Shown piece after piece: positions 1 to 64,000 of a stretch of DNA of 64,000 bases. Source of the stretch: Chitinophaga agri (lineage in GTDB: Bacteria > Bacteroidota > Bacteroidia > Chitinophagales > Chitinophagaceae); contig NZ_CP048113.1 in NCBI RefSeq assembly GCF_010093065.1, forward strand, positions 1,984,001 to 2,048,000. The letters run 5' to 3'. The translations under genes and the position numbers were made by a program. The first letter of the stretch is position 1, and each line of letters begins with the position of its first letter. A model generated the notes under the pieces. That model searched no databases and had not been told where the DNA came from. It worked only from the letters and a program-made list of their open reading frames with translations.

Positions 1-239
1 TACAAAGTGTGACTGTAATGGTCCCATTCGTTGAAATCACCGATTACGGAAACATATGCAGCATTGGGGGCCCAGACAGCAAAGTAGGTTCCTTTCACGC
101 CTTCATATTCCAGTGTATGCGCACCGAATTTCTCGTACAGGTGCGCGTGAATGCCCTCCTGAAACAACTCTACGTCTCTGGCGGAGAAAAGGGAAAAGGG
201 TACAACTGGCTGTAACTTCGACTTTTTTGATGCTGTCAT
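1..239 (-). CDS. glgB: 1,4-alpha-glucan branching enzyme, N-terminal part (cut by window edge)
   Basis: The gene starts with ATG at 239 on the minus strand and runs off the left edge, so only about 79 residues are visible. They include LYEKFGAH, GTYFAVWAPNA and VSVIGDFNEWD, which match the N-terminal CBM48/isoamylase-like domain of glycogen branching enzymes. The enzyme makes alpha-1,6 branches in glycogen in the cytoplasm. The catalytic GH13 barrel lies outside the window, so the exact member (GlgB rather than a related debranching or trehalose enzyme) is inferred from the N-terminus only. A well-formed Bacteroidota promoter lies 23-52 nt upstream. Confidence 0.85.
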   Translation of the reverse strand, partial: MTASKKSKLQPVVPFSLFSARDVELFQEGIHAHLYEKFGAHTLEYEGVKGTYFAVWAPNAAYVSVIGDFNEWDHYSHTL

Positions 240-261
240 AATAGGGTACTGCTAAGAGTAA

Positions 262-291
262 CAATATAGCTTAAAAAGTAACATCCGCAAG
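262..291 (-). promoter_or_regulatory. Probable sigma-A promoter of glgB
   Basis: On the minus strand CTTG (291-288) is followed by exactly 19 nt and then TATATTG (268-262). This fits the Bacteroidota -33 TTTG / -7 TAnnTTTG pattern and spacing. Transcription would start near 255, giving a short leader of about 15 nt before the glgB ATG. Confidence 0.55.
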
Positions 292-443
292 TATCAGACC
301 GGAAAGAAATCAGGATTGGAATCAGGAATTATTTATAATAAATACTTTTCGCTAAGTAAAACGCCTTTCCGTCGAACCGGTAAGACTACTTTATATAAAA
401 ATGGATGTCCTGAATGGCTCAATTGCCAATTCCTGATTAAAAG

Positions 444-482
444 AAAAAGTCCGTAGAAACAGACCAGCTATTCCTACGGACT
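444..482 (-). terminator. Intrinsic terminator of the DEAD-box helicase gene
   Basis: A 9-bp stem (AGTCCGTAG 448-456 with CTACGGACT 474-482) is followed on the minus strand by a U-rich run (TTTTTC). It sits 27-65 nt past the helicase stop codon. The rest of 240-508 holds only the glgB promoter and AT-rich sequence. Confidence 0.8.
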
Positions 483-508
483 CACATGTAATGCTATTCA
501 GACTAATA

Positions 509-2245
509 CTAGTATCTTTTTCTGAAACCACCAGGGCGGCTACTACCGGCACCACCGCTGTTGCTTCCTTCCCAGCGTCTGCCGCTACCACCTTCACGTG
601 GAGGACGACCACCGCCACCGGAACGACGTTTATCGCCATCCTGTGACATTTCGATACGTACGCTGCGACCATTGTATTCGGCTTTCTTGAAAGTTTCCTG
701 GAATTTACCTACCACGTCGTTTTCCACTTCGAAGAAGGAGTAAACACCTTTCAGGTCAATACGGCCGATCTTGTTGCCACGTACACCGCTTGTGTCGCAG
801 AGGTAACGTAACATATCGCCACGGGTGAAATCATCTACTGAACCCAGGTTGATGAACAGGCGGGTGAATTTGCCACCGCTGCTTCTGCGGTCGCCACCTT
901 CAGCTGATCTTCTTTCTTCTTTCACGTTCAGATCAGGCGCATCCTGGTAGTATTCCAGGAACTGATTGAACTCGAGGGAAGCGAAACGTTTGATGATCTC
1001 TTCTTTGCTCATGGATGCAAATTCTTCGAATATGCGCTCCAGGTATGGTTCGATCTGCTCTTCGTTTACAGTTACGTTGTGTACTTTATGAACGAGGCCG
1101 AACAGTTGTTTTTCACATACTGCGAAACCATCTGGTACATCCACTTTAGTGAACTTCTTACCGATCACTCTTTCGATCTGACGGATCTTTCCGGTATCAC
1201 GACCGGTGATGATCGCGATGGAAATACCGGATTTACCGGCACGTGCAGTACGACCGCTACGGTGCGTGTAGTTCTCTACATCATCAGGCAGTTCGTAGTT
1301 AATTACGTGTGTTACGTTATCAACGTCAATACCACGGGCAGCAACGTCAGTTGCTACAAGTACCTGTAATGATTTCTCACGAAAACGTTTCATTACTTTA
1401 TCACGTTGCTGCTGGGTCAGATCGCCGTGCAGTGCATCAGCGTTATAACCATCACGGATAAGTGATTCTGCGATTTCCTGTGATTCGATCTTAGTACGGG
1501 TGAAGATGATACCGAAGATCTCAGGGTTGAAATCCACGATACGTTTCAGTGCCGCATATTTCTCACGTGGGCGTACCACATAATACTCGTGTTCGATGTT
1601 AGCGTTACCGCTGTTCTTATTACCTACGGTCAGTTCGAAAGGATCTGACATGTACTTCTGCGCAATGCGGCGTACTTCCTGAGGCATTGTAGCCGAGAAT
1701 AACCAGGTGGTTTTCTCTTCAGGCGTATTGGATAATATATTGTTGATGTCTTCCTGGAATCCCATGTTCAGCATTTCATCTGCTTCATCCAGTACAACAT
1801 AGCGTACATTGGCAAAGTTAACGGCCTTTCTTTCGATGATATCGAGTAAACGACCAGGAGTAGCTACAACGATGTGTACTCCTCTTTTCAGATCGCGCAG
1901 CTGCTGCACGATGCTGGAACCACCATAAACAGCGACGATACTTACATCACCCAGGTGTTTGCTGAAGTTCTTCAGGTCGTTGGTGATCTGAAGACATAAT
2001 TCACGTGTTGGGCACAAAATTAATCCCTGCGGATGGCGTTGTTTTACGTCGATCTGCTGTAACAGCGGCAGGCCAAATGCTGCCGTCTTACCGGTACCCG
2101 TCTGGGCCAAACCTACAAAGTCCCTGTCTCCACCCAATAACACAGGAATAGCTTTTTCCTGTATTGGCGTAGGTGCGATAAATCCCAGGTCCTGGATTCC
2201 TTTTAAAATGGGCTCCTGTAAGCCTAAAGTTTCAAATGTAGTCAT
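509..2245 (-). CDS. DEAD-box ATP-dependent RNA helicase with DbpA-type RNA-binding domain
   Basis: This 578-residue protein unwinds or remodels RNA with ATP, probably in ribosome assembly or mRNA decay. All core motifs are present: Q motif PTPIQEKAIP (25-34), Walker A AQTGTGKT (47-54), PTREL, TPGRLLD, DEAD (153-156), SAT (184-186), ATDVAARGID (298-307) and HRSGRTARAG (328-337). A domain near 465-540 (FTRLFINLG to VRIEM) resembles the DbpA/CsdA RNA-binding domain, and the end is a Gly/Arg/Ser-rich tail typical of RNA chaperone helicases. The ATG at 2245 opens directly on the usual N-terminus (TTFETLGLQEPIL). It follows rimO in the same direction, 125 nt apart, and has its own terminator. The choice between DeaD/CsdA and CshA subgroups cannot be made by eye. 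Confidence 0.95.
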   Translation of the reverse strand: MTTFETLGLQEPILKGIQDLGFIAPTPIQEKAIPVLLGGDRDFVGLAQTGTGKTAAFGLPLLQQIDVKQRHPQGLILCPTRELCLQITNDLKNFSKHLGDVSIVAVYGGSSIVQQLRDLKRGVHIVVATPGRLLDIIERKAVNFANVRYVVLDEADEMLNMGFQEDINNILSNTPEEKTTWLFSATMPQEVRRIAQKYMSDPFELTVGNKNSGNANIEHEYYVVRPREKYAALKRIVDFNPEIFGIIFTRTKIESQEIAESLIRDGYNADALHGDLTQQQRDKVMKRFREKSLQVLVATDVAARGIDVDNVTHVINYELPDDVENYTHRSGRTARAGKSGISIAIITGRDTGKIRQIERVIGKKFTKVDVPDGFAVCEKQLFGLVHKVHNVTVNEEQIEPYLERIFEEFASMSKEEIIKRFASLEFNQFLEYYQDAPDLNVKEERRSAEGGDRRSSGGKFTRLFINLGSVDDFTRGDMLRYLCDTSGVRGNKIGRIDLKGVYSFFEVENDVVGKFQETFKKAEYNGRSVRIEMSQDGDKRRSGGGGRPPREGGSGRRWEGSNSGGAGSSRPGGFRKRY

Positions 2246-2260
2246 TGATTTGCTTTGATC

Positions 2261-2278
2261 AGGCTCCGTCGGGAGCCT
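2261..2278 (-). promoter_or_regulatory. Stem-loop just upstream of the DEAD-box helicase start
   Basis: AGGCTCC (2261-2267) and GGAGCCT (2272-2278) form a 7-bp GC-rich stem with a 4-nt loop, 16 nt upstream of the helicase ATG. On the minus strand no T-run follows, so it is not a standard terminator. It would lie in the 5' leader, where a stem could affect translation or mRNA stability. Function is inferred from position only. Confidence 0.4.
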
Positions 2279-2370
2279 TGGTATACTATCTCAGTTTGTT
2301 AAACTGATTAACTCTTAAAATTTAATTCTAATGCCGGTTAACAACCCTAATGGACAATCACTGGTACTGA

Positions 2371-3732
2371 TCACACCAGTTCACCTTCCAGGTCATAATC
2401 GTATGCCTTGGTGATCCTGACATTAACAAATTCTCCGGGTTTCAGACGTTTACTGGTATTAATGATCACTTCATTATCTACTTCAACAGAGTCGAACTCT
2501 GTACGTGCCAGGTAACGGCCTGATTCTTTTTTATCTACGATAACACGGAACACCTGTCCAACCTTTTCCTGGTTCTTCTCCAGGGAGATTTCCTGTTGTG
2601 TTTCCATGATATCCTGTGCCCTGCGTTCCTTTTCTTCTGCAGGGATGTTATCTTCCAGATCATGTGCACTGGTACCTTCTTCGTGACTGTATGTAAATAC
2701 ACCCACTCTGTCCAGACGCATCTTCTCGAGAAAACGTTTTGTCTCTTCAACGTCTTCCAGTGTTTCACCGGGATAACCGGTGATCAGGGTTGTACGCAGG
2801 CAGATGCCAGGTACTTTTTCGCGAATAGCGGTAATGAGCTCCTCCATTTCGACGCGTGTGATCTGACGTTTCATGGATTTGAGCATATTATCAGCCGCAT
2901 GTTGCAGCGGCATATCAATATACTTACAAATATTCGGGAATTCATTCATTACGTCCAGCACTTCCATGGGGAATTTGTGCGGATAAGCATAATGCAGGCG
3001 GATCCATTCAAGACCTTTCACCTGTGCCAATGCCCTGAGGAGATCAGCCAGTCTACGCTGCTTGTAAAGGTCCAGACCATAATAGGTCAGTTCCTGTGCG
3101 ATCAGCATGATCTCTTTTACGCCAGAATTCACCAGTTTCTCTGCCTCTGCTACCAGTTGCTCAATTGGACGTGATACGTGTCCTCCGCGCATTAACGGAA
3201 TAGCACAGAATGAGCAGGTACGGTTACATCCTTCTGATATTTTCAGATAAGCATAGTGGGTCGGCGTCGCCAACAGACGCTCACCGATCAGCTCTGCCTT
3301 GTAGTCAGCATCAAATTTCTTCAGGATCAGTGGCAGTTCCATGGTACCAAACCACGCATCTACGCCAGGTATTTCCGCCTCCAGATCTCCGCGATAACGC
3401 TCGCTGAGACAACCGGTTACGTATACTTTTTCCAGACGACCACGATTCTTTAATTCGATCTGCTCCAGGATGGTATTGATAGATTCTTCTTTGGCCTTGT
3501 CAATAAAGCCGCAGGTATTCACCACGACAATATTGTGATCTTTCTTAGCGCTTTCATGCACTACGTCGATTTCATTAGCCAGTAGCTGCCCGCTGAGCAC
3601 CTCAGAATCTACCATGTTCTTTGAACAGCCGAGCGTAATAATATTAACCTTATCTTTCTTTAAAGTTTTTGTCTTCAAGCGCGAATATTTTAATCTGGCA
3701 AACAAGCCTGAGACTTGTCCGCTCACCGCCAC
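2371..3732 (-). CDS. rimO: Ribosomal protein S12 methylthiotransferase RimO
   Basis: RimO adds a methylthio group to an aspartate of ribosomal protein S12. In the 453-residue reading the N-terminal MTTase domain carries C36 (TLGCSKNMVDSE), C74 and C108, which bind one 4Fe-4S cluster. The radical SAM motif CNRTCSFC (C169, C173, C176) binds the second, and the C-terminus is TRAM-like. The sequence fits RimO better than MiaB (GCSKNMVDSE, MRGGHVSRP). The start is uncertain: 3732 is a GTG, and homology begins around residue 29, so an in-frame TTG at 3678 (LKTKTLKKDK) may be the true start. No ATG is available. In Bacteroidota rimO often lies near ftsY and rpmB/rpmG, as here. Confidence 0.95.
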   Translation of the reverse strand: MAVSGQVSGLFARLKYSRLKTKTLKKDKVNIITLGCSKNMVDSEVLSGQLLANEIDVVHESAKKDHNIVVVNTCGFIDKAKEESINTILEQIELKNRGRLEKVYVTGCLSERYRGDLEAEIPGVDAWFGTMELPLILKKFDADYKAELIGERLLATPTHYAYLKISEGCNRTCSFCAIPLMRGGHVSRPIEQLVAEAEKLVNSGVKEIMLIAQELTYYGLDLYKQRRLADLLRALAQVKGLEWIRLHYAYPHKFPMEVLDVMNEFPNICKYIDMPLQHAADNMLKSMKRQITRVEMEELITAIREKVPGICLRTTLITGYPGETLEDVEETKRFLEKMRLDRVGVFTYSHEEGTSAHDLEDNIPAEEKERRAQDIMETQQEISLEKNQEKVGQVFRVIVDKKESGRYLARTEFDSVEVDNEVIINTSKRLKPGEFVNVRITKAYDYDLEGELV

Positions 3733-3942
3733 GAAGACATCCAGACACGAATTGAAGAGAACAGCGAGACTTACTGTTATGTGACTATGAGCCTAAGTGG
3801 GGGTTATTTAACTAAAGAATTGCAAAGGTAAGATTTTATTGCGAATTGTCAATTACCAATTACGAATTGTATGTTAAAACAATATTTTGACAAGCCGCAA
3901 TATATGATCAAATCAATATAACATCCTCTTTTTCAGCCACCA

Positions 3943-4818
3943 TCAGCTGACTTCTTCCAATAGCCTTTCAGCTCTTCTCCTGGCGATCTTCCTTTTATAA
4001 TGGTACCACCATTCAGGCGCCAGGCGGATCAGCAGGTTATTCATACCGCGCAGTCCTACAATATGATACAGCCCATTGAGCTTTCCCAGCAGGGTCTCAT
4101 CGAGTGCCCGCAAACTCATAGCAAAACCACTGTCTATATATTCCATATGATGCCAGTAGCCGCCTGGCATAAAGAGCATATCTCCGTGTTCAAGAATGGT
4201 GGTGAGTCCCCTCGCCTTTTCCAGTGCCGGAAACTGTTTTGTGTCCAGGTGCTCATGCCAGTTCAGGAAACTGGCGGCACTTTCTACCGTAAAGGGCATC
4301 CGATAGATATAGGGCGCCTGGTTGTTTTCCAGCAGCAATACCCTTTTCCGGCCAACGAACTGTGTATGAAAGATATGAGAGAGATCAATATCATAATGCA
4401 TGTGTGCCACTGACCCGGCCCCTCCGACGAATAACATCGGGTATTTCTTCAGGAAGCCTGACGCCAGCTGATCCGGCCAGGTGAAATCATTGACTATTTC
4501 GGGTGCATGCTGGAAAATGTTAAACAGGAAGATACGGAGCTGTACCGGCCCTTTCTTGACCATATCCAGGTACTCCCCGAACGTTATATAGGCATCTGCC
4601 CCATTCACCAGGGTTTTAGCCCCTGCCCTCTCATTGTTGTACAATCCTACTGTTTGGTGCCCTACTATCGATTTGAAGTAATCCCAGGTCCATTTCTGAT
4701 AGGCCGGCCAGTTTCTACTGAGCCCCGTGATCACTACTGGTTTCCGTGGTTCATAATACTGTTTTCGGAATACTTCAGCTGAAATACTCTCTACGCGATC
4801 TATGGAGGTTAAATGCAT
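3943..4818 (-). CDS. JmjC/cupin-8 domain Fe(II)/2-oxoglutarate oxygenase-like protein
   Basis: The 291-residue protein opens with a PVVITGLSRNWPA motif (27-39) typical of the cupin-8/JmjC family. The HxD metal pair is H141-Y-D143 within AHMHYDIDLSH, and the distal histidine is H223 or H224 in GGYWHHMEY. These residues support an Fe(II)- and 2-oxoglutarate-dependent hydroxylase. Some relatives modify ribosomal proteins or tRNA, and the neighbours here (rimO, ftsY, ribosomal proteins) would suit that, but substrate is unknown. The C-terminus is rich in Arg/Trp/Tyr. It stands alone between two AT-rich spacers; 3733-3942 contains no gene. Confidence 0.85.
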   Translation of the reverse strand: MHLTSIDRVESISAEVFRKQYYEPRKPVVITGLSRNWPAYQKWTWDYFKSIVGHQTVGLYNNERAGAKTLVNGADAYITFGEYLDMVKKGPVQLRIFLFNIFQHAPEIVNDFTWPDQLASGFLKKYPMLFVGGAGSVAHMHYDIDLSHIFHTQFVGRKRVLLLENNQAPYIYRMPFTVESAASFLNWHEHLDTKQFPALEKARGLTTILEHGDMLFMPGGYWHHMEYIDSGFAMSLRALDETLLGKLNGLYHIVGLRGMNNLLIRLAPEWWYHYKRKIARRRAERLLEEVS

Positions 4819-4975
4819 AAAGAAGATACATTAATGAGTACGTGAAACAATAGATACGCCCCGACCTTGCACCGGAGGTGGTAAGTTAACTTAGTTCAGA
4901 TCAATCAATGCAGTCAACCAAACACCGCAATAATAATGCCGCTGCCAACCGGAGATCAGCTGCGGGAAACATAGC

Positions 4976-5006
4976 CATAAAAAAAGAGGCCTCAGGGGGC
5001 CTCTTT
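4976..5006 (-). terminator. Intrinsic terminator of ftsY
   Basis: AAAGAGGCC (4983-4991) pairs perfectly with GGCCTCTTT (4998-5006), and on the minus strand a run of seven T follows (4985-4976 side). It lies 29 nt past the ftsY stop codon. The spacer 4819-4975 shows no gene. Confidence 0.85.
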
Positions 5007-5034
5007 CAATATCTGTAAATACCGGCGTGTCTTA

Positions 5035-5997
5035 TTAGTCTTTAATACTGAACAGTGAATCTACAAACTCCTCTTTACTAAACACCTGGAGATCTTCCAT
5101 TTTTTCACCGATACCGATATATTTCACCGGGATCTTAAACTGATTGGCGATCGCCAGTACAACACCCCCTTTGGCGGTTCCATCCAGTTTGGTAATGGCG
5201 AGCGCAGTTACTTCTGTTGCCGCCGTGAAATGACGGGCCTGTTCGAGTGCGTTCTGTCCGGTTGAACCATCCAGTACCAGCAATACTTCATGTGGCGCAT
5301 CAGGGATCACTTTTTTCATTACACGTTTGATCTTGCTCAGTTCCTCCATAAGATGGGCCTTGTTGTGCAAACGGCCTGCTGTATCAATGATAATAACGTC
5401 CACCTCTTTAGAAGCGCCGCTCTGTACGGTATCAAAGGCAACGGCTCCCGGATCGGACCCCATTTGCTGCTTGACGATCGGTACACCTACGCGGTCACTC
5501 CAGATGGTGAGCTGATCTACCGCAGCGGCCCTGAAGGTATCAGCAGCACCGAGCAATACGCTCTTACCGGCTTTCTTAAAGTTATACGCCAGTTTACCGA
5601 TAGTCGTCGTTTTCCCAACACCATTTACACCAACTACCATGATCACATAAGGCTTCTTGCCTGCCGGAATATCAAAATCGCGGAATCCGCTGTCCGGCGC
5701 ATCTACCAGCAAACCTGCAATTTCTTCCTGCAGGATCCTGTTTAACTCGCTGGTGCCGAGATATTTATCTTTCGATACGCGCTTTTCTATTCTGTCAATG
5801 ATCTGCACGGTCGTATCCACACCAACGTCCGCAGATACCAGCGCTTCTTCCAGGTTGTCCAGTACTTCTGTATCAACGGTGGCTTTACCTGCGATGGCAC
5901 GACCTATTTTGGTGAGAAAACTATCTTTTGTCTTCTGTAATCCCTGGTCCAGGCTTTCTTTCTTCTCCCTTGAAAATAGCTTATTGAAAAAACTCAT
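5035..5997 (-). CDS. ftsY: Signal recognition particle receptor FtsY
   Basis: FtsY is the membrane-associated GTPase that docks SRP-ribosome complexes to the Sec translocon. The 320 residues contain an N domain (about 20-100) and a G domain with G1 GVNGVGKT (123-130), DTFRAAA (153-159), DTAGR, and TKLDG. The protein is short because the acidic A domain of enterobacterial FtsY is missing, the usual state in Bacteroidota. The ATG at 5997 gives the expected MSFFNKLFSR start. It lies downstream of rpmB-rpmG-DUF4295, but a strong terminator (6176-6206) separates them, so it probably has its own promoter in 5998-6175. Confidence 0.97.
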   Translation of the reverse strand: MSFFNKLFSREKKESLDQGLQKTKDSFLTKIGRAIAGKATVDTEVLDNLEEALVSADVGVDTTVQIIDRIEKRVSKDKYLGTSELNRILQEEIAGLLVDAPDSGFRDFDIPAGKKPYVIMVVGVNGVGKTTTIGKLAYNFKKAGKSVLLGAADTFRAAAVDQLTIWSDRVGVPIVKQQMGSDPGAVAFDTVQSGASKEVDVIIIDTAGRLHNKAHLMEELSKIKRVMKKVIPDAPHEVLLVLDGSTGQNALEQARHFTAATEVTALAITKLDGTAKGGVVLAIANQFKIPVKYIGIGEKMEDLQVFSKEEFVDSLFSIKD

Positions 5998-6175
5998 GGT
6001 TATTCTTTTGCGACCGACGCACCGGCATCAAGATATTATATTGACGGTAGTCGATTGTTAAGGCGTTAAGTTACAGAAAATACTCCATAATAGATGAGTA
6101 TTGACTATTGGGGTGTAACAGTGAAGAGACAGTCTATCCTGCAGGATATAACTATTCATATCTTAACTCAACACA

Positions 6176-6206
6176 AAAAGCTGTCCGCCAGCGGCGGACA
6201 GCTTTT
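6176..6206 (-). terminator. Strong bidirectional terminator after the rpmB-rpmG-DUF4295 operon
   Basis: GCTGTCCGCC (6180-6189) pairs with GGCGGACAGC (6193-6202) around a 3-nt loop, flanked by AAAA and TTTT that extend the stem. It is 24 nt past the DUF4295 stop and closes the ribosomal protein operon before ftsY. Confidence 0.85.
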
Positions 6207-6229
6207 ATAGTATAATTGGTAAAGCCGAA

Positions 6230-6403
6230 TTACTTCTGGTTAATGTGCTCCACAACTTTATCCTTGTGCACGATAGCCTCTTTGAAAGAGTATGCACCGG
6301 TTTTAGGAGAACGAACAGCTTTAATAACTTTAGTCCAAACTTTGGATTCAGCTGCTGCCTTCGCGTCTTTTACTTTCGAGTTCTTAGATGCTGCTTTTGC
6401 CAT
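6230..6403 (-). CDS. DUF4295 family small basic protein (probable ribosome-associated protein)
   Basis: A 57-residue lysine- and alanine-rich protein starting MAKAASKNSK and ending VVEHINQK. I recognise it as DUF4295, found almost only in Bacteroidota and nearly always next to rpmB and rpmG. The small size, strong positive charge and operon place it with ribosomal proteins. A Bacteroidota-specific ribosomal protein named bL38 has been reported from Flavobacterium; I suspect, but am not certain, that it is this family. The spacer to rpmG contains a 13-nt tandem repeat. The reading frame is clean and short. Confidence 0.88.
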   Translation of the reverse strand: MAKAASKNSKVKDAKAAAESKVWTKVIKAVRSPKTGAYSFKEAIVHKDKVVEHINQK

Positions 6404-6489
6404 AATATTTTTAAATTAAAAGTTAAAGTGAATCGTCAGAAGTTACCTGTTAATTGCTAATCGCGACCGAATGCATCAACATGCTACCG

Positions 6490-6528
6490 ATTAACGCTCA
6501 ACATTAACGCTCAACATTAACGATCAAT
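6490..6528. repeat. 13-nt tandem repeat, three copies
   Basis: ATTAACGCTCAAC occurs at 6490-6502 and 6503-6515, followed by ATTAACGATCAAT at 6516-6528. It fills the spacer between rpmG and the DUF4295 gene, directly after the rpmG stop codon. It would be transcribed within the operon. Function unknown; it is probably a slippage product. Confidence 0.9.
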
Positions 6529-6530
6529 TA

Positions 6531-6713
6531 TTACTTAATTTCTTTGTGTACAGTTACCTTTCTCAGGATTGGATTGTACTTTTTCAGCTCCAGACGCTCT
6601 GGAGTGTTCTTCTTATTTTTGGTGCTGATATAACGGGAAGTACCAGGCTGACCACTGGTCTTATGCTCTGTACATTCCAATATCACTTGCACCCTGTTAC
6701 CTTTCTTTGCCAT
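6531..6713 (-). CDS. rpmG: 50S ribosomal protein L33
   Basis: The 60-residue protein begins [18 protein letters not shown] and contains [24 protein letters not shown], the L33 core. Only one cysteine (C14) is present, so it is a zinc-free (C-minus) form lacking the paired CxxC motifs. L33 sits near the E site of the large subunit. It lies 31 nt downstream of rpmB and upstream of the DUF4295 gene. Confidence 0.97.
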
Positions 6714-6744
6714 TTTGTATACAATTAAAGTTGAATGCTAACAA

Positions 6745-6981
6745 TTAGATATTTTCTCCAGCTGCACGCAAGTCCTTAACTACTGCATACAAACCATTCT
6801 TGTTGATGGTTCTTAAACCATCAGCAGATACTTTCAAAGAAATCCAGCGATCCTCTTCCGCCAGGAAAAAACGCTTTTTCTGCAGGTTAGGCAGAAATCT
6901 TCTCTTTGTCTTAATATTAGAGAAGGAAACATGGTGACCCGTAATCGGCTTCTTTCCTGTCACCTGACATACTCTTGCCAT
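6745..6981 (-). CDS. rpmB: 50S ribosomal protein L28
   Basis: The 78-residue protein begins [20 protein letters not shown] and contains [19 protein letters not shown] and [15 protein letters not shown], diagnostic of L28. It is the first gene of rpmB-rpmG-DUF4295, all minus strand with short spacers. The upstream region (6982-7229) is AT-rich and has no gene; it should hold the operon promoter. Confidence 0.97.
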
Positions 6982-7229
6982 GATAGAAAAATTTTGGATT
7001 GCAAAAGTCGCTAAATTTTATCGCTTTTGCAAATTATTAATGTGCGATTTTATTAACAATTACGAATTGTGTAAATGTAAAGTACAATTCACGCCTCGTA
7101 AAATATTGAATATCAAAGAAATCCATTGACAGATTTGCTCGAATATCAAGATATCCACATTTTGAAAATAACACAAAATCAGCGATCTATTTTTACAACA
7201 GGGCCGTTTTATGCTTCTACTTTGCTGCC

Positions 7230-7817
7230 TTACAGCAGTACAATCAGACTTCTCAGCACAGCGCCCAATCTCACACTTTCCAGCACACGCTGCTGCGAAG
7301 TACCATGTTTCAGTAACGCTTCTTCATGCGAAGTTACGCACATTTCACAACCATTCAGTGCAGAAACCACCAGACTTACCAGCTCGAAGAACTCTTTGCC
7401 CAGCACCGGATTTGCCATGATGCTCATACGGATACCGGCAGGAGTAACTGTATAGTATTCTTTATTAACGAAATGACGGAAACGATAATACACGTTGTTT
7501 GCATTCATCAGGGAAGTACAGCTGTAGACTTCAGCAATCTCCTTATCTGTAGCTCCTTCCTGTGTAGCCTGCTTCTCAAAAGCAGCCTGCAGGGCAACAT
7601 GTTTTTCATTGGCAGCTACAGACAGACCCAGCAGGAATGCTTCCTTTTTAGTCAGTGTAGACGCTGCTAATGAATTGGTAACGTTTATCTTAAGATCTTT
7701 CAGATAACGGGCATCTGTGTTAGCCAGACTGCGTAAGCGATCGGAAAGATGCTCACTGCTCAGCCCTACTGCTTCCAGTAACTGTACAGCCGTATCTGTA
7801 TTTGAAGTTGCGAACAT
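7230..7817 (-). CDS. ahpD: AhpD-like carboxymuconolactone decarboxylase family protein
   Basis: This 195-residue protein has the AhpD active-site pattern CEMCVTSHE, with C157, C160 and H164, in the second half of an all-helical CMD domain. In mycobacteria AhpD is the thiol reductant that recycles the peroxiredoxin AhpC. Here the gene follows ahpC on the same strand, 93 nt apart with a hairpin terminator between them. The neighbouring peroxiredoxin has the matching two-cysteine C-terminus, which supports a working AhpC-AhpD pair. The spacer 6982-7229 downstream shows no gene. Confidence 0.9.
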   Translation of the reverse strand: MFATSNTDTAVQLLEAVGLSSEHLSDRLRSLANTDARYLKDLKINVTNSLAASTLTKKEAFLLGLSVAANEKHVALQAAFEKQATQEGATDKEIAEVYSCTSLMNANNVYYRFRHFVNKEYYTVTPAGIRMSIMANPVLGKEFFELVSLVVSALNGCEMCVTSHEEALLKHGTSQQRVLESVRLGAVLRSLIVLL

Positions 7818-7853
7818 AATAATTATTTTTCAAATATCGGTAGAAAATAAAAA

Positions 7854-7899
7854 GTCCATAGCCGGACTGTCCTCCCAAAACAGGACGCTGACTATGGAC
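7854..7899 (-). terminator. Branched hairpin terminator between ahpC and ahpD
   Basis: GTCCATAG (7854-7861) pairs with CTATGGAC (7892-7899). An inner stem GTCCT (7869-7873) / AGGAC (7882-7886) nests inside. A T-run follows on the minus strand. It lies 12 nt past the ahpC stop and before ahpD, so it could end most ahpC transcripts and let a fraction read on into ahpD. Confidence 0.75.
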
Positions 7900-7910
7900 C
7901 TTCAATAAAA

Positions 7911-8465
7911 TTAAGCGTTCAGGGTAGCCTGACCTTTTTCCCAGTTACATGGGCACAGCTCATCTGTCTGCAGCGCATCCAGTACACGCAGTACTTCTTT
8001 CACGCTACGACCTACGTTCAGGTCATACAGTGATACCCAACGTACAATACCCTGCGGATCAACGATGAATGTAGCACGGTAAGCTACTTTCTCATTAGCT
8101 TCCAGGATACCCAGCTCTTCAGCCAGTGATTTGGAAGTATCGGCCAGCATTGGGAACTGCAGACCACGCAGATCTTCGTGATCTCTTCTCCATGCAGCAT
8201 GTACAAACTCGGAATCAGTAGAAGCACCAATTAAGATAGCATCACGATCAACGAAATCCTGGTAATGTTTGTTGAATTCAGCAATCTCCGTAGGACAAAC
8301 AAAAGTGAAATCTTTTGGCCACCAGAACATCACTAACCATTTACCGGAATTTTTCAGTTCCTCAGAGCTCAGTTCGTAGAACTCTTTACCTTTCTCGATA
8401 GATACTACTGCCGTCTTCTTGAACTCAGGAAACTGTGCTCCTAAAGATAATGTTACATTCTTCAT
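7911..8465 (-). CDS. ahpC: Peroxiredoxin AhpC, mycobacterial type
   Basis: The 184-residue 2-Cys peroxiredoxin reduces hydrogen peroxide and organic hydroperoxides in the cytoplasm. The peroxidatic cysteine is C57 in FTFVCPTE. The C-terminal ELCPCNW (C171 and C173) has two cysteines two residues apart, the arrangement known from Mycobacterium AhpC (C174/C176), which is reduced by AhpD. No ahpF-type reductase is nearby. An imperfect palindrome about 75 nt upstream (8539-8555) could bind an oxidative-stress regulator. Confidence 0.95.
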   Translation of the reverse strand: MKNVTLSLGAQFPEFKKTAVVSIEKGKEFYELSSEELKNSGKWLVMFWWPKDFTFVCPTEIAEFNKHYQDFVDRDAILIGASTDSEFVHAAWRRDHEDLRGLQFPMLADTSKSLAEELGILEANEKVAYRATFIVDPQGIVRWVSLYDLNVGRSVKEVLRVLDALQTDELCPCNWEKGQATLNA

Positions 8466-8538
8466 TGTGCGTATATGATTTGTTATTTACGTTATATTGC
8501 TTTTATATATTCCCAGTGAGAGCACCACTATTACATTC

Positions 8539-8555
8539 ACATAGATTCTATATGT
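8539..8555 (-). promoter_or_regulatory. Imperfect palindrome upstream of ahpC, possible operator
   Basis: ACATAGA (8539-8545) and TATATGT (8549-8555) form an inverted repeat with one mismatch and a 3-nt centre. It lies about 75 nt before the ahpC start. Size and position suit an OxyR- or PerR-like site, but the sequence is not a clear match to either consensus. Confidence 0.25.
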
Positions 8556-8808
8556 CCTGTATGGTTATCCGGGTGCAAAATTGCGGGTATGTTCATTATT
8601 AATCAAATAGATTTTCAACTACCCCTTCATTGAAATTCTCTATATGCCCCCAAAAACTGCTCTCCTGCTGGTATTCCACTATTTTTTCTTTAAAAATAAG
8701 TGTCCTTAATACTTTTTTAACATAAAGTGAAGGCAAACGGAACAATTTGGCACGTTATTTAGTTATATATAGTACCCAAATTTCAATAATAAAATAAAAC
8801 GACAGGCT

Positions 8809-8928
8809 ATGAAACTTAAAAACGTACTCTTAGTGATCTTTACGATTGGTATTGCGCTCATTCCGTTAATTAAAAACGGTTTAGGTAAACATGATGAATT
8901 TGATGCAACCCAAGATCTATTCATTTAA
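8809..8928 (+). CDS. Small hydrophobic ORF, 39 residues
   Basis: ATG at 8809 to TAA at 8926-8928 encodes a 39-residue peptide beginning MKLKNVLLVIFTIGIALIPL, with one membrane segment (about residues 5-20) and a short polar tail rich in D/E/K. It is the only convincing frame in the 930-nt space between ahpC and bshB1. The start follows an A-rich stretch, as common in Bacteroidota. I know no family for it. It could be a small membrane peptide or a chance ORF; confidence is moderate to low. Confidence 0.4.
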   Translation: MKLKNVLLVIFTIGIALIPLIKNGLGKHDEFDATQDLFI

Positions 8929-9399
8929 TGGTTAATGCGCAAATAGTGCCGTATCCAGTAACCAAGTGCTTTCCTAACAGAAAGCAGGCACTGTTATGCC
9001 GGTCAATTTATCGTAGAATGGGAAATCTATCCCATTTGCTGATTGATTATCAATGTTATTCTCTGCCAATTCACTAATATTTCATTAGTTGCCGTTGCGG
9101 GGATAACACCCGCATGACACTCAGGTATACGCTTCCACCTCAGGCAGGTGGATGTCAACAAAAAAGGAATTACGAATTATAATTAATTGGTAATTCCTAT
9201 TTTGTTGCCCGCTCGTGAACAAGACTGTCATAATGACCATCATAAATCTACCGGATATCGTAAAACGACTACCGACAACCATCATAAAAAAGGCTTTCGC
9301 TACACTGCGAAAGCCTTTTTGCTATAATAGTATTTTACCTCAAAATTCCAGGTAGATTCCACATTTCATTGACACAGATGTTGTTAAACATCCACAGCG
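8929..9399. other. Gene-free spacer with three stem-loops
   Basis: No convincing coding frame. It holds a short stem CCACCT/AGGTGG (about 9134-9150), an 8-bp stem GGAATTAC (9166-9173) / GTAATTCC (9190-9197) flanked by A and T runs, and the bshB1 terminator at 9287-9320. Confidence 0.6.
9287..9320 (-). terminator. Perfect bidirectional terminator downstream of bshB1
   Basis: The 14-nt arm 9287-9300 (AAAAAGGCTTTCGC) pairs perfectly with 9307-9320 around a 6-nt loop. The A and T ends supply a U-run in either direction. It lies 80 nt past the bshB1 stop. Confidence 0.85.
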
Positions 9400-10134
9400 T
9401 CAGGTTACATTGTTAATCAGATCGCCGAAGCTCCTGATACCCAGCATCTTCACCGATTTGAATCCTTCCGCATAAGGTACACCTACCATCTTGCCAAAAG
9501 TGGCGTCTCTCGCTATCACACTTTCGAAAAATGCCGGAGAAGAAATATAGGTCTTCGGCTCATTATCCGCGGCTGGTGCGAGGAACTGGGTCTTATAAGC
9601 CCTTATTGCCTCTTTTTTACGTTCTATCACAGGTGTCACATCTACTACGAAATCAGGCGTCTCGTAACGGTCCTGCAGGAAATTAAAGACCTGTTTAGGC
9701 CTCCAGGGGGCCTGCAACGTACCCTTCTCATCCACGGTTTCAATTCGTCTCAGACCTGCCAGAAAACAGCTGTCTGCTATCAGACGGGCGGCCCTTCCGT
9801 GGTCAGGATGTCTGTCCTCAAATGCATTCGCCAGTACAATCTCCGGCTGATATTTACGGATCGCTGCGATCAGCTTCATCTGCTCCTCCGTATCATTACG
9901 GAAGAACCCGTCTTTCAGTCCCAGGTTATCTCTTACAGATAATCCCATTACCACAGCTGCGTCCGCAGCTTCCGCCGCCCTTATTTCAGGGGTACCACGC
10001 GTGCCGAGCTCTCCTTTTGTCAGGTCCAGTACGCCTACTTTCATCCCCTGTGCTGCATGTACCATCAGGGTACCTGCACAAGCCAGCTCCACATCATCAG
10101 GATGCGCAGCAATAGCCAGTATATCTACTTTCAT
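9400..10134 (-). CDS. bshB1: Bacillithiol biosynthesis deacetylase BshB1
   Basis: This 244-residue PIG-L/LmbE-family deacetylase removes acetyl from GlcNAc-malate in bacillithiol synthesis. AHPDD (H11, D13, D14) and RHPDHG (about 107-112) supply the zinc ligands and catalytic base. The N-terminus MKVDILAIAAHPDDVELACAG and the GELGTRGTPEIRAAEA segment are typical of BshB1 rather than other LmbE proteins. A probable bacillithiol-dependent enzyme (YfiT, 26194-26730) is also in the window, supporting use of bacillithiol. No bshA or bshC is visible here. Confidence 0.93.
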   Translation of the reverse strand: MKVDILAIAAHPDDVELACAGTLMVHAAQGMKVGVLDLTKGELGTRGTPEIRAAEAADAAVVMGLSVRDNLGLKDGFFRNDTEEQMKLIAAIRKYQPEIVLANAFEDRHPDHGRAARLIADSCFLAGLRRIETVDEKGTLQAPWRPKQVFNFLQDRYETPDFVVDVTPVIERKKEAIRAYKTQFLAPAADNEPKTYISSPAFFESVIARDATFGKMVGVPYAEGFKSVKMLGIRSFGDLINNVT

Positions 10135-10174
10135 CAGATATGTCCTTTCTTTTGGTGGAGTGCAAAGATAGTGC

Positions 10175-10699
10175 TTAGTTCGTCTTGGTGCGGATCATCA
10201 CCATAGGGATATTCGTGTTACTACAGCCAACTCCCGTCGGCTTACCGTTTAACTCGCCGTTAAACATCACGTTAATACTGTCAATATCTTTCCTGAGCAG
10301 GGCTGCTAGCATCTGTTCCTTGCTGGTATTGATGAGTGACCCATCGAGCAGATACTGAAAAGAGCTATCATTGCCGGCCTTCTCCAACTGCTTTTTATAT
10401 TCAGGTGATATTTCTGCGAACATCCGGGTATAGCGTTTCCGGGCAAAATCCACTGTCTCAATGAAGATGACACCGTTCTCCCCCTCCGGACCATATTTTT
10501 CCTTCAGCTTCTTGCCTTTTACAATATCTATCAGGGCTATCTTGCTGGGATCCAGTCCCTCCATTCCCTTTTTACTCAGTATACTGTCAACGAAAATAAG
10601 GGCGTTCTGCGGTACGCCAGGTACCGAACTCAGGTCTTGTGACATAGCTGCAGTTCCGCATATAAGCAGACATGCGATTATCAGAAATCTTAAATGCAT
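10175..10699 (-). CDS. Secreted protein with TonB-plug-like segments, function unknown
   Basis: The 174-residue product has a signal peptide (about 1-20, ending AMSQ). Residues near 47-84 (IDIVKG, then YGPEGENGVIFIET) look like the plug motif of TonB-dependent receptors, and the C-terminal part repeats the idea more weakly (LLRKDIDSINV to VMIRTKTN). Such short plug-like proteins occur in Bacteroidota without a barrel. I cannot assign a function. It sits 40 nt upstream of bshB1 on the same strand. Confidence 0.65.
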   Translation of the reverse strand: MHLRFLIIACLLICGTAAMSQDLSSVPGVPQNALIFVDSILSKKGMEGLDPSKIALIDIVKGKKLKEKYGPEGENGVIFIETVDFARKRYTRMFAEISPEYKKQLEKAGNDSSFQYLLDGSLINTSKEQMLAALLRKDIDSINVMFNGELNGKPTGVGCSNTNIPMVMIRTKTN

Positions 10700-10801
10700 A
10701 CATGAATGTACGGCAGATTTGCCAGAAAGGCGGGGGACCTATGTAGAAGGGATTGTTAAAATGAGAAATGGTCAGCCATAATGATCAATTGACCAGAAGG
10801 G

Positions 10802-11422
10802 TTAATAGTTATACGCACGTGAACCTCTGTACATCTCGATCTCCTGCACGATGACCTCAATGTCTTTATCCTCCTGGAGATCATATTCACTCTTCAGGTT
10901 ACCGCCGAAGAAAAAGGCAACTGTTTGCCACATACGGGCAGAGAACCCGCCTTTGAGCTCTTTGATGATCTCATAACAGTTCTCCCCTGTCTCACGACTG
11001 ATCAGCTTCATGAGCACCTTGCCCTGATAAACAGACAGGTTTTCGAGCTTGTTGCCAAACTCAGCCTTCATCTTCTTCTCTATTTCTGCAAGGTATTTCT
11101 TCTTCTCCTTTTTATCATGCAGTGTCGCCAGGTGGGCATTCACATCTTTCAATATCCGGGAGGCTGATTTAGCGTAAGGATAGGTGACATATACCGCATT
11201 GCGCAAGCGCGTCCAGGCTTCCCGCTGTTTACGGAACTTCCTGGGTAGCTTTTCTACGACTTCGAAAATCTGTAAGGTGATGTAAGGAATGGTGTCAGAA
11301 CCGACTACAATCGCACTCACTGCTATATTATCTGCCCCATGACGTTCCTGGGCATTTACCCTAAGGCCCGCAAAGCATGTAAAGCCGGCAAACAGGATGA
11401 TGAAAGCGGTGAGACGACGCAT
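10802..11422 (-). CDS. DUF4294 family protein, secreted
   Basis: A 206-residue protein with an N-terminal signal peptide (about 1-24, ending NAQ). I recognise the DUF4294 pattern in VGSDTIPYITLQIFEV, the K/R-rich middle (LHDKKEKKKYLAEIEKKMK) and LVKLISRETG-like LMKLISRETGENCYEII. The family is widespread in Bacteroidota, of unknown function, and probably periplasmic. It lies upstream of the plug-like protein on the same strand, separated by about 100 nt. Confidence 0.82.
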   Translation of the reverse strand: MRRLTAFIILFAGFTCFAGLRVNAQERHGADNIAVSAIVVGSDTIPYITLQIFEVVEKLPRKFRKQREAWTRLRNAVYVTYPYAKSASRILKDVNAHLATLHDKKEKKKYLAEIEKKMKAEFGNKLENLSVYQGKVLMKLISRETGENCYEIIKELKGGFSARMWQTVAFFFGGNLKSEYDLQEDKDIEVIVQEIEMYRGSRAYNY

Positions 11423-11474
11423 AAACTCCTAATGTAATCTTAAAATTATACTAAAGATATGCTAAATAAATGAT

Positions 11475-11488
11475 AGCTCACGTGAGCT
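11475..11488. promoter_or_regulatory. Perfect 14-bp palindrome upstream of the DUF4294 gene
   Basis: AGCTCACGTGAGCT is fully self-complementary and lies 53 nt before the DUF4294 start codon. The position suits an operator for a dimeric regulator, but no known box is matched. Confidence 0.35.
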
Positions 11489-12193
11489 GTAAAGCGAATA
11501 AATAAGATTATTAAAATATTAACGTATGCCAGTTGGCCGCCGGGGAAAAGCGTATTCATAGAAAAGCCTCTTCTGTAAATTAATTGAAATTAAACTTTAA
11601 GTAAACGATAGTATGGATTAATAATCAGCCAATTATGTAAATTAAGGAAGGAATGTATAGTAGGATCGTAGCACGTAGATAGCTGATATTCCCTACTACT
11701 ATATTACGCAAAATATTTATCATCACCTATTATTAGTTGAAATTAAATTCTAACTAACCCGTGGTTAAGCCGGTTTTTTCATAGTGTCATGTCAATCAGT
11801 CGCTTTATCGGCTATCCAGCTGCTCAGGGTCAACACCTGCCCTCTCCTTCGACTAGCAGCTGTACGAATGAAGAAAAATCTACTGTAAACTGGTTTTCAA
11901 TTCGTTACCTTATAATATTTGAATATTTATAGCCATTTTTCTATTCACCTCTACACACCTGCTACAACAGAAAACAAACTTTCATATCCTTCTGATTATC
12001 AAATATATAATACACTTTACTCAGTATTAAAATGGAACAGAATAGCCGCTGATTAACACTTAGTTGCATCCTAAGGCTGCAATCAACATCATTACGGTTT
12101 ACCTGTAGTTCACACAACGTATCCTATCCACCTGCCATGCATTTTTCAACCTCCAAAACTGCAACTGTTATTCATACCAGCAGGGCACCAACA
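11489..12193. other. Gene-free region with possible structured RNA
   Basis: I find no coding frame. On the + strand AACCCG/CGGTT is followed by a T6 run (about 11756-11779), which could end a transcript although no + strand gene precedes it. Further on, CAGCTGCT (11817-11824) pairs with AGCAGCTG (11855-11862) around an inner AGGG/CCCT stem. A small RNA here is possible but unproven. Confidence 0.3.
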
Positions 12194-12272
12194 GGTCACT
12201 TCAAGGTCACTTAAAGGGCACTTCAATATCCCCTAGATATTGAAGTGCCCTTTAAGTGACCTTGAAGTGGCC
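12194..12272. repeat. 37-bp inverted repeat built of three 11-nt units per arm
   Basis: Left arm units: GGTCACTTCAA (12194-12204), GGTCACTTAAA (12205-12215), GGGCACTTCAA (12216-12226), then TATC. The 5-nt centre CCCTA (12231-12235) is followed by the mirror image to 12272. The only mismatch (T12196 with G12270) is a U-G wobble in + strand RNA. A degraded fourth unit, GGGCACCAACA, may precede it at 12183-12193. It is too long and lacks a T-run, so it is not a standard terminator. Confidence 0.95.
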
Positions 12273-12309
12273 TATAGATGATAACATAGTAAGCCGATCA
12301 GGACATGAA

Positions 12310-12355
12310 AAAAAGGCGGACGTATCACAAACATGTCTGATACGTCCGCCTTTTT
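12310..12355 (-). terminator. Bidirectional terminator downstream of the alpha/beta hydrolase gene
   Basis: An 18-bp perfect stem (12310-12327 with 12338-12355, core GGCGGACGTATCA) around a 10-nt loop, with A/T ends giving a U-run both ways. It lies about 200 nt past the hydrolase stop. The stretch 12356-12559 holds no other clear feature. Confidence 0.8.
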
Positions 12356-12559
12356 AGTAAAAGCGATATTCACCCTACATACAAGATATTACCAAAATAA
12401 AATAGGCCTGCTATCACCTGTCGTGATCGCAGACCCTACTTCCCTGGTCTTTAATGTTTGCCGGATATGCTTATCAACTCAACCCTGGTTTTTAGGAAAT
12501 GTACGTTAGAAGTGGTTGAATTTGTCTGTAAGCAAGATAAGGCTTTCTGTGTTTATCTT

Positions 12560-13564
12560 TTATCTCACAGGCACCAGCCCCAGCTTATTTTCAGCAAAGG
12601 CCTGTATAGCCTTCTCGACGGCAGGCACATCACCGGAGGTAAGATAACAACCGATCACATGTGCATTAGCATTCGGGATGGCTACCGCCTCTTTCAGTTG
12701 CGGGGGCGTACCCAGCTGATTATGCATCTCAAGGATAGCTGACACCTTTACGGTCCCGTCCTGATGGGTCGCATCACGGTAATAATAGAGATTAAGTACA
12801 GGCTGCCTGATACTATGAAACAGCCCTGGTTCCATCGTTGTCTCCAGCAGACTTTCCAGCTCCACTACTCCTTCCAGCCGGTATTTATTATACCAGTATT
12901 TACCTATTTCCGGCGTCTCTGACGGCGATTGCCTGTATTTTCCGTTACAAACCAACTGCGCCAGTTGTAATCCCCAGGGATTATTAGCCAGGAATGCCAT
13001 ATCATCATTGATCGCGATATTCGGAGACATATTGATGATAGCAAATATATCATTGGGGTAGGTAGCTGCCAGTTTCAGCCCCAGCGTACTGCCCGTGGAA
13101 CATGTTACCAGGATCACCTTTTCACCCAAAGCTTTTCCAATGCTCAGTGCCTCCTTGGCGTCCTGCCACAGACCGGTGGCGGTCATCGTCAGCAGCGGTT
13201 CAGCAGTATCCAGGCCATGGGCATCCAGCCGGGACAGGAACAGGTTACAACCATATCTTTCCGCGAAATGACGGTGCACCGGGTCGCCTTCTTCCTGACT
13301 GGCAGAAAATCCATGGAGATATACCACGCTGTAAGGCGTCTTACGATGCAGGGAGTCATACCAGACGATCCGGGCTTCATTGTCAGGTTTCAGCTTGTGT
13401 CCCTGCTCTTTGTCACGGATATACTGATCCAGTGCGGGGGATTGCTGTGGTACGGTGGGTAATAGTGGATCGTACCGGGGAGTGGCGGGTCTTGGGCCAA
13501 GATAATATACGATTATCAGGGCAGCAACGACGATCAGGGATATTCTCAGCCAGCTGCTTTTCAT
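12560..13564 (-). CDS. Alpha/beta hydrolase, membrane-anchored
   Basis: The 334-residue protein has one N-terminal membrane segment (about 7-22) and an alpha/beta hydrolase domain (SVVYLHGFSASQEEGDPVHRHFAERYG, about 78-104). The nucleophile elbow reads VTCSTGST, so the first glycine of the usual GxSxG is replaced by threonine or cysteine. A late Asp (YYYRDATHQD) and His (NANAHVIGCY) complete a plausible triad. It resembles serine aminopeptidase/lipase-type hydrolases. Substrate unknown. It lies 68 nt downstream of ccmF, separated by a stem-loop. Confidence 0.75.
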   Translation of the reverse strand: MKSSWLRISLIVVAALIIVYYLGPRPATPRYDPLLPTVPQQSPALDQYIRDKEQGHKLKPDNEARIVWYDSLHRKTPYSVVYLHGFSASQEEGDPVHRHFAERYGCNLFLSRLDAHGLDTAEPLLTMTATGLWQDAKEALSIGKALGEKVILVTCSTGSTLGLKLAATYPNDIFAIINMSPNIAINDDMAFLANNPWGLQLAQLVCNGKYRQSPSETPEIGKYWYNKYRLEGVVELESLLETTMEPGLFHSIRQPVLNLYYYRDATHQDGTVKVSAILEMHNQLGTPPQLKEAVAIPNANAHVIGCYLTSGDVPAVEKAIQAFAENKLGLVPVR

Positions 13565-13582
13565 GGGAGTTTGTGTGTTGTT

Positions 13583-13627
13583 TTATTCCGGGAGGCAGGA
13601 TTAGCTGGCACCTGCCTCCGGGAATAA
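13583..13627. other. 17-bp inverted repeat between ccmF and the hydrolase gene
   Basis: Arms 13583-13599 and 13611-13627 (core GGAGGCAGG / CCTGCCTCC) pair with one mismatch around an 11-nt loop. No T-run follows on the minus strand, so it may shield an mRNA 3' end or act as a weak terminator after ccmF. Confidence 0.6.
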
Positions 13628-13632
13628 AAGCG

Positions 13633-16149
13633 TTATGACTGAATGGTTTTTGCCTTTGCCTTGTTCGCTTTCACACGTTGCACTATACTCATTACAAACC
13701 CAACTACCATCACCAGAATACCTAACCAAAGCACATTGATGTAGGGGAATATAAAGGCTTTCATCACAATATAATCTTTAAATGTATCCGATTCCTTCAC
13801 CTGCAGCTGAATCTTCTTCTCTGTAGGCAGAATTTTCGAGAACTTAACATACAGTGATAATGGCGATACGGTATCTGCGACTGTCACATCATATTTGCTG
13901 TCACGGATCGCATAGATCGGCATCATATTGTACTGTTCGTTATTCTTCGTGAATACTTTCAGACGGGCACCTACTGCCAGGTCATTTGGCTGCGCCACAT
14001 AATTTCTGTTCTGCGGCTGCGGCTCGATACCTTCCAGGATCATATAACCATTGGCAAAGAACACGGAATCGCCTGGTGCAACGGTATGTGTCGTATACTG
14101 AGCCGTATCACTCTTCTCATCCTTAATAGGTACTGCCGTGATATAGGTGAAGATGTCTTTTGTCAGATAATGCCTTGAATCCGGGTTAGGCGTCAGCTGC
14201 TGCTGTCCCTTATTACTCAGGAACGCGTCCGGATGCAGGGTGAATTTCTCGGTAATATTACCATTTTCCGGATTGCGGCGCTCATAACGCACCAGGTAAT
14301 AAGTCTTGGCATCTCCTTCTGCCAGGGAATCTCCCGCGTAAGTCACGTGATAATCGCCCATCTGTACCGGGAAGTTCTTCGGCAGCATGAGGTTCTCTCT
14401 TGCATTCTCCTTGCTTTCGCTTCCAAAGAATCCGCCATCCAGCATTCTCATCCTGTCGATAGAGATCACTTCCTTCTTGGCAGAAGACACCAGGATACCC
14501 AGCAGGATCATACCAAAACCAACGTGTGCTACAGAAGCACCCGCCGCCCTGATCTTACCTTTCTGGCCGATAATGATATACGCACCGTTGGCTACGATCG
14601 CATACACACTGGAGAACAGCATGATGTAAACAGCGACCTGCATACCTGCGCCGTAAGCGTCATAGGTCATATTGCCGAAGATACCTATCAGGCCTGTGAT
14701 CACCAGACTGATAACAGTCGGCACAGCGATCTTCTTCATAAAGAAGCCTTTCGGTGTACTCTTATATTTCAGATATTGTGAAATGGCGGTCAGCATACCT
14801 AATACGATCGCCACCCATATCTGTATCTGATTGAAATGGAAAGCGTTATCTGAAGGAGGTGCAATATCCTGCTTCAGTCCGAACAGCCCTTTCAGGTGCA
14901 GTCCGTTGAGTATCTTGTTCCAAACCGGAATAGATGTCGTAAAGGTGATCTGGATAGCAGAGATCATGAGGATCATCGATCCGATGAACAGCCAGAACTC
15001 ACGGGTGTAGGTACTTTCTTCCCTTGGTGATCTTGGCAGTTCCTTCCATCTCATGAACAACAGTACAAAGGAAGGAATCACGAATACGCCCATGTATACC
15101 AGCAACTGTCCGCTCATACCCAGGTCCGTGAAGGAGTGTACGGAAGTATCTCCGAGTACACCACTACGGGTGAGGAAGGTAGAATACAGGATCAGCATAA
15201 AGGTGATAAAGAAGAAGAAGAAGGTTATTCTCAGGGAATCACCGGAAGACCTGAAAGCCAGCAGGGTATGTATACCCGCTACCAGCGTGAGCCATGGTAC
15301 CAGGGAAGCATTCTCCACCGGGTCCCATGCCCAGTAACCACCGAAGGTCAGGGATTCATATGCCCAGGCGGCCCCCATCATAATACCGGTACCCAGGATC
15401 ATTGCGGAGAACAGTGCCCATGGCAATGCCGGCTTGATCCATTCTTTATATTCTCGGGTCCATACACCAGCCAGTGCATAAGCAAAAGGCAGGATTGTGG
15501 AAGCAAACCCGAGGAACAGCACCGGCGGGTGGATCACCATCCAGTAGTTCTGCAGGGATAGGTTCAACCCGTTACCGTCTTTTATGAAATCGAGGTAGTT
15601 CGCATTAGCGACCCATGGCAGTCCCTGATTTTCCTCTGCCAGACGTAGCAGCAGGAACGGGTTACTACCCACACGGTATCCTAATATATAGATGCCGATG
15701 AGCATACTGCTCAGGAATACCTGCGCCAGTGATACGGTAGCCATGACAGGTGCTTCCCATTTCTTACCGACACGTAACAGGATCAGTCCCAGTACACTGT
15801 GCCAGATGGACCATAACAGGAAACTACCCTCCTGGTCAGCCCAGAAGCTGGAGAGCAGGTAGCTTACCGGCAGGTCGCGGGAAGAGTTACGCCAAACGTA
15901 TTTGTATTCGAAATAGTGATTGTATAATGCATAGTACAGGCTGCCGAAGGTCGCGAAAACCGCGAAGGCCTGTATAATGAAAGCCCAGCGGGCCAGCTTC
16001 TTCCAGGATTCCTTTAAAATATCCTCTTTGGACTGTACCGACATGAAAAAGCTGATGGTAGCTACCATTGCCGCGATAAAAGCCAAAACCGCTGAAAAAT
16101 GTCCAATCTGTCCGGGCAACAGATGCTCCCCTATGTATTTTGTATCCAA
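13633..16149 (-). CDS. ccmF: Cytochrome c biogenesis heme lyase CcmF/CcsA family
   Basis: The 838-residue multi-pass membrane protein contains the heme-handling WWD motif as GGYWAWDPVENASLVPW, with conserved histidines nearby (VIHPPVLFLG). A soluble periplasmic domain (about 590-790) separates the main helices from a last one near 805-825. This matches CcmF, which attaches heme from CcmE to apocytochrome c outside the cytoplasmic membrane. It lies 97 nt downstream of ccmE on the same strand. ccmA, ccmB, ccmC and ccmH-type genes are not in the window. Confidence 0.93.
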   Translation of the reverse strand: MDTKYIGEHLLPGQIGHFSAVLAFIAAMVATISFFMSVQSKEDILKESWKKLARWAFIIQAFAVFATFGSLYYALYNHYFEYKYVWRNSSRDLPVSYLLSSFWADQEGSFLLWSIWHSVLGLILLRVGKKWEAPVMATVSLAQVFLSSMLIGIYILGYRVGSNPFLLLRLAEENQGLPWVANANYLDFIKDGNGLNLSLQNYWMVIHPPVLFLGFASTILPFAYALAGVWTREYKEWIKPALPWALFSAMILGTGIMMGAAWAYESLTFGGYWAWDPVENASLVPWLTLVAGIHTLLAFRSSGDSLRITFFFFFITFMLILYSTFLTRSGVLGDTSVHSFTDLGMSGQLLVYMGVFVIPSFVLLFMRWKELPRSPREESTYTREFWLFIGSMILMISAIQITFTTSIPVWNKILNGLHLKGLFGLKQDIAPPSDNAFHFNQIQIWVAIVLGMLTAISQYLKYKSTPKGFFMKKIAVPTVISLVITGLIGIFGNMTYDAYGAGMQVAVYIMLFSSVYAIVANGAYIIIGQKGKIRAAGASVAHVGFGMILLGILVSSAKKEVISIDRMRMLDGGFFGSESKENARENLMLPKNFPVQMGDYHVTYAGDSLAEGDAKTYYLVRYERRNPENGNITEKFTLHPDAFLSNKGQQQLTPNPDSRHYLTKDIFTYITAVPIKDEKSDTAQYTTHTVAPGDSVFFANGYMILEGIEPQPQNRNYVAQPNDLAVGARLKVFTKNNEQYNMMPIYAIRDSKYDVTVADTVSPLSLYVKFSKILPTEKKIQLQVKESDTFKDYIVMKAFIFPYINVLWLGILVMVVGFVMSIVQRVKANKAKAKTIQS

Positions 16150-16246
16150 ACCTGGTATTATTGAAAGCCCGCAGACGAAGCATCTGCGGACTGAAAATGA
16201 ATAATATTATCTATGAGTGGTAAATGGTAATATATATAATTATATA

Positions 16247-16639
16247 CTACATTTTGCCCATTGCCACCTGATCATCCTTGTATTTAGAAGGACACTTCAT
16301 CAGTATCTTGCTGCATTTGAACTCTTCACCTGACATTTTACCTGTGAGCACTACGCTCTCAGCTTTCTCGAAGTCGGTTGGTTTTGTACCATAGAATACG
16401 ACAGGTCTGGTTTCGCCTGTTTTATCAACTACATAAAAGCGGAACAGGTTGGCATCTTTCAATGGATCATACTCCATTGTCTTAGTAGAGTCCAGCTTTC
16501 CAATTACCTGAAATTCCTTTCCTTCTTTCTGTCTGGCCGTAGCAAATGTTTCATAAGTACTGAAATCGCCTGCTACAGTTACAATAACCCCTATAGCCAC
16601 CGCTATCAGTACCAGCAGAACAATGTTAGATTTCTTCAT
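16247..16639 (-). CDS. ccmE: Cytochrome c maturation heme chaperone CcmE, CxxxY type
   Basis: The 130-residue protein has an N-terminal membrane anchor (about 5-23) and an OB-fold periplasmic domain. CcmE binds heme covalently and passes it to CcmF. The proteobacterial heme-binding HxxxY motif is replaced by C116-P-S-K-Y120 (ILMKCPSKY). A CxxxY form is known from Desulfovibrio and archaea. The gene precedes ccmF. It is divergent from the ureohydrolase gene, and the shared spacer 16640-16869 should hold both promoters. Confidence 0.9.
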   Translation of the reverse strand: MKKSNIVLLVLIAVAIGVIVTVAGDFSTYETFATARQKEGKEFQVIGKLDSTKTMEYDPLKDANLFRFYVVDKTGETRPVVFYGTKPTDFEKAESVVLTGKMSGEEFKCSKILMKCPSKYKDDQVAMGKM

Positions 16640-16869
16640 ATCGCAAATAATTCAGATTCTTCCTTAATGCATCCTTAATCAAAGTCAAGAGCCATACAAC
16701 TTTGTTTTACGTCGATATACCCTCTTTGTCGCTAGCAAAATTACAGCAAAATGAACTTCAAGTGTCTTTTTTTACATAAAAGAGAACATGATCTTTATCA
16801 TATAAATAGTAAAAAGCTGGACAGACCCAACTGTGGAGTGCATCTTATGGTCAAAGCATCATAAATTAC

Positions 16870-16877
16870 TATCTTTG
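16870..16877 (+). promoter_or_regulatory. -7 promoter box of the ureohydrolase gene
   Basis: TATCTTTG is an exact match to the Bacteroidota TAnnTTTG -7 element. A matching -33 TTTG is weak. Transcription would start near 16883, giving a 5' UTR of roughly 76 nt before the ATG at 16959. Confidence 0.55.
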
Positions 16878-16915
16878 CGCCGGAAAAATCGTTTGTATGA
16901 ACGGTTGATGCCTAC

Positions 16916-16942
16916 GGGACCGCTTCAGGGCGGGCTCTTTTT
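16916..16942 (+). promoter_or_regulatory. Terminator-like hairpin in the 5' UTR of the ureohydrolase gene
   Basis: GGGACCGC (16916-16923) pairs with GCGGGCTC (16930-16937), 7 of 8 positions, and is followed at once by TTTTT (16938-16942). An upstream CGTT/AACG hairpin (16890-16903) precedes it. The arrangement suggests transcription attenuation before the start codon. Any ligand or signal is unknown. Confidence 0.4.
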
Positions 16943-16958
16943 ATCAAATTACATTATC

Positions 16959-18017
16959 ATGGCGGATTTATCTCAATTTGATCCCAATTCGGTAAGCCTC
17001 TTGTCCAACAACATCTTCGGCCTGCCTACAACTGAAGAGGAAGCGAAGCTGGTATTATTACCTGTACCCTGGGAGGTGACAGTTTCCTACACACATGGTA
17101 CAGCAAGAGGACCTGAGCAGATATTCAAGGCTTCTCTGCAGGTGGACCTGTATGATTCAGATGTAAAAGATGGCTGGAAGAATGGATTTTTCATGCGCGA
17201 TATCGACAAGCAACTGTTGCTGCGCAGTGATTACCTCCGTAAGGAAGCAGAACTTTACCTCAAATTTCTGACAGAAGGCGGAGATGTGTGTGAAAATGAA
17301 TTTCTTAAAAAGACCCTGGTAGATGTTAATACCGGTACGGTTGCCATGAATGAGTGGGTGTACCGTCAAACGATGGAACTCCTGAACGCCGGTAAACTGG
17401 TTGGTCTTGTAGGGGGCGATCATAGTACGCCACTGGGCTATTTCAGAGCGATCGGCGAGAAAAAGGGAGACTTTGGCATTCTGCAGATAGATGCACATTG
17501 CGACCTGCGTAATGGTTATGAAGGGTTTCAATACTCTCATGCTTCCATTATGTATAATGCATTATTAGAGGTGCCGCAACTGACGAAACTCGTACAGATC
17601 GGTATCCGCGATTACTGCGAAGAAGAAGTTGATTATATTAATAACAGTAACGGGAAAGTGGTGACCTTCTTTGACAAGGACATCAAAGCCCGTCAGTACG
17701 AAGGAGACACCTGGAAGATGATCTGCGATGATATTATAGCGACCCTTCCGCAACAGGTGTATATCAGCTTTGATATTGACGGACTTGATCCGAAGCTGTG
17801 TCCGCGTACCGGCACGCCAGTAGCGGGAGGTTTCGAAACGGAACAGCTGTATTATCTGTTCCGTAAGGTGATTGAAAGCGGCCGTAAACTGATTGGCTTT
17901 GATCTGAATGAAGTGAGCACTTCTCATGATGAGTGGGATGCGAATGTGGGTGCAAGGGTGCTGTTCAAGCTGTGCAATCTGATGATACTGTCGAATGAAT
18001 CAGGCGTTAGGGATTAA
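16959..18017 (+). CDS. Agmatinase/arginase family ureohydrolase
   Basis: The 352-residue enzyme has the binuclear Mn ligands of the ureohydrolase superfamily: GGDHS, IDAHCD and SFDIDGLDP. Members hydrolyse arginine, agmatine, formiminoglutamate, guanidinobutyrate or guanidine; the sequence does not let me choose. I start it at ATG 16959 (MADLSQFDPNS) because an upstream in-frame ATG at 16833 would place the -7 promoter box inside the gene. The leader carries a possible attenuator hairpin. It is divergent from ccmE. Confidence 0.9.
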   Translation: MADLSQFDPNSVSLLSNNIFGLPTTEEEAKLVLLPVPWEVTVSYTHGTARGPEQIFKASLQVDLYDSDVKDGWKNGFFMRDIDKQLLLRSDYLRKEAELYLKFLTEGGDVCENEFLKKTLVDVNTGTVAMNEWVYRQTMELLNAGKLVGLVGGDHSTPLGYFRAIGEKKGDFGILQIDAHCDLRNGYEGFQYSHASIMYNALLEVPQLTKLVQIGIRDYCEEEVDYINNSNGKVVTFFDKDIKARQYEGDTWKMICDDIIATLPQQVYISFDIDGLDPKLCPRTGTPVAGGFETEQLYYLFRKVIESGRKLIGFDLNEVSTSHDEWDANVGARVLFKLCNLMILSNESGVRD

Positions 18018-18177
18018 AAATCAGGAATTGGTTTAGCCTGACAATATGTAACACGTTTCAATATAGCGTTACTGTAACACGATATTGGAAAATGCAAAGT
18101 ATTGATAGGATATCCAGTCTCTTATAAGCATACATTCCTAATTCCTGATCAATTCCTAATTCCAAACATGGTTGCTG

Positions 18178-18780
18178 ATGAATGATAATATGAAACAATA
18201 CAAGATAAGGATCCTTCACCCGAATACAGTTACACGCCTTCGCCTGCAACCTGTTATGCATGGCCTGGCAGGCATCCTTTTTTTAATGAATGGAATCGGC
18301 GCCTATAATGGTCCGACCCCTAACTGGGGAATGGCGATCTTCTTTATCTTACTGGGTATGGGAAGTCTGGTATTCCCGTTTATAATGAAACGCTTCCGCA
18401 ATGTACAGGCTGCGAACAGCCTTGCCCGCCTGATCCAGGCATTTGTGAGCCTTACCGGTTCGCTGTACTTTCTGACGCATATGCAGCCACTGATCAGTGG
18501 TCTGTTGTTCCTGACGGGCCTGGCCTCTGCCTACATTGGATGGGCGGAGTACAAGATATTCCTGCCTTGTTTTGTAAAGATCGATATGATGGGCGTATTA
18601 CTGCCAGGCACCTTTTCGGACAAGCTGATTGGCTGGAACCAACTGAATAACGTAATTTTGCGGAATGACCTGCTCACAATAGACTTCAAAAACAATAAAG
18701 TATTACAAGTAGAAGTGATTGACGAGGTAGGTGCGGTGACCGCAGAAGAAATGAACGCTTTTTTTAAAAGCAGGATCTGA
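18178..18780 (+). CDS. Membrane protein of unknown function, four transmembrane segments
   Basis: About 200 residues with hydrophobic helices near 27-42, 50-68, 85-105 and 108-125, then a soluble tail of about 75 residues. The tail (DKLIGWNQLNNVILRNDLLTIDFKNNK) looks like the PH-like membrane-associated domain of small Bacteroidota membrane proteins. ATG at 18178 or 18190 are both possible. It is 48 nt upstream of the radical SAM gene on the same strand and may be co-transcribed. I do not recognise a named family. Confidence 0.7.
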   Translation: MNDNMKQYKIRILHPNTVTRLRLQPVMHGLAGILFLMNGIGAYNGPTPNWGMAIFFILLGMGSLVFPFIMKRFRNVQAANSLARLIQAFVSLTGSLYFLTHMQPLISGLLFLTGLASAYIGWAEYKIFLPCFVKIDMMGVLLPGTFSDKLIGWNQLNNVILRNDLLTIDFKNNKVLQVEVIDEVGAVTAEEMNAFFKSRI

Positions 18781-18828
18781 TAACGCACCAGACAATATTA
18801 CAAATTCAACAAGAAACTATCTGATCAT

Positions 18829-20124
18829 TTGAAACAGTCTCCATACATACTTTACTCTGACGGTAAAGGAAATATATTTGAAGATACGACCATGCTCACA
18901 ACCGGCCGTAGTGGCTGGGATGCCTACCCGATTGACCCGGAGGAATGGATAGAACTGCCGGAAGGCGGTTCCCTGTACGAGTTGCCTGGTCGTCGTGGCA
19001 TAGGTCTCAACGCGAAGACCGGAGAAATGGGGCTTTGTGATAAGGGATGGGCAGTAGCGGCCTTCATTCCACCGGCGCATACAGGGTTTTACCTGGCTGC
19101 CTACGAAACGATGCCGGATGCACCGACCCTCCCACTGTTCTGCTATACGGCAGTAGGCTGGCTGGATGGTAAATTCTACGTACCTGCTACGCGTATCGAA
19201 CAGGACATTCGTCAGGAATGTGCCGGATTTGACGACAAGAAAGTGAAGCAGGGTGTAAAACAGCTGCTGGAAGCATATCCGCATAACAGGCTGGTACAGC
19301 ACCTGGCTGATAACTGCGCATTGACATATCATTGTCCGGCTGCCCGTAACTACTTTATGGGTCGCTGGGAATGCCCGATCCCGTCCTCTCCTGCCTGTAA
19401 CGCCAACTGTATCGGTTGTATTTCCTTCCAGCCGGAAGAAGAAACGATCGTATCAACACAGGACCGTCTGCGTTTCAAACCAACGGCGGAAGAGATCGTG
19501 GAATATACAGTACCTCACCTGGAGACAGCACCATTCCCGATCGTGAGCTTCGGACAGGGTTGCGAGGGTGAACCCCTGCTGATGTGGGAGACCATTCGCG
19601 AGTCGATCATTGAGATCCGCAAGCATACCCCGAAAGGAAGTATCAATATCAACACAAACGGTAGTAAGCCGGACGCAGTGAGAGAACTGTGTAAAGCAGG
19701 TCTGAACAGTATCCGCGTAAGTACCAACTCCGTACAGGAAAAGTACTATACACCGTACTACCGTCCTAATAACTACGTATTCGAAGATATCATTGAAAGT
19801 CTGAAAGTAGTACGGGATTTCGGCGGATGGACATCCATTAACTACTTCACATTCCCGGGTATGACCGATAGCGTGGATGAGTATGAAGCACTGCGTAAAC
19901 TGATCAGGGATACCGATCTGAAGATGATCCAGTGGAGAAACTTCAATATTGATCCTGACTGGTACCTGGGTCGTCTGGGTATTACAGATCCGGGTGAATG
20001 TATGGGTATCAAACAGCTGCAGGACCTGATCCAGGAGGAGTTCCCTCACCTGAAATATGGTTACTTTAATCCGCCGATCGAACGGATCAAAGGTGATTAT
20101 GAGAAAGACTTCGCACACTACTAA
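18829..20124 (+). CDS. Radical SAM protein of unknown function
   Basis: A 431-residue protein with a CxxxCxxC cluster motif, C190-NAN-C194-IG-C197, in the middle rather than at the N-terminus. A QGCEGEPLL segment (GGEP-like, SAM amino group contact) and the TNGS strand follow. The first 180 residues are a separate region rich in aromatic and glycine residues, with further cysteines C163, C169 and C182 just before the cluster. The only sensible start is TTG at 18829; the next in-frame ATG would cut into the N-terminal region. It ends at a clear terminator. Substrate unknown. Confidence 0.85.
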   Translation: MKQSPYILYSDGKGNIFEDTTMLTTGRSGWDAYPIDPEEWIELPEGGSLYELPGRRGIGLNAKTGEMGLCDKGWAVAAFIPPAHTGFYLAAYETMPDAPTLPLFCYTAVGWLDGKFYVPATRIEQDIRQECAGFDDKKVKQGVKQLLEAYPHNRLVQHLADNCALTYHCPAARNYFMGRWECPIPSSPACNANCIGCISFQPEEETIVSTQDRLRFKPTAEEIVEYTVPHLETAPFPIVSFGQGCEGEPLLMWETIRESIIEIRKHTPKGSININTNGSKPDAVRELCKAGLNSIRVSTNSVQEKYYTPYYRPNNYVFEDIIESLKVVRDFGGWTSINYFTFPGMTDSVDEYEALRKLIRDTDLKMIQWRNFNIDPDWYLGRLGITDPGECMGIKQLQDLIQEEFPHLKYGYFNPPIERIKGDYEKDFAHY

Positions 20125-20144
20125 GCATCACTGTTAGTCATTAT

Positions 20145-20183
20145 AAAAGGAAGGCGTTCATGTATCATGGATGCCTTCCTTTT
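20145..20183. terminator. Bidirectional terminator between radical SAM and MFS genes
   Basis: AAAAGGAAGGC (20145-20155) pairs perfectly with GCCTTCCTTTT (20173-20183) around a 17-nt loop. It serves the convergent radical SAM (+) and MFS (-) genes. Confidence 0.85.
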
Positions 20184-20203
20184 ATTATTATCAGCCCTGA
20201 CGA

Positions 20204-21442
20204 CTAACTTTTCACCAGTACTTCTACTTCCTTTTTATCAGCTACTTTCTTATACAACATATAAAAGCCCAATCCGGGAAGCGCACATAATGCGCCGGCA
20301 CAATACCACCAGGCAGCAAAGCCAAAATGCCCTACCATGTAGGAGCCCAGGGTCGGCGCCAGGATACTGGAGATGGAGAAGGACATCGTATACAGCCCTG
20401 CGTATTGTCCGCGGTTATACTCACTGCTTCTTGTTACAAAGAACGAGTTCATAAAAGGAATACTCAGCATTTCCCCTATCGTGAAAAACAGGATAAAGAA
20501 CAGACCAGTAGCGGCCACCGGAGGCAGCAGGTTGAAGCTCAGATATCCTATGCCGGCCAGTACCACACCACGTGTGATGAACAGCAGACTATGCATCTTA
20601 CCTTCTATTTTATAGACCAGTACCATTTCGATAAATGCGACGAGTAATCCGTTCAGTCCCATGAGCATGCCGATATGGGCTTCTTCCATGTGTACGACCG
20701 ATTTCAGGTACAAAGGTACCATAGTGGACAATTGCAGGAAGCCGGTAGTGAATACTACGATCAGCAGGACAAAGGTCAGGTAGATGCCGTCTTTGTACAC
20801 GCTGGAATTATCTTTCACAGTCACTGCCTCCACTTCTTTTGTCTCTTTTGGAACAGCCTTTACCGGTGGCAGCAGTATGCGCATAAGCAGCACAGCGGCG
20901 ATACAGGTCAGGCCATCCACCCAGAACAACAGGTGATAACTATAGCCGGCCAGTATGCCTCCCAGTGCCGGTCCGATAGACCACCCCAGGTTAGAAGCCA
21001 GTCTGTTAAGGGAGTAGGAACGGGTGCGGTTGGCAACGGAGCTATAAAAAGCAGTAGCTGCGACGTTTGCAGGCCGGAAGGCATCGCCTACACAGCTCAG
21101 GACAAAGATACAAACGCAGAACTGCGGCAGGGTGCGCATTTGTCCAAGTACCAGAAAAATGAGGCCCTGTAGTAACAGGCTCCAGAACTGTACGGGGTAA
21201 AAGCCGATCCTATCTGAAAGACGGCCACCAATGAACGATCCGCAGATCGCGCCCGTGCCGAAACAGGCCATGACGATACCTGCTTCAGGAACGGAGAAAT
21301 GGAGTTGCTGGGTAAGGTATACCGTCATAAAAGGTATAACCATTGCGCCACTGCGATTGATTAACAAAACCACGGCTAACAACCAGGTAGAAGATGATAG
21401 GCCAGCATAGGCCTTTTTGTACAAAGAGAAAATTGGTGACAT
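20204..21442 (-). CDS. Major facilitator superfamily transporter
   Basis: The 412-residue protein has about 12 transmembrane segments and the MFS loop 2-3 motif GGRLSDRIGFYPV (about residues 77-89). A charged loop near 198-215 separates the two six-helix halves. The family includes drug and sugar efflux pumps; substrate cannot be read from the sequence. Its start is divergent from the TonB-like gene, with 228 nt between them (21443-21670). Confidence 0.88.
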   Translation of the reverse strand: MSPIFSLYKKAYAGLSSSTWLLAVVLLINRSGAMVIPFMTVYLTQQLHFSVPEAGIVMACFGTGAICGSFIGGRLSDRIGFYPVQFWSLLLQGLIFLVLGQMRTLPQFCVCIFVLSCVGDAFRPANVAATAFYSSVANRTRSYSLNRLASNLGWSIGPALGGILAGYSYHLLFWVDGLTCIAAVLLMRILLPPVKAVPKETKEVEAVTVKDNSSVYKDGIYLTFVLLIVVFTTGFLQLSTMVPLYLKSVVHMEEAHIGMLMGLNGLLVAFIEMVLVYKIEGKMHSLLFITRGVVLAGIGYLSFNLLPPVAATGLFFILFFTIGEMLSIPFMNSFFVTRSSEYNRGQYAGLYTMSFSISSILAPTLGSYMVGHFGFAAWWYCAGALCALPGLGFYMLYKKVADKKEVEVLVKS

Positions 21443-21659
21443 CCCTGAAGCTCTAAAGATGGTACAAAATTAGGTGATTAAAGTTGATGCAGGCAATAAT
21501 AATTGTACATGAAAAACAGTTAGATAGTAAGCAGGCGGGTTACAACGGCCGACAACTGGGATAACTGACTTTCAGCGGGTTAGCAGCACGCTGCTGAGCG
21601 AGGGTAAGAAGAAAGCAGCCGGAAGGCCCGGAGGCTGTATACACTTTAAAAAATATCCT

Positions 21660-21667
21660 TACTTTTG
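21660..21667 (+). promoter_or_regulatory. -7 promoter box next to the TonB-like start codon
   Basis: TACTTTTG exactly fits TAnnTTTG and ends only 3 nt before the ATG at 21671. If used, transcription would begin at or just inside the start codon, giving a leaderless mRNA or a later start. Confidence 0.4.
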
Positions 21668-21670
21668 GGT

Positions 21671-22555
21671 ATGCCGAAAAAAGAAGACAATACAGAAAAG
21701 AATTTAAAAGCAGCCGGCGCCACAATTGCCGTACACGCATTAGTGTTAGTAGTGCTGCTACTGGCAGGATTCTCAGCACCTCCCCCGTTACCAGACCAGG
21801 ACCTTGGTATGGAAGTAAATCTGGGTACTTCGGATGAGGGCATGGGTGATGAGCAGCCACTGAATCCGAATCCGCCGAGCAGCGGAGAGGCCAGTGCGTC
21901 CACACCTCAGAACGAGCCAGTACCTTCGGCTGACAATGCAACACAGGAAGACATTGCCACACAGGACGATGAGGAAGCACCGGAGATCACCAAACCGGAA
22001 AAACCGGTAGAGAAACCAAAGGAGACAAAGAACCTGGAATCTCAGCCAACTAAAACACCTCCTAAAAAGCATTCTGATAATCCACCTGCACCTGTACCTC
22101 CGGCACCGAAGCCAAAGGCCGTATATGCGGGGGGAAGTTCAAATAGTTCCAATAGCGGCAATAACGCACAGAGCAGTAATAACGCTACCGGTGAAGGCAA
22201 TACCGGCAAACCAGGCGACCGTGGCCAGATCAATGGTAATCCGGACGGCGGCGGTTACACAGGTGGTGGTTTAGGAGGAGGACGTTCCGACTTCCGTCTT
22301 AATGGCCGTACGCTGCTGAGCAAACCATCACTGACCTACGAAGGTGATGAGTCTGGCTATATCGCCGTAAGTATCAAGGTGGACAGGCAGGGGAATGTCA
22401 TAGCGGCCTCGCACTCCCTGAAAGGATCAACGCTGAATAACCCACGCCTGATCGACATCGCTAAACGTGCTGCCTCTCAGTTGAAATACAATGTGAATGC
22501 TGATGCACCTGAAGTACAGTTCGCACTTATAAGATTTTATTTTAAAGTACAATAA
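21671..22555 (+). CDS. TonB/TolA-like energy transducer protein
   Basis: The product (294 residues from ATG 21671) has one N-terminal membrane helix (about 16-36, AAGATIAVHALVLVVLLLAG), a long Pro/Lys/Glu/Gly/Asn-rich linker, and a C-terminal TonB-fold domain (YIAVSIKVDRQGNVIAASHS to VQFALIRFYFKVQ). Such proteins couple proton-motive force to outer-membrane receptors. No exbB or exbD is beside it, so partners must be elsewhere. It heads a + strand run with a DUF5723 outer-membrane protein and folC, but a terminator at 22577-22601 separates it from the next gene. Confidence 0.85.
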   Translation: MPKKEDNTEKNLKAAGATIAVHALVLVVLLLAGFSAPPPLPDQDLGMEVNLGTSDEGMGDEQPLNPNPPSSGEASASTPQNEPVPSADNATQEDIATQDDEEAPEITKPEKPVEKPKETKNLESQPTKTPPKKHSDNPPAPVPPAPKPKAVYAGGSSNSSNSGNNAQSSNNATGEGNTGKPGDRGQINGNPDGGGYTGGGLGGGRSDFRLNGRTLLSKPSLTYEGDESGYIAVSIKVDRQGNVIAASHSLKGSTLNNPRLIDIAKRAASQLKYNVNADAPEVQFALIRFYFKVQ

Positions 22556-22576
22556 TATATTTGAATATATTTGCAT

Positions 22577-22601
22577 GGGAAAAGATCGCTGATCTTTTCC
22601 C
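22577..22601 (+). terminator. Intrinsic terminator after the TonB-like gene
   Basis: GGGAAAAGATC (22577-22587) and GATCTTTTCCC (22591-22601) pair perfectly around a 3-nt loop and are followed by a T-rich tract. Confidence 0.8.
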
Positions 22602-22684
22602 ATTTTCTTTTGTAGGGACCGCCAATAAACGGCCAGATATTTGCGTTATTGGTGAGAAACCGAACTGCCAACTAATTACTGCAT

Positions 22685-24163
22685 ATGCCATTTAGAGTAA
22701 AGCTGTTAAGACATCTACGACTGTTATTTATTGCCACTTCTTTTACTTTAGGAGCTTACGAAGCGCAGGCTCAGTTTACCCTTGGAGGGTATTCCAACAG
22801 CCATTATGCGGGGATCCATGGAGTGCCTAACAACCCTGCCAGTGCTGCCGGCACCCATTATAAATGGGACGTTAATATAGCAGGTATACAGGGTGGTGCA
22901 GGTAATACCTATATTCGTTTCCCGCGCTCTATTCTGCTACATCCACCGGATTCACTGCAGGCACTGAAACAAAACCGTGATTATTTCCTGGATACTGCCG
23001 CAGCCTCTACCAAAAAGCAACTGGCCTGGGGCAATGTGGATGTCATGATGCCTTCTGTACTTTATTCAATTGATGAATTAAGTGCAGTAGCCTTTACCTG
23101 GCGCGTGCGCTCTATGGCAAACGGCGGTAATATTACGACAGATGTTGCCAACTTCTTTGCACAGGACTTCCCGAACCCGGCTTTTGCCAACAAAAGGTAC
23201 GATATGCCCTGGGCGAATGGTAGTTTCCACTGGTGGAATGAATTTGGTTTCAGCTATGCACGTGTGTTGAAAGATGATGGTAATACCGTCTTTAAAGCCG
23301 GTGCAACATTGAAACTCTTATCTGGTGTGGCTGCTGGTTATGCGCAGGTAGATAACGCTACGTTTGTTATGCATTCAAGAACGAATGGCGAGATCAATGA
23401 TGGTACACTCAAAGTTGGGTACAGTGATGGGCTGGCTAACTGGCAGAATCCGGCACTGAGCAACTATAAACTGTTTGGTAATATGGGCGTGGGTATGGAC
23501 GTGGGTATTACATACGAATGGCGTGCAACGGTAGACGGTCTGACCGGATATGATGATAGTCAATGGAACACTGAAGCAGACGATTACAGGCTGCGTTTAG
23601 GCGTATCGATCACTGACCTTGGTAGCATTACCTATAAGAAAAATCCTGGCAGCAGAGACCTCGACCTGCGTACGGAAAATGTGAACACCAGTGACCTAAG
23701 AGTACGCAAAGGGGAAAGCTGGCAGCAATATTATACCCGTATCAGCACCTACTTTACAGCGCTTCCTTCTGAAGATAAGTTCCGTATGAACACGCCTGCT
23801 GCGTTGAACATTACGGCAGACTATAACATTGATGGACGTTTCTTCATCAACGCTGGCGGACGTATGGCACTGAACGCCGGTAAATTTGATCCGAGCAAGA
23901 CCTACATGATCTCCTACTTCCAGGTAACACCGCGTTACGATGCCCGTTACATTGGTGGTTATCTGCCATTAACCGTTAACCGCAGCGGACAGGTAGATGC
24001 AGGTGTAGGGCTGCGTCTGGGCCCCCTGGTGATCGGTTCTTCTACCATGTTGTCTAATCTGTTTCAAAAGAACAAGAACCGCCTCGACGGTTTCATAGCG
24101 CTGCGTATCATTCCTATCAAACGTGGCGAAGGTAAGGTAGGTTGCCCGGGCACTAATTTCTAA
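22685..24163 (+). CDS. DUF5723 family outer-membrane beta-barrel protein
   Basis: A 492-residue protein with a signal peptide (ending AQAQ near residue 29) and the family start FTLGGYSNSHYAGIHGVPNNPAS. Alternating hydrophobic strands with aromatic girdles indicate an outer-membrane barrel. DUF5723 proteins are Bacteroidota-specific and of unknown function. It lies between the TonB-like gene and folC. Confidence 0.85.
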   Translation: MPFRVKLLRHLRLLFIATSFTLGAYEAQAQFTLGGYSNSHYAGIHGVPNNPASAAGTHYKWDVNIAGIQGGAGNTYIRFPRSILLHPPDSLQALKQNRDYFLDTAAASTKKQLAWGNVDVMMPSVLYSIDELSAVAFTWRVRSMANGGNITTDVANFFAQDFPNPAFANKRYDMPWANGSFHWWNEFGFSYARVLKDDGNTVFKAGATLKLLSGVAAGYAQVDNATFVMHSRTNGEINDGTLKVGYSDGLANWQNPALSNYKLFGNMGVGMDVGITYEWRATVDGLTGYDDSQWNTEADDYRLRLGVSITDLGSITYKKNPGSRDLDLRTENVNTSDLRVRKGESWQQYYTRISTYFTALPSEDKFRMNTPAALNITADYNIDGRFFINAGGRMALNAGKFDPSKTYMISYFQVTPRYDARYIGGYLPLTVNRSGQVDAGVGLRLGPLVIGSSTMLSNLFQKNKNRLDGFIALRIIPIKRGEGKVGCPGTNF

Positions 24164-24244
24164 TGATTTTTACTACCAATATTTATACGAGTTAATTTAC
24201 ATTTGGGGTCCGGAACAAACATTGTGTTTGTTCCGGCATACCAA

Positions 24245-25537
24245 ATGTATATGAACTACCAGGAAACGGTTGACTACCTCTATCAACAGCTACCCATGTT
24301 CACCCGGGTAGGTGCGAGTGCCTTAAAAGCGGACCTCCATAACACGCTCGAGCTTTGCAAACAGCTGGGCGATCCTCAACACAAATTCAAATCCATACAC
24401 GTCGCCGGCACTAACGGAAAAGGTTCTACCAGTCATATGCTGGCGGCCATCTTCCAGCAGGCTGGTTATAAGACAGGGTTGTATACCTCCCCTCACCTGC
24501 TTGATTTCCGCGAGCGTATCCGGATCAACGGAGAAATGATGTCTAAAGAGTTTGTCGTGGAATTTGTCAAACAGATACAACCCACTATCGAACAGCTGGC
24601 ACCTTCCTTCTTTGAACTGACCGTAGCGATGGCGTTCGAATACTTCGCGCTTGAGCAGGTAGATATTGCGATCATTGAAGTGGGCCTGGGCGGCAGACTG
24701 GATTCTACCAATGTTATCACGCCGGAGCTTTCTGTCATTACCAATATCAGCTATGATCATATGCATATCCTGGGTAATACGCTACCTGAAATTGCCGGGG
24801 AAAAAGCAGGGATCATAAAAGCGAATGTGCCGGTAGTGATCTCTGAGACTCAACCGGAGATCCAGTCTGTATTTATTGATAAAGCGGCCTTCCTGGGCGC
24901 GCCTATCCATTTTGCAGACCGGGAATGGCTGTTACAGGAATCGGAGTTCTCACAGGGGCATCTGAGCCTGGGCGTCCAGCATACGCATAGCGGCGACATG
25001 AAGCGTTTCCATACTGATCTTACTGGCCAGTACCAGATGAAGAACATTATGGGCGTGTTATCGGCGGTGAAGGTATTGCAACAGGCAGGATGGGAATTAC
25101 CGGAGCAGACGGTCTTCACTGCATTGGCACACGTGAAGAAACTGACGGGGCTAAGGGGTCGTTGGGAGATCATTTCGCATGATCCATTGACCATCTTTGA
25201 TGTGGGGCATAATGAAGCTGGCGTCACAGAGATCGTGCAGCAGCTGAAGCATATGGTATATCGTCATCTGCATATTGTGACAGGATTTGTAAAGGATAAA
25301 GAAGTCCGCAAGGTACTTCCATTGTTTCCTGCAGCTGCGACTTATTATTTCTGTAAGGCACAGCTGCCAAGGGCGATGGATCAGCAGGAATTAGCGGAGA
25401 TGGCGCATGAGAGTGGATTGAGAGGGCATGCGTATGAGAGTGTGCAGCAGGCATTCCAGGCGGCGAAGCAGCAGGCGCATAAAGATGATCTGGTGTTGGT
25501 ATGTGGAAGCTTCTTCGTAGTGGCGGAGGTGATGTAA
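24245..25537 (+). CDS. folC: Bifunctional folylpolyglutamate/dihydrofolate synthase FolC
   Basis: FolC adds glutamate to dihydropteroate and folates in the cytoplasm. The Mur-ligase ATP loop GTNGKGST, the SPHLLDFRERI stretch and the late KLTGLRGRWE and DVGHNEAG motifs are diagnostic. I start at ATG 24245 (MYMNYQETVDYLY); ATG 24251 is equally possible, and an upstream non-ATG start would add a non-homologous tail. About 430 residues, the usual length. It is 81 nt downstream of the DUF5723 gene. Confidence 0.94.
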   Translation: MYMNYQETVDYLYQQLPMFTRVGASALKADLHNTLELCKQLGDPQHKFKSIHVAGTNGKGSTSHMLAAIFQQAGYKTGLYTSPHLLDFRERIRINGEMMSKEFVVEFVKQIQPTIEQLAPSFFELTVAMAFEYFALEQVDIAIIEVGLGGRLDSTNVITPELSVITNISYDHMHILGNTLPEIAGEKAGIIKANVPVVISETQPEIQSVFIDKAAFLGAPIHFADREWLLQESEFSQGHLSLGVQHTHSGDMKRFHTDLTGQYQMKNIMGVLSAVKVLQQAGWELPEQTVFTALAHVKKLTGLRGRWEIISHDPLTIFDVGHNEAGVTEIVQQLKHMVYRHLHIVTGFVKDKEVRKVLPLFPAAATYYFCKAQLPRAMDQQELAEMAHESGLRGHAYESVQQAFQAAKQQAHKDDLVLVCGSFFVVAEVM

Positions 25538-25551
25538 CGTTTACAAAAAAA

Positions 25552-25589
25552 GGAACCGGGTAGATCAAATACATGACATACCCGGTTCC
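25552..25589 (-). terminator. Terminator of the NUDIX gene (convergent with folC)
   Basis: GGAACCGGGTA (25552-25562) and TACCCGGTTCC (25579-25589) pair perfectly; on the minus strand seven T follow. Confidence 0.85.
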
Positions 25590-25607
25590 GATCATTAATA
25601 GCTTACA

Positions 25608-26174
25608 CTAAGCCTTTTGTATCTTCAGCTCCTTCAAACGAAGCAACGCATAGAACAGACAGCTCACATGCAGACTTTGTAAGATCTGATTCTCCAGCAG
25701 CAGCTTTTCTACATCCTCAAGCTCCATTAATACCAGTTCGATCTCTTCATTCTCGTCAAGATCCTGCTCCTGCACCTTCTTTCCGCCGGTAGCCAGGAAC
25801 ATGTGGGTAAGGTTATTGCTGGAAGCCGGGTTAGGCGCTACTGCACCCAGTGAAATAATCTTTTCGAAGTCATACCCTGTTTCTTCCAGCAGTTCACGGC
25901 GCATAGCAAATTCAGGAGATGGATCTGTATCATCCATTGTGCCACCAGGTATTTCCAGTACGGTTTTACCGATACCCTGTCTGAACTGACGTACCATGAT
26001 AATACGGCCGTCATCCGTGACAGCAACACAATTCACCCAATCATTGTATTCAAGCACATAATAGGGTTCCACTATTTTGCCCTGCGGCGTTTCACATTTG
26101 TCACGGCGGGCAGTCAGCCAGTTGTCTTTAAAAAGGTATTCCGAAGTTAACGTCTTCCAGTCTAATGATGCCAT
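25608..26174 (-). CDS. NUDIX hydrolase, probable ADP-sugar pyrophosphatase
   Basis: The 188-residue protein carries a NUDIX box with the core REELLEETGY-type sequence (RRELLEETGYDF, about 92-103) after GGTMDDTDPSPE. The N-terminal PYYVLEYNDWVNCVAVTDDG layout is like ADP-ribose pyrophosphatases, which hydrolyse ADP-ribose to AMP and ribose-5-phosphate. Exact substrate is not certain. It is followed by a terminator and preceded by yfiT, 19 nt away. Confidence 0.88.
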   Translation of the reverse strand: MASLDWKTLTSEYLFKDNWLTARRDKCETPQGKIVEPYYVLEYNDWVNCVAVTDDGRIIMVRQFRQGIGKTVLEIPGGTMDDTDPSPEFAMRRELLEETGYDFEKIISLGAVAPNPASSNNLTHMFLATGGKKVQEQDLDENEEIELVLMELEDVEKLLLENQILQSLHVSCLFYALLRLKELKIQKA

Positions 26175-26193
26175 TGTGGTTGTTCTTTTGTGA

Positions 26194-26730
26194 TTAATGC
26201 CAGTTGTTACGTTCTTTCAGTTTCTCTACGTGTGCAAGATGATGTTTACCATGCCATGAGTAGGTGGCAGCCAGTGTCTTTAGGGCAATGGTCTTACCAC
26301 TTTCCGGATGCACGAATGTGCGGTTCCATTGTTCTTCCGTCAGGTTCTCCATAAGGTTGACCCAGCGGGTATGTAAAGCGTGTAATAACGTCAGGGAAAC
26401 ATTTACAGGCGTCTTCGCTACATCAGGCAATTCGGCCCAGGCAGCTTCGTCATATGCCTTGATGGTTGGATTATCTTCTGTCAATGCCCATTTAAAACGG
26501 GTCAGTGCCTGCGTATGACTATCTACCAGGTGATGTACCACCTGGGCGACGGTCCAGCCTTCAGGCCGGTAAGGAGTGGCCAGCTGGGCCGCATCAAGCG
26601 TCTGCACTACGATCTCTATCAGTGAAGGTAAATACCGGATATCGGTAATAAAACCTTTCAATGCCTGCTTACTGATGTCAGCAGGTGCTTCAAATCGTCC
26701 TATCGGATATTTCAGTTGCTCCAGGTCCAT
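26194..26730 (-). CDS. yfiT: YfiT-like DinB-family bacillithiol transferase
   Basis: A 178-residue four-helix DinB-fold protein. The segments LATPYRPEGWTVAQVVHHL, DSHTQALTRFKWALTED, PTIKAYDEAAWAELPD and YSWHGKHHLAHV are typical of YfiT, with metal-binding histidines H66/H67 and in GKHHLAH. Related proteins are annotated as bacillithiol S-transferases, which fits the bshB1 gene in this window. It is co-directional with the NUDIX gene (19 nt) and the ABC ATPase gene (36 nt upstream). Confidence 0.85.
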   Translation of the reverse strand: MDLEQLKYPIGRFEAPADISKQALKGFITDIRYLPSLIEIVVQTLDAAQLATPYRPEGWTVAQVVHHLVDSHTQALTRFKWALTEDNPTIKAYDEAAWAELPDVAKTPVNVSLTLLHALHTRWVNLMENLTEEQWNRTFVHPESGKTIALKTLAATYSWHGKHHLAHVEKLKERNNWH

Positions 26731-26766
26731 GGATGTTCAGTTATGTGAGAATGATGAGGAATCTAA

Positions 26767-27531
26767 TTAGTCTTCCCTGAGTCCCTTTCCTGTCATGTGG
26801 ATGAACACATCTTCCAGGTTGGCCTTCTTCACTTCTTTTTTACGCTCGAAACCACCTGCCACGAGCTGGTCGATGAGGGTATCAGGCGATTCCAGTGCAA
26901 TGATCTTACCACTGTCTACTATTGCGCAGCGATCACAGAGAAACTCCGCTTCGTCCATGTAGTGTGTGGTGATCACGACAGTAGTACCCTGAGAGCGTAC
27001 TTCCTGGATCAGGTCCCAGAGGTTACGTCTGGCCTGTGGGTCTAATCCGGTGGTCGGCTCATCAAGAAATATGATCTTAGGCTTATTGATCAGCGTTGTA
27101 GCAATGGAAAAACGCTGTTTTTGTCCGCCGGAAAGTTCTTTGTATTTGGCTTTGGCTTTATCCTCCAGATTGAAGGAGGCCAGTAATTCCCTGGGGTCTA
27201 CCTGTTGGTTATACAAACCACAAAAAAGATCGATCAGTTCGGTGAGGTTCAGTCCCGGATAATAGCCGGAGCTTTGTAATTGTACACCTATCAGTTTCTT
27301 GATGGATTCCGGGTCTTTATCCAGGTCATATCCATCCACGATCACCTTACCGGAGGTCTTTTCCCTTAACGTCTCAATGATCTCTAAGGTGGTAGATTTA
27401 CCGGCACCATTGGGGCCTAATAATCCGAATATCTCGTTCTCATACACATCGAAACTGATACCTTTAACTGCTGTAAAATCACCGTATTTTTTGACAAGGT
27501 CCTTTACTTCAATAATCTTCCTCTTTTCCAT
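26767..27531 (-). CDS. ABC transporter ATP-binding protein
   Basis: The 254-residue ATPase has Walker A GPNGAGKST (about 39-47), the signature LSGGQKQR, Walker B IIFLDEPTTGLD and the H-loop TTHYMDEAE. It resembles the DrrA/CcmA/NatA subfamily that pairs with an ABC-2 permease for drug or lipid export. No permease gene is beside it on either side, so the partner must be elsewhere. It is followed by yfiT and the NUDIX gene. Confidence 0.93.
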   Translation of the reverse strand: MEKRKIIEVKDLVKKYGDFTAVKGISFDVYENEIFGLLGPNGAGKSTTLEIIETLREKTSGKVIVDGYDLDKDPESIKKLIGVQLQSSGYYPGLNLTELIDLFCGLYNQQVDPRELLASFNLEDKAKAKYKELSGGQKQRFSIATTLINKPKIIFLDEPTTGLDPQARRNLWDLIQEVRSQGTTVVITTHYMDEAEFLCDRCAIVDSGKIIALESPDTLIDQLVAGGFERKKEVKKANLEDVFIHMTGKGLRED

Positions 27532-27638
27532 AGGACACTAAGATAGATAATTAGGAATTAGGATGCAGGAATTAAGAATTGGTCCGCAGAATGTTTTTTT
27601 TATCAGACAGATAAGCGCGAGACTTTCAGCCAACAAAA

Positions 27639-27665
27639 AAGGCGCCTCAGTTGTTGAAGCGCCTT
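27639..27665 (-). terminator. Terminator of the CAP-domain lipoprotein gene
   Basis: AAGGCGC (27639-27645) pairs with GCGCCTT (27659-27665); on the minus strand a T6 run follows. Confidence 0.75.
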
Positions 27666-27715
27666 AATATTTTACTTATAATCAGGCAATTAGAAGCAAC
27701 AACTCCTAATTCTCC

Positions 27716-28246
27716 CTATTTCTTTACAAAGAACTGCGTGAAATAAATGATCCGTCCTTTCTCAGCCGTACCAATACCAATCATATTATAGTCTCCCAGC
27801 ATATTCTTTCTATGACCAGGGCTTTTAATCCAGCCATCTACTACACCTTTTGCGTCCAGGTTACCATAGGCAACGTTTTCTGCTACGCCGGAAACGCCTT
27901 TGAATTTCAGTGTTGCCGCGTCACTGCGGATCTCGAACTGATCATGCCCGAAGCCTACTTTACCGCTGGCCATATTATCACTGTGCTTTTGAGCCAGCAG
28001 TGAACAGTATGATTCCAGTTTCAGTGGAGGCAGGCCTTTACTCGCTCTGAACTCATTGGTATAATAGAGGATGTCTTTAATCAGTTTGGCATTGCCGGCA
28101 CCTGTCGGTTCTTCGCTAACAGGAGCAGGACCTTCTTTCACGGCAGTATTGCTTTTAGAAGGCACGGCTGACCGTGAGCAGGAAAATACGAAGAGATGAA
28201 ATGTCAGAAAAAAAGCGAATACAGTAAAAGTGAGCTTCCGGTTCAT
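27716..28246 (-). CDS. CAP (SCP/PR-1) domain lipoprotein
   Basis: The 176-residue protein has a lipoprotein signal with lipobox cysteine C23 (LFVFSC), a Ser/Pro/Glu linker and a CAP domain from about residue 55. The domain shows LAQKHSDNMAS, FGHDQF, ENVAYG and GWIKSPGHRKNML, which match the CAP signature histidines and glutamates. Bacterial CAP proteins of this kind are extracytoplasmic and of unclear function. It stands as a single gene with its own terminator. Confidence 0.9.
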   Translation of the reverse strand: MNRKLTFTVFAFFLTFHLFVFSCSRSAVPSKSNTAVKEGPAPVSEEPTGAGNAKLIKDILYYTNEFRASKGLPPLKLESYCSLLAQKHSDNMASGKVGFGHDQFEIRSDAATLKFKGVSGVAENVAYGNLDAKGVVDGWIKSPGHRKNMLGDYNMIGIGTAEKGRIIYFTQFFVKK

Positions 28247-28344
28247 AATGTGTATGGTAATAGATAATAAATATACAATTAGACAAATATAACTAGTGCA
28301 GGTTTAGCAATAGTTATACCAAAAGCTCATATTTATCTTTTTTT

Positions 28345-29349
28345 CTAACTATTGACTATTCGCTGCCATACATCCATCATGTTTTTAGACCCTAAAAATA
28401 CCGGCACACGCTGGTGTAGTTTTGAGGGTTTAAGTTCGAGCAGCCGCTGTCTGCCTGTGGCCATTGCCAGTCCGCCTGCTTTCTCCATAATGAACGACAT
28501 GGGATTGCACTCATAACATAAACGTAAACGCCCCCCGGCATATTTTCCAAAAGCCGGATACATAAAAATCCCCCCCTGGATGAGCGTGCGATGTACCTCT
28601 GCCACCATACAGCCCACAAAACGATGGCGGTAGATTTTACCATGAGCATCTTTGGCCAGGAAATAGTCGATAGCGTTCCGGATCTTGTCCTCATAGAGGT
28701 GATAGTAACCTATGTTGACTGAAAAGATATCACTTTCAGCCGGGCATTTCAGGTTGGGATGTGACAGACAGAACTCTCCGATGGAAGGGTCCAGTGTAAA
28801 GCCCTGCACACTGCGGCGGGTAGCATACACCAGCATGGTGGACGATCCGTAAATAATGTAGCCTGCGGCAATCTGGACATAGCCAGGCTGCAGGAAATCT
28901 TCCAGTTCACAAACAGAACCGGTAGGGGTCAGTCGGCGATACACGGAAAAGATAGTCCCGATGGAAACGTTGACATCGATATTCCCCGAGCCATCCAGGG
29001 GGTCTAACAGCACAACGTATTTAGAGTTCCTGGAGTGTTCGTCATCGAAGGCGATGAAGTTCTCTTCTTCTTCAGAAGCGACACCACAACAGTAAATACT
29101 GCTTCTCAGGGAACTAATGAACTGATCATTGGCAAATTCGTCCAGCTTTTTAACTTTCTCGCCCTGCACGTTGATCCTGCCAGCTTCTCCGAGGATATCG
29201 GCAATACCCGCCTTGTTGACCTCAACATTCACGCGTTTGGCCGCCAACCCTATATCTCTCAGTAAACCAGACAGTTGTCCTGTAGCGCCGGGGTAATTCC
29301 TTAATTCCTGGATAGTAAATTCGTCGAGGGTCATTACTTTTCTGTTCAT
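28345..29349 (-). CDS. fbp: Class I fructose-1,6-bisphosphatase
   Basis: The enzyme hydrolyses fructose-1,6-bisphosphate to fructose-6-phosphate in gluconeogenesis. The metal-binding DPLDGSGNIDVNVSIG motif is intact, and MYPAFGKYAGGRLRLCYECN with PMSFIMEKAGG marks the substrate-binding half. I prefer ATG 29349 (MNRKVMTLDEFTI, 334 residues), where family similarity begins; ATG 29394 would add 15 residues. It is divergent from lysC, and the shared spacer has a large inverted repeat (29413-29460). Confidence 0.95.
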   Translation of the reverse strand: MNRKVMTLDEFTIQELRNYPGATGQLSGLLRDIGLAAKRVNVEVNKAGIADILGEAGRINVQGEKVKKLDEFANDQFISSLRSSIYCCGVASEEEENFIAFDDEHSRNSKYVVLLDPLDGSGNIDVNVSIGTIFSVYRRLTPTGSVCELEDFLQPGYVQIAAGYIIYGSSTMLVYATRRSVQGFTLDPSIGEFCLSHPNLKCPAESDIFSVNIGYYHLYEDKIRNAIDYFLAKDAHGKIYRHRFVGCMVAEVHRTLIQGGIFMYPAFGKYAGGRLRLCYECNPMSFIMEKAGGLAMATGRQRLLELKPSKLHQRVPVFLGSKNMMDVWQRIVNS

Positions 29350-29412
29350 ATATAATGGATTAGTTTTCTCATAACAGGGAGCTGCCTCTGGCATTCTCGT
29401 CTCGTCAGCTAA

Positions 29413-29460
29413 TTTACCGAAAAGAGACAGTTTTTAATGAAACTGTCATTTTCCGGTAAA
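29413..29460. promoter_or_regulatory. Large inverted repeat between fbp and lysC
   Basis: Arms 29413-29433 and 29440-29460 match at 18 of 21 positions (inner AGACAGTTT / AAACTGTC, outer TTTACCG / CGGTAAA) around a 6-nt centre. It sits between the divergent starts of fbp and lysC, so it is more likely an operator or promoter element than a terminator. Confidence 0.7.
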
Positions 29461-29528
29461 CAAATTTTAAAACAAATTTAAAGTTGTCTTACTTTGCCGC
29501 GTATTTTTTCACGGAAGATTAAGCATAT

Positions 29529-30794
29529 ATGAAGGTTTTCAAATTTGGAGGTGCAAGTTTAGAAAGCGTTGAACGTATTCAACAGGTAGCCACAATCGTA
29601 CAGTCATTCCCGGATCAGCAGATCCTGATCGTTATATCTGCAATGGGTAAAACGACCAATGAGCTGGAAAAGGTGGCGCAGAACTTCTATCTGCGTAAGC
29701 GTGAAATAGCCGCCCAGTTACTGCATAACATTGAAGCGCAACACCTGGAAGTAGCAGAAAAGTTACTGGGTACCCGCGAAAATCCTGTTTTCGCGCAATT
29801 ACAGGAATTCTTTACAGAAGCGGAATGGACACTGGGTGAAAAACCCGACCGAGCGTTCGACTACTACTATGATCAGCTGGTGAGTCTGGGAGAATTACTG
29901 AGTACCGCTATCGTCAGTGCCTACTTCAACCTGGCGGGTGTCAATAACACCTGGCTGGATGTGCGGGATGTATTCCGTACAGATGACACCTTCCGTGACG
30001 CAAATATTGACTGGGCAGTTACCAGCCAGCATGTACAGGAGAAAGTAGTACCGCTGTTCAAAAACACAAATATTGTGGTTACCCAGGGCTTTATTGGCAG
30101 CACTGACCAGAATGAAAGCGTGACACTGGGTCGTGAAGGCAGTGACTATTCTGCTGCGGTATTTGCCAATATGCTGAACGCAGAAAGCCAGACCATCTGG
30201 AAAGACGTGGAAGGCCTGAAAAATGCAGATCCGAAGTTATTTCCCAATACGATCAATATTCCGGAGATCACCTATAGTGAAGTAATCGAAATGGCTTTCT
30301 ATGGAGCACAGGTGATCCATCCGAAGACCATTAAGCCACTCCAGAATAAACAAATTCCTCTCTATGTAAAGAGTTTCCTGAATAAAGATCTTCCAGGTAC
30401 TGTTATCAAGGAAGAAACTGACACAAAGCAGTTACCGCCCATCATAGTACTGAAGAAAAATCAGGTATTACTGACCATTACTTCCCGCAATTTTGACTTC
30501 ATCACCGAAGACCGGATCAGTGACGTTTATGAACGCTTCCACAAGCTCAAGATCAAGATAAATTTGATGCAGAATGCTGCCATTAGTTTCTCTTGCTGTA
30601 TTGACAATAGCCCGGAGAAGATCGAGCAGCTGATAAAAGAGCTACATGATGATTTTAAAATCTCATATAACGAAGGTTTGGAATTACTAACCGTACGTTA
30701 TAACCAGAACGGACTATTGGAAGAACTGAGTAAAGACAGGTCAGTCCTGTTGGAACAACGATCACTCATCACAATTCAGCGCGTACTGAAATAA
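29529..30794 (+). CDS. lysC: Aspartate kinase, monofunctional
   Basis: Aspartate kinase makes aspartyl phosphate for lysine, threonine and methionine synthesis. The 421-residue protein begins MKVFKFGGASLESVERIQQV (FGGAS in place of FGGTS), has TLGREGSDYSA and QVIHPKTIKPL, and ends in two ACT-like regulatory domains (about 300-420). It has no homoserine dehydrogenase domain, unlike thrA further on, so the two kinases probably answer to different end products. Confidence 0.93.
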   Translation: MKVFKFGGASLESVERIQQVATIVQSFPDQQILIVISAMGKTTNELEKVAQNFYLRKREIAAQLLHNIEAQHLEVAEKLLGTRENPVFAQLQEFFTEAEWTLGEKPDRAFDYYYDQLVSLGELLSTAIVSAYFNLAGVNNTWLDVRDVFRTDDTFRDANIDWAVTSQHVQEKVVPLFKNTNIVVTQGFIGSTDQNESVTLGREGSDYSAAVFANMLNAESQTIWKDVEGLKNADPKLFPNTINIPEITYSEVIEMAFYGAQVIHPKTIKPLQNKQIPLYVKSFLNKDLPGTVIKEETDTKQLPPIIVLKKNQVLLTITSRNFDFITEDRISDVYERFHKLKIKINLMQNAAISFSCCIDNSPEKIEQLIKELHDDFKISYNEGLELLTVRYNQNGLLEELSKDRSVLLEQRSLITIQRVLK

Positions 30795-30853
30795 ATTTTC
30801 CTACCTTTTTGCAACCTTTTCGTCCTACGGCCGTCTTTTAAAAAACGACCTGC

Positions 30854-31051
30854 ATGAAAAAGGTATCCATTTTTATTATTATAACCCTGGGTATCCTGGC
30901 CATTATTGCACTGGAGGGCAGGGCTTTGCGTCAACTGCGAACGGAACGGACGGGTGCCAACCCCGACATGCTCCCATTCTATCTGCTCTGTACCGGATCA
31001 GAATGGATCACGCCCGCATCGACCCAGCCTTGTCACCACTCTGAGATTTAA
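30854..31051 (+). CDS. Small membrane-anchored protein, 65 residues, unknown
   Basis: ATG at 30854 opens a frame with a clear N-terminal hydrophobic helix (MKKVSIFIIITLGILAIIAL) and a polar tail with two cysteines. The stop is only 5 nt before the start of the TonB-linked receptor gene, so the two would be translated from one message. No family recognised; codon use looks plausible but it could be non-coding. Confidence 0.4.
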   Translation: MKKVSIFIIITLGILAIIALEGRALRQLRTERTGANPDMLPFYLLCTGSEWITPASTQPCHHSEI

Positions 31052-31056
31052 AACTT

Positions 31057-33474
31057 ATGAAAAAGATATTACTAATTGTCATTCTGGCGTTAGCTGGAAC
31101 GGGGACGATTTATGCCCAGCAAGCATCAGGAAAGATCACAATTAAGACTACGGAGACCAACGGGCAACCAGTTCCCTTCGCTAATGTACTGTTACGTCAT
31201 GCAAAAGACTCTTCTCTTGTAAAAGGAGAACTGAGTGGACAGGACGGGAACACCTCCTTTGAAAAAATAAAAGAAGGTAAATACTTCATTCAGGTCACCT
31301 TAATGGGCTATACCAACGCCAGCACCTCCGCTTTTACTATCGACGCGCATCATACGCTGGTGCAACTGCCGGCATTAACATTGTCCCCTACTTCCAAAAC
31401 ACTGGAAGGCGTGACTGTCTCCGCTCAAAAGCCTTTTATTGAGCGTAAAAACGGTGCCACTGTACTCAATGTGGAAAGTAGCCTGGCTGCCTCCGGCGGT
31501 ACTGCGCTGGATGTGCTGAAAAGAGCACCTGGCGTGCAGATAGACAAGGATGACAATATTATCCTGCAGGGCAATCAGGGCGCTACCGTCATGCTGGATG
31601 GCAAACTCACCTACCTGTCCGGCGAGCAACTGGCTAACCTGCTGAGAAGTCTGCCGTCTGAAAATATCTCTACCATTGAGATCATTACCAGTCCTTCCGC
31701 CAAATACGATGCGGCCGGCAGAAGCGGTATCATTAATATCAAGACCAAAAAGACTGTCATCACCGGGATCAACGGCTCCATTAATCTGGGTGTTGGTGCC
31801 GGTAAATATGGCTTCTATAATACAGGGATCAACCTGAACTGGCGTACCGAAAAATTCAACCTCTTCGGTAACTATAACAACGGGAACAGGGGATTCTTCC
31901 AGACCCGTTACATCAGAAGGAATATAGATGGTGACCAACCGGTAGAACTCATTACCGAATTCTTCAACAGACGCCGGTTTAAAAATAATAACTATAAGGC
32001 TGGGCTGGATTACTTCCTCAATTCAAAACATACGGTTGGAGTGCTTGTAAGAGGTTACAACAACTTTTTCCAGAATGATGGTATTGGTCGCAACCCTATT
32101 TCCAGCAACGGAAAAGTTGATTCCACACTTTATTCAAATACCCGGATCAGGAACAACTTTTCCAATGTATCATTCAATCTGAACTACAAGGGGCAGCTGG
32201 ATACTTCAGGTACGGAGATCACCATCGATGCCGACTGGGCCAGATTTAACGATGATAACAATATGATGCTCAGTGATAGCATGTCCTACGCCGTTAATCC
32301 ATGGCTGAACCACCATGCTATCCGCAACATGCCGTCCAATATTGTCACTATTAAAAGCGTGAAGGCCGACTTTACACATCCGTTCAACAAGAACACCAAA
32401 CTGGAGACCGGGTTTAAGATCGCTGCTGTTAAAACGGACAATAATCTCAGGTATGACTCACTGGTCAATGGTAAATATGAACGTGCCATTACGCAAAGCA
32501 ATCAGTTCATTTACACGGAGAAAGTATATGCCGCCTACGTGATGCTCAAAAAGCAGATCCATCATACAGACATCCAGGCGGGCCTGCGTGCAGAGCAAAC
32601 AAAGTCTGACGGCTACTCTGTGACCTTGCAGTCGCACGTTAAACGCAGTTATCTGGACTTCTTCCCTACCCTGTCCGTAGACCAGAAACTAAGTGAATCA
32701 CATAAGATCGGGGTGAACTATTCCAAGCGTATTTCCAGGCCTAACTATGGCGACCTGAATCCGTTTGTCTACTACATTGATAAATACAATTACTTCAAAG
32801 GGAATCCTTACATGCTGCCGGAATATACACATAAAGCAGAGCTGACGTATACTTTCAAACAGAAGTATGTGGCGGCAGTTTCCTACGGAATGACCAAAAA
32901 CGTCGTACTGGAATATATGATACAGAACGATACCACCAAGGTAACCACCTTCTATGACAGGAACTTTGAGCGGAGTTATGTATACGGTATCACCCTGACC
33001 ATCCCGATCGATCCATTCAAATGGTGGAACATCACCAATAACATCAATGCCAACCATACGGCATATGACATCAAGGATACATCAGTGAACCTGGCGACCA
33101 ACACCCTGGGGCTGAATTATCAGACCACGCATACCTTCACATTACCGAAGGACTGGAAACTGGAACTGAACGGGTACTACGAAAGTCCGTTTGTCTGGGG
33201 TGTATACAAGATCAGATCGTCCTTCGCTATCGGCGCAGGCGTGCAGAAATCTTTCATGAACAAGAAATTCGTGGCAAAGCTGAACGTATCTGACATTACT
33301 AACAGGGAACAGTTCCGTGGCAGCGCACGGTTTGACAACATTGATATGTATATCAATAACCGCTGGCAGAACAGACGTGTAAACTTTGCCCTTACCTGGA
33401 ACTTCGGTAACAGTAATATCAAAGCGGCCCGGGACAGAGATGCCGGTGCTGAACAACAAAGGGTAGGCGGTTAA
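31057..33474 (+). CDS. TonB-dependent receptor-like outer-membrane beta-barrel protein
   Basis: The 805-residue protein has a signal peptide (ends YAQQ near 22), a carboxypeptidase-regulatory-like Ig fold (about 24-110), a plug-like region (SSLAASGGTALDVLKRAPG, VMLDGKLTYLSG, IEIITSPSAKYDAAG; about 145-230) and a long C-terminal barrel ending ALTWNFG. This is the Bacteroidota 'outer membrane beta-barrel family' type, shorter than SusC. No SusD is present. Ligand unknown. Its stop codon overlaps the stop of the convergent CBS gene by 4 nt. Confidence 0.88.
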   Translation: MKKILLIVILALAGTGTIYAQQASGKITIKTTETNGQPVPFANVLLRHAKDSSLVKGELSGQDGNTSFEKIKEGKYFIQVTLMGYTNASTSAFTIDAHHTLVQLPALTLSPTSKTLEGVTVSAQKPFIERKNGATVLNVESSLAASGGTALDVLKRAPGVQIDKDDNIILQGNQGATVMLDGKLTYLSGEQLANLLRSLPSENISTIEIITSPSAKYDAAGRSGIINIKTKKTVITGINGSINLGVGAGKYGFYNTGINLNWRTEKFNLFGNYNNGNRGFFQTRYIRRNIDGDQPVELITEFFNRRRFKNNNYKAGLDYFLNSKHTVGVLVRGYNNFFQNDGIGRNPISSNGKVDSTLYSNTRIRNNFSNVSFNLNYKGQLDTSGTEITIDADWARFNDDNNMMLSDSMSYAVNPWLNHHAIRNMPSNIVTIKSVKADFTHPFNKNTKLETGFKIAAVKTDNNLRYDSLVNGKYERAITQSNQFIYTEKVYAAYVMLKKQIHHTDIQAGLRAEQTKSDGYSVTLQSHVKRSYLDFFPTLSVDQKLSESHKIGVNYSKRISRPNYGDLNPFVYYIDKYNYFKGNPYMLPEYTHKAELTYTFKQKYVAAVSYGMTKNVVLEYMIQNDTTKVTTFYDRNFERSYVYGITLTIPIDPFKWWNITNNINANHTAYDIKDTSVNLATNTLGLNYQTTHTFTLPKDWKLELNGYYESPFVWGVYKIRSSFAIGAGVQKSFMNKKFVAKLNVSDITNREQFRGSARFDNIDMYINNRWQNRRVNFALTWNFGNSNIKAARDRDAGAEQQRVGG

Positions 33475-33911
33475 CGCGTACCCTTTATATAACCTTCGAG
33501 GTTGTCGATAATATATCGCTGTTCGTCGATAACATACTTTACAACGTCACCAATAGAAATCATGCCGACCAGCCTTAACTGGTCATCTGTAACGGGTAAA
33601 TGGCGGATATGTTTATCCGTCATTTTTACCATACAGTCCTGAATACTATCGTCTTCCGTCACTGTAAACGGATGTTCCGTCATAATTTCCCTGATCAATG
33701 TTTCCCTGGAAGCCCTGCCTTTCAGAATAACCCGGCGGGCGTAGTCTCGTTCGGAGAAGATCCCGACTACTTTGTCATTGTCACTGAGCACCACCAGTGC
33801 ACCCACATTTTTGTCCACTAACACGCTTAACGCGTCAAATACCGTATCATTTGGCTGAACCGAGTAAACAGCATGGCCCTTTACCCTTAGAATGTCACGC
33901 ACTGTTCCCAT
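33471..33911 (-). CDS. Protein with two CBS domains
   Basis: The 146-residue protein consists of tandem CBS motifs (about 7-65 and 72-130: VGIFSERDYARRV, REIMTEHPFTVTEDD, HIRHLPVTDDQLRLVGMISIGD). A CBS pair usually binds adenine nucleotides and regulates a partner. Stand-alone CBS proteins of this length are common in Bacteroidota, role unknown. It converges with the receptor gene, sharing the bases TTAA (33471-33474). Confidence 0.9.
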   Translation of the reverse strand: MGTVRDILRVKGHAVYSVQPNDTVFDALSVLVDKNVGALVVLSDNDKVVGIFSERDYARRVILKGRASRETLIREIMTEHPFTVTEDDSIQDCMVKMTDKHIRHLPVTDDQLRLVGMISIGDVVKYVIDEQRYIIDNLEGYIKGTR

Positions 33912-34104
33912 AACGAGGCAATTTAGGAGTGATGAATGGAGGAATACAAACGCTATATTCCTAAGTTAACATTTTATGCCCGAAATTCCCTTTCACCCCA
34001 TAAATTTTCAGCGCACATCTTGCATACAGTATTTTAATATATTACTTTACGGAATCGTTCGTTAAAAATCTGTTACTATTTACAACCCTGATAACTAGCA
34101 TGAT

Positions 34105-35235
34105 ATGCGCAAATTGAGAATACACCTGGCAATCGTCGCACTAATAGGCCTACTGGCGCCGTGCAGCACTGTATCTGCTCAGAAGATCTTCAAAGACTGG
34201 CCGCTGGGGACTGATCCGGCTGCAATCGGATTATTTGTGGCCAATCATTATGTGGCCGGGCCATTTTCCAACTTTGGCAATCCCGGACCGCCTCAATCCA
34301 TTACCTATCCGGAGGTATGCACCTGGTACGGAGCACTCCAGTTTGCGAAAGCCTCCGGTAACAAAGAACTTACCACCAAGCTAATCCAGCGTTATGAACC
34401 ATTTCTCGCACAATCCCAAAGTCTGGTACCTAAACCAGACCACGTCGATCACAGCGTTTTTGGTACTATTCCGCTCGAACTTTATCTGCAAACCAATGAG
34501 GCAAAATACCTGGATGCGGGACAGTCCTTCGCTGACCAGCAGTGGCAGCTGCCGGCGAATCCGCAACCAAATCAACAGGAACTACAGTCCAAAGGACTCT
34601 CCTGGCAAACCCGGATGTGGATCGACGACATGTACATGATCACCATCCTGCAGGTTGAGGCCTTCCGAGCGACCGGTAATAAAGAATACCTGGACCGTGC
34701 CGCCCATGAAATGGTGGTGTACCTGGATGCTATCCAGCAACCTGAAGGGCTGTTCTTCCATGCCGCGGATGCACCATTCCTCTGGGGACGTGGGAATGGA
34801 TGGGTGGCAGCCGGCATGACTGAACTGCTCAGCGCCTTGCCCGGCAACCACGCAGACCGTGCACGGATCATGGAAAGCTATAAGAAAATGATGGCTGCCC
34901 TGAAGAAACTGCAGGATAAGAATTACATGTGGCACCAGTTGCTGGATGATCCGAACTCCTTTGCAGAGACGTCCTGCACGGCCATGTTCACATTTGCACT
35001 TGTCACCGGCGTGAAAAAGGGTTGGCTGGATGAGAAAGAATATGGCCTTCCTGCTAAGAATGCCTGGACGACACTGGTAAAATACATCAATGAGTCAGGC
35101 GATATCAAAGACGTATGTGAAGGCACCAATAAGAGGAACGATCAGCAGTACTATCTGAACCGCTCCCGCGTTACCGGCGATCTGCATGGTCAGGCGCCTG
35201 TTTTATGGGCAGCAGCGGCACTGTTAGCTAACTGA
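34105..35235 (+). CDS. Glycoside hydrolase family 88/105, unsaturated glucuronyl/rhamnogalacturonyl hydrolase
   Basis: A 376-residue secreted protein (signal peptide to about residue 27) with an (alpha/alpha)6 barrel. WIDDMYM (about 173-179) and WGRGNGW carry the catalytic and substrate-binding residues of GH88/105. These enzymes remove unsaturated uronic acid from lyase products of pectin or other polyuronides. It is the first of a + strand pair with GH97, 40 nt apart. No SusC/SusD pair or regulator is next to it. Confidence 0.85.
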   Translation: MRKLRIHLAIVALIGLLAPCSTVSAQKIFKDWPLGTDPAAIGLFVANHYVAGPFSNFGNPGPPQSITYPEVCTWYGALQFAKASGNKELTTKLIQRYEPFLAQSQSLVPKPDHVDHSVFGTIPLELYLQTNEAKYLDAGQSFADQQWQLPANPQPNQQELQSKGLSWQTRMWIDDMYMITILQVEAFRATGNKEYLDRAAHEMVVYLDAIQQPEGLFFHAADAPFLWGRGNGWVAAGMTELLSALPGNHADRARIMESYKKMMAALKKLQDKNYMWHQLLDDPNSFAETSCTAMFTFALVTGVKKGWLDEKEYGLPAKNAWTTLVKYINESGDIKDVCEGTNKRNDQQYYLNRSRVTGDLHGQAPVLWAAAALLAN

Positions 35236-35275
35236 TGACAACGATACGAACGAAGCACTAAAATTTCCACTGATA

Positions 35276-37222
35276 ATGAAGTACAAGGGCCTGTCCATAA
35301 CGGGATTATTATTTTTCTGCCTTTCCGGCATCCATGCACAGCAGCGATACACCGTTGTATCGCCAGATAAAACAGTCACACTGACCGTCACAGTAGGAAC
35401 TGCTATTACCTACAGCCTCTCTCAGGATAACAAGGAACTGATCGCGCCTTCCGTCGTGTCATTTAAGACAGATGCGGACAAGGCAGCCACCTGGAAGGTT
35501 AGTAAGTCGACATCCAGCGCTCATGATGGCATGCTTACGCCTGTGATCATGCAGAAATCAAAAACGATTATCGACAGGTATAACGAGCTCCACCTGGATT
35601 TCAGTAACGGACTGGCATTGGAGTGGAGGGCATATGATAATGGGATCGCCTGGCACTGGCTCACCAGCAGCAAAAAGCCGTATAAAGTGCTGGATGAACA
35701 GGCTGGTTTCAATATGGACAAAGATGGGCGTGCCTGGTATCCACAGGAGGACGGCATGTTCTCTCATAACGAACGTAAATACATTCAGTATAGGCTTGAC
35801 AGCATTGACGAGCAGAAACTGGCTAGTCTGCCCGCCTTATTCGAAGTAAAAGGCACCAAATTACTGTTTACGGAATCCGGACTATTCAACTACGCTGGCA
35901 TGTGGTTACGCGGACAGGGCGGCGGCCAGTTAAAAGCGGTATTCCCCTATTATCCGAAGGAGAAAAAAGTAACCAGCGACAGGGACGAGCAGGTGACCAG
36001 CCGTGAAAACTATATTGCTGCCGTTCAGGGACCACAATCCTTTCCCTGGAGAGTGGTAATGATCGCCCGTCAGGACGGCGACCTGCTGGTCAACCAGCTG
36101 GTATATCAGCTTGCCCCGCCAGCAACAGGAGATTACAGCTGGGTGAAACCCGGTAAGGTACAATGGGACTGGTGGCATTATAACAACATTTACGACGTTG
36201 ATTTCCGGGCCGGCATTAACAATGAGACCTACAAATATTACATCGATTTTGCGGCTAAATATGGTATAGAATACGTGCTGCTGGACGAAGGCTGGTGCGA
36301 TACCCGTGACCTGATGAAACTTAGCCCGGGTATCGATGTGAAAGCACTTGTTGACTATGCTAAAACAAAAAATGTCAACATCCTGCTCTGGACCAGCTGG
36401 CTCGTGCTGGACAAACAACTGGATATGGCACTGGACAAGTTCCGGGAATGGGGCGTTAAAGGAATTAAAGTGGACTTTATGCAGCGGGATGACCAGGATA
36501 TGGTCAATTACTATGAAAAAGTGTCCAGGGCGGCCGCTGCCCGTCAGCTGATGGTCGATTTCCATGGTGCCTATAAACCCACCGGATGGTTACGCACCTA
36601 TCCAAACGTCCTGACCTCCGAGGGCGTGCTGGGAAACGAGATCAGCAAATTCGCCGACTGGATAACACCCTCGCATACGACCACTATTCCCTTTATCAGA
36701 ATGGCTGCAGGTCCGATGGACTTTACTCCCGGTGGCATGCTGAACGTCCAGAAGGACAGCTGGTCCGCCATTCCAGCAGAACCGCTGACCATGGGCACCC
36801 GTTGCAATCAGCTGGCCATGTATGTGATATATGAAAGTCCGCTGCAAATGCTTTGTGACCTGCCTACGCACTACTATCATGAACCGGTAGCAATGAACTT
36901 CCTGCAAACCGTACCGACAGTATGGCAACAAAGCATTGCCTTGCAGTCAAAAGTAGGCGAATATGTAGCTATGGCAAGGCAAGCGCCAAACGGTGACTGG
37001 TATATCGGTGCAATGACCAACTGGACGGCGCGTGAAATGAAGATAGATCTGTCGTTCCTGGGTGAAGGACAGTTTACGATAGACAGCTGGAAAGATGGGA
37101 TCAATGCTGACAGAAATGCGAAAGACTGTAAGATGGAATCGGGGACAGCAGACAGTAAATCATCCCTGACCATTAAGATGGTGCAGGGCGGTGGATTTGT
37201 TGCAAGGATTCGTAAAAAATAA
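35276..37222 (+). CDS. Glycoside hydrolase family 97, probably retaining alpha-galactosidase type
   Basis: The 648-residue protein has a signal peptide (to about 22), an N-terminal beta-sandwich (about 25-270), a TIM barrel and a C-terminal domain, the GH97 layout. The barrel has WDWWHYNN, EYVLLDEGWC and IKVDFMQRDDQ. In GH97, the aspartate of this VDFM-type strand marks the retaining alpha-galactosidase branch, while inverting alpha-glucosidases like SusB use glutamates. I therefore infer an alpha-galactosidase, without certainty. Confidence 0.87.
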   Translation: MKYKGLSITGLLFFCLSGIHAQQRYTVVSPDKTVTLTVTVGTAITYSLSQDNKELIAPSVVSFKTDADKAATWKVSKSTSSAHDGMLTPVIMQKSKTIIDRYNELHLDFSNGLALEWRAYDNGIAWHWLTSSKKPYKVLDEQAGFNMDKDGRAWYPQEDGMFSHNERKYIQYRLDSIDEQKLASLPALFEVKGTKLLFTESGLFNYAGMWLRGQGGGQLKAVFPYYPKEKKVTSDRDEQVTSRENYIAAVQGPQSFPWRVVMIARQDGDLLVNQLVYQLAPPATGDYSWVKPGKVQWDWWHYNNIYDVDFRAGINNETYKYYIDFAAKYGIEYVLLDEGWCDTRDLMKLSPGIDVKALVDYAKTKNVNILLWTSWLVLDKQLDMALDKFREWGVKGIKVDFMQRDDQDMVNYYEKVSRAAAARQLMVDFHGAYKPTGWLRTYPNVLTSEGVLGNEISKFADWITPSHTTTIPFIRMAAGPMDFTPGGMLNVQKDSWSAIPAEPLTMGTRCNQLAMYVIYESPLQMLCDLPTHYYHEPVAMNFLQTVPTVWQQSIALQSKVGEYVAMARQAPNGDWYIGAMTNWTAREMKIDLSFLGEGQFTIDSWKDGINADRNAKDCKMESGTADSKSSLTIKMVQGGGFVARIRKK

Positions 37223-37236
37223 CAGCAGACAAATAG

Positions 37237-37263
37237 AAAAGGGCAGCTTAACACTGCCCTTTT
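37237..37263. terminator. Bidirectional terminator between GH97 and GH35 genes
   Basis: AAAAGGGCAG (37237-37246) pairs perfectly with CTGCCCTTTT (37254-37263) around a 7-nt loop, serving both convergent genes. Confidence 0.85.
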
Positions 37264-37267
37264 TTAT

Positions 37268-39073
37268 TTAGTCGAGTTTCTTCTCTCCTTTTATAGTAGC
37301 TGCTTCCAGCTGATGCTGATCAAGTACGATGATCTCGTTCTCACCTTTCTTCAGCCATGGTGCCGGACAGAATAAGCGTTTCTGCGGACCGATCTCCCAG
37401 TAGCGGCCAAGATTATGTCCGTTTACCCATACCATGCCTTTTTTGAAGTTGGACATATCCAGGTAAGTATCACCGGTATTTGTCAGGGTAAATGAGCCCT
37501 TAAAAAACTCCCCTTCTTTCACCTGACCCGTCTTTGATGCCTGGAGTTGCTGTACGAACTCGCCCTTCATTGGTAAGCCATAGACTTCCCAGTTCATTAA
37601 GGTCATACCATTCAGCGTTACACGGTCAGTGATCCCTTTAAGGTCGATCATGGCCTGTGCAAAGTTGATGCGGCCCATACCTTCTACGAAGATCTCCAGT
37701 ACCGGATCTTTCACTTCAGACTTTGGCAGTTCAATACTGTGCTCACCCAGTCTGCGGTCGATCTTACCTACGTATTTCCCGTTCAGGAATACCGTAGCGT
37801 AATCATGCAGTTCGAGGATATCCAGTTTACCACTCTTATGTCCTACCAGCGTCGTTTTATACACCATGAAACCATAGTCCTGTCCGTAGGCTTCAAAAGT
37901 CTTCGGTTGTACGGATTTCACCGCGGCGGGCAGGTTTTCCCATACATTGGTGAATGGCTTCAGTTGTATGTCAGGAATAGTAATGGTTGGAATGGCCTTT
38001 GGAATAGCAGGCAATTTCTTTTTTGTATAGGAACCGATCAGCTCACGGAGTGCCATGTACTTTGCAGTGGTATCCCCCTGCTCATTTATAGGGGCGTCAT
38101 AGTCGTAAGACGTCAGGTCCGGCTCATAGCCCTTACCACCGGAATTGGCACCGGCAGTGAATCCAAAATTGGTGCCTCCGTGGATCACATAGAGGTTAAA
38201 GGAGCGTTTGGTATCCATCAGGAATTTCACTTCCTTCACAATACCGGCTTTATCAGGTCGGGCCCATTTCTCTCCCCAGTGAGTCAGCCAGCCAGGGTAA
38301 GACTCACTGCTAAAGGAGGGTACATCCGGATTTTGTTTTTCAGCCGCGGCAAAGTCACCTTCAGAACTTCCGGAATCCAGTCCGATAGCTGCACCAGGTA
38401 CACTACCCGCTTCCAGCAAAGCGGGTACAGGGCCGTCAGCAGTATAGAAAGGTACATTGATACCGTTCTGGATCCACAGGTCTTTTATTTTCAGCATATA
38501 CTCACGGTCATTACCGAAGCTGCCGTATTCATTCTCTACCTGTACCATCACAATAGGGCCACCATTGGTGATCTGCAAAGATCTTACCTGCTCAGCCAGC
38601 GTTTTGATATATCGTTCTGTAGCCGCCATATATCTTGGGTCCATGCAACGCACCTTGATGTCCGGTATTCTCAGGAGATAAGGTGGTAGTCCACCAAACT
38701 CCCACTCTGCACACACATAGGGACCCGGACGCAGCATAACCCACATACCTTCTTCCTGTGCTATTTTGATGAATGCAACAATATCCCTGTTCTCTGAGGT
38801 AAAGTCGAATTTACCTTCCTCTTGTTCATGGTAATTCCAGAATACATAAGCAGCAATGGTATTACATCCCATCGCCTTCGCCATCTGGATACGATGGCGC
38901 CAGTATTCTTTCGGAATACGTGCAGGATGCATTTCTCCACTGATGATCTGATAAGGTTTGCCGTCCAGCAGAAAATCCTTCTTCGCGAGGGCGAATGTGT
39001 GTTTGGACTGCGCGCTGGCACTGCCTATAAAAGTAAGCAAAGCCATTGCGCTCATGAATAGTACCTTTTTCAT
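37268..39073 (-). CDS. Glycoside hydrolase family 35 beta-galactosidase, secreted
   Basis: The 601-residue protein has a signal peptide (to about 22) and a GH35 TIM barrel starting FLLDGKPYQIISGEMHPARI. The acid/base is E182 in VQVENEYG and the nucleophile E257 in SSESYPGWLTHWGE. C-terminal beta domains follow from about 370. It hydrolyses terminal beta-galactosides of oligo- or polysaccharides in the periplasm or outside. Convergent with the GH88/105-GH97 pair, the three suggest use of galactose-containing pectic side chains. Confidence 0.93.
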   Translation of the reverse strand: MKKVLFMSAMALLTFIGSASAQSKHTFALAKKDFLLDGKPYQIISGEMHPARIPKEYWRHRIQMAKAMGCNTIAAYVFWNYHEQEEGKFDFTSENRDIVAFIKIAQEEGMWVMLRPGPYVCAEWEFGGLPPYLLRIPDIKVRCMDPRYMAATERYIKTLAEQVRSLQITNGGPIVMVQVENEYGSFGNDREYMLKIKDLWIQNGINVPFYTADGPVPALLEAGSVPGAAIGLDSGSSEGDFAAAEKQNPDVPSFSSESYPGWLTHWGEKWARPDKAGIVKEVKFLMDTKRSFNLYVIHGGTNFGFTAGANSGGKGYEPDLTSYDYDAPINEQGDTTAKYMALRELIGSYTKKKLPAIPKAIPTITIPDIQLKPFTNVWENLPAAVKSVQPKTFEAYGQDYGFMVYKTTLVGHKSGKLDILELHDYATVFLNGKYVGKIDRRLGEHSIELPKSEVKDPVLEIFVEGMGRINFAQAMIDLKGITDRVTLNGMTLMNWEVYGLPMKGEFVQQLQASKTGQVKEGEFFKGSFTLTNTGDTYLDMSNFKKGMVWVNGHNLGRYWEIGPQKRLFCPAPWLKKGENEIIVLDQHQLEAATIKGEKKLD

Positions 39074-39256
39074 TGAGCCTGTAAAACTTGATTGAGAGGG
39101 TAAAATAGCGAAATCAGGCCGGAAATGGTACCGGTTGGGAAGATTGTGGGGTGATGAGGGAAAATAGTATCAACAGTATTATTATGAAAACACATTGTAT
39201 TTTTCACAGTTTCATTAATACATTTCTCTTCGTTCCCGATCAGTTTAACTTCTCTG

Positions 39257-40690
39257 TTAAAGACTATATCCCAGCCTTAGCTTAACCGGACTTGCTGGTG
39301 GTGTATTCCGCTTCGCCAGGAAATCATACAATAACATAACATTCCCTTTGAGCCTGGCGCTTATTTTATATTGCTTACGAATACCCAGCAACGCACTTCC
39401 CTGCCACCCGCTCCACTCTCTTAGTTGACCGGCATGCATAATCGTCTGTACATAACGCCCCTCAAACCCTCCATTCACAAAAAAAATTTCTTTCAGCTTC
39501 CAGTCGAGAAAAGACCTCACTCCTACTCCCTGATGACTGATAACAATATCATCCCATCCTGTACCCAATCCTAATGTATACGAAGCACCAATACCAGCCA
39601 TTCCATTTTTATGAAACCTATAACCTACCTGTCCTGCAAGATCAGCAGTAGCGGGGAAATACCGGCTGGTTTGCTGAAATTGCATATCACTTCCAAACGT
39701 TAGCCGTTGCAGAAAACGCTTCGTCTTCATGGGGTTCGGCTTAAAACCAGGCATATCTTCGACATTATCAAGATCCGGATATTTTCCCTTCAGCGCCTGC
39801 AGCTGCGCCCTTGCCTGTTCCATTTGCTGGTTCATAAACTGTCCGCCTGTGGGAGCACTACCCATTTGCTGCTCTAATAGCTGCGCTACCTGTGTCCGGG
39901 TCTGAACTCCCTCCAGATTATCAACAGTATTGTTCACTGTAAATCCTGGATAAAACAAGTCCGCAATTGGCCCCCCTCTCTGTATAAAATCGCGATATAG
40001 AGGAAGCCGTGTTACTAATTCCATCGCTTTCGCTACTACACGCTCCTTATCGTAGAATAGCTGCTTATATTCATGTACCTGCTGACTATAATAATATACC
40101 TCTTTATTCATCCTTTTAAGCGCTTTTGAGAAGAGATGATACTTCAGCAACTGTTCATGCAGTTCTTTCTTACGCCACCGGATGTATGCTTTGAGCTGAT
40201 CCACGTGGTAGAACTTAGACTGAAGAGAAGCGATGCTTTCCATCACAGTAGACAACTGCTCTTCAGATACCTTTGATAACACACTACTATACGCAGGAAA
40301 TATCACCATACTTCCCGGATTATCTGGAAAGCCAGTCTCCATGAACGGACCATCAATTCTCCGATACCTGCATATCGCACGCAGATGTCCAAGACTATCG
40401 ATAGACCTGTTAAAAACCTTATTAGCAGCAGCTGTATCGATCTTCCATAAACGTGCTTTCATACGCTGCTCCTCTTTCTGCAAGCGACGCAAGAGCTTGT
40501 CTGTACGCCTGTCCAGCAGCTTCTCCACACGGGTGGATGTATGTTGTACTACTGCCAAATATTTATCCGGCAGCACGTTTATTTTTTGTACCACACTATC
40601 TGATCGCTCATGATAGCCTTCCACATAACGTACCCCAATAACGCTATACAGCGTGGTAAGACAACTACAGATGAAGATGCCGACATTCAT
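39257..40690 (-). CDS. Coiled-coil protein with C-terminal outer-membrane barrel, unknown function
   Basis: About 477 residues from ATG 40690 (MNVGIFICSCLTTLYSV); ATG 40723 would add 11. After a signal-like helix come about 250 residues of charged heptad-like helices (RVEKLLDRRTDKLLRRLQ, KAYIRWRKKELHEQLLKYH), a Gln-rich stretch, a PGFKPNPMKTKRFLQRL segment, and a C-terminal portion of short beta strands (GYRFHKNGMAGIGASYTLGLG) ending KLRLGYSL like an outer-membrane barrel. I recall similar proteins beside RHS/YD-repeat loci in Bacteroidota, but no RHS gene is here. Confidence 0.7.
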   Translation of the reverse strand: MNVGIFICSCLTTLYSVIGVRYVEGYHERSDSVVQKINVLPDKYLAVVQHTSTRVEKLLDRRTDKLLRRLQKEEQRMKARLWKIDTAAANKVFNRSIDSLGHLRAICRYRRIDGPFMETGFPDNPGSMVIFPAYSSVLSKVSEEQLSTVMESIASLQSKFYHVDQLKAYIRWRKKELHEQLLKYHLFSKALKRMNKEVYYYSQQVHEYKQLFYDKERVVAKAMELVTRLPLYRDFIQRGGPIADLFYPGFTVNNTVDNLEGVQTRTQVAQLLEQQMGSAPTGGQFMNQQMEQARAQLQALKGKYPDLDNVEDMPGFKPNPMKTKRFLQRLTFGSDMQFQQTSRYFPATADLAGQVGYRFHKNGMAGIGASYTLGLGTGWDDIVISHQGVGVRSFLDWKLKEIFFVNGGFEGRYVQTIMHAGQLREWSGWQGSALLGIRKQYKISARLKGNVMLLYDFLAKRNTPPASPVKLRLGYSL

Positions 40691-40723
40691 TATTGACAAT
40701 TTAAAAGCTGAACTGGTTAACAA

Positions 40724-41168
40724 TTATTATATGTAAACACACCCCCTGATTACAGGCGTGTGATCGGTTAACATTCATCGCTGACACAACTTCGCTGACA
40801 TGCACTACACAGCATACCCACTGTATATAAAATCAGCTGGCACTAACCATCAAATGGCACAGTCACTCCTCTGTATCAAACTGCTTACAGCAATGACAAT
40901 ACAGATAACTACAGACACAAGCCAGCGCTGATCAGCGATCGAAATACATTAAAATAAAGGAGAAAAATAAACAGGTGTTGGTTAACATCAGATGCGCTGC
41001 AAGAGCAATATACATCAACAAACCGATACACATTCATACTAAGGCTAACAATTCGTTTAGTATCAGTTTGCAAAGCAAATATAATGTAACGGATCATATT
41101 TGCAGAAATCCAATAAATTTTTTTTTAGCAGGATGATCTTTACCGGATGTCTTTCGTCAATTCCCTTA
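40724..41168. other. AT-rich spacer with no clear gene
   Basis: The only structure I see is an imperfect stem CACACCCCCTG / CAGGCGTGTG near 40737-40763, in the likely 5' leader of the coiled-coil/barrel gene. No coding frame is convincing. Confidence 0.5.
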
Positions 41169-41400
41169 CTACCTCAATAACCGGTTGTATACGCTCATCT
41201 CCCGTATCAGAAAATTCCAGGAGCTCTTTATTAATTCCCTCATATTGAGGGATAACTTTGGAACCTTTTTTATAATATAAATACAAGGTGTGACCATCGG
41301 CAAAGGCCTGTCAGCAAAACACAGATAATTGCCTGCCTTTATATCACCTAGCTGCTGCCGGAATCGCGCACGCTGTAGATCATCGATAATTAACCGTGAT
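41149..41400 (-). pseudogene. Possible gene remnant split over two frames
   Basis: On the minus strand one frame reads protein-like down to about 41310 (DDLQRARFRQQLGDIKAG, NYLCFAD). From about 41310 a different frame continues (FADGHTLYLYYKKGS, VIPQYEGINKELLEFSDTG, ERIQPVIEVVRELTKDIR) to a stop at about 41149. The two overlap at a CFAD/FADG point, as if one base had been lost. The upstream part runs into the GMC terminator, so the N-terminus is missing. I do not recognise the family. It may equally be chance. Confidence 0.3.
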
Positions 41401-41419
41401 TCAATATTCACCCAAACAA

Positions 41420-41452
41420 AAAAGCCCGCCGGAATACACCAGCAGGCTTTCT
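41420..41452 (-). terminator. Terminator of the GMC oxidoreductase operon
   Basis: AAAGCCCGCCGG and CCAGCAGGCTTT pair with two G-U type positions around a 6-nt loop, with a T-run on the minus strand. It lies just past the stop of the second GMC gene. Confidence 0.75.
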
Positions 41453-41470
41453 TGTTCAATTTTCAACAAA

Positions 41471-43168
41471 CTACAGATTTCCCTTCTTCAACTCCTTCAC
41501 AGCATAATCACACGCTCTTGCGGTCAATGCCATATAGGTAATTGAAGGGTTCTGACAGGCGGATGATGTCATACATGCGCCATCAGTTATAAATACATTT
41601 TTCGCAGCATGTACCTGGTTCCAGCCATTGAGTACTGACGTCTTAGGATCACGGCCCATACGTGCGGTTCCCATTTCATGGATACAATGTCCAGGAGGTG
41701 GCATGCTGTCATACGTACCCACATTTTTCAGCCCCGCAGCTTCCAGCATCTCTTTCGCACTTTCTGCCATATCCTTACGCATAGCCATCTCATTCTCTTT
41801 GAAAGAACAGTCGATATTGAGTGTAGGCAGGCCGTATTTATCTTTCTTGTCTTTATTCAGCGTTACTTTATTCTCGTAATACGGAAGATGTTCTCCCCAT
41901 GAACCGATACCAAAATTCCATTTACCTGGTTCAGACATCGACTCCTTCAGCGTAATGCCGATACCCTCGGAAGAGCTTCCACGGCCGCGCTCAGCGCCAC
42001 CCTGGTAACCAAATCCTCTTACATAGTCGGTACGCTTCGTCGCAGTGCTGATGTTTCTGAAACGCGGAATATAGATACCATTTGGCCTGCGTCCGCTGCT
42101 ATAATACTGATCTTCAAAACCATCATACTCACCGCCGGCGCCAACACCATAGTGGTGGTCCATGAGGTTATGTCCTACCTGCTCACTGTCATTACCAAAG
42201 CCGTTCGGGAAACGGTTGGAAACGGAGTTCAGCAGTATAGAAGCAGTACCCAGTGTAGAGGCATTCAGGAAAATAATATCCGCGTAGTATTCTATCGTCT
42301 GATTGTTCTGCGCATCCAGGATCTTTACCCCGGTTGCCTTTCCTTTCTTGTCATCATAGATCACTTCCAGTACGATAGCATCAGGACGCAAGGTCAGATT
42401 ACCTGTCTTTGCGGCGGCGGGTAAGGTCACACCATTACTACTGAAATAGCCTGTAAAAGGACAACCACGGGCGCACAGATTACGGAACTGGCAGGGACCT
42501 CTGTCATGGTGCTTTTCGGTCACATGCGCTACACGTCCAATGGTCATGATACGATCATTGAACTTTTCTTTGATCCTGGCAGCAACATGTTTCTCCAGGC
42601 AGTTCATCTCCATTGCCTTCAGGAACTTACCATCGGGCAACTGTGGCAGCCCTTCCGCCTGACCGCTGATACCGATATATGTCTCCACATAGTCGTACCA
42701 GGAGGCAACATCTTTATAGCGGATCGGCCAGTCCACACCGAAACCATCCTTCGCATTCGCCTCAAAATCGATATCGCTCCAGCGGTACACCTGGCGGCCC
42801 CACATCAGGGAACGACCGCCTACATGATACCCACGGAGCCAGTTGAATGGCTTTATCTGATTGTATGGATTTTCTTTATCGTTGACCCAGAACTGCTGGG
42901 TGGCTTCGTCAAACGCGTAGCACTGACTCTGTATCGGGTAGTTCTCCCGTTGTTCGAGTGTGGTATTCAGCCGGTGTGGAAACTCCCACGGCGCTTTCAT
43001 AGCTGTAGTGTAATCCTTGATATGCTCTACATTGCGGCCCCGTTCCAGTACCAGTGTTTTCAGGCCTTTTTCGCACAGCTCTTTGGCTGCCCATCCGCCA
43101 CTGATCCCTGAACCCACCACAATCGCATCATAGGTATTCTCTTTCTCTGCTCTAATGTTGAGATGCAT
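41471..43168 (-). CDS. GMC family oxidoreductase (copy B)
   Basis: A 565-residue FAD enzyme. The dinucleotide fold VGSGISGGWAAKEL (about 16-29), YHVGGRSLMWGRQ and the C-terminal active-site segment IHEMGTARMGRDPKT are present. A cysteine-rich stretch CQFRNLCARGCPF (C-x5-C-x3-C) lies mid-protein. It is an equal-length paralogue of the gene just upstream. Such enzymes work with a subunit-3 protein to oxidise sugars or sugar acids (gluconate or glucoside 3-dehydrogenase type). Lacking a twin-arginine signal, it may be carried out with subunit 3. It is last in a three-gene operon. Confidence 0.9.
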   Translation of the reverse strand: MHLNIRAEKENTYDAIVVGSGISGGWAAKELCEKGLKTLVLERGRNVEHIKDYTTAMKAPWEFPHRLNTTLEQRENYPIQSQCYAFDEATQQFWVNDKENPYNQIKPFNWLRGYHVGGRSLMWGRQVYRWSDIDFEANAKDGFGVDWPIRYKDVASWYDYVETYIGISGQAEGLPQLPDGKFLKAMEMNCLEKHVAARIKEKFNDRIMTIGRVAHVTEKHHDRGPCQFRNLCARGCPFTGYFSSNGVTLPAAAKTGNLTLRPDAIVLEVIYDDKKGKATGVKILDAQNNQTIEYYADIIFLNASTLGTASILLNSVSNRFPNGFGNDSEQVGHNLMDHHYGVGAGGEYDGFEDQYYSSGRRPNGIYIPRFRNISTATKRTDYVRGFGYQGGAERGRGSSSEGIGITLKESMSEPGKWNFGIGSWGEHLPYYENKVTLNKDKKDKYGLPTLNIDCSFKENEMAMRKDMAESAKEMLEAAGLKNVGTYDSMPPPGHCIHEMGTARMGRDPKTSVLNGWNQVHAAKNVFITDGACMTSSACQNPSITYMALTARACDYAVKELKKGNL

Positions 43169-43182
43169 CGGTGTAAAATAAA

Positions 43183-43233
43183 ATCAGGGAATATGGTGTC
43201 CGGCATATAAACGCCAACCCCTTATTCCCTGAT
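43183..43233 (-). other. Inverted repeat in the spacer between the two GMC genes
   Basis: ATCAGGGAAT (43183-43192) pairs perfectly with ATTCCCTGAT (43224-43233) around a 31-nt loop. No T-run on the minus strand, so it may be an mRNA processing or stabilising element within the operon. Confidence 0.55.
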
Positions 43234-43244
43234 ATCTGATCGAA

Positions 43245-44942
43245 TTAAATATTTCCTTTCTTCATTTCCTTCACAGCATAATCAACCGCTCTTGCCGTCA
43301 TTGCCATGTAGGTCAGTGAAGGGTTTACGCAGGCAGCAGAAGTCATAGACGCACCATCGGTCACGAATACGTTCTTCACGGCATGCATCTGGTTAAAGCC
43401 ATTCAGGATAGAAGTCTTCGGATCACGACCCATACGTGCAGTACCCATTTCATGGATCGCCATACCCGGATAGGAGCCGTTGTCATACGTCTTGATATCC
43501 TTAAAGCCAGCTGCTTCCAGCATTTCTGCAGCATCGTTCATCATATCCTTACGCATCTTCATTTCATTCTCTTTGAACTCAGCATCAAACTTCAGTACCG
43601 GCTGGCCCCAGTCATCTTTCACAGATGTATCCAGGGTTACCTGGTTATCTTCGTAAGGCAGACATTCGCCGAAACCACCCAGCCCCATGCTCCAGCTGCC
43701 TGGTTCAGACAGCATGTCTTTAAAGTCTTTACCTACGCCCATTTCGGCAATACCACGTGCCCAGCTTCCGCGGCTGGCACCGCCCTGATAACCGAAACCA
43801 CGCAGGTAATCACGTTTGTCATTACCAATGTTCCTGTAGCGTGGGATATAGATACCATTTGCACGGCGGCCAAAGAAGTATTTATCATCAAAGCCTTCGG
43901 CACGGCCGGAAGCACCTGTACGGAAGTGGTGATCCATCAGGTATTTACCCAGCACACCGCTGTCATTACCCAAACCATTTGGAAAACGGCTGGAGGTAGA
44001 GTTCAGCAACACAAAGGTGGTACCCAGTGTAGAACCGTTTACGAAAACCACTTTCGCATAGTATTCGGTCATCTGTTTGGTGTGCTTGTCAATAACCCGC
44101 ACGCCGGTCGCTTTACCCAGTTTCTCGTCATAGATGATGGAGTTAACGATACTGTCTGGTCTCAGCGTCAGATTACCAGTTGCTGTTGCAGCGGGTAAAG
44201 TGGATGACTGTGTACTGAAATAAGCGCCGAACGGACACCCTCTGCTACACAGGTTACGGAACTGACATTGTGTACGGCCAGGTAATGGCTTGGTAATGTT
44301 AGCTACACGTCCCATAGTGATCTTACGGGTAGGGAATGCCTTCTCTACTTTCGCTTTCAGATCTTTCTCCACGCAGTTCATTTCCATTGCCGGCATGAAC
44401 TGGCCATCCGGCAGCTGAGGCAATCCTTCTGCCTGACCGCTGATACCTGCGAATTTCTCTACATAATCGTACCAGGGCGCCAGGTCCTTGTAACGGATAG
44501 GCCAGTCGACAGCGATACCATCTTTCAGGTTCGCCTCAAAATCAAGATCACTCAGGCGGTAAGACTGACGGCCCCACATGATGGATTTTCCACCCACGAT
44601 ATCGGGACGGTACCAGTCAAAACGCTTTACTTCATTATATGGACTCTGGGAGTCGTTAATCCAGTATTTTTCGTTGTGTTCACTGTATGGATAGTCGCGG
44701 CTCAGTTTAGGATGCGTTTCACGCTGTTCTACTGTCAGCCGGCCACGATGTTCAAATTCCCACGGGTTCTTGGTAGCCGTATCGTAGTCTTTGATATGTT
44801 CGAGTTTCTTTCCCCTATCCAGCATTAATACTTTGAAACCTTTTTCGGTGAACTCTTTTGCAGCCCATCCACCGCTTACGCCGGAGCCTATAACAATGGC
44901 ATCGAAGGTATTTTGCTCCTGTGCTTTCGTATTCAGATTCAT
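43245..44942 (-). CDS. GMC family oxidoreductase (copy A)
   Basis: The 565-residue FAD enzyme is closely similar to the downstream copy: VGSGVSGGWAAKEF, MWGRQSYRLSD, CQFRNLCSRGCPFGAYFST and IHEMGTARMGRDPKTSILNG. It shares the mid-protein cysteine motif. It lies 51 nt after the subunit-3 gene, so it is the more likely primary catalytic subunit. No cytochrome c subunit is visible, so the electron acceptor is unknown. The tandem pair probably arose by duplication. Confidence 0.92.
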   Translation of the reverse strand: MNLNTKAQEQNTFDAIVIGSGVSGGWAAKEFTEKGFKVLMLDRGKKLEHIKDYDTATKNPWEFEHRGRLTVEQRETHPKLSRDYPYSEHNEKYWINDSQSPYNEVKRFDWYRPDIVGGKSIMWGRQSYRLSDLDFEANLKDGIAVDWPIRYKDLAPWYDYVEKFAGISGQAEGLPQLPDGQFMPAMEMNCVEKDLKAKVEKAFPTRKITMGRVANITKPLPGRTQCQFRNLCSRGCPFGAYFSTQSSTLPAATATGNLTLRPDSIVNSIIYDEKLGKATGVRVIDKHTKQMTEYYAKVVFVNGSTLGTTFVLLNSTSSRFPNGLGNDSGVLGKYLMDHHFRTGASGRAEGFDDKYFFGRRANGIYIPRYRNIGNDKRDYLRGFGYQGGASRGSWARGIAEMGVGKDFKDMLSEPGSWSMGLGGFGECLPYEDNQVTLDTSVKDDWGQPVLKFDAEFKENEMKMRKDMMNDAAEMLEAAGFKDIKTYDNGSYPGMAIHEMGTARMGRDPKTSILNGFNQMHAVKNVFVTDGASMTSAACVNPSLTYMAMTARAVDYAVKEMKKGNI

Positions 44943-44993
44943 GGAATTCTTGTTTTTTTGTTGATACTATAAATCATCTACCCCGGAAAAGGC

Positions 44994-45569
44994 TTACATA
45001 GCCCAGGCTTTCTCTCCTTTGGTGTAAGGGATACAACCTTCAAATTTACCAGGTACCGGCACATAGCGCAGTGCTTTGGTAGCACCCGCTTCCGAAGTGA
45101 AATAACCGGTCAGGGTCAGTTCCTTCAGGATCTGGAAATAGTGGGTGGGATCGCCCTCTTTCTTATTCTCACGTTTATTGTAATCAACACGTTCCTTATC
45201 AACAGCTGTCAGAACAGTGTTCTTTTGTTCCGCGGTAAGGTCTACAAATGATTTCTTGAACTGTTTTTCACTCGCTTCGTCCACCTTCTTCAGGCCTTCC
45301 AGCACAACCTTCTGATCTTCAGGCTTATAACAGTCATTCAGCATCTTAACGATAAATTCATCCACCTTAGCGGCCTTCGCGCCCGGTGTGCTTGTCTCCG
45401 GAAGGATCGTCTCCGCTATTTCGGCCAAAATACTTTTGGTCTCGGGCGTCTGCAAGGCATAGTTAGCAGGGCCTTTCGGGTTACAGCCTTCGAGGGCTGA
45501 TAACGTGGACGCGGAAATAGCGCTACCCAGTAAAAGGGCAACGTTCCGGATGGCTTCTCTTCTGTTCAT
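44994..45569 (-). CDS. Gluconate 2-dehydrogenase subunit 3 family protein
   Basis: The 191-residue protein starts MNRREAIRNVALLLGSAIS, a twin-arginine-like signal, followed by a lipobox-like LEGC (C29). The body (ILAEIAETILPETSTPGAK, CYKPEDQKVVLEGL, THYFQILKELTLTGYFTSEAGA) is the subunit-3 family. In known systems this small subunit escorts or anchors the FAD subunit across the membrane. It is first in the operon with two GMC oxidoreductases. Confidence 0.9.
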   Translation of the reverse strand: MNRREAIRNVALLLGSAISASTLSALEGCNPKGPANYALQTPETKSILAEIAETILPETSTPGAKAAKVDEFIVKMLNDCYKPEDQKVVLEGLKKVDEASEKQFKKSFVDLTAEQKNTVLTAVDKERVDYNKRENKKEGDPTHYFQILKELTLTGYFTSEAGATKALRYVPVPGKFEGCIPYTKGEKAWAM

Positions 45570-45674
45570 AATAGTAAATTGATTTGACCTTTCGCCCTAA
45601 GTTTCAAAAAAAAAATGAATTATCATAAAAAAATAATTAAACGGAAGGTTAAAATACGGAAAATGTAAAAAAAC

Positions 45675-45709
45675 GAAAGGGCGTTCCGCCTTAAACGAAA
45701 CGCCCTTTC
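45675..45709 (-). terminator. Terminator of the L,D-transpeptidase gene
   Basis: GAAAGGGCGTT (45675-45685) pairs with AACGCCCTTTC (45699-45709); a T7 run follows on the minus strand. Confidence 0.85.
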
Positions 45710-45730
45710 TATCCATTTTGTTGAGAATGA

Positions 45731-46486
45731 TCAGAGTATATACTTTCCTTTTTCATCCACCAGAACCACTGGCAGCTTATGATGGGTCTCGAAATAGTCG
45801 TATGCATATTTCAGGTCCACCCAGAATTTTTCGGAAGAATTGTCTTTCAGGGCAAAGTTACCCAGGTAATCCATGGAACGTACATTGCCAAATTTCACCG
45901 GGAATACGTGCACCGGAATAAAATCCTGTCCCGCATTCTTTGCATTCACTGCCAGGATATATACTTCCTCGATAAAATCGTCTGTGAGTGGAATACAACC
46001 GATCGTCAGGCAACTACCATGGATGTAGATCTCACCACCCGGCTTCTTCGGGTCGCTGAGGATCTTATCTGCAAAGTTCGGATAGTTGATACCAAGTGAC
46101 AGGTGATAGCTGCTGTTCGGATTAAAATCGTTGATATAGTAGAACCCTTCCGGTACCTGTCTGTCACCTTCCTTACGTTTAGGCCCCATTTTACCTGAGA
46201 GGGTACAAACACGGTAGGATTTGAACAGGCGGAACGTATCCGAAGCCTTATTTTTAACCCAGATCTCCAGCTCACTATCCAGCTTAAAAGAACGCATGAA
46301 GATATACTTAGCCGGATAGTCCAGCCCCTTCTTCTTAAATTCCTCTCTCAGTTGTTCTTCTTTATCCCTGTAGGCAGCTCCTACTTTTGGGAACATCTTC
46401 TGGTTATCCAGAAAAGATTGCTGCTGCTGGGCCTGCACTTTTCCCATTCCCACCAGCATTAAAACTGCTAAAACGACCTGCTTCAT
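45731..46486 (-). CDS. L,D-transpeptidase (YkuD) family protein, YafK-like
   Basis: A 251-residue secreted protein (signal peptide to about residue 20, VQAQ). The catalytic YkuD motif reads IYIHGSCLTIGCIPLTDD, with H and C in the HGSxxxxGC(I/V)P order seen in YafK-type members. Such enzymes make 3-3 cross-links or link lipoproteins to peptidoglycan in the periplasm; which one applies is not visible. The gene lies upstream of its own terminator and downstream of the small membrane protein gene. Confidence 0.87.
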   Translation of the reverse strand: MKQVVLAVLMLVGMGKVQAQQQQSFLDNQKMFPKVGAAYRDKEEQLREEFKKKGLDYPAKYIFMRSFKLDSELEIWVKNKASDTFRLFKSYRVCTLSGKMGPKRKEGDRQVPEGFYYINDFNPNSSYHLSLGINYPNFADKILSDPKKPGGEIYIHGSCLTIGCIPLTDDFIEEVYILAVNAKNAGQDFIPVHVFPVKFGNVRSMDYLGNFALKDNSSEKFWVDLKYAYDYFETHHKLPVVLVDEKGKYIL

Positions 46487-46528
46487 AGATATTTTAACAC
46501 AATTTTACAAGTTCACATCATCTAAAAA

Positions 46529-46747
46529 CTATCTTACGGGAGCATTTTCCGGAGGTTGCGCGTTAAAAGTTGTATATGCGAGATAGAACAGTAACAAAGC
46601 AAAAACCGCGTAAATAACCATACCTACCTTGCGGTTAGCGAAACGCAAAATGTAGTGGCGCTGGCCCTGGTAGATCAATACAGCGGTAATCATCTGAAAA
46701 ATTCCTCCCAGCAAAAATAAAACTCCGAACAATGTTTGTACTCTCAT
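46529..46747 (-). CDS. Small two-helix membrane protein, unknown
   Basis: 72 residues with two hydrophobic helices (about 5-25 and 42-60) joined by a basic loop (RHYILRFANRKVG) and a short proline-rich tail. The ATG start and clean frame make it likely real. I know no function. It lies 42 nt upstream of the L,D-transpeptidase gene on the same strand. Confidence 0.6.
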   Translation of the reverse strand: MRVQTLFGVLFLLGGIFQMITAVLIYQGQRHYILRFANRKVGMVIYAVFALLLFYLAYTTFNAQPPENAPVR

Positions 46748-46908
46748 AAGAAAACGATCTCTTATGCAAATTATTTTAAATTCCTGAACATTTCCAATAC
46801 CATGAAGAGGGGATAATGATAATTCAGAATCAGGAATTGGTTAGTTGTGCAGGTGGTTAAGTGTGCTGGCTTTTCAGGGACTAAATAAAGGATTCGATAT
46901 ATAATAAA

Positions 46909-46942
46909 AAAAACGGATGACTTATAACAGGCATCCGTTTTT
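46909..46942 (-). terminator. Bidirectional terminator of hppD
   Basis: AAAAACGGATG (46909-46919) pairs perfectly with CATCCGTTTTT (46932-46942). It is about 95 nt past the hppD stop. The rest of 46748-47035 holds only AT-rich sequence with a heptamer-like AATTCTTAATT. Confidence 0.8.
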
Positions 46943-47035
46943 GAAAAACGACATTCAGTTTGCTCTTATGTCACACACCAGGCTTAATCCTGCTTCCCCA
47001 ATTCTTAATTAAATAAGGCCCTTACCGGCCTTTTT

Positions 47036-48172
47036 CTACAAGTTTCCTCTCAATGCCTGCTCACGTTCGATCGACTCGAATAACGCCTTGAAATTGCCCT
47101 TTCCGAAGGATTTAGCACCCTTCCGCTGGATGATCTCAAAGAAGACGGTCGGACGGTCCTGCACGGGCTTGGTGAAGATCTGTAACAGATATCCTTCATC
47201 ATCACGATCCACCAGGATACCCAGCTCTTTCAAAGGCAACAGGTCCTCATCGATCTGACCTACCCTGTCAAGGAGGGTGGCATAGTAAGACTCTGGTACA
47301 GTCAGGAACTCAACACCCCTGTTCTGCAGTTCAGTAACCGTATGGATAATATTATTGGTGGCGATAGCTACGTGCTGTACACCCGGGCCTTTGTAGAAAT
47401 CGAGGTACTCTTCGATCTGGGATTTCTTTTTACCCTCAGCAGGCTCATTGATCGGGAATTTTACCCTGCCGTTGCCATTACTCATCACCTTACTCATCAG
47501 TGCGGAGTATTCCGTAGAAATATCTTTATCGTCGAAAGACAGCAGATTGCGGAAGCCCATTACCTGCTCGTAGAAATCAACCCATTTGTTCATTTCGTTC
47601 CAGCCCACATTACCCACACAATGATCTACATATAACAAACCGGTTTCTGTTGGCTGGTAGGCCGGTTTCCACTCTCTGAAACCTGGCAGGAACGCACCGT
47701 TATAGTTTTTACGCTCGATGAACAAGTGTACAGTATCGCCATAGATGTGAATACCACTCTTAACAATGGAACCAAACTCGTCTTTCTCTGTCACAGGCTC
47801 CAGGTAAGGCTTAGCCCCTCTTTTCACGGTTTCTTCGAATGCAGAACGGGCATCATCCACCCAAAGCGCCAGTACTTTCACACCATCACCATGCAGCTGA
47901 ATATGATCTGCTATTGCATTATCAGGCTGCAGTGGCGTAGTCAGCACAAAACGCAGTTTGTTCTGCACCAGCACGTAGGAAACGCGGTCTTTCACCCCTG
48001 TTTCCGGACCGGCGTAAGCCAGTGACTGAAAACCGAACGCCGTTTTATAATAATGGGCCGCCTGTTTGGCATTTCCCACATAAAACTCAACGTAATCTGT
48101 ACCATTTAATGGTAAAAAGTCCTGCACGTTCGCAGGAACAGCCGCAACGGCAGCATCTGATGTTGTATGCAT
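47036..48172 (-). CDS. hppD: 4-Hydroxyphenylpyruvate dioxygenase
   Basis: The 378-residue Fe(II) enzyme turns 4-hydroxyphenylpyruvate into homogentisate, the second step of tyrosine breakdown. The C-terminal vicinal-oxygen-chelate domain has the iron ligands in YVDHCVGNV, VQHVAIATNN and FFEIIQRKG. Family length is normal. The next enzyme, homogentisate dioxygenase, is encoded 8 kb further on (55983-57140), also on the minus strand but not in the same operon. Confidence 0.96.
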   Translation of the reverse strand: MHTTSDAAVAAVPANVQDFLPLNGTDYVEFYVGNAKQAAHYYKTAFGFQSLAYAGPETGVKDRVSYVLVQNKLRFVLTTPLQPDNAIADHIQLHGDGVKVLALWVDDARSAFEETVKRGAKPYLEPVTEKDEFGSIVKSGIHIYGDTVHLFIERKNYNGAFLPGFREWKPAYQPTETGLLYVDHCVGNVGWNEMNKWVDFYEQVMGFRNLLSFDDKDISTEYSALMSKVMSNGNGRVKFPINEPAEGKKKSQIEEYLDFYKGPGVQHVAIATNNIIHTVTELQNRGVEFLTVPESYYATLLDRVGQIDEDLLPLKELGILVDRDDEGYLLQIFTKPVQDRPTVFFEIIQRKGAKSFGKGNFKALFESIEREQALRGNL

Positions 48173-48520
48173 AATGGATTGGTTTTAGAAAGTTTTGGTG
48201 TATGAGTCGATGGTTTTTGACTATACGTGAATAGTATGATTAACACAATGCTTCAGCACATTGCAGAAATGACAGGTAGAACCACAAATGGGCGCAAAAA
48301 CAAATAAATAACACTGGAAATAATAGAGAACGCCCGTAAAGGCAGTATCATACCTGCGCTCAGGAGAGAACGGAATCCATGGCCAGCGTAGCCATCAGAA
48401 AATAGTACTTTCTGTGACGCTGATCGGAAATCTTATGGTATGTATGCAGGTGAAGCATAAATTAGTTGCTAATGCAATATTAGTATTTCGGTATATCAAA
48501 TCCAAATAAATAACTGCCCG
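48173..48520. other. Intergenic region upstream of hppD
   Basis: No gene seen. A small inverted repeat ACTAT (about 48220) / ATAGT lies about 50 nt before the hppD start and could be an operator. The remainder is AT-rich. Confidence 0.4.
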
Positions 48521-49105
48521 CTATTTCCGGATATACTGGCCGAAGTAATCAATGAACTTTTGGTTACCATAATCGGCTGCCCCCTCCTGTTTAAATACAA
48601 TCTTACCGGTCTTGCCGATAATCACGGTTGTTGGGATGGAATTGCCCAGTAACTCACCAGGTATCCTGCTCTCTGCCACATATAGCGGCAGCTCATAACG
48701 CTGTTTGTCTATAAAACGTTTCGCTTTTTGATAGTTTCCATCTGTATCTACCGTCAGGAACACCACATTTTTGTCGTTCTTGTATTGTTTATACAGCGCA
48801 TTGATAGCCGGCATTTCCGCACGGCAGGGCGGACACCACGTAGCCCAGAAATTCAGGAACACCACTTTCCCCCTCAGAGAAGACAACGTGAACGTATTAC
48901 CATTGCCATCAGTCAATGCCAGGTCCGGCGCCATACTGTTAGCTACCGCATCCTCCTCCGGTACCGCCGGCTGGAACAGGCCCACCTTCATCAATCCCTG
49001 CATGACAGCCGCCTTCACTGAAGGATTGACAAGCATCAAAACAAGGAACAGGGTCATTATCCCCGTAGTAATATTTGATAAAGAAAATAACCGTTTCCAA
49101 CCCAT
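48521..49105 (-). CDS. TlpA-like thiol-disulfide oxidoreductase
   Basis: The 194-residue protein has an N-terminal membrane anchor (about 11-30) and a thioredoxin fold with the active site WATWCPPCRAEMP (about 91-103). Membrane-anchored TlpA/ResA proteins reduce disulfides in the periplasm, for example on apocytochrome c. The cis-proline is in the IPTTVII segment. It is divergent from the TetR gene, with a 375-nt spacer containing the 11-nt-unit hairpin. Confidence 0.9.
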   Translation of the reverse strand: MGWKRLFSLSNITTGIMTLFLVLMLVNPSVKAAVMQGLMKVGLFQPAVPEEDAVANSMAPDLALTDGNGNTFTLSSLRGKVVFLNFWATWCPPCRAEMPAINALYKQYKNDKNVVFLTVDTDGNYQKAKRFIDKQRYELPLYVAESRIPGELLGNSIPTTVIIGKTGKIVFKQEGAADYGNQKFIDYFGQYIRK

Positions 49106-49202
49106 ATAACGGATGTCTTTTACATAAAGTTACGACTTTTCGGAGGCAGACACACGGCAGTTATCCGACTCTTTTTCGGCAAAACCGCTTTCTTAACCCG
49201 CC

Positions 49203-49341
49203 CAGGTATCGGGTAGGTTTCCTCCTATTAGCTTCTTTGTAGTAGGCTTTAGGTAGGCTTTCTCTTCCGTTTCTCTTCCGTTTTAAAACGGAGGAGAAAC
49301 GGAAGAGAAAGCCTACCTAAAGCCTACTATACCGATACCTG
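49203..49341. repeat. Long hairpin of four 11-nt units per arm plus outer stem
   Basis: Inner arms are 49240-49284 and 49285-49329, 45 bp with no loop and one U-G wobble (T49276/G49293). Left units: TAGTAGGCTTT, AGGTAGGCTTT, CTCTTCCGTTT, CTCTTCCGTTT; right units are their mirror. Outside, CAGGTATCGG (49203-49212) pairs with CCGATACCTG (49332-49341), leaving a 27-nt bulge on the left. It lies between divergent tlpA-like and TetR genes, so it does not end either transcript. Confidence 0.95.
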
Positions 49342-49479
49342 ACCGAAGGTCTACTCAGGGTCAACCGAAGCAGCATTCACTCCGTTCTCTACCCATCCCC
49401 CTTCCTTCAAATAAAAAATTAGTAAGTAAATGAACGTTTACTTACCTTTGTGTCATCAGGGGAATAAATACCCATTGTC

Positions 49480-50076
49480 ATGAGACCAAAGAACATCGAA
49501 AAAGAAGAAGCGATCCGTTCCATCGCCCTGCAGATCATCGCAGAAGAAGGCCTGGAAAACCTCAGTATGCAAAAGCTGGCGAAAGCCGCTAATGTATCAC
49601 CCCGCACCATCTACATCAAGTACGAAAACAAAGAAGACTTTCTGATCAAACTATTCATTGATGAAGTACTCGCCTCGTACGAAAACGCCATGCTGGAAAA
49701 CTTCAGTACGGACATGTCATTCGCCGAAGGAGTAAAAAAAATATGGACAAACAGTTTTAATTACTTCAAAGAGAACAGCCACCATTATGCATTAATGCAA
49801 TACGGCAAATCCTCTCCCCTGCTCAATAAAGCCTATCTGGAAAGAGGCATCAAAGAGGGCGATTTCTTTGCGCCTGTTCATCAGTTCCTGATGCAGCACG
49901 TCAATACTGGCACCATCAAAAAGCTACCCGTACAGGTACTCAGAGCGCTTTTATTCGCGCCGCTCTTTGATCTTATCAACGAATATTTCGAACACCTGCA
50001 GCGACCCAAACAGATCATCACAGACAAAGTCATCGCCGACTGCTGCGAAGCAGTGGCGAAAGGGTTACTGCTATAA
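49480..50076 (+). CDS. TetR/AcrR family transcriptional regulator
   Basis: A 198-residue regulator with an N-terminal helix-turn-helix (about 26-55: MQKLAKAANVSPRTIYIKY, ENKEDFLIKLF) and a variable ligand-binding helical domain. It lies 26 nt upstream of the FAD monooxygenase gene in the same direction and probably represses this pair. The ATG at 49480 gives a typical start (MRPKNIEKEEAIRSIAL). Confidence 0.93.
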   Translation: MRPKNIEKEEAIRSIALQIIAEEGLENLSMQKLAKAANVSPRTIYIKYENKEDFLIKLFIDEVLASYENAMLENFSTDMSFAEGVKKIWTNSFNYFKENSHHYALMQYGKSSPLLNKAYLERGIKEGDFFAPVHQFLMQHVNTGTIKKLPVQVLRALLFAPLFDLINEYFEHLQRPKQIITDKVIADCCEAVAKGLLL

Positions 50077-50102
50077 CCAAATATTACTTCAAACAACTTC
50101 GT

Positions 50103-51254
50103 ATGAACAACATTCGTAACAAAAAAATTGCCATCGTTGGAGGTGGCCCGGGTGGCCTTACCCTGGCCCGAATACTCCAGATGAGAAATGCAGACGTTAC
50201 TGTCTATGAACGCGACGTCAATAAAGACGCCAGAGCACAGGGCGCGACCCTCGACCTCCACCATGAATCGGGACTTCGGGCACTCGAAGAAGCTGGTCTT
50301 ATGGATGCCTTCAAAGCCAACTTCCGCCCTGGCGCGGACTTCCTCCGTGTCGTTGACAAACACGGAAATATACTGGAAGAAGATAACGACCGGCATGAAG
50401 GTCCTGCCGAAGCTTATCGCCCGGAAATAGACCGCGGACCATTGAAAAAAATACTGCTGGAATCACTACAACCTGGTACTGTTATATGGGACTGTCAGTT
50501 CCTTTCCCTCACTCCGGAAAAAGATGGATGGCAACTTCACTTTAAAGACGGTAAAACAGCCTATGCAGATATCGTGATTGCGGCCGACGGTGCTAACTCA
50601 CGCATACGCCCCTACATCACAGATATTAAACCCTTCTACGCAGGCGTTACCATGGTAGAAGGCGCCGTTTACAACTCTGCGGAAAACAGTCCGCGCGTAC
50701 ACCAGTTACTCAACGGCGGAAAACTCTTTATTCTCGGTGATGAAAAAACACTGATCGTGAGTTCCAAAGGAGATGGTAGCCTGGTATTCTATACGGGTTG
50801 TAAAACAGCAGAAGACTGGGTAAAAAAAGCTGGTATTGATTTCTCCGATAAAGTGCAGGTACTTGCCTGGTTCAAGGCTACTTTTACCGGCTGGGATGAT
50901 ATATGGGATGAGTTATTTGAGCATGCTGCTGCTGCATTCATTCCCAGGCCGCAATACTGCATGCCTTTTGATCAGACGTGGGATGCCCTGCCTAACCTGA
51001 CGATGTTAGGCGATGCCGCACATCTGATGCCGCCATACGCCGGTGAAGGTGTCAACATGGCCATGCTTGATGCACTGGAACTGGGTCTCTGCCTGACCAG
51101 CAATGATCACCCCGATACACGCAGTGCCATTGCTGCCTACGAACAGGCCATGCGGACGCGTGCTGCCGCAACCGCCGAGATGACCATGGTATCTACCAAC
51201 GCACTACATTCGCCGGAAGCCTTCTCTTTCCTCCAGCAGGTCTTTGGTGAATAA
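50103..51254 (+). CDS. FAD-dependent monooxygenase, Tet(X)-like
   Basis: The 383-residue flavoprotein has the Rossmann motif GGGPGGLT (about 14-21), TVYERD, TLDLHHESG and the second FAD motif GDAAHLMPPYAGEGVNMA. These segments line up well with Tet(X), the tetracycline-inactivating monooxygenase of Bacteroidota, though it is clearly divergent. Other members hydroxylate aromatic compounds. Substrate is unknown. It is paired with a TetR regulator. It converges with the desaturase gene, with only 2 nt between stops. Confidence 0.88.
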   Translation: MNNIRNKKIAIVGGGPGGLTLARILQMRNADVTVYERDVNKDARAQGATLDLHHESGLRALEEAGLMDAFKANFRPGADFLRVVDKHGNILEEDNDRHEGPAEAYRPEIDRGPLKKILLESLQPGTVIWDCQFLSLTPEKDGWQLHFKDGKTAYADIVIAADGANSRIRPYITDIKPFYAGVTMVEGAVYNSAENSPRVHQLLNGGKLFILGDEKTLIVSSKGDGSLVFYTGCKTAEDWVKKAGIDFSDKVQVLAWFKATFTGWDDIWDELFEHAAAAFIPRPQYCMPFDQTWDALPNLTMLGDAAHLMPPYAGEGVNMAMLDALELGLCLTSNDHPDTRSAIAAYEQAMRTRAAATAEMTMVSTNALHSPEAFSFLQQVFGE

Positions 51255-51256
51255 GA

Positions 51257-52039
51257 TCAAAATGTGTTTTTCTTCTCGAGCGCTGGCAACGCCTCGTCAA
51301 TACGCCTGGCCAGCTCTGGCAGTTTGATCGTTGGTACTGCAGGAAAAAGGTGATGCTCCAGGTGGTAGAACATACTGAATGTAATCTTATTTTTCCAGCC
51401 ACCACGCTGCGTTCTGGCCAGTTCCGGATGCTCCTCCGTATCGTGATGCACCGTCCATACAGCAAAGAATGCCATCAGCAATTCGCCGAAGAACATCACA
51501 ATTACGTGGTATATTAAAAATGGGATCTTAAAATAAAACACGATACCGGCAAATACGGCTATTGCCAGCAACTCTGCCAGTACATTCCGTACATAATTTC
51601 TATTACCCAGCTGCAATGTCACCTTATGTATGAGGAACATATGCACGGGGCCATATAGAATAGCGCCATACCAGCTCATGCCAGCTGATTTTCCTTCATA
51701 ATCATCATCTGACAAACAGTACTTGTGATGCCTGATATGATTGAACTTCACCGCATGAATAGATGCCATCATCAGTACACTGTTAGAGAAGAGCGTGAAC
51801 CAGGTCAGCAGTTTATTCGTTCCCAGGGAATTGTGGAAACCATTATGTACCTGCCGTAACCCTGTCAGGAAAAAGAAGGCGGAACAGGGCAATGCCAGCA
51901 GGTAATAGCCTCCATACGCCAGCAGCCAGGAGGAAAACAACCAGGGTAATGTCAGGTTATTCTCTATCAGCATGTCCCTGATAGAGAGATCTCTGAGGTC
52001 TTTCCATGCGACGCGTTTTACGATCTCTGCATGTGTCAT
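51257..52039 (-). CDS. Fatty acid desaturase family membrane protein
   Basis: A 260-residue membrane protein with three histidine boxes that bind the di-iron centre: HNGFHN (about 87-92), HIRHHK (about 122-127) and HLEHHLFP (about 231-238). Four or so hydrophobic helices surround them. It probably introduces a double bond or a hydroxyl into a lipid, such as a fatty acyl chain or carotenoid. The gene is minus strand, downstream of the aldo-keto reductase and an inverted-repeat element. Confidence 0.85.
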   Translation of the reverse strand: MTHAEIVKRVAWKDLRDLSIRDMLIENNLTLPWLFSSWLLAYGGYYLLALPCSAFFFLTGLRQVHNGFHNSLGTNKLLTWFTLFSNSVLMMASIHAVKFNHIRHHKYCLSDDDYEGKSAGMSWYGAILYGPVHMFLIHKVTLQLGNRNYVRNVLAELLAIAVFAGIVFYFKIPFLIYHVIVMFFGELLMAFFAVWTVHHDTEEHPELARTQRGGWKNKITFSMFYHLEHHLFPAVPTIKLPELARRIDEALPALEKKNTF

Positions 52040-52119
52040 GTGTCCGGAGTTTAGTATAGGTTATTGCAAAAGTACTGTTCGTGCAACCCCGGCATATGAT
52101 AAAAGTCAGTTCTGCAAAA

Positions 52120-52231
52120 AAAGAGGCTGTATAATAAGTAACTCGATGGCGCTGATGTTTCCTACAGACAAAAATTCTCCATCAGGTACCCGAATAAATT
52201 TGGGTAAAAGTTATTATGATACAGCCTCTTT
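52120..52231. mobile_element. MITE-like element with terminal inverted repeats
   Basis: AAAGAGGCTGTATAATAA (52120-52137) is matched by TTATTATGATACAGCCTCTTT (52211-52231), 13 bp exact and then offset by a few bases. Inside are smaller stems (CTGATG/CATCAG; TACCC/GGGTA). On the minus strand the interior reads as an ORF-like tail. At about 112 bp it could be a small transposon-derived element or simply a long hairpin terminator (T7 follows on the minus strand). Confidence 0.4.
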
Positions 52232-52247
52232 CATGATTGACGCAAAA

Positions 52248-52273
52248 CGGGCCCCTCCTTCCGGAACGGCCCG
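52248..52273 (-). terminator. Terminator of the aldo-keto reductase gene
   Basis: CGGGCC (52248-52253) pairs with GGCCCG (52268-52273), followed on the minus strand by a short T-run. It lies 43 nt past the reductase stop. Confidence 0.6.
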
Positions 52274-52315
52274 CTTTCTGTTCACTGCTCCGGCGACGGA
52301 TAACAGTTATGCGTT

Positions 52316-53308
52316 CTATGCCAGCTGTAACTGGTACAGCCTGTCATTGATAAACTTGATCTCTTCAGCGCTCAGCTTCACATTGATCGCTCTTGCGTTT
52401 TGTATCGCCTGCTCCGCATTACGTGCACCGACCAGTGCCACTGTAATACCCGGACGGTCGATTGTCCAGCGGATCACCAGCTGCGCAAGTGTCACGTTCT
52501 TACTTTCTGCCATCGGACGGATCTGATCCAGGAAAGTATTGATACGGTTCAGGTTATCTGGCTGATAGAATCTGGAGCCGGCACGGGTATCACCCTCCCC
52601 AAACTGATGCCCCGGGCGCATTTTACCGGAGAGGATACCTCTCTGCAGCGGACTGTAAGCCAGTATCGCTTTTCTGTTCTCTATACAATAAGGCACCACC
52701 TCCTCTTCGATCTTTCTTTCTACCATACTGAATGGTACCTGATTGGAAGCTAGTTTCAACACGGCCTCTGCCTCCTTCATCTGTGCTACATTGTAGTTAC
52801 ACACGCCTGCCTCACGTATCTTACCCTGCTCTTTCAAGCGTAATACCGCTTCGAATGTTTCATCGATCGGTGTGGTAACATCAGGCCAGTGGATCTGCAG
52901 CAAGTCGATGTAATCAGTGCCCAGTCTCTTCAGACTGTTCTCACATTCCTCAATCACGCTTTCTTTTCCAGCGTACTTGTAAATATCGATCGCCTTGCCT
53001 TCGTTGTCTTTACTGTTGAATGCCAGTGAGCCTTTAGCCAGGTCCCAGCGCATACCGAACTTAGTCAGGATCTGTATCTTCGTCCTGTCCAGTCCCTTCA
53101 ATGCCTCACCGGTCAGTTCCTCACTCAGTCCCTGACCATATATCGGTGCTGTATCAATAGCGGTAACACCTTCATCAACTGATGCCCTGATAGCATTCAC
53201 GGCATCATTTGCCTCTATACCACCCCACATCCAGCCACCTATCGCCCATGCACCAAAAGTGATGGCAGATACTTTCAGCTCACTATCTCCTAATTGCCTG
53301 TATTCCAT
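52316..53308 (-). CDS. Aldo/keto reductase
   Basis: A 330-residue NADPH-dependent TIM-barrel reductase. The catalytic tetrad is recognisable (D in AIDTAPIYGQG with Y, and K in ILTKFG, H in LLQIHWPD), as is the cofactor segment near the C-terminus (VALVGARNAEQ). It resembles the YghZ/Tas-like AKR group that reduces aldehydes. Substrate cannot be set. Own terminator downstream. Confidence 0.93.
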   Translation of the reverse strand: MEYRQLGDSELKVSAITFGAWAIGGWMWGGIEANDAVNAIRASVDEGVTAIDTAPIYGQGLSEELTGEALKGLDRTKIQILTKFGMRWDLAKGSLAFNSKDNEGKAIDIYKYAGKESVIEECENSLKRLGTDYIDLLQIHWPDVTTPIDETFEAVLRLKEQGKIREAGVCNYNVAQMKEAEAVLKLASNQVPFSMVERKIEEEVVPYCIENRKAILAYSPLQRGILSGKMRPGHQFGEGDTRAGSRFYQPDNLNRINTFLDQIRPMAESKNVTLAQLVIRWTIDRPGITVALVGARNAEQAIQNARAINVKLSAEEIKFINDRLYQLQLA

Positions 53309-53478
53309 ATTTCGTTTGATTTTTGACTATGTTAATACCTGTACTTTTTACGGCACCTGTTATACGTTTTATAACCACCGTAAAAATACCCTATCCTGCT
53401 GAGCACTCTTTACTACAAATTAAGATAGTGGTTATCAGCATGGCACAGATTTGGTGCCACTTTTTCAAAAACAAGTAT

Positions 53479-53685
53479 ATGACAAATATTAAACAGGGAC
53501 AACAATCACCCGGTAATAACACACATAACGAACATATCTCAACCAATGGTAAAAAAGAGAGAGATGATGATATTTTCCTGCAGCCTGACGAAGATAATAC
53601 CCTGCAGACGCCGGAAGAATTTGCAAAAGATAAAGGGAGCAGGCTGGAAGATGAAGACGAGATCAGTGTGAATACTGAAGAATAG
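53479..53685 (+). CDS. Small acidic protein, 68 residues, unknown
   Basis: From ATG 53479 the protein starts MTNIKQGQQSPGNNTHNEH and ends EDEDEISVNTEE. It is hydrophilic, rich in D/E/N/Q and probably disordered. An in-frame upstream extension (to 53323) reads like non-coding sequence, so I use the later start. Similar small acidic proteins occur in Bacteroidota with no known role. No convincing promoter seen. Confidence 0.55.
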   Translation: MTNIKQGQQSPGNNTHNEHISTNGKKERDDDIFLQPDEDNTLQTPEEFAKDKGSRLEDEDEISVNTEE

Positions 53686-53770
53686 TTATGAATGCGATTA
53701 ACAGCTGCTCATCATTGCAGAAAAATTTCCGGAAAAAATAACGCTTCATTATAACAATCTTATATGATTG

Positions 53771-53810
53771 ATTGGTATAAATCCCGCCAGCCGGCAGGAT
53801 TTATACCAAT
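53771..53810. other. 14-bp perfect inverted repeat upstream of the WG-repeat gene
   Basis: ATTGGTATAAATCC (53771-53784) pairs with GGATTTATACCAAT (53797-53810), with an inner GCC/GGC stem. It follows the small acidic protein gene and precedes the WG gene; there is no T-run, so either a 3' end element or an operator. Confidence 0.6.
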
Positions 53811-53893
53811 TAAACATGTAAATTGGCGCATATATTAATAAAGGGACTATCGCATCACTGATGCCATAATTACACTATCCTATCTCCTATACC

Positions 53894-55804
53894 ATGAGAA
53901 AAATGAAAATGCTTACTATACCGTTTTTGCTGGTGGTCAATTTTATCTACGCACAAACGCACCCACTTTTTAAGATCACACAGTATGATAAAATTGGTTA
54001 CATCAATAACAGGGGCCAAACAGTGATCAAGCCTGTCTTCCTTAATGGTAGTGATTTTTCAGAAGGCCTGGCTGCTGTCAGAAAGGACGGAATGTACGGC
54101 TTTATTGATCAAACAGGGAGGTTTGTGCTACCACCCCAATATGACTATGCCCAGCCATTTTCACGTGGTACTGCTATTGTGTACCAGGACGGACGCCCGT
54201 CATTAATAAACAAAACCGGTCAGATTTCAATACCTGGCGCTTACGGGGAGCTTGTCTATATAGATGACAGTAAGGCTATTGTTACCACGACAACAGCCAA
54301 ACGCGGGATCATTGATCTGCATACAAAGCAATTATTAGTTGATACTGTCTTTGAAACGATCGACACTTTTGATGGTGACATTGCAATAGTAAAAATGCCA
54401 TTTTCAATTAAAACAGACGACAGATATCCAAAAACAGGTGTGGTCGATTATACCGGAAAAATGGTGGTTCCCCTTGGAAAATATGATGAGATCCGGCCCT
54501 TTACTGACGGCATAGCAGTGACACATAAGCACGCTAAAGGTGACAAAGCACGCGGTGCTGATGCAGTAATAGATGTGAATGGGAATGTGCTTTTCAGCAA
54601 ACCGAGTGATTATACAACGCATATCGATGGCAGCTTTCATGAAGGAATTGGAAGGATATACTCACCCAAAATCAAGCAGGAAGCCAATGCGACTACATAT
54701 AGTAAGGGGGAGTATAGCTATATCAACCTGGAAGGAGAAGTCGTGTTCCGCGATGGACCAGATTGCAACGCCCTTACACCATTTGCCAATGGGAGAACGT
54801 TTGCCAGTAACAGACGCAATCACTATATCCTGTTAGACAGGTCTTTCAAACGTGTAGGCCAGGAAGAGTTTACTGGACTTGGCGAGGGTGGATTTATGAA
54901 CGGACTTGCTATTGTACGTAATAAGAACGGCCACGGTATCATTGATACTACCGGCCGCTTTGTTGTAGCAGCAAACTATGAGGATATATATGCGATCACC
55001 GGTAACCATTTCTTCTTTTCAGAAACACAGGATGCTCATGAGGTGGACGAGGATAAAGTACTGTATGGATTTGGCGATCTTAAAGGGCATGTGATCATGA
55101 AGCCGCAAATGGACCACTTTGACAGAAGAGGTTTCCGGGATGGCCTGCTGATGGCAGGAATAAACGGTAAGCTGACTTACGTTAACAAGCAAGGAGAAAT
55201 CGTGTGGCAGGAATCAGAGAGAAAAACCCATGGGTTGAAACCACTCAATATTGATTACATGAACCGTGGTTATTTCAAGGCTTATTCCACCCCGGAAAGA
55301 GGGGATGAAGACTACCGGGCGCACAATATTCCAAAGCAGATAACTACGCCAGGCTTACCTGACAATAAGCTCGCTGTTACTATTGACACAACCAGGATAG
55401 ACACCTTCCAGCAACAATTTGCAGGTATGCCGTTGTTTATCAGTAACACGACCCGCGATACCGTACGGTTCAATGCACAGGATCACCTTCTTTACATGAC
55501 ACTACAGGCACTGGATGCTAAAGGACAATGGCGGGATATCGAATATCTGCCGAATAGCTGGTGCGGGAACAGTTATCACCAGGTGGAGCTGGAACCTAAT
55601 GCCGGCTGGGGTTTTATAATACCTGCGTATCAGGGGGAGAATACCACTTTGATGAGGGCAAAATTACTTTACATAGATAAGGACGATCCGAAAAAAAGTA
55701 AGGTGGTGTATAGCAATGAGATCAGGGCGGGTGTCAATCCTGCGCAATTCTGGAATAAAGCTGCGTATTATCCGGATGGGATCATGAACCCTTATGTAGA
55801 TTAA
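53894..55804 (+). CDS. WG-repeat protein, secreted
   Basis: A 636-residue protein with a signal peptide (to about residue 21) and many WG/YG-type repeats, each with a G-(Y/F)-I-(D/N) core (KIGYINNRGQTVIKPVF, MYGFIDQTGRFVLPPQY, GHGIIDTTGRFVVAANY). A different C-terminal region (about 500-636) follows. WG-repeat proteins are common in Bacteroidota; their function is unknown, perhaps binding at the cell surface. Confidence 0.85.
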   Translation: MRKMKMLTIPFLLVVNFIYAQTHPLFKITQYDKIGYINNRGQTVIKPVFLNGSDFSEGLAAVRKDGMYGFIDQTGRFVLPPQYDYAQPFSRGTAIVYQDGRPSLINKTGQISIPGAYGELVYIDDSKAIVTTTTAKRGIIDLHTKQLLVDTVFETIDTFDGDIAIVKMPFSIKTDDRYPKTGVVDYTGKMVVPLGKYDEIRPFTDGIAVTHKHAKGDKARGADAVIDVNGNVLFSKPSDYTTHIDGSFHEGIGRIYSPKIKQEANATTYSKGEYSYINLEGEVVFRDGPDCNALTPFANGRTFASNRRNHYILLDRSFKRVGQEEFTGLGEGGFMNGLAIVRNKNGHGIIDTTGRFVVAANYEDIYAITGNHFFFSETQDAHEVDEDKVLYGFGDLKGHVIMKPQMDHFDRRGFRDGLLMAGINGKLTYVNKQGEIVWQESERKTHGLKPLNIDYMNRGYFKAYSTPERGDEDYRAHNIPKQITTPGLPDNKLAVTIDTTRIDTFQQQFAGMPLFISNTTRDTVRFNAQDHLLYMTLQALDAKGQWRDIEYLPNSWCGNSYHQVELEPNAGWGFIIPAYQGENTTLMRAKLLYIDKDDPKKSKVVYSNEIRAGVNPAQFWNKAAYYPDGIMNPYVD

Positions 55805-55888
55805 ACACAGGAACTATCATTACACCGATAGCTACCTCGGAATGACTTCCCTTGTAATGTATGTGATGCTTAAAGACCGATATATTCT

Positions 55889-55965
55889 CCGGCAAAAAAT
55901 ATACTGATTCAGATATACGCACTGGATGTCAGCAAGTATAACTAAGCCAGTATATTTTTAGCCGG
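55889..55965. terminator. Inverted repeat between the WG-repeat gene and hmgA
   Basis: Left arm 55889-55906 and right arm 55948-55965 match at 17 of 18 positions (core CCGGC, AAAAATATACTG). It lies between convergent genes and may serve as a terminator or an mRNA 3'-end stem. Confidence 0.6.
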
Positions 55966-55982
55966 AAAACGATACTGATTAT

Positions 55983-57140
55983 TTACTCCGCCCAGCTCAT
56001 TGTATATCGTTCATCCTCTATCTCCAGCGCTTCCTGCGTGATCTGCAACGGATGGAATGTATCTACCATCACCGCCAGTTCTTTCGTCTCCTTCGCTCCG
56101 ATACTCTTTTCTACAGCACCAGGATGCGGGCCATGCGGAATACCACCGGGATGCAGCGTGATCATCCCTCTGGTAACATGCTTACGGCTCATAAAGTCAC
56201 CATCCACATAATACAGCACTTCATCGCTATCGATGTTACTATGGTTGTAGGGTGCAGGGATGGCCTGCGGATGATAATCGAACAACCGCGGACAGAACGA
56301 ACACACCACAAAGTTATGTGCTTCAAATGTCTGGTGGACTGGTGGCGGCTGGTGTACGCGACCAGTAATAGGTTCAAAGTCATGAATGGAAAAAGCGAAC
56401 GGATATTCGCAGCCGTCCCATCCCACTACATCAAACGGATGATGCGCATAATGTATCGGATACATCACGCCTTTCTTCTTGATACGAATGAGGAAATCTC
56501 CTGCTTCATCGATCGTTTCCAGGTTCTGTGGCTGCCTGATGTCCCGCTCACAATAGGGTGCGTGCTCCAGCAGCTGCCCGTACTGACTCAGGTATCGCTT
56601 CGGATAACGGATAGGGCTGAATGATTCTACGATGAATAACCTGTTCTCAGTCGTGGTAAATTTTATCTGGTAAATGGTACCGCGTGGTACCATCAGGTAA
56701 TCGCCATACCCGAAAGGTAGCTGTCCGTACTGTGTATGCAATACGCCGGCGCCTTCATGGATAAAGAGCAGTTCATCGGCATCTGCATTTTTGTAGAAAT
56801 AGTCGGTCATACTTTGACGTGGCGCTGCCAGTACAATATGACAATCACTGTTGACCAGCACCGGCTTACGACTTTGCAGATAGTCATCCTGTGGCTGAAT
56901 ATTAAAACCCTGGAAACTACGATGCTTTAACATCTTCTCTTCCGCCACACGTGGCGCAACATTGTAGGGCTCATCCACCTTTACGATCTCAGTTGGTGGA
57001 TGACAATGATACAACAGTGTGGAATTAGACGAAAAACCTTCTGTCGAAAACAACTGTTCTGAATAGAGAGTACCGTCAGGCTTACGGAATTGCGTATGAC
57101 GTTTGTGAGGAACGTTCCCCAGTTTATGATAATGCGGCAT
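55983..57140 (-). CDS. hmgA: Homogentisate 1,2-dioxygenase
   Basis: The 385-residue iron enzyme opens the aromatic ring of homogentisate to maleylacetoacetate. The double-cupin core has PGGIPHGPHPGAVEKS with iron-binding His, and DEVLYYVDGDF. The N-terminus MPHYHKLGNVPHKRHTQFRKP is typical. It is the next step after hppD, which is 8 kb away. The later enzymes (maleylacetoacetate isomerase, fumarylacetoacetase) are not in the window. Confidence 0.94.
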   Translation of the reverse strand: MPHYHKLGNVPHKRHTQFRKPDGTLYSEQLFSTEGFSSNSTLLYHCHPPTEIVKVDEPYNVAPRVAEEKMLKHRSFQGFNIQPQDDYLQSRKPVLVNSDCHIVLAAPRQSMTDYFYKNADADELLFIHEGAGVLHTQYGQLPFGYGDYLMVPRGTIYQIKFTTTENRLFIVESFSPIRYPKRYLSQYGQLLEHAPYCERDIRQPQNLETIDEAGDFLIRIKKKGVMYPIHYAHHPFDVVGWDGCEYPFAFSIHDFEPITGRVHQPPPVHQTFEAHNFVVCSFCPRLFDYHPQAIPAPYNHSNIDSDEVLYYVDGDFMSRKHVTRGMITLHPGGIPHGPHPGAVEKSIGAKETKELAVMVDTFHPLQITQEALEIEDERYTMSWAE

Positions 57141-57215
57141 GATGGATGGTTTTTCAGTCTGCTACCCGGCATAACAGACCGTGGAATATTGAATGACAAT
57201 TATATGACAATATAA

Positions 57216-57392
57216 TGTTTTGGTGACTGCGTTGCTGTCAACGGCAGATATGTTCGCTGTGATATGACGGGACAGGCACATACCCTGGTGCTGACAGGTA
57301 TGCAGGATGGGAATAAAACCCCGGGAAAGTACTACCGGCTAACGATTCCCTCCAGCAGGAAGCAGTACTTCCAGCGGCGCTTATCTATATAA
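57216..57392 (+). pseudogene. Short open frame, possible gene remnant
   Basis: An open frame with no upstream ATG runs from 57216 to TAA at 57390-57392. Residues such as NGRYVRCDMTGQAHTLVLTG and GKYYRLTIPSSRKQYFQR look protein-like. An internal ATG at 57264 would give 42 residues. Nothing is recognisable. It may be a decayed gene end or chance. Confidence 0.2.
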
Positions 57393-57473
57393 TATGTGAA
57401 ATTGCGGAAATAAGGCATGTCTAACGTGGTTAGGACAAATATAGGAATAATAAGATAGCAGCGCATCAGGTAT

Positions 57474-57517
57474 AGCGCTTGGCCGTCGCTAGTTCGTCGC
57501 TTGTTCGTCGCTTGTAG
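57474..57517. repeat. 11-nt tandem repeat array, about four units
   Basis: Units: AGCGCTTGGCC (57474-57484, degenerate), GTCGCTAGTTC (57485-57495), GTCGCTTGTTC (57496-57506), GTCGCTTGTAG (57507-57517). There is no mirror arm nearby. Same 11-nt period as the hairpin loci at 12194 and 49203. Confidence 0.85.
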
Positions 57518-57816
57518 CTCCACTGTCTACCCAGATGCCTGGGGAGATAGCATAAGTGATCACCAAGAATGCATGATTACAGGTAGATAAGAGAATAAAT
57601 CATTCACAATGAACATTTTACTGATTATACTGTGCTTATTAATCACTCGTTAGCCGCGATCCAACTATCACAAACTTGTCCAGCCCGGCCCGTTACCCGG
57701 AAATTTTCTCAATTTCCCCGGGTCAATTTTAAATAATTTCAAAACTTTGACAATTCATTTGTTAATTCGAAACTAATTGCGCATTTTTGTTTGCGAAAAG
57801 TAAATTGTTTCAAATA

Positions 57817-57921
57817 GTGCTACCAATATTCACATACTTCACTTCTGCATCTCGCACCATCTCCGGGGCGGGCTTCAGCACTATTACAATTACATCTATT
57901 ACAACCCCGCTGCGGGGTTAA
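57817..57921 (+). CDS. thrL: Threonine operon leader peptide (probable)
   Basis: An open frame ends TAA at 57919-57921, 82 nt before thrA. From GTG 57817 it has 34 codons; its end is STITITSITTPLRG. The nine codons 57880-57906 read Thr, Ile, Thr, Ile, Thr, Ser, Ile, Thr, Thr, the amino acids that control the E. coli thr operon. No in-frame ATG exists, so GTG 57817 or TTG 57805 must start it. The stop codon overlaps a stable hairpin. This is a classical attenuation layout, though the peptide itself is not a known family here. Confidence 0.6.
   Translation: MLPIFTYFTSASRTISGAGFSTITITSITTPLRG
57864..57919 (+). promoter_or_regulatory. Alternative hairpins of the thr leader (attenuator region)
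   Basis: AACCCCG (57903-57909) pairs with CGGGGTT (57913-57919) around a 3-nt loop. CCCCG (57905-57909) can instead pair with CGGGG at 57864-57868 in the leader coding region, so the two are mutually exclusive. A T5 run lies at 57979-57983, but no strong stem sits directly before it, so the terminator is not clear. Confidence 0.5.
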
Positions 57922-58003
57922 TATTCACATATCGTCCAACGACCACAACGAGTGGTACACCCGGAAAGGGATCAGGCATTTTTACGTAATAACATCATCA
58001 CAC

Positions 58004-60451
58004 ATGCAAGTATTAAAATTCGGCGGAACTTCCATGGGAAGCGCCCAGTCTATAGAACAGGTTTGCAATATCATCCGTAACAAGAAACCCAACGGAAGAT
58101 TCACCATTGTAGCTTCAGCCATGAGCGGTATTACCGACAAACTGATACAATGTGGCCAGCTTGCAGGACAAGGACAGGAACAATATAGAAACGTATTAGC
58201 AGAGATAGAATCAAAACACCTTGACACCATCCGTACCCTGTTTCCCATCACTGTACAAAGTGGCATCATCAGTCAGGTGAAAAAACGCCTGAACACCCTG
58301 GAAACACTGTGCGATGGTATCTTCCAGGTAGGTGAACTGAGTGCCCGGTCGTTGGATAAGATCATGAGCTTCGGCGAACTACTGTCCTCCTATTTATTGG
58401 CAGAAAAATTAAAGTCCGCCGGTCTCAATGCTGTTTGGAAGGATAGCCGCGAACTCATTGTAACTGATAATAACTTCGGCAACGCGGCCGTTAATTTCCT
58501 GGCTACTAATCACCAGACAGCCCAGTATTACCAGCAGCAGACTGCCGATTTCTTCGTACTGCCAGGCTTTGTTGCTGCCACCAGTGATGGAGAGACCACT
58601 ACCCTCGGCCGTGGCGGCTCTGACTATACCGCGGCTATTATTGCTGCCGCTTTACATGCTGAAGTACTGGACATATGGACCGATGTAAGTGGTATGATGA
58701 CTGCTGATCCCCGCATGGTATCACAGGCTATTCCTATCCCGCATATCAGCTACGAAGAGGCCATGGAGCTTTCTCACTTCGGCGCTAAGGTGATCTACCC
58801 TCCTACCATACAACCGGTAATGGATAAACGTATCCCTATATGGATCAAAAATACTTTTGCACCTGATGATTATGGTACCCTCATCCGCTCTCAGGACGGC
58901 GAAACGCATGTACACCCCGTAACCGGTATCAGCGGCATCCAGAAGATAGCCCTGCTGACACTGGAAGGTAGTGGTATGGTGGGCATCCCCGGCTTCTCCA
59001 AACGCCTGTTTGAAGCCCTGCTGACTGAGCGTGTGAACGTGATCCTGATCACGCAGAGTTCTTCTGAACACTCTATCACCGTAGGTATTCATGAAGCTGA
59101 CATGCTGAAAGCCAAGACAGCGGTCGACAGCGAGTTCTCTCAGGAAATACTGGAGAAACGTATAGAACCGCTGATCGTCGAAAGAGATATGAGCATCGTG
59201 GCAGTAGTAGGCGATAAAATGAAAAATCACCATGGCACCAGCGGTAAACTCTTTGCTGCACTGGGTCGTAACGGTGTGAACATACGCGCTATCGCACAAG
59301 GTTCTACAGAAAAGAACATCTCTGTCGTGATCAATAAAGGGGATGTAAAAAAAGCGCTGAACGTCATACATGAAGCGTTCTTCGAAGAACCACTCAAACA
59401 GGTGAACGTGTTCATCGCGGGTGTCGGTAATGTGGGCGGCAAACTCCTCGAACAACTCAATCAGCAGCACCAGTTCCTGATGAACGAACTTGGATTACAT
59501 GTACGTGTAACCGGCATCGCCAACAGCCGTAATATGGCCTTCGGCCATGAAGCCATCAACCTGCACGATTGGAAAAGCGCGCTGGATGCTGGAGAGCCAT
59601 CTGACATGGCTGCATTTGCACAAAAAATAAAATCGCTCAACTTACGTAACAGCGTATTTGTTGATAATACCGCCAGCAAGGACGTAGCAGCTATCTACGG
59701 AGAGTTCCTGCAACATGGTATATCGGTAGTGACCTGTAACAAGATTGCCTGTTCTTCAGACTATGCATACTATAAAAGCCTGAAAGACCTCGCACGTAAA
59801 TACAATGCTTCCTTCCTGTTTGAAACGAATGTGGGCGCAGGATTGCCAGTGATCAATACACTGAATGACCTGATCCGCAGCGGTGACAAAGTAAACAGCA
59901 TTGAAGCAGTGTTAAGTGGTAGTCTGAACTTCGTGTTTAACAACTTTGTAAACGGCGCTTCCTTCCGGGAGGTAGTGAAAGCCGCACAGGACGAAGGTTA
60001 CACTGAACCAGATCCACGTATCGACCTGAGTGGTGTGGATGTGATGCGTAAGATCCTTATCCTCGCACGTGAAAGCGGTGTGCAGATGGAACTCGAAGAT
60101 ATCACTAACCACTCCTTCCTGCCGAAAGAAGCGCTGGAGGCTCCTTCTGTAGATGCTTTCTACGAACAGCTGGATGTACATGCAGACCATTTCCTGTCAC
60201 TGCGCGAAAAGGCCGATGCGGACGGCAAACGCCTGAAGTTCGTGGCCCGCTATGAGAATGGTAAAGCGTCTGTAGGATTGCAGAGCATTGCACCTGACCA
60301 TCCGTTCTTTAAACTGGAAGGAAAAGACAATATCGTATTGTACACTACCAACCGCTATGCTGCACAGCCGCTGATCGTGAAAGGCGCCGGTGCGGGAGCA
60401 GATGTAACGGCGTCTGGTATATTTGCTGACATTATCAGATCAGCGAGATAA
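58004..60451 (+). CDS. thrA: Bifunctional aspartokinase / homoserine dehydrogenase
   Basis: The 815-residue enzyme carries both the first and third steps of threonine synthesis. The kinase domain starts MQVLKFGGTSMGSAQ and has TLGRGGSDYTAAI. Two ACT-like domains follow (about 310-460) and the homoserine dehydrogenase domain begins with the Rossmann motif VFIAGVGNVGGKLLEQL (about 466-482). ATG at 58004 gives the usual start. It lies 82 nt after the leader peptide stop and heads thrA-thrB-thrC. Confidence 0.97.
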   Translation: MQVLKFGGTSMGSAQSIEQVCNIIRNKKPNGRFTIVASAMSGITDKLIQCGQLAGQGQEQYRNVLAEIESKHLDTIRTLFPITVQSGIISQVKKRLNTLETLCDGIFQVGELSARSLDKIMSFGELLSSYLLAEKLKSAGLNAVWKDSRELIVTDNNFGNAAVNFLATNHQTAQYYQQQTADFFVLPGFVAATSDGETTTLGRGGSDYTAAIIAAALHAEVLDIWTDVSGMMTADPRMVSQAIPIPHISYEEAMELSHFGAKVIYPPTIQPVMDKRIPIWIKNTFAPDDYGTLIRSQDGETHVHPVTGISGIQKIALLTLEGSGMVGIPGFSKRLFEALLTERVNVILITQSSSEHSITVGIHEADMLKAKTAVDSEFSQEILEKRIEPLIVERDMSIVAVVGDKMKNHHGTSGKLFAALGRNGVNIRAIAQGSTEKNISVVINKGDVKKALNVIHEAFFEEPLKQVNVFIAGVGNVGGKLLEQLNQQHQFLMNELGLHVRVTGIANSRNMAFGHEAINLHDWKSALDAGEPSDMAAFAQKIKSLNLRNSVFVDNTASKDVAAIYGEFLQHGISVVTCNKIACSSDYAYYKSLKDLARKYNASFLFETNVGAGLPVINTLNDLIRSGDKVNSIEAVLSGSLNFVFNNFVNGASFREVVKAAQDEGYTEPDPRIDLSGVDVMRKILILARESGVQMELEDITNHSFLPKEALEAPSVDAFYEQLDVHADHFLSLREKADADGKRLKFVARYENGKASVGLQSIAPDHPFFKLEGKDNIVLYTTNRYAAQPLIVKGAGAGADVTASGIFADIIRSAR

Positions 60452-60569
60452 AATCAGTTAGGTAGGAGGAATTAAGCATGAGGGATTAGACTTCATGACA
60501 AGAATGTCTTGTTAAAAAACCATTCAATAGTCGTGACCGTGCAATTCAGAAACACAATTCCTTCAGCTC

Positions 60570-60604
60570 AATTCCTAATTCCTAATTCTTAATTGCTAAT
60601 TAAA
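60570..60604. repeat. Heptamer tandem repeat AATTCCT between thrA and thrB
   Basis: AATTCCT (60570-60576), AATTCCT (60577-60583), AATTCTT (60584-60590), AATTGCT (60591-60597), then AATT. Related stretches occur in several spacers of this window (see findings). Confidence 0.8.
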
Positions 60605-60617
60605 ACTTATTCTCTTC

Positions 60618-61553
60618 ATGGAATCAGACTGCATAAAAGTATTCGCTCCTGCCACTGTCGCCAACGTGGCCTGCGGATTTGACGTAATAGGACTGGCAAT
60701 GGATGCACCCGGCGATGAAATGATCATGCGCAGAAGTGACAAACCTGGTGTGACGATTACTGCCGTACATGGCGCTGCTCTCTCTACTGATCCTGCACAG
60801 AATGTATGCGGCGTAGCCATACAGGCACTCCTGCAGAAGTATGGTCAGCCGGAAGCAGGTATCGAACTGGAACTCTTCAAGAACATTCCTCCCGGAAGTG
60901 GCATCGGCTCCAGTGCTGCCAGTTCTGCGGGTGCAGTTGTAGGTGCCAATCACCTGCTGGGCAATCCGTTCACACAGAAACAACTGGTCCGTTTTGCCAT
61001 GGAAGGCGAGCGACTGGCCAGTGGGGCCGCACACGCCGACAATGTGGCTCCTGCTATCATGGGTGGTTTCACGCTTGTAAGAAGTTACAAACCACTGGAC
61101 ATTACCGGTCTGCATACACCTGCCGACCTATGGGTGACCGTTATACATCCGCAGATAGAAGTAAAGACTTCTGATGCCCGTGAAATACTCAAACAAAAAG
61201 TACTGATGACAGATGCGATCCGTCAGTGGGGTAACGTAGGTGCCCTGGTGGCCGGTCTTTATCAGGAAAACTATGACCTCATCAGCCGCTCACTGGAAGA
61301 TGCGATCGTAGAACCGGTACGTGCGATCCTTATCCCTGCTTTTTACGAACTGAAAGTAAAATGTAAAGAGGCAGGCGCATTAGGTGGTGGGATCTCCGGT
61401 TCAGGACCTTCTGTTTTCATGCTGAGCAGAGGGGAAGAAACGGCCCGCAAAGTGGCCGCCATGATGGATACCGTATATGCTCCGCTGGGAGTGGATTATA
61501 AAATCCATGTTTCGCAAATAAACAGGGAAGGTGTGAAAATTACAAAAGTGTAA
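60618..61553 (+). CDS. thrB: Homoserine kinase
   Basis: A 311-residue GHMP-family kinase that phosphorylates homoserine. The ATP loop PPGSGIGSSAASSAGAV (about 95-111) and GGGISGSGPSVFML near the C-terminus are diagnostic; the N-terminal VFAPATVANVACGFDVIGLA fits ThrB. It lies 166 nt after thrA and 6 nt before thrC. Confidence 0.96.
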   Translation: MESDCIKVFAPATVANVACGFDVIGLAMDAPGDEMIMRRSDKPGVTITAVHGAALSTDPAQNVCGVAIQALLQKYGQPEAGIELELFKNIPPGSGIGSSAASSAGAVVGANHLLGNPFTQKQLVRFAMEGERLASGAAHADNVAPAIMGGFTLVRSYKPLDITGLHTPADLWVTVIHPQIEVKTSDAREILKQKVLMTDAIRQWGNVGALVAGLYQENYDLISRSLEDAIVEPVRAILIPAFYELKVKCKEAGALGGGISGSGPSVFMLSRGEETARKVAAMMDTVYAPLGVDYKIHVSQINREGVKITKV

Positions 61554-61559
61554 AGTCTA

Positions 61560-62867
61560 ATGAAATATTTCAGTCTGCAGAATAAACAACACGTAGTATC
61601 TTTTGAAGAAGCCGTAGTACAGGGACTGGCGCCCGATAAGGGCCTGTATTTCCCGGAACGTATTCCTGCTTTTGACAAGGCATTCCTCGACGACATCGTT
61701 CATAAAAATGACCTCGATATAGCTTATGCTGCTATCCAGCCTTTCGTAGGGGACGAGATTCCCGAGGCAGTACTGCGGCAGATCATTGCTGACACGCTCA
61801 GCTTCCCTTTCCCTGTTGAAAAAGTACAGGATAATATTTATTCTCTTGAACTGTTCCACGGTCCGACCCTGGCATTTAAAGACGTAGGCGCCCGCTTTAT
61901 GGCTGGTTGCCTGGGTTATTTCAGAAGAAATGATACGCGTCCGGTAACAGTGCTGGTAGCTACTTCCGGCGATACTGGCGGTGCAGTGGCCAATGGTTTT
62001 TACAACGTACCAGGGGTGCGCGTGGTGATCCTCTACCCTTCCGGTAAAGTGAGCACCCTGCAGGAGAAACAGCTGACCACACTGAATGGCAATATTACTG
62101 CCCTCGAAATAGATGGTACGTTTGACGACTGCCAGCGTATGGTGAAGACCGCCTTCCTCGATGGAGAATTACAGTCGCACGTGATGCTGACCAGTGCCAA
62201 CTCTATCAACGTTGCCCGCTGGCTGCCACAGATGTTCTACTACCTGCTGGCATACAAACAGCTGGTGACCCGATATCCGGATGTGGTATTCTCTGTACCA
62301 AGCGGCAACTTCGGCAATATCTGCGCAGGTATGATGGCGGCGGCCATGGGCCTGCCGGTAAAACATTTCGTAGCCAGCACTAACGTGAATGATACCGTGC
62401 CGCGGTTTATGCAAACAGGAGCGTATACACCAGGCAAGGCTACAGCTACGCTTTCCAATGCGATGGACGTAGCTGACCCGAGCAACTTTGTACGCATCCT
62501 CGAGTTATTTGCCAATAGCCTGCCTGCATTGAAAAATAAGCTGACGGCCATGTCCTTCAGCGACAGCGAGACCGTCGCCACGATGGAACAGGTGTGGAAA
62601 GACGACCAGTACATGCTGGATCCGCATGGTGCAGTAGGTTATCTGGGGCTCAAGAAATACCTGGCTGACACAGGACTGGATAAAAATACAGCCGGTGTCT
62701 TTCTGGAAACAGCGCATCCTGTTAAGTTCGCAGATACCGCTCCGGCCTCCCTGCAGGATAAGATAGTAACACCTGAAAGAGTACAGTCACTGTATGCACT
62801 TAAAAAAGTGTCCGTACAGCTGCCTGCTGATTATAATGCATTGAAACAATGGCTGACCGCCAATTGA
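61560..62867 (+). CDS. thrC: Threonine synthase
   Basis: The 435-residue PLP enzyme makes threonine from O-phosphohomoserine. The PLP lysine is in GPTLAFKDVGARF (about 101-113) and the phosphate-binding loop in ATSGDTGGAVANGF; the start MKYFSLQNKQHVVSFEEAV is typical. It begins 6 nt after thrB, so the two are certainly co-transcribed, and the operon ends at the terminator at 62893-62929. Confidence 0.97.
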   Translation: MKYFSLQNKQHVVSFEEAVVQGLAPDKGLYFPERIPAFDKAFLDDIVHKNDLDIAYAAIQPFVGDEIPEAVLRQIIADTLSFPFPVEKVQDNIYSLELFHGPTLAFKDVGARFMAGCLGYFRRNDTRPVTVLVATSGDTGGAVANGFYNVPGVRVVILYPSGKVSTLQEKQLTTLNGNITALEIDGTFDDCQRMVKTAFLDGELQSHVMLTSANSINVARWLPQMFYYLLAYKQLVTRYPDVVFSVPSGNFGNICAGMMAAAMGLPVKHFVASTNVNDTVPRFMQTGAYTPGKATATLSNAMDVADPSNFVRILELFANSLPALKNKLTAMSFSDSETVATMEQVWKDDQYMLDPHGAVGYLGLKKYLADTGLDKNTAGVFLETAHPVKFADTAPASLQDKIVTPERVQSLYALKKVSVQLPADYNALKQWLTAN

Positions 62868-62892
62868 TCCGGCACGTAAAGACGATCGATCT

Positions 62893-62929
62893 GAATGGCT
62901 GACCCGACAGGTCGGCCATTCGTCTTTTT
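62893..62929 (+). terminator. Terminator of the thr operon
   Basis: GAATGGCTGAC (62893-62903) pairs with GTCGGCCATTC (62911-62921) with one U-G pair, followed by CGTCTTTTT. Confidence 0.85.
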
Positions 62930-62972
62930 ATCATAACTACGCACTTTCCAGCATTTTTTATATAATTGTCTT

Positions 62973-63980
62973 ATGAAATACCTGTTCCTCTTATCAATTC
63001 CCTTTTTCTTTTCCTGCCATTCCGGCAAGCAGGGTGATCAAGCTGTGACCGACAATGCTGATTCTGCCCTGTATGCCCCTACGGTATTGCCTTTGACCGA
63101 TTCTATCGCGCAGTTTCCCAATAACGAAGCCCTGTACTTCCGCCGGGCACTGGTGCTATTCAATACCGATCCGGCTTTATCACAGCGGGATTTTGAGAAG
63201 GCCGCCGAACTGAAACCACAGGTAACCGACTTCTGGGCGGGTGCCGGAGAAGCGGCGCTGGTACTGGAACACTATCCGCAGGCCATTGCACATTTCCGGA
63301 AAGCGCTGGAAACAGCCCCTGGCTATCCTTATCTGCAATACAGACTGGCGACCGCATTGATAGAAGACAAACAATATACATCCGCCGATAGTGTCGCAGC
63401 TGTGCTGGCACAGTCGCCTGGTACCTACGATAAGGCCTACTACCTGAAAGCCAGGATCGCAGAAGAACACCGGGATACAACCCTGGCTATTACACACCTG
63501 ACCGCCGCTGTTGAACATGCCGGCATGGCCAGTGACTATGATGCTGTTATGGAGCTGGGAGATCTGCTGCTGACAAGACGCTCAGCGGAAGCGCCTAAAT
63601 ACTATAAGCTGGCTGCCAGACTGGACACCATTCAGTCGGAACCTTTCATTGCCCTGGGGCAGTATTATGAGCAGACAGGGAATGACGCGGATGCCATCAC
63701 GGCCTACAGGAATAGCATCACCACCGATCCGGATGATGAAAGAGCCTATCTGGCACTGGGTACGATCAACGTACGCAAAAAGAACTGGAAAGAAGGGCTC
63801 CGTTACTTTGACCTGGCTGCCAAGGCCTCTCCCAATAATGCAGAAGCCTATTACAACAGGGCACAGTGCCTGGAGCAGCTGGGCAGGAAGGATAACGCGA
63901 TAGATGACTATATCAAGGCGCTGACCTTCAGGAAGGATTACCCGGAAGCGAAAGCAGCCCTGGAGAAACTAAAAAAATAA
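62973..63980 (+). CDS. Tetratricopeptide repeat lipoprotein
   Basis: A 335-residue protein with a lipoprotein signal (lipobox cysteine C15 in FFFSC) and about seven TPR units; clear ones are NNEALYFRRALVLFNTDP, YPQAIAHFRKALETAPGYPY and GRKDNAIDDYIKALTFRKDY. It probably sits on the inner face of the outer membrane as a scaffold. No function known. It follows the thr terminator and is likely a separate unit; its stop is about 20 nt before the window end. Confidence 0.88.
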   Translation: MKYLFLLSIPFFFSCHSGKQGDQAVTDNADSALYAPTVLPLTDSIAQFPNNEALYFRRALVLFNTDPALSQRDFEKAAELKPQVTDFWAGAGEAALVLEHYPQAIAHFRKALETAPGYPYLQYRLATALIEDKQYTSADSVAAVLAQSPGTYDKAYYLKARIAEEHRDTTLAITHLTAAVEHAGMASDYDAVMELGDLLLTRRSAEAPKYYKLAARLDTIQSEPFIALGQYYEQTGNDADAITAYRNSITTDPDDERAYLALGTINVRKKNWKEGLRYFDLAAKASPNNAEAYYNRAQCLEQLGRKDNAIDDYIKALTFRKDYPEAKAALEKLKK

Positions 63981-64000
63981 ACAGTTATATTCGTAACGAT

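Follow-up and report, generated by a model that had tools for sequence, protein, structure and literature searches.

Two dispersed families of palindromes built from mirrored 11-nt units in the genome of Chitinophaga agri

Results

A loop-free palindrome between two divergent genes

The stretch of Chitinophaga agri DNA analysed here (64,000 nt, hereafter the window) contains a hairpin of two 45-nt arms that are 98% complementary and meet without a loop (Table 1). It lies between a thioredoxin-fold gene and the gene of a TetR-family regulator, and the Pfam matches of these neighbours (AhpC-TSA/thioredoxin-like and TetR_N) agree with the labels tlpA-like and tetR-like given to them in a preliminary description of the locus. 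Because the two genes diverge, the palindrome cannot terminate either of them, as had also been argued there; no T run follows the stem of this copy on either strand in an intrinsic terminator test.

Each arm consists of four units of 11 nt and one of the two bases of the central TA, which confirms the loop-free layout of four mirrored units per arm, with the coordinates and units first proposed. A single U-G wobble had been listed as part of the same architecture. One T-G mismatch is present in the window copy, but it is no hallmark of the family, as the arm mismatches differ from copy to copy. The RNA fold of 49203-49341 has an energy of -102.2 kcal/mol, compared to -35.95 ± 4.16 kcal/mol in 200 shuffles (z -15.9). 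Identity within the window arm is 0.71 at lag 11 and 0.43 at the second-best lag, and only 1 of 20,000 mononucleotide shuffles of the arm reached 0.71 at any lag from 4 to 22. The window has no match to Rfam 15 at gathering score. Chance or artefact is ruled out by the other genomic copies, the complementarity of the arms and the lag-11 shuffle test; an assembly artefact in particular is unlikely because the 22 other strong places of this family lie in the same single contig.

Table 1 Features of the window discussed in the text (positions count from the first base of the window)
Feature	Position	Strand	Remarks
Family B sister palindrome	12194..12272		GGTCACTTCAA GGTCACTTAAA GGGCACTTCAA TATCCCCTAGATA, mirror with one change
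Thioredoxin-fold gene (AhpC-TSA/Redoxin, TlpA-like)	48521..49105	-	Diverges from the element; Pfam
Outer part of left arm	49203..49239	+	Extra small hairpin; outermost bases pair with right flank up to 49341
Family A palindrome	49240..49329		4+4 mirrored 11-nt units around TA (49284-49285); 22 further strong places in genome
Left-arm units	49240..49283	+	49240-49250 TAGTAGGCTTT, 49251-49261 AGGTAGGCTTT, 49262-49272 CTCTTCCGTTT, 49273-49283 CTCTTCCGTTT
Right-arm mirror units	49286..49329	-	49286-49296 is CTCCTCCGTTT on the - strand (one T-G mismatch); other three exact mirrors
Right-arm ranks 5 and 6	49330..49351	-	AGGTATCGGTA and GACCTTCGGTC on the - strand; by eye, similar to the degenerate outer units elsewhere in family A
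TAnnTTTG word before TetR-family gene	49443-49450	+	Presumed consensus
TetR-family regulator gene (TetR_N)	49480..50076	+	Diverges from the element; Pfam
Family C direct array	57476..57520	+	Unmirrored 11-nt units of the CGCTAGTTCGT type, repeated in genome

Two families share a plan and differ in unit sequence

The genome under study (G000) comprises 7,969,925 bp (7.97 Mb) in one contig. A search with the region around the 49240 palindrome found 23 strong places besides a single weak one, which we call family A. A search with the second hairpin of the window, at 12194, gave at least 40 places (40 scored of 53 candidates), which we call family B. The hairpins at 49240 and 12194 are copies of two dispersed families. 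As the preliminary description had it, the unit sequences of the two are unrelated, and the 11-nt period and mirror layout are common to both.

For their anatomy, 23 elements of A and 35 of B were divided into 11-nt ranks counted from the centre. The B set comprises the window copy and 34 of 38 fetched stretches that passed the palindrome score, L060, L068, L070 and L073 being left out. In both families about six 11-nt units are conserved in each arm, with background beyond; the whole element measures ~134-150 bp and its palindromic core 58-98 bp in A (n = 23) and 49-99 bp in B (n = 35). Across copies, each unit at ranks 1-3 holds ~13-21 bits of information. The value declines in A from 19.6 bits at rank 1 to 1.0 at rank 7, and in B from 20.6 at rank 1 to 2.7 at rank 7 and 0.9 at rank 9. 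The B unit approximates GGKCACYWNAA, with fixed positions kept and variation mainly at positions 3 and 7-9. The earlier suggestion that repeat length and fold matter more than sequence is, in that wording, not supported by these values: the sequence of the inner units matters, and B keeps its fixed positions.

By eye, outer B arms often finish with a CTGATC-type motif, and the number of units in B arms differs by whole 11-nt steps. Copies L047, L048 and L052 of B have their inner three units in common in at least one arm and differ in the parts outside. The elements are thus inverted repeats of short tandem repeats whose number varies between arms (number judged by eye, in B), as in foldback elements. 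A tail of 58-99 nt occurs at four A copies only (L020:2562-2660, L014, L016 and L024), and three of these tails match the fourth at 93-97% along 58-92 nt. A test for polarity of the two ends gave 958.8 for A, below the null maximum of 961.1. The value for B was 1873.2 against 1841.9 in a null run with fewer restarts, and for that reason no polarity of B is claimed.

Inner arms covary and outer arms do not

Inner units are more alike within a locus than between loci. Identity at rank 2 of A is 1.00 within and 0.86 between loci; in B it is 0.98 and 0.80 at rank 2 and 0.88 and 0.68 at rank 3. At ranks 5 and 6 the arms of one locus are not more alike than those of different loci, either in A (0.30 within v 0.40 between; 0.38 v 0.35) or in B (0.36 v 0.44; 0.44 v 0.44). 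Covariation was found in the inner arms of both families: 122 cells changed on both sides in B, compared to 43 when shuffled and at most 23 when slid, and 102 in A, compared to 47 and at most 19, although these cells count sequences rather than events and are inflated by shared ancestry. Changes at positions 3 and 7-9 of the B unit are mirrored in the opposite arm. The outer units of A and B retain motifs and show no covariation.

The 11-nt period marks particular families

A lag-11 autocorrelation of inverted repeats, put forward as a check in the preliminary description, was made on an even 400-kb sample of G000. Among 12 palindromes with an arm score of at least 18, lag 11 was best in six, all of them A or B; the other six had best lags of 7, 8, 9, 12, 13 and 13. 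In G000, lag 11 therefore marks these families and not inverted repeats generally. Intergenic DNA of G000 with palindromes masked showed no lag-11 excess (z -0.0), lags 4 and 21 standing out instead (7.1 and 4.3); a background 11-bp period of intergenic DNA was thus not seen in this genome. In the relative G025, lag 11 reached z 5.5 in intergenic DNA, direct arrays having been left unmasked.

Direct arrays in 1.264 Mb had a lag of 11 in six cases, of 7 in four and of any other value in at most two. The window contains a direct array of 11-nt units, family C, with at least 40 matching places in G000 (40 of 60 candidates scored). From the common period, C would belong to one system with A and B. 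A long direct array of ~17 units of the GAAGAAGCATC type, likewise 11 nt, lies at L145:17703-17895 of G013.

Placement in the genome and tests of mobility

Gene context rests on simple ORF calls rather than annotation. By these calls, the ORFs flanking fetched A loci (n = 22) are convergent in 6 cases, co-directional in 10 and divergent in 6; for fetched B loci (n = 34) the counts are 11, 17 and 6. Short, doubtful ORFs overlap three of the A and two of the B copies. A and B are accordingly dispersed, short, inverted repeats that are mostly extragenic, as are MITEs. Terminator-like hairpins that read toward the element accompany 25 of the 70 B ends, and in 15 of those cases the distance to the third unit is 37-54 nt; hairpins reading away from it accompany 15 of the 70. 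The corresponding counts for A are 10 and 4 of 46 ends.

When ORFs within 1.5 kb of the 23 A copies were clustered, the larger groups lay across the palindrome or across a dispersed repeat, apart from one of long ORFs described below, and we saw neither a shared transposase-like ORF nor an autonomous A copy with a linked transposase. Another dispersed intergenic repeat (CGGCTTATGACG...TTGCTAATATTGTG type) lies at varying distance from several A copies (flanks of L015, L016, L020, L022 and L038). One cluster of long ORFs occurs in three A and three B loci, its four tested members being TonB-receptor-like, and a second occurs in one A and four B loci.

With regard to target-site duplication, direct repeats in B flanks were no commoner than in mismatched flanks. 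A flanks showed a slight excess of 8- and 9-mers (4 v 1.5 and 3 v 0.3 of 23) at inconsistent positions. The Y1 (HUH) transposase PF01797 had no match in G000, G009, G012, G013, G025, G027 or G030, with positive controls in 5 of 14.

Distribution among relatives

The relatives searched numbered 58, of which 35 were Chitinophaga and 23 lay outside the genus. Among the matches listed, the family A query found weak matches in G012 and G025, the family B query found matches in G009, G013, G027 and G030, and neither matched the 23 genomes outside the genus, where families of other unit sequence could escape the search. Sister families with the common plan and other unit sequences occur in the same soil bacterium and in some relatives. 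The palindromes of G025 and G012 have other unit sequences with a best lag of 11 and, among the matches listed, are numerous in G025, where two places share a 244-bp stretch of two hairpins at 97% identity. G013 has a palindrome of yet another unit sequence with lag-11 arms (L218:2353-2418; 0.73). Samples of 100-140 kb from G001, G007, G024, G029, G032 and G035 contained no lag-11 palindromes; since B-carrying G013 was also blank in 140 kb, such samples can miss them. Two long imperfect palindromes of G029 (L293:7000-7073 and L296:7633-7732) have a best lag of 8, not 11.

G009, the closest relative among the genomes compared, is collinear with the window. In a comparison of spacers with this relative, as had been suggested for close strains, both the A and the B palindrome of the window were absent from the orthologous G009 spacers, which align poorly; G009 has a B copy of its own at a place where G000 has none. 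The spacers of the two genomes have diverged too far to provide a clean empty site. The 206-aa neighbour gene has 22 further Chitinophaga loci, none of which shows the B palindrome, synteny having been checked only for G009. At one orthologous spacer, G000 has an A palindrome and G025 has palindromes of other sequence. Such a pair could equally stem from old co-evolving sites or from independent insertions. As for a phage or plasmid source, B had no match in viral contigs (exact pattern) or phages and A none in plasmids.

A gene family linked to family B

The flanks of one B copy in G000 match those of B copies in other species, and the part in common is an unannotated multi-copy gene of ~179 codons, which we call gene X (for example L253:8595-9131 in G009 and 15 places, L357-L371, in G000). 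It has no significant Pfam or NCBIfam match. Matches to it occur in 11 of 13 genomes, with at least 46 in G009 and at least 19 in G000, counting fragments and distant paralogues as well. The gene X model (pLDDT 77.3, pTM 0.55) has a C-terminal Ig/FN3-like sandwich whose structural matches are all weak (the best in PDB at E 5.4e-4, TMq 0.35), and the idea of an enzyme was set aside.

Among the 15 B places listed for each of G009 and G013, 10 in G009 and 5 in G013 have all or part of gene X within ~250 nt. In fetched stretches, where adjacency was counted up to 400 nt from the palindrome, X adjoins B palindromes at 1 of 37 places in G000, 0 of 18 in C. rhizophila, 3 of 4 in Flexibacter sp. ATCC 35208, 1 of 1 in C. 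silvisoli, 3 of 6 in G013, 0 of 2 in G030 and 2 of 3 distinct places in G009 (3 of 5 rows, two places having been fetched twice). It was found beside none of the A-type palindromes (0 of 23 in G000, 0 of 8 in G025 and G012). Family B thus occurs with X and, mostly in G000, without it.

Fifteen of the 16 close copies of X in G000 were fetched; the sixteenth, L074, has a B palindrome. A B half-site with no more than one mismatch precedes X in all 15, compared to 4 of 1000 even stretches of a genome sample, coding DNA included. In these copies 84-100 nt separate the ATG from the end of the 3' half of a B-type site (0-4 mismatches). In 11 of the 15, the word TAnnTTTG, which we take to be the -7 consensus of Bacteroidota, is located 30-39 nt ahead of the start codon. 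A hairpin upstream of the likely promoter favours a role as DNA, and the B-related hairpin, at its near-fixed distance upstream of the promoter-like word, could be an upstream regulatory site of gene X.

Discussion

On balance we lean slightly toward reading A and B as dispersed, non-autonomous foldback- or MITE-like DNA elements whose 11-bp units serve as phased protein-binding sites. This reading rests on the mirrored arms of about six units, the 23 A and at least 40 B places, the lineage-specific units and the absence from the two G009 spacers orthologous to those of the window. Every unit would form a single binding site, with neighbouring sites roughly a helical turn apart, and this spacing would make the element a symmetric platform for an oligomeric DNA-binding protein, either a mobilising recombinase or a host protein. 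Over the inner three or four units the palindrome may extrude, or fold back when single-stranded, with one arm templating the other; selection keeping the hairpin could alternatively account for the likeness of the inner arms. Outer units would be left to drift apart between the arms. That most B copies of G000 and all A copies lack gene X counts against this reading, as do the flanks, which show no consistent target-site duplication, the poorly aligned G009 spacers with no clean filled or empty site, the absence of a linked transposase, and the orthologous spacer with palindromes of different sequence in G000 and G025.

Several known elements resemble these palindromes in part. The foldback element Tm1 has composite inverted repeats made of tandem units of 13-15 bp (mostly 14), a 9-bp target duplication and a transposase (PMC3169594). 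Eukaryotic foldback (FB) elements share with A and B the arms of short tandem repeats, a repeat number that varies between arms, separate outer motifs and MITE-like forms. A and B differ in being bacterial, in their length of ~134-150 bp, in their 11-bp unit and in having no internal region, and a target duplication and transposase of the Tm1 type were not found for them. Correia/NEMIS, ERIC, RUP, RPE and YPAL are likewise dispersed, non-coding repeats of less than 200 bp that form a long hairpin (PMC2229807); among bacterial MITE-like repeats, A and B stand apart by arms made of arrays of 11-nt units. YPAL targets span or adjoin dyad symmetry (PMC2229807), and some B copies similarly adjoin terminator-like hairpins. 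REP/REPIN sequences with RAYT are also many-copy extragenic palindromes, and RAYTs of the Bacteroidetes subclass 2.6 are flanked by atypical structures copied elsewhere (PMC3733652 and PMC6006769). REPs measure 20-40 bp and carry GTAG or CGTC tags, and the cores of A (58-98 bp) and B (49-99 bp) exceed them. By size and by the absence of a Y1 enzyme from seven element-bearing genomes, A and B are no REP/REPIN-RAYT system. Of the new class of element for which the 49240 hairpin had been named the best candidate, a common plan under different unit sequences is borne out; a wholly new class is not supported, since bacterial MITE-like and eukaryotic foldback elements are similar in kind.

It seems somewhat unlikely that the long hairpins are instead transcribed and work as RNA, whether as RNase III sites, protectors of mRNA 3' ends or small RNAs. 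Their fold is very stable (z -15.9), their inner units covary in pairing, and of the 34 B copies fetched, 28 are flanked by one gene 3' end or two (convergent genes in 11 cases, co-directional genes in 17). The period fits as well: 11 bp is one turn of A-form RNA, which would put the constant bases on one face of the duplex. However, a terminator-like hairpin faces the element at 25 of 70 B ends and may often end transcription short of it, and in 11 of 15 copies of gene X the promoter-like word lies downstream of the hairpin. The window copy, moreover, stands between divergent genes and in a window with no Rfam match, and the outer units do not covary.

Fixed chromosomal sites for a nucleoid, gyrase-like or segregation protein of the host, spread in the past and now under selection, are an unlikely explanation. 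They would account for the strongly conserved inner units, the genome-wide copies and the palindromes of like plan in one orthologous spacer of two species, and the position near gene ends recalls the BIMEs of E. coli, which sit near gene ends too. Such sites are harder to reconcile with two window loci that are not common with G009, with unit sequences that differ between species, and with 100-kb samples of four species that hold no lag-11 palindrome, although samples of this kind can miss them.

It is quite improbable that replication slippage and quasi-palindrome correction gave rise to the palindromes as a neutral side effect in which no protein takes part. Pairing that is near-perfect at the tip and decays outward, and length changes by whole units, are what these processes would give, but they leave unexplained the conserved outer motifs, the unit sequence conserved across dispersed copies and the near-fixed B half-site before all 15 fetched copies of gene X. 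That the window palindrome is the operator of the adjoining TetR-family regulator is scarcely credible despite its position between divergent genes, one with a TetR_N domain, and was discarded on copy number: the core recurs at 22 other strong places, and no ORF family is common to most A places except ORFs over the palindrome itself.

Beyond the DNA-element reading that we lean toward, a wider proposal can be made only tentatively. Chitinophaga may carry an undescribed system of 11-nt modules, arranged as mirrored palindromes (A, B and relatives) or as direct arrays (C) in lineage-specific 'dialects', of which the B dialect is linked to gene X and lies at a near-fixed distance upstream of it. 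The palindrome together with gene X, or a recombinase that reads 11-bp modules, would then be a new mobile or regulatory unit. Among the open-licence PMC papers listed, none was found to describe repeats of this kind for Chitinophaga. If the DNA-element reading holds, bacteria too carry foldback-like repeats with modular arms, and their many copies form a natural data set for studying how the arms of a palindrome are kept similar. It would also point to a protein that reads DNA in 11-bp steps and to a linked gene family with no significant Pfam or NCBIfam match. A unit of the same length is found in parC of plasmid R1, a plasmid centromere where 11-bp repeats tile a ribbon-helix-helix protein; there the repeats are direct rather than mirrored.
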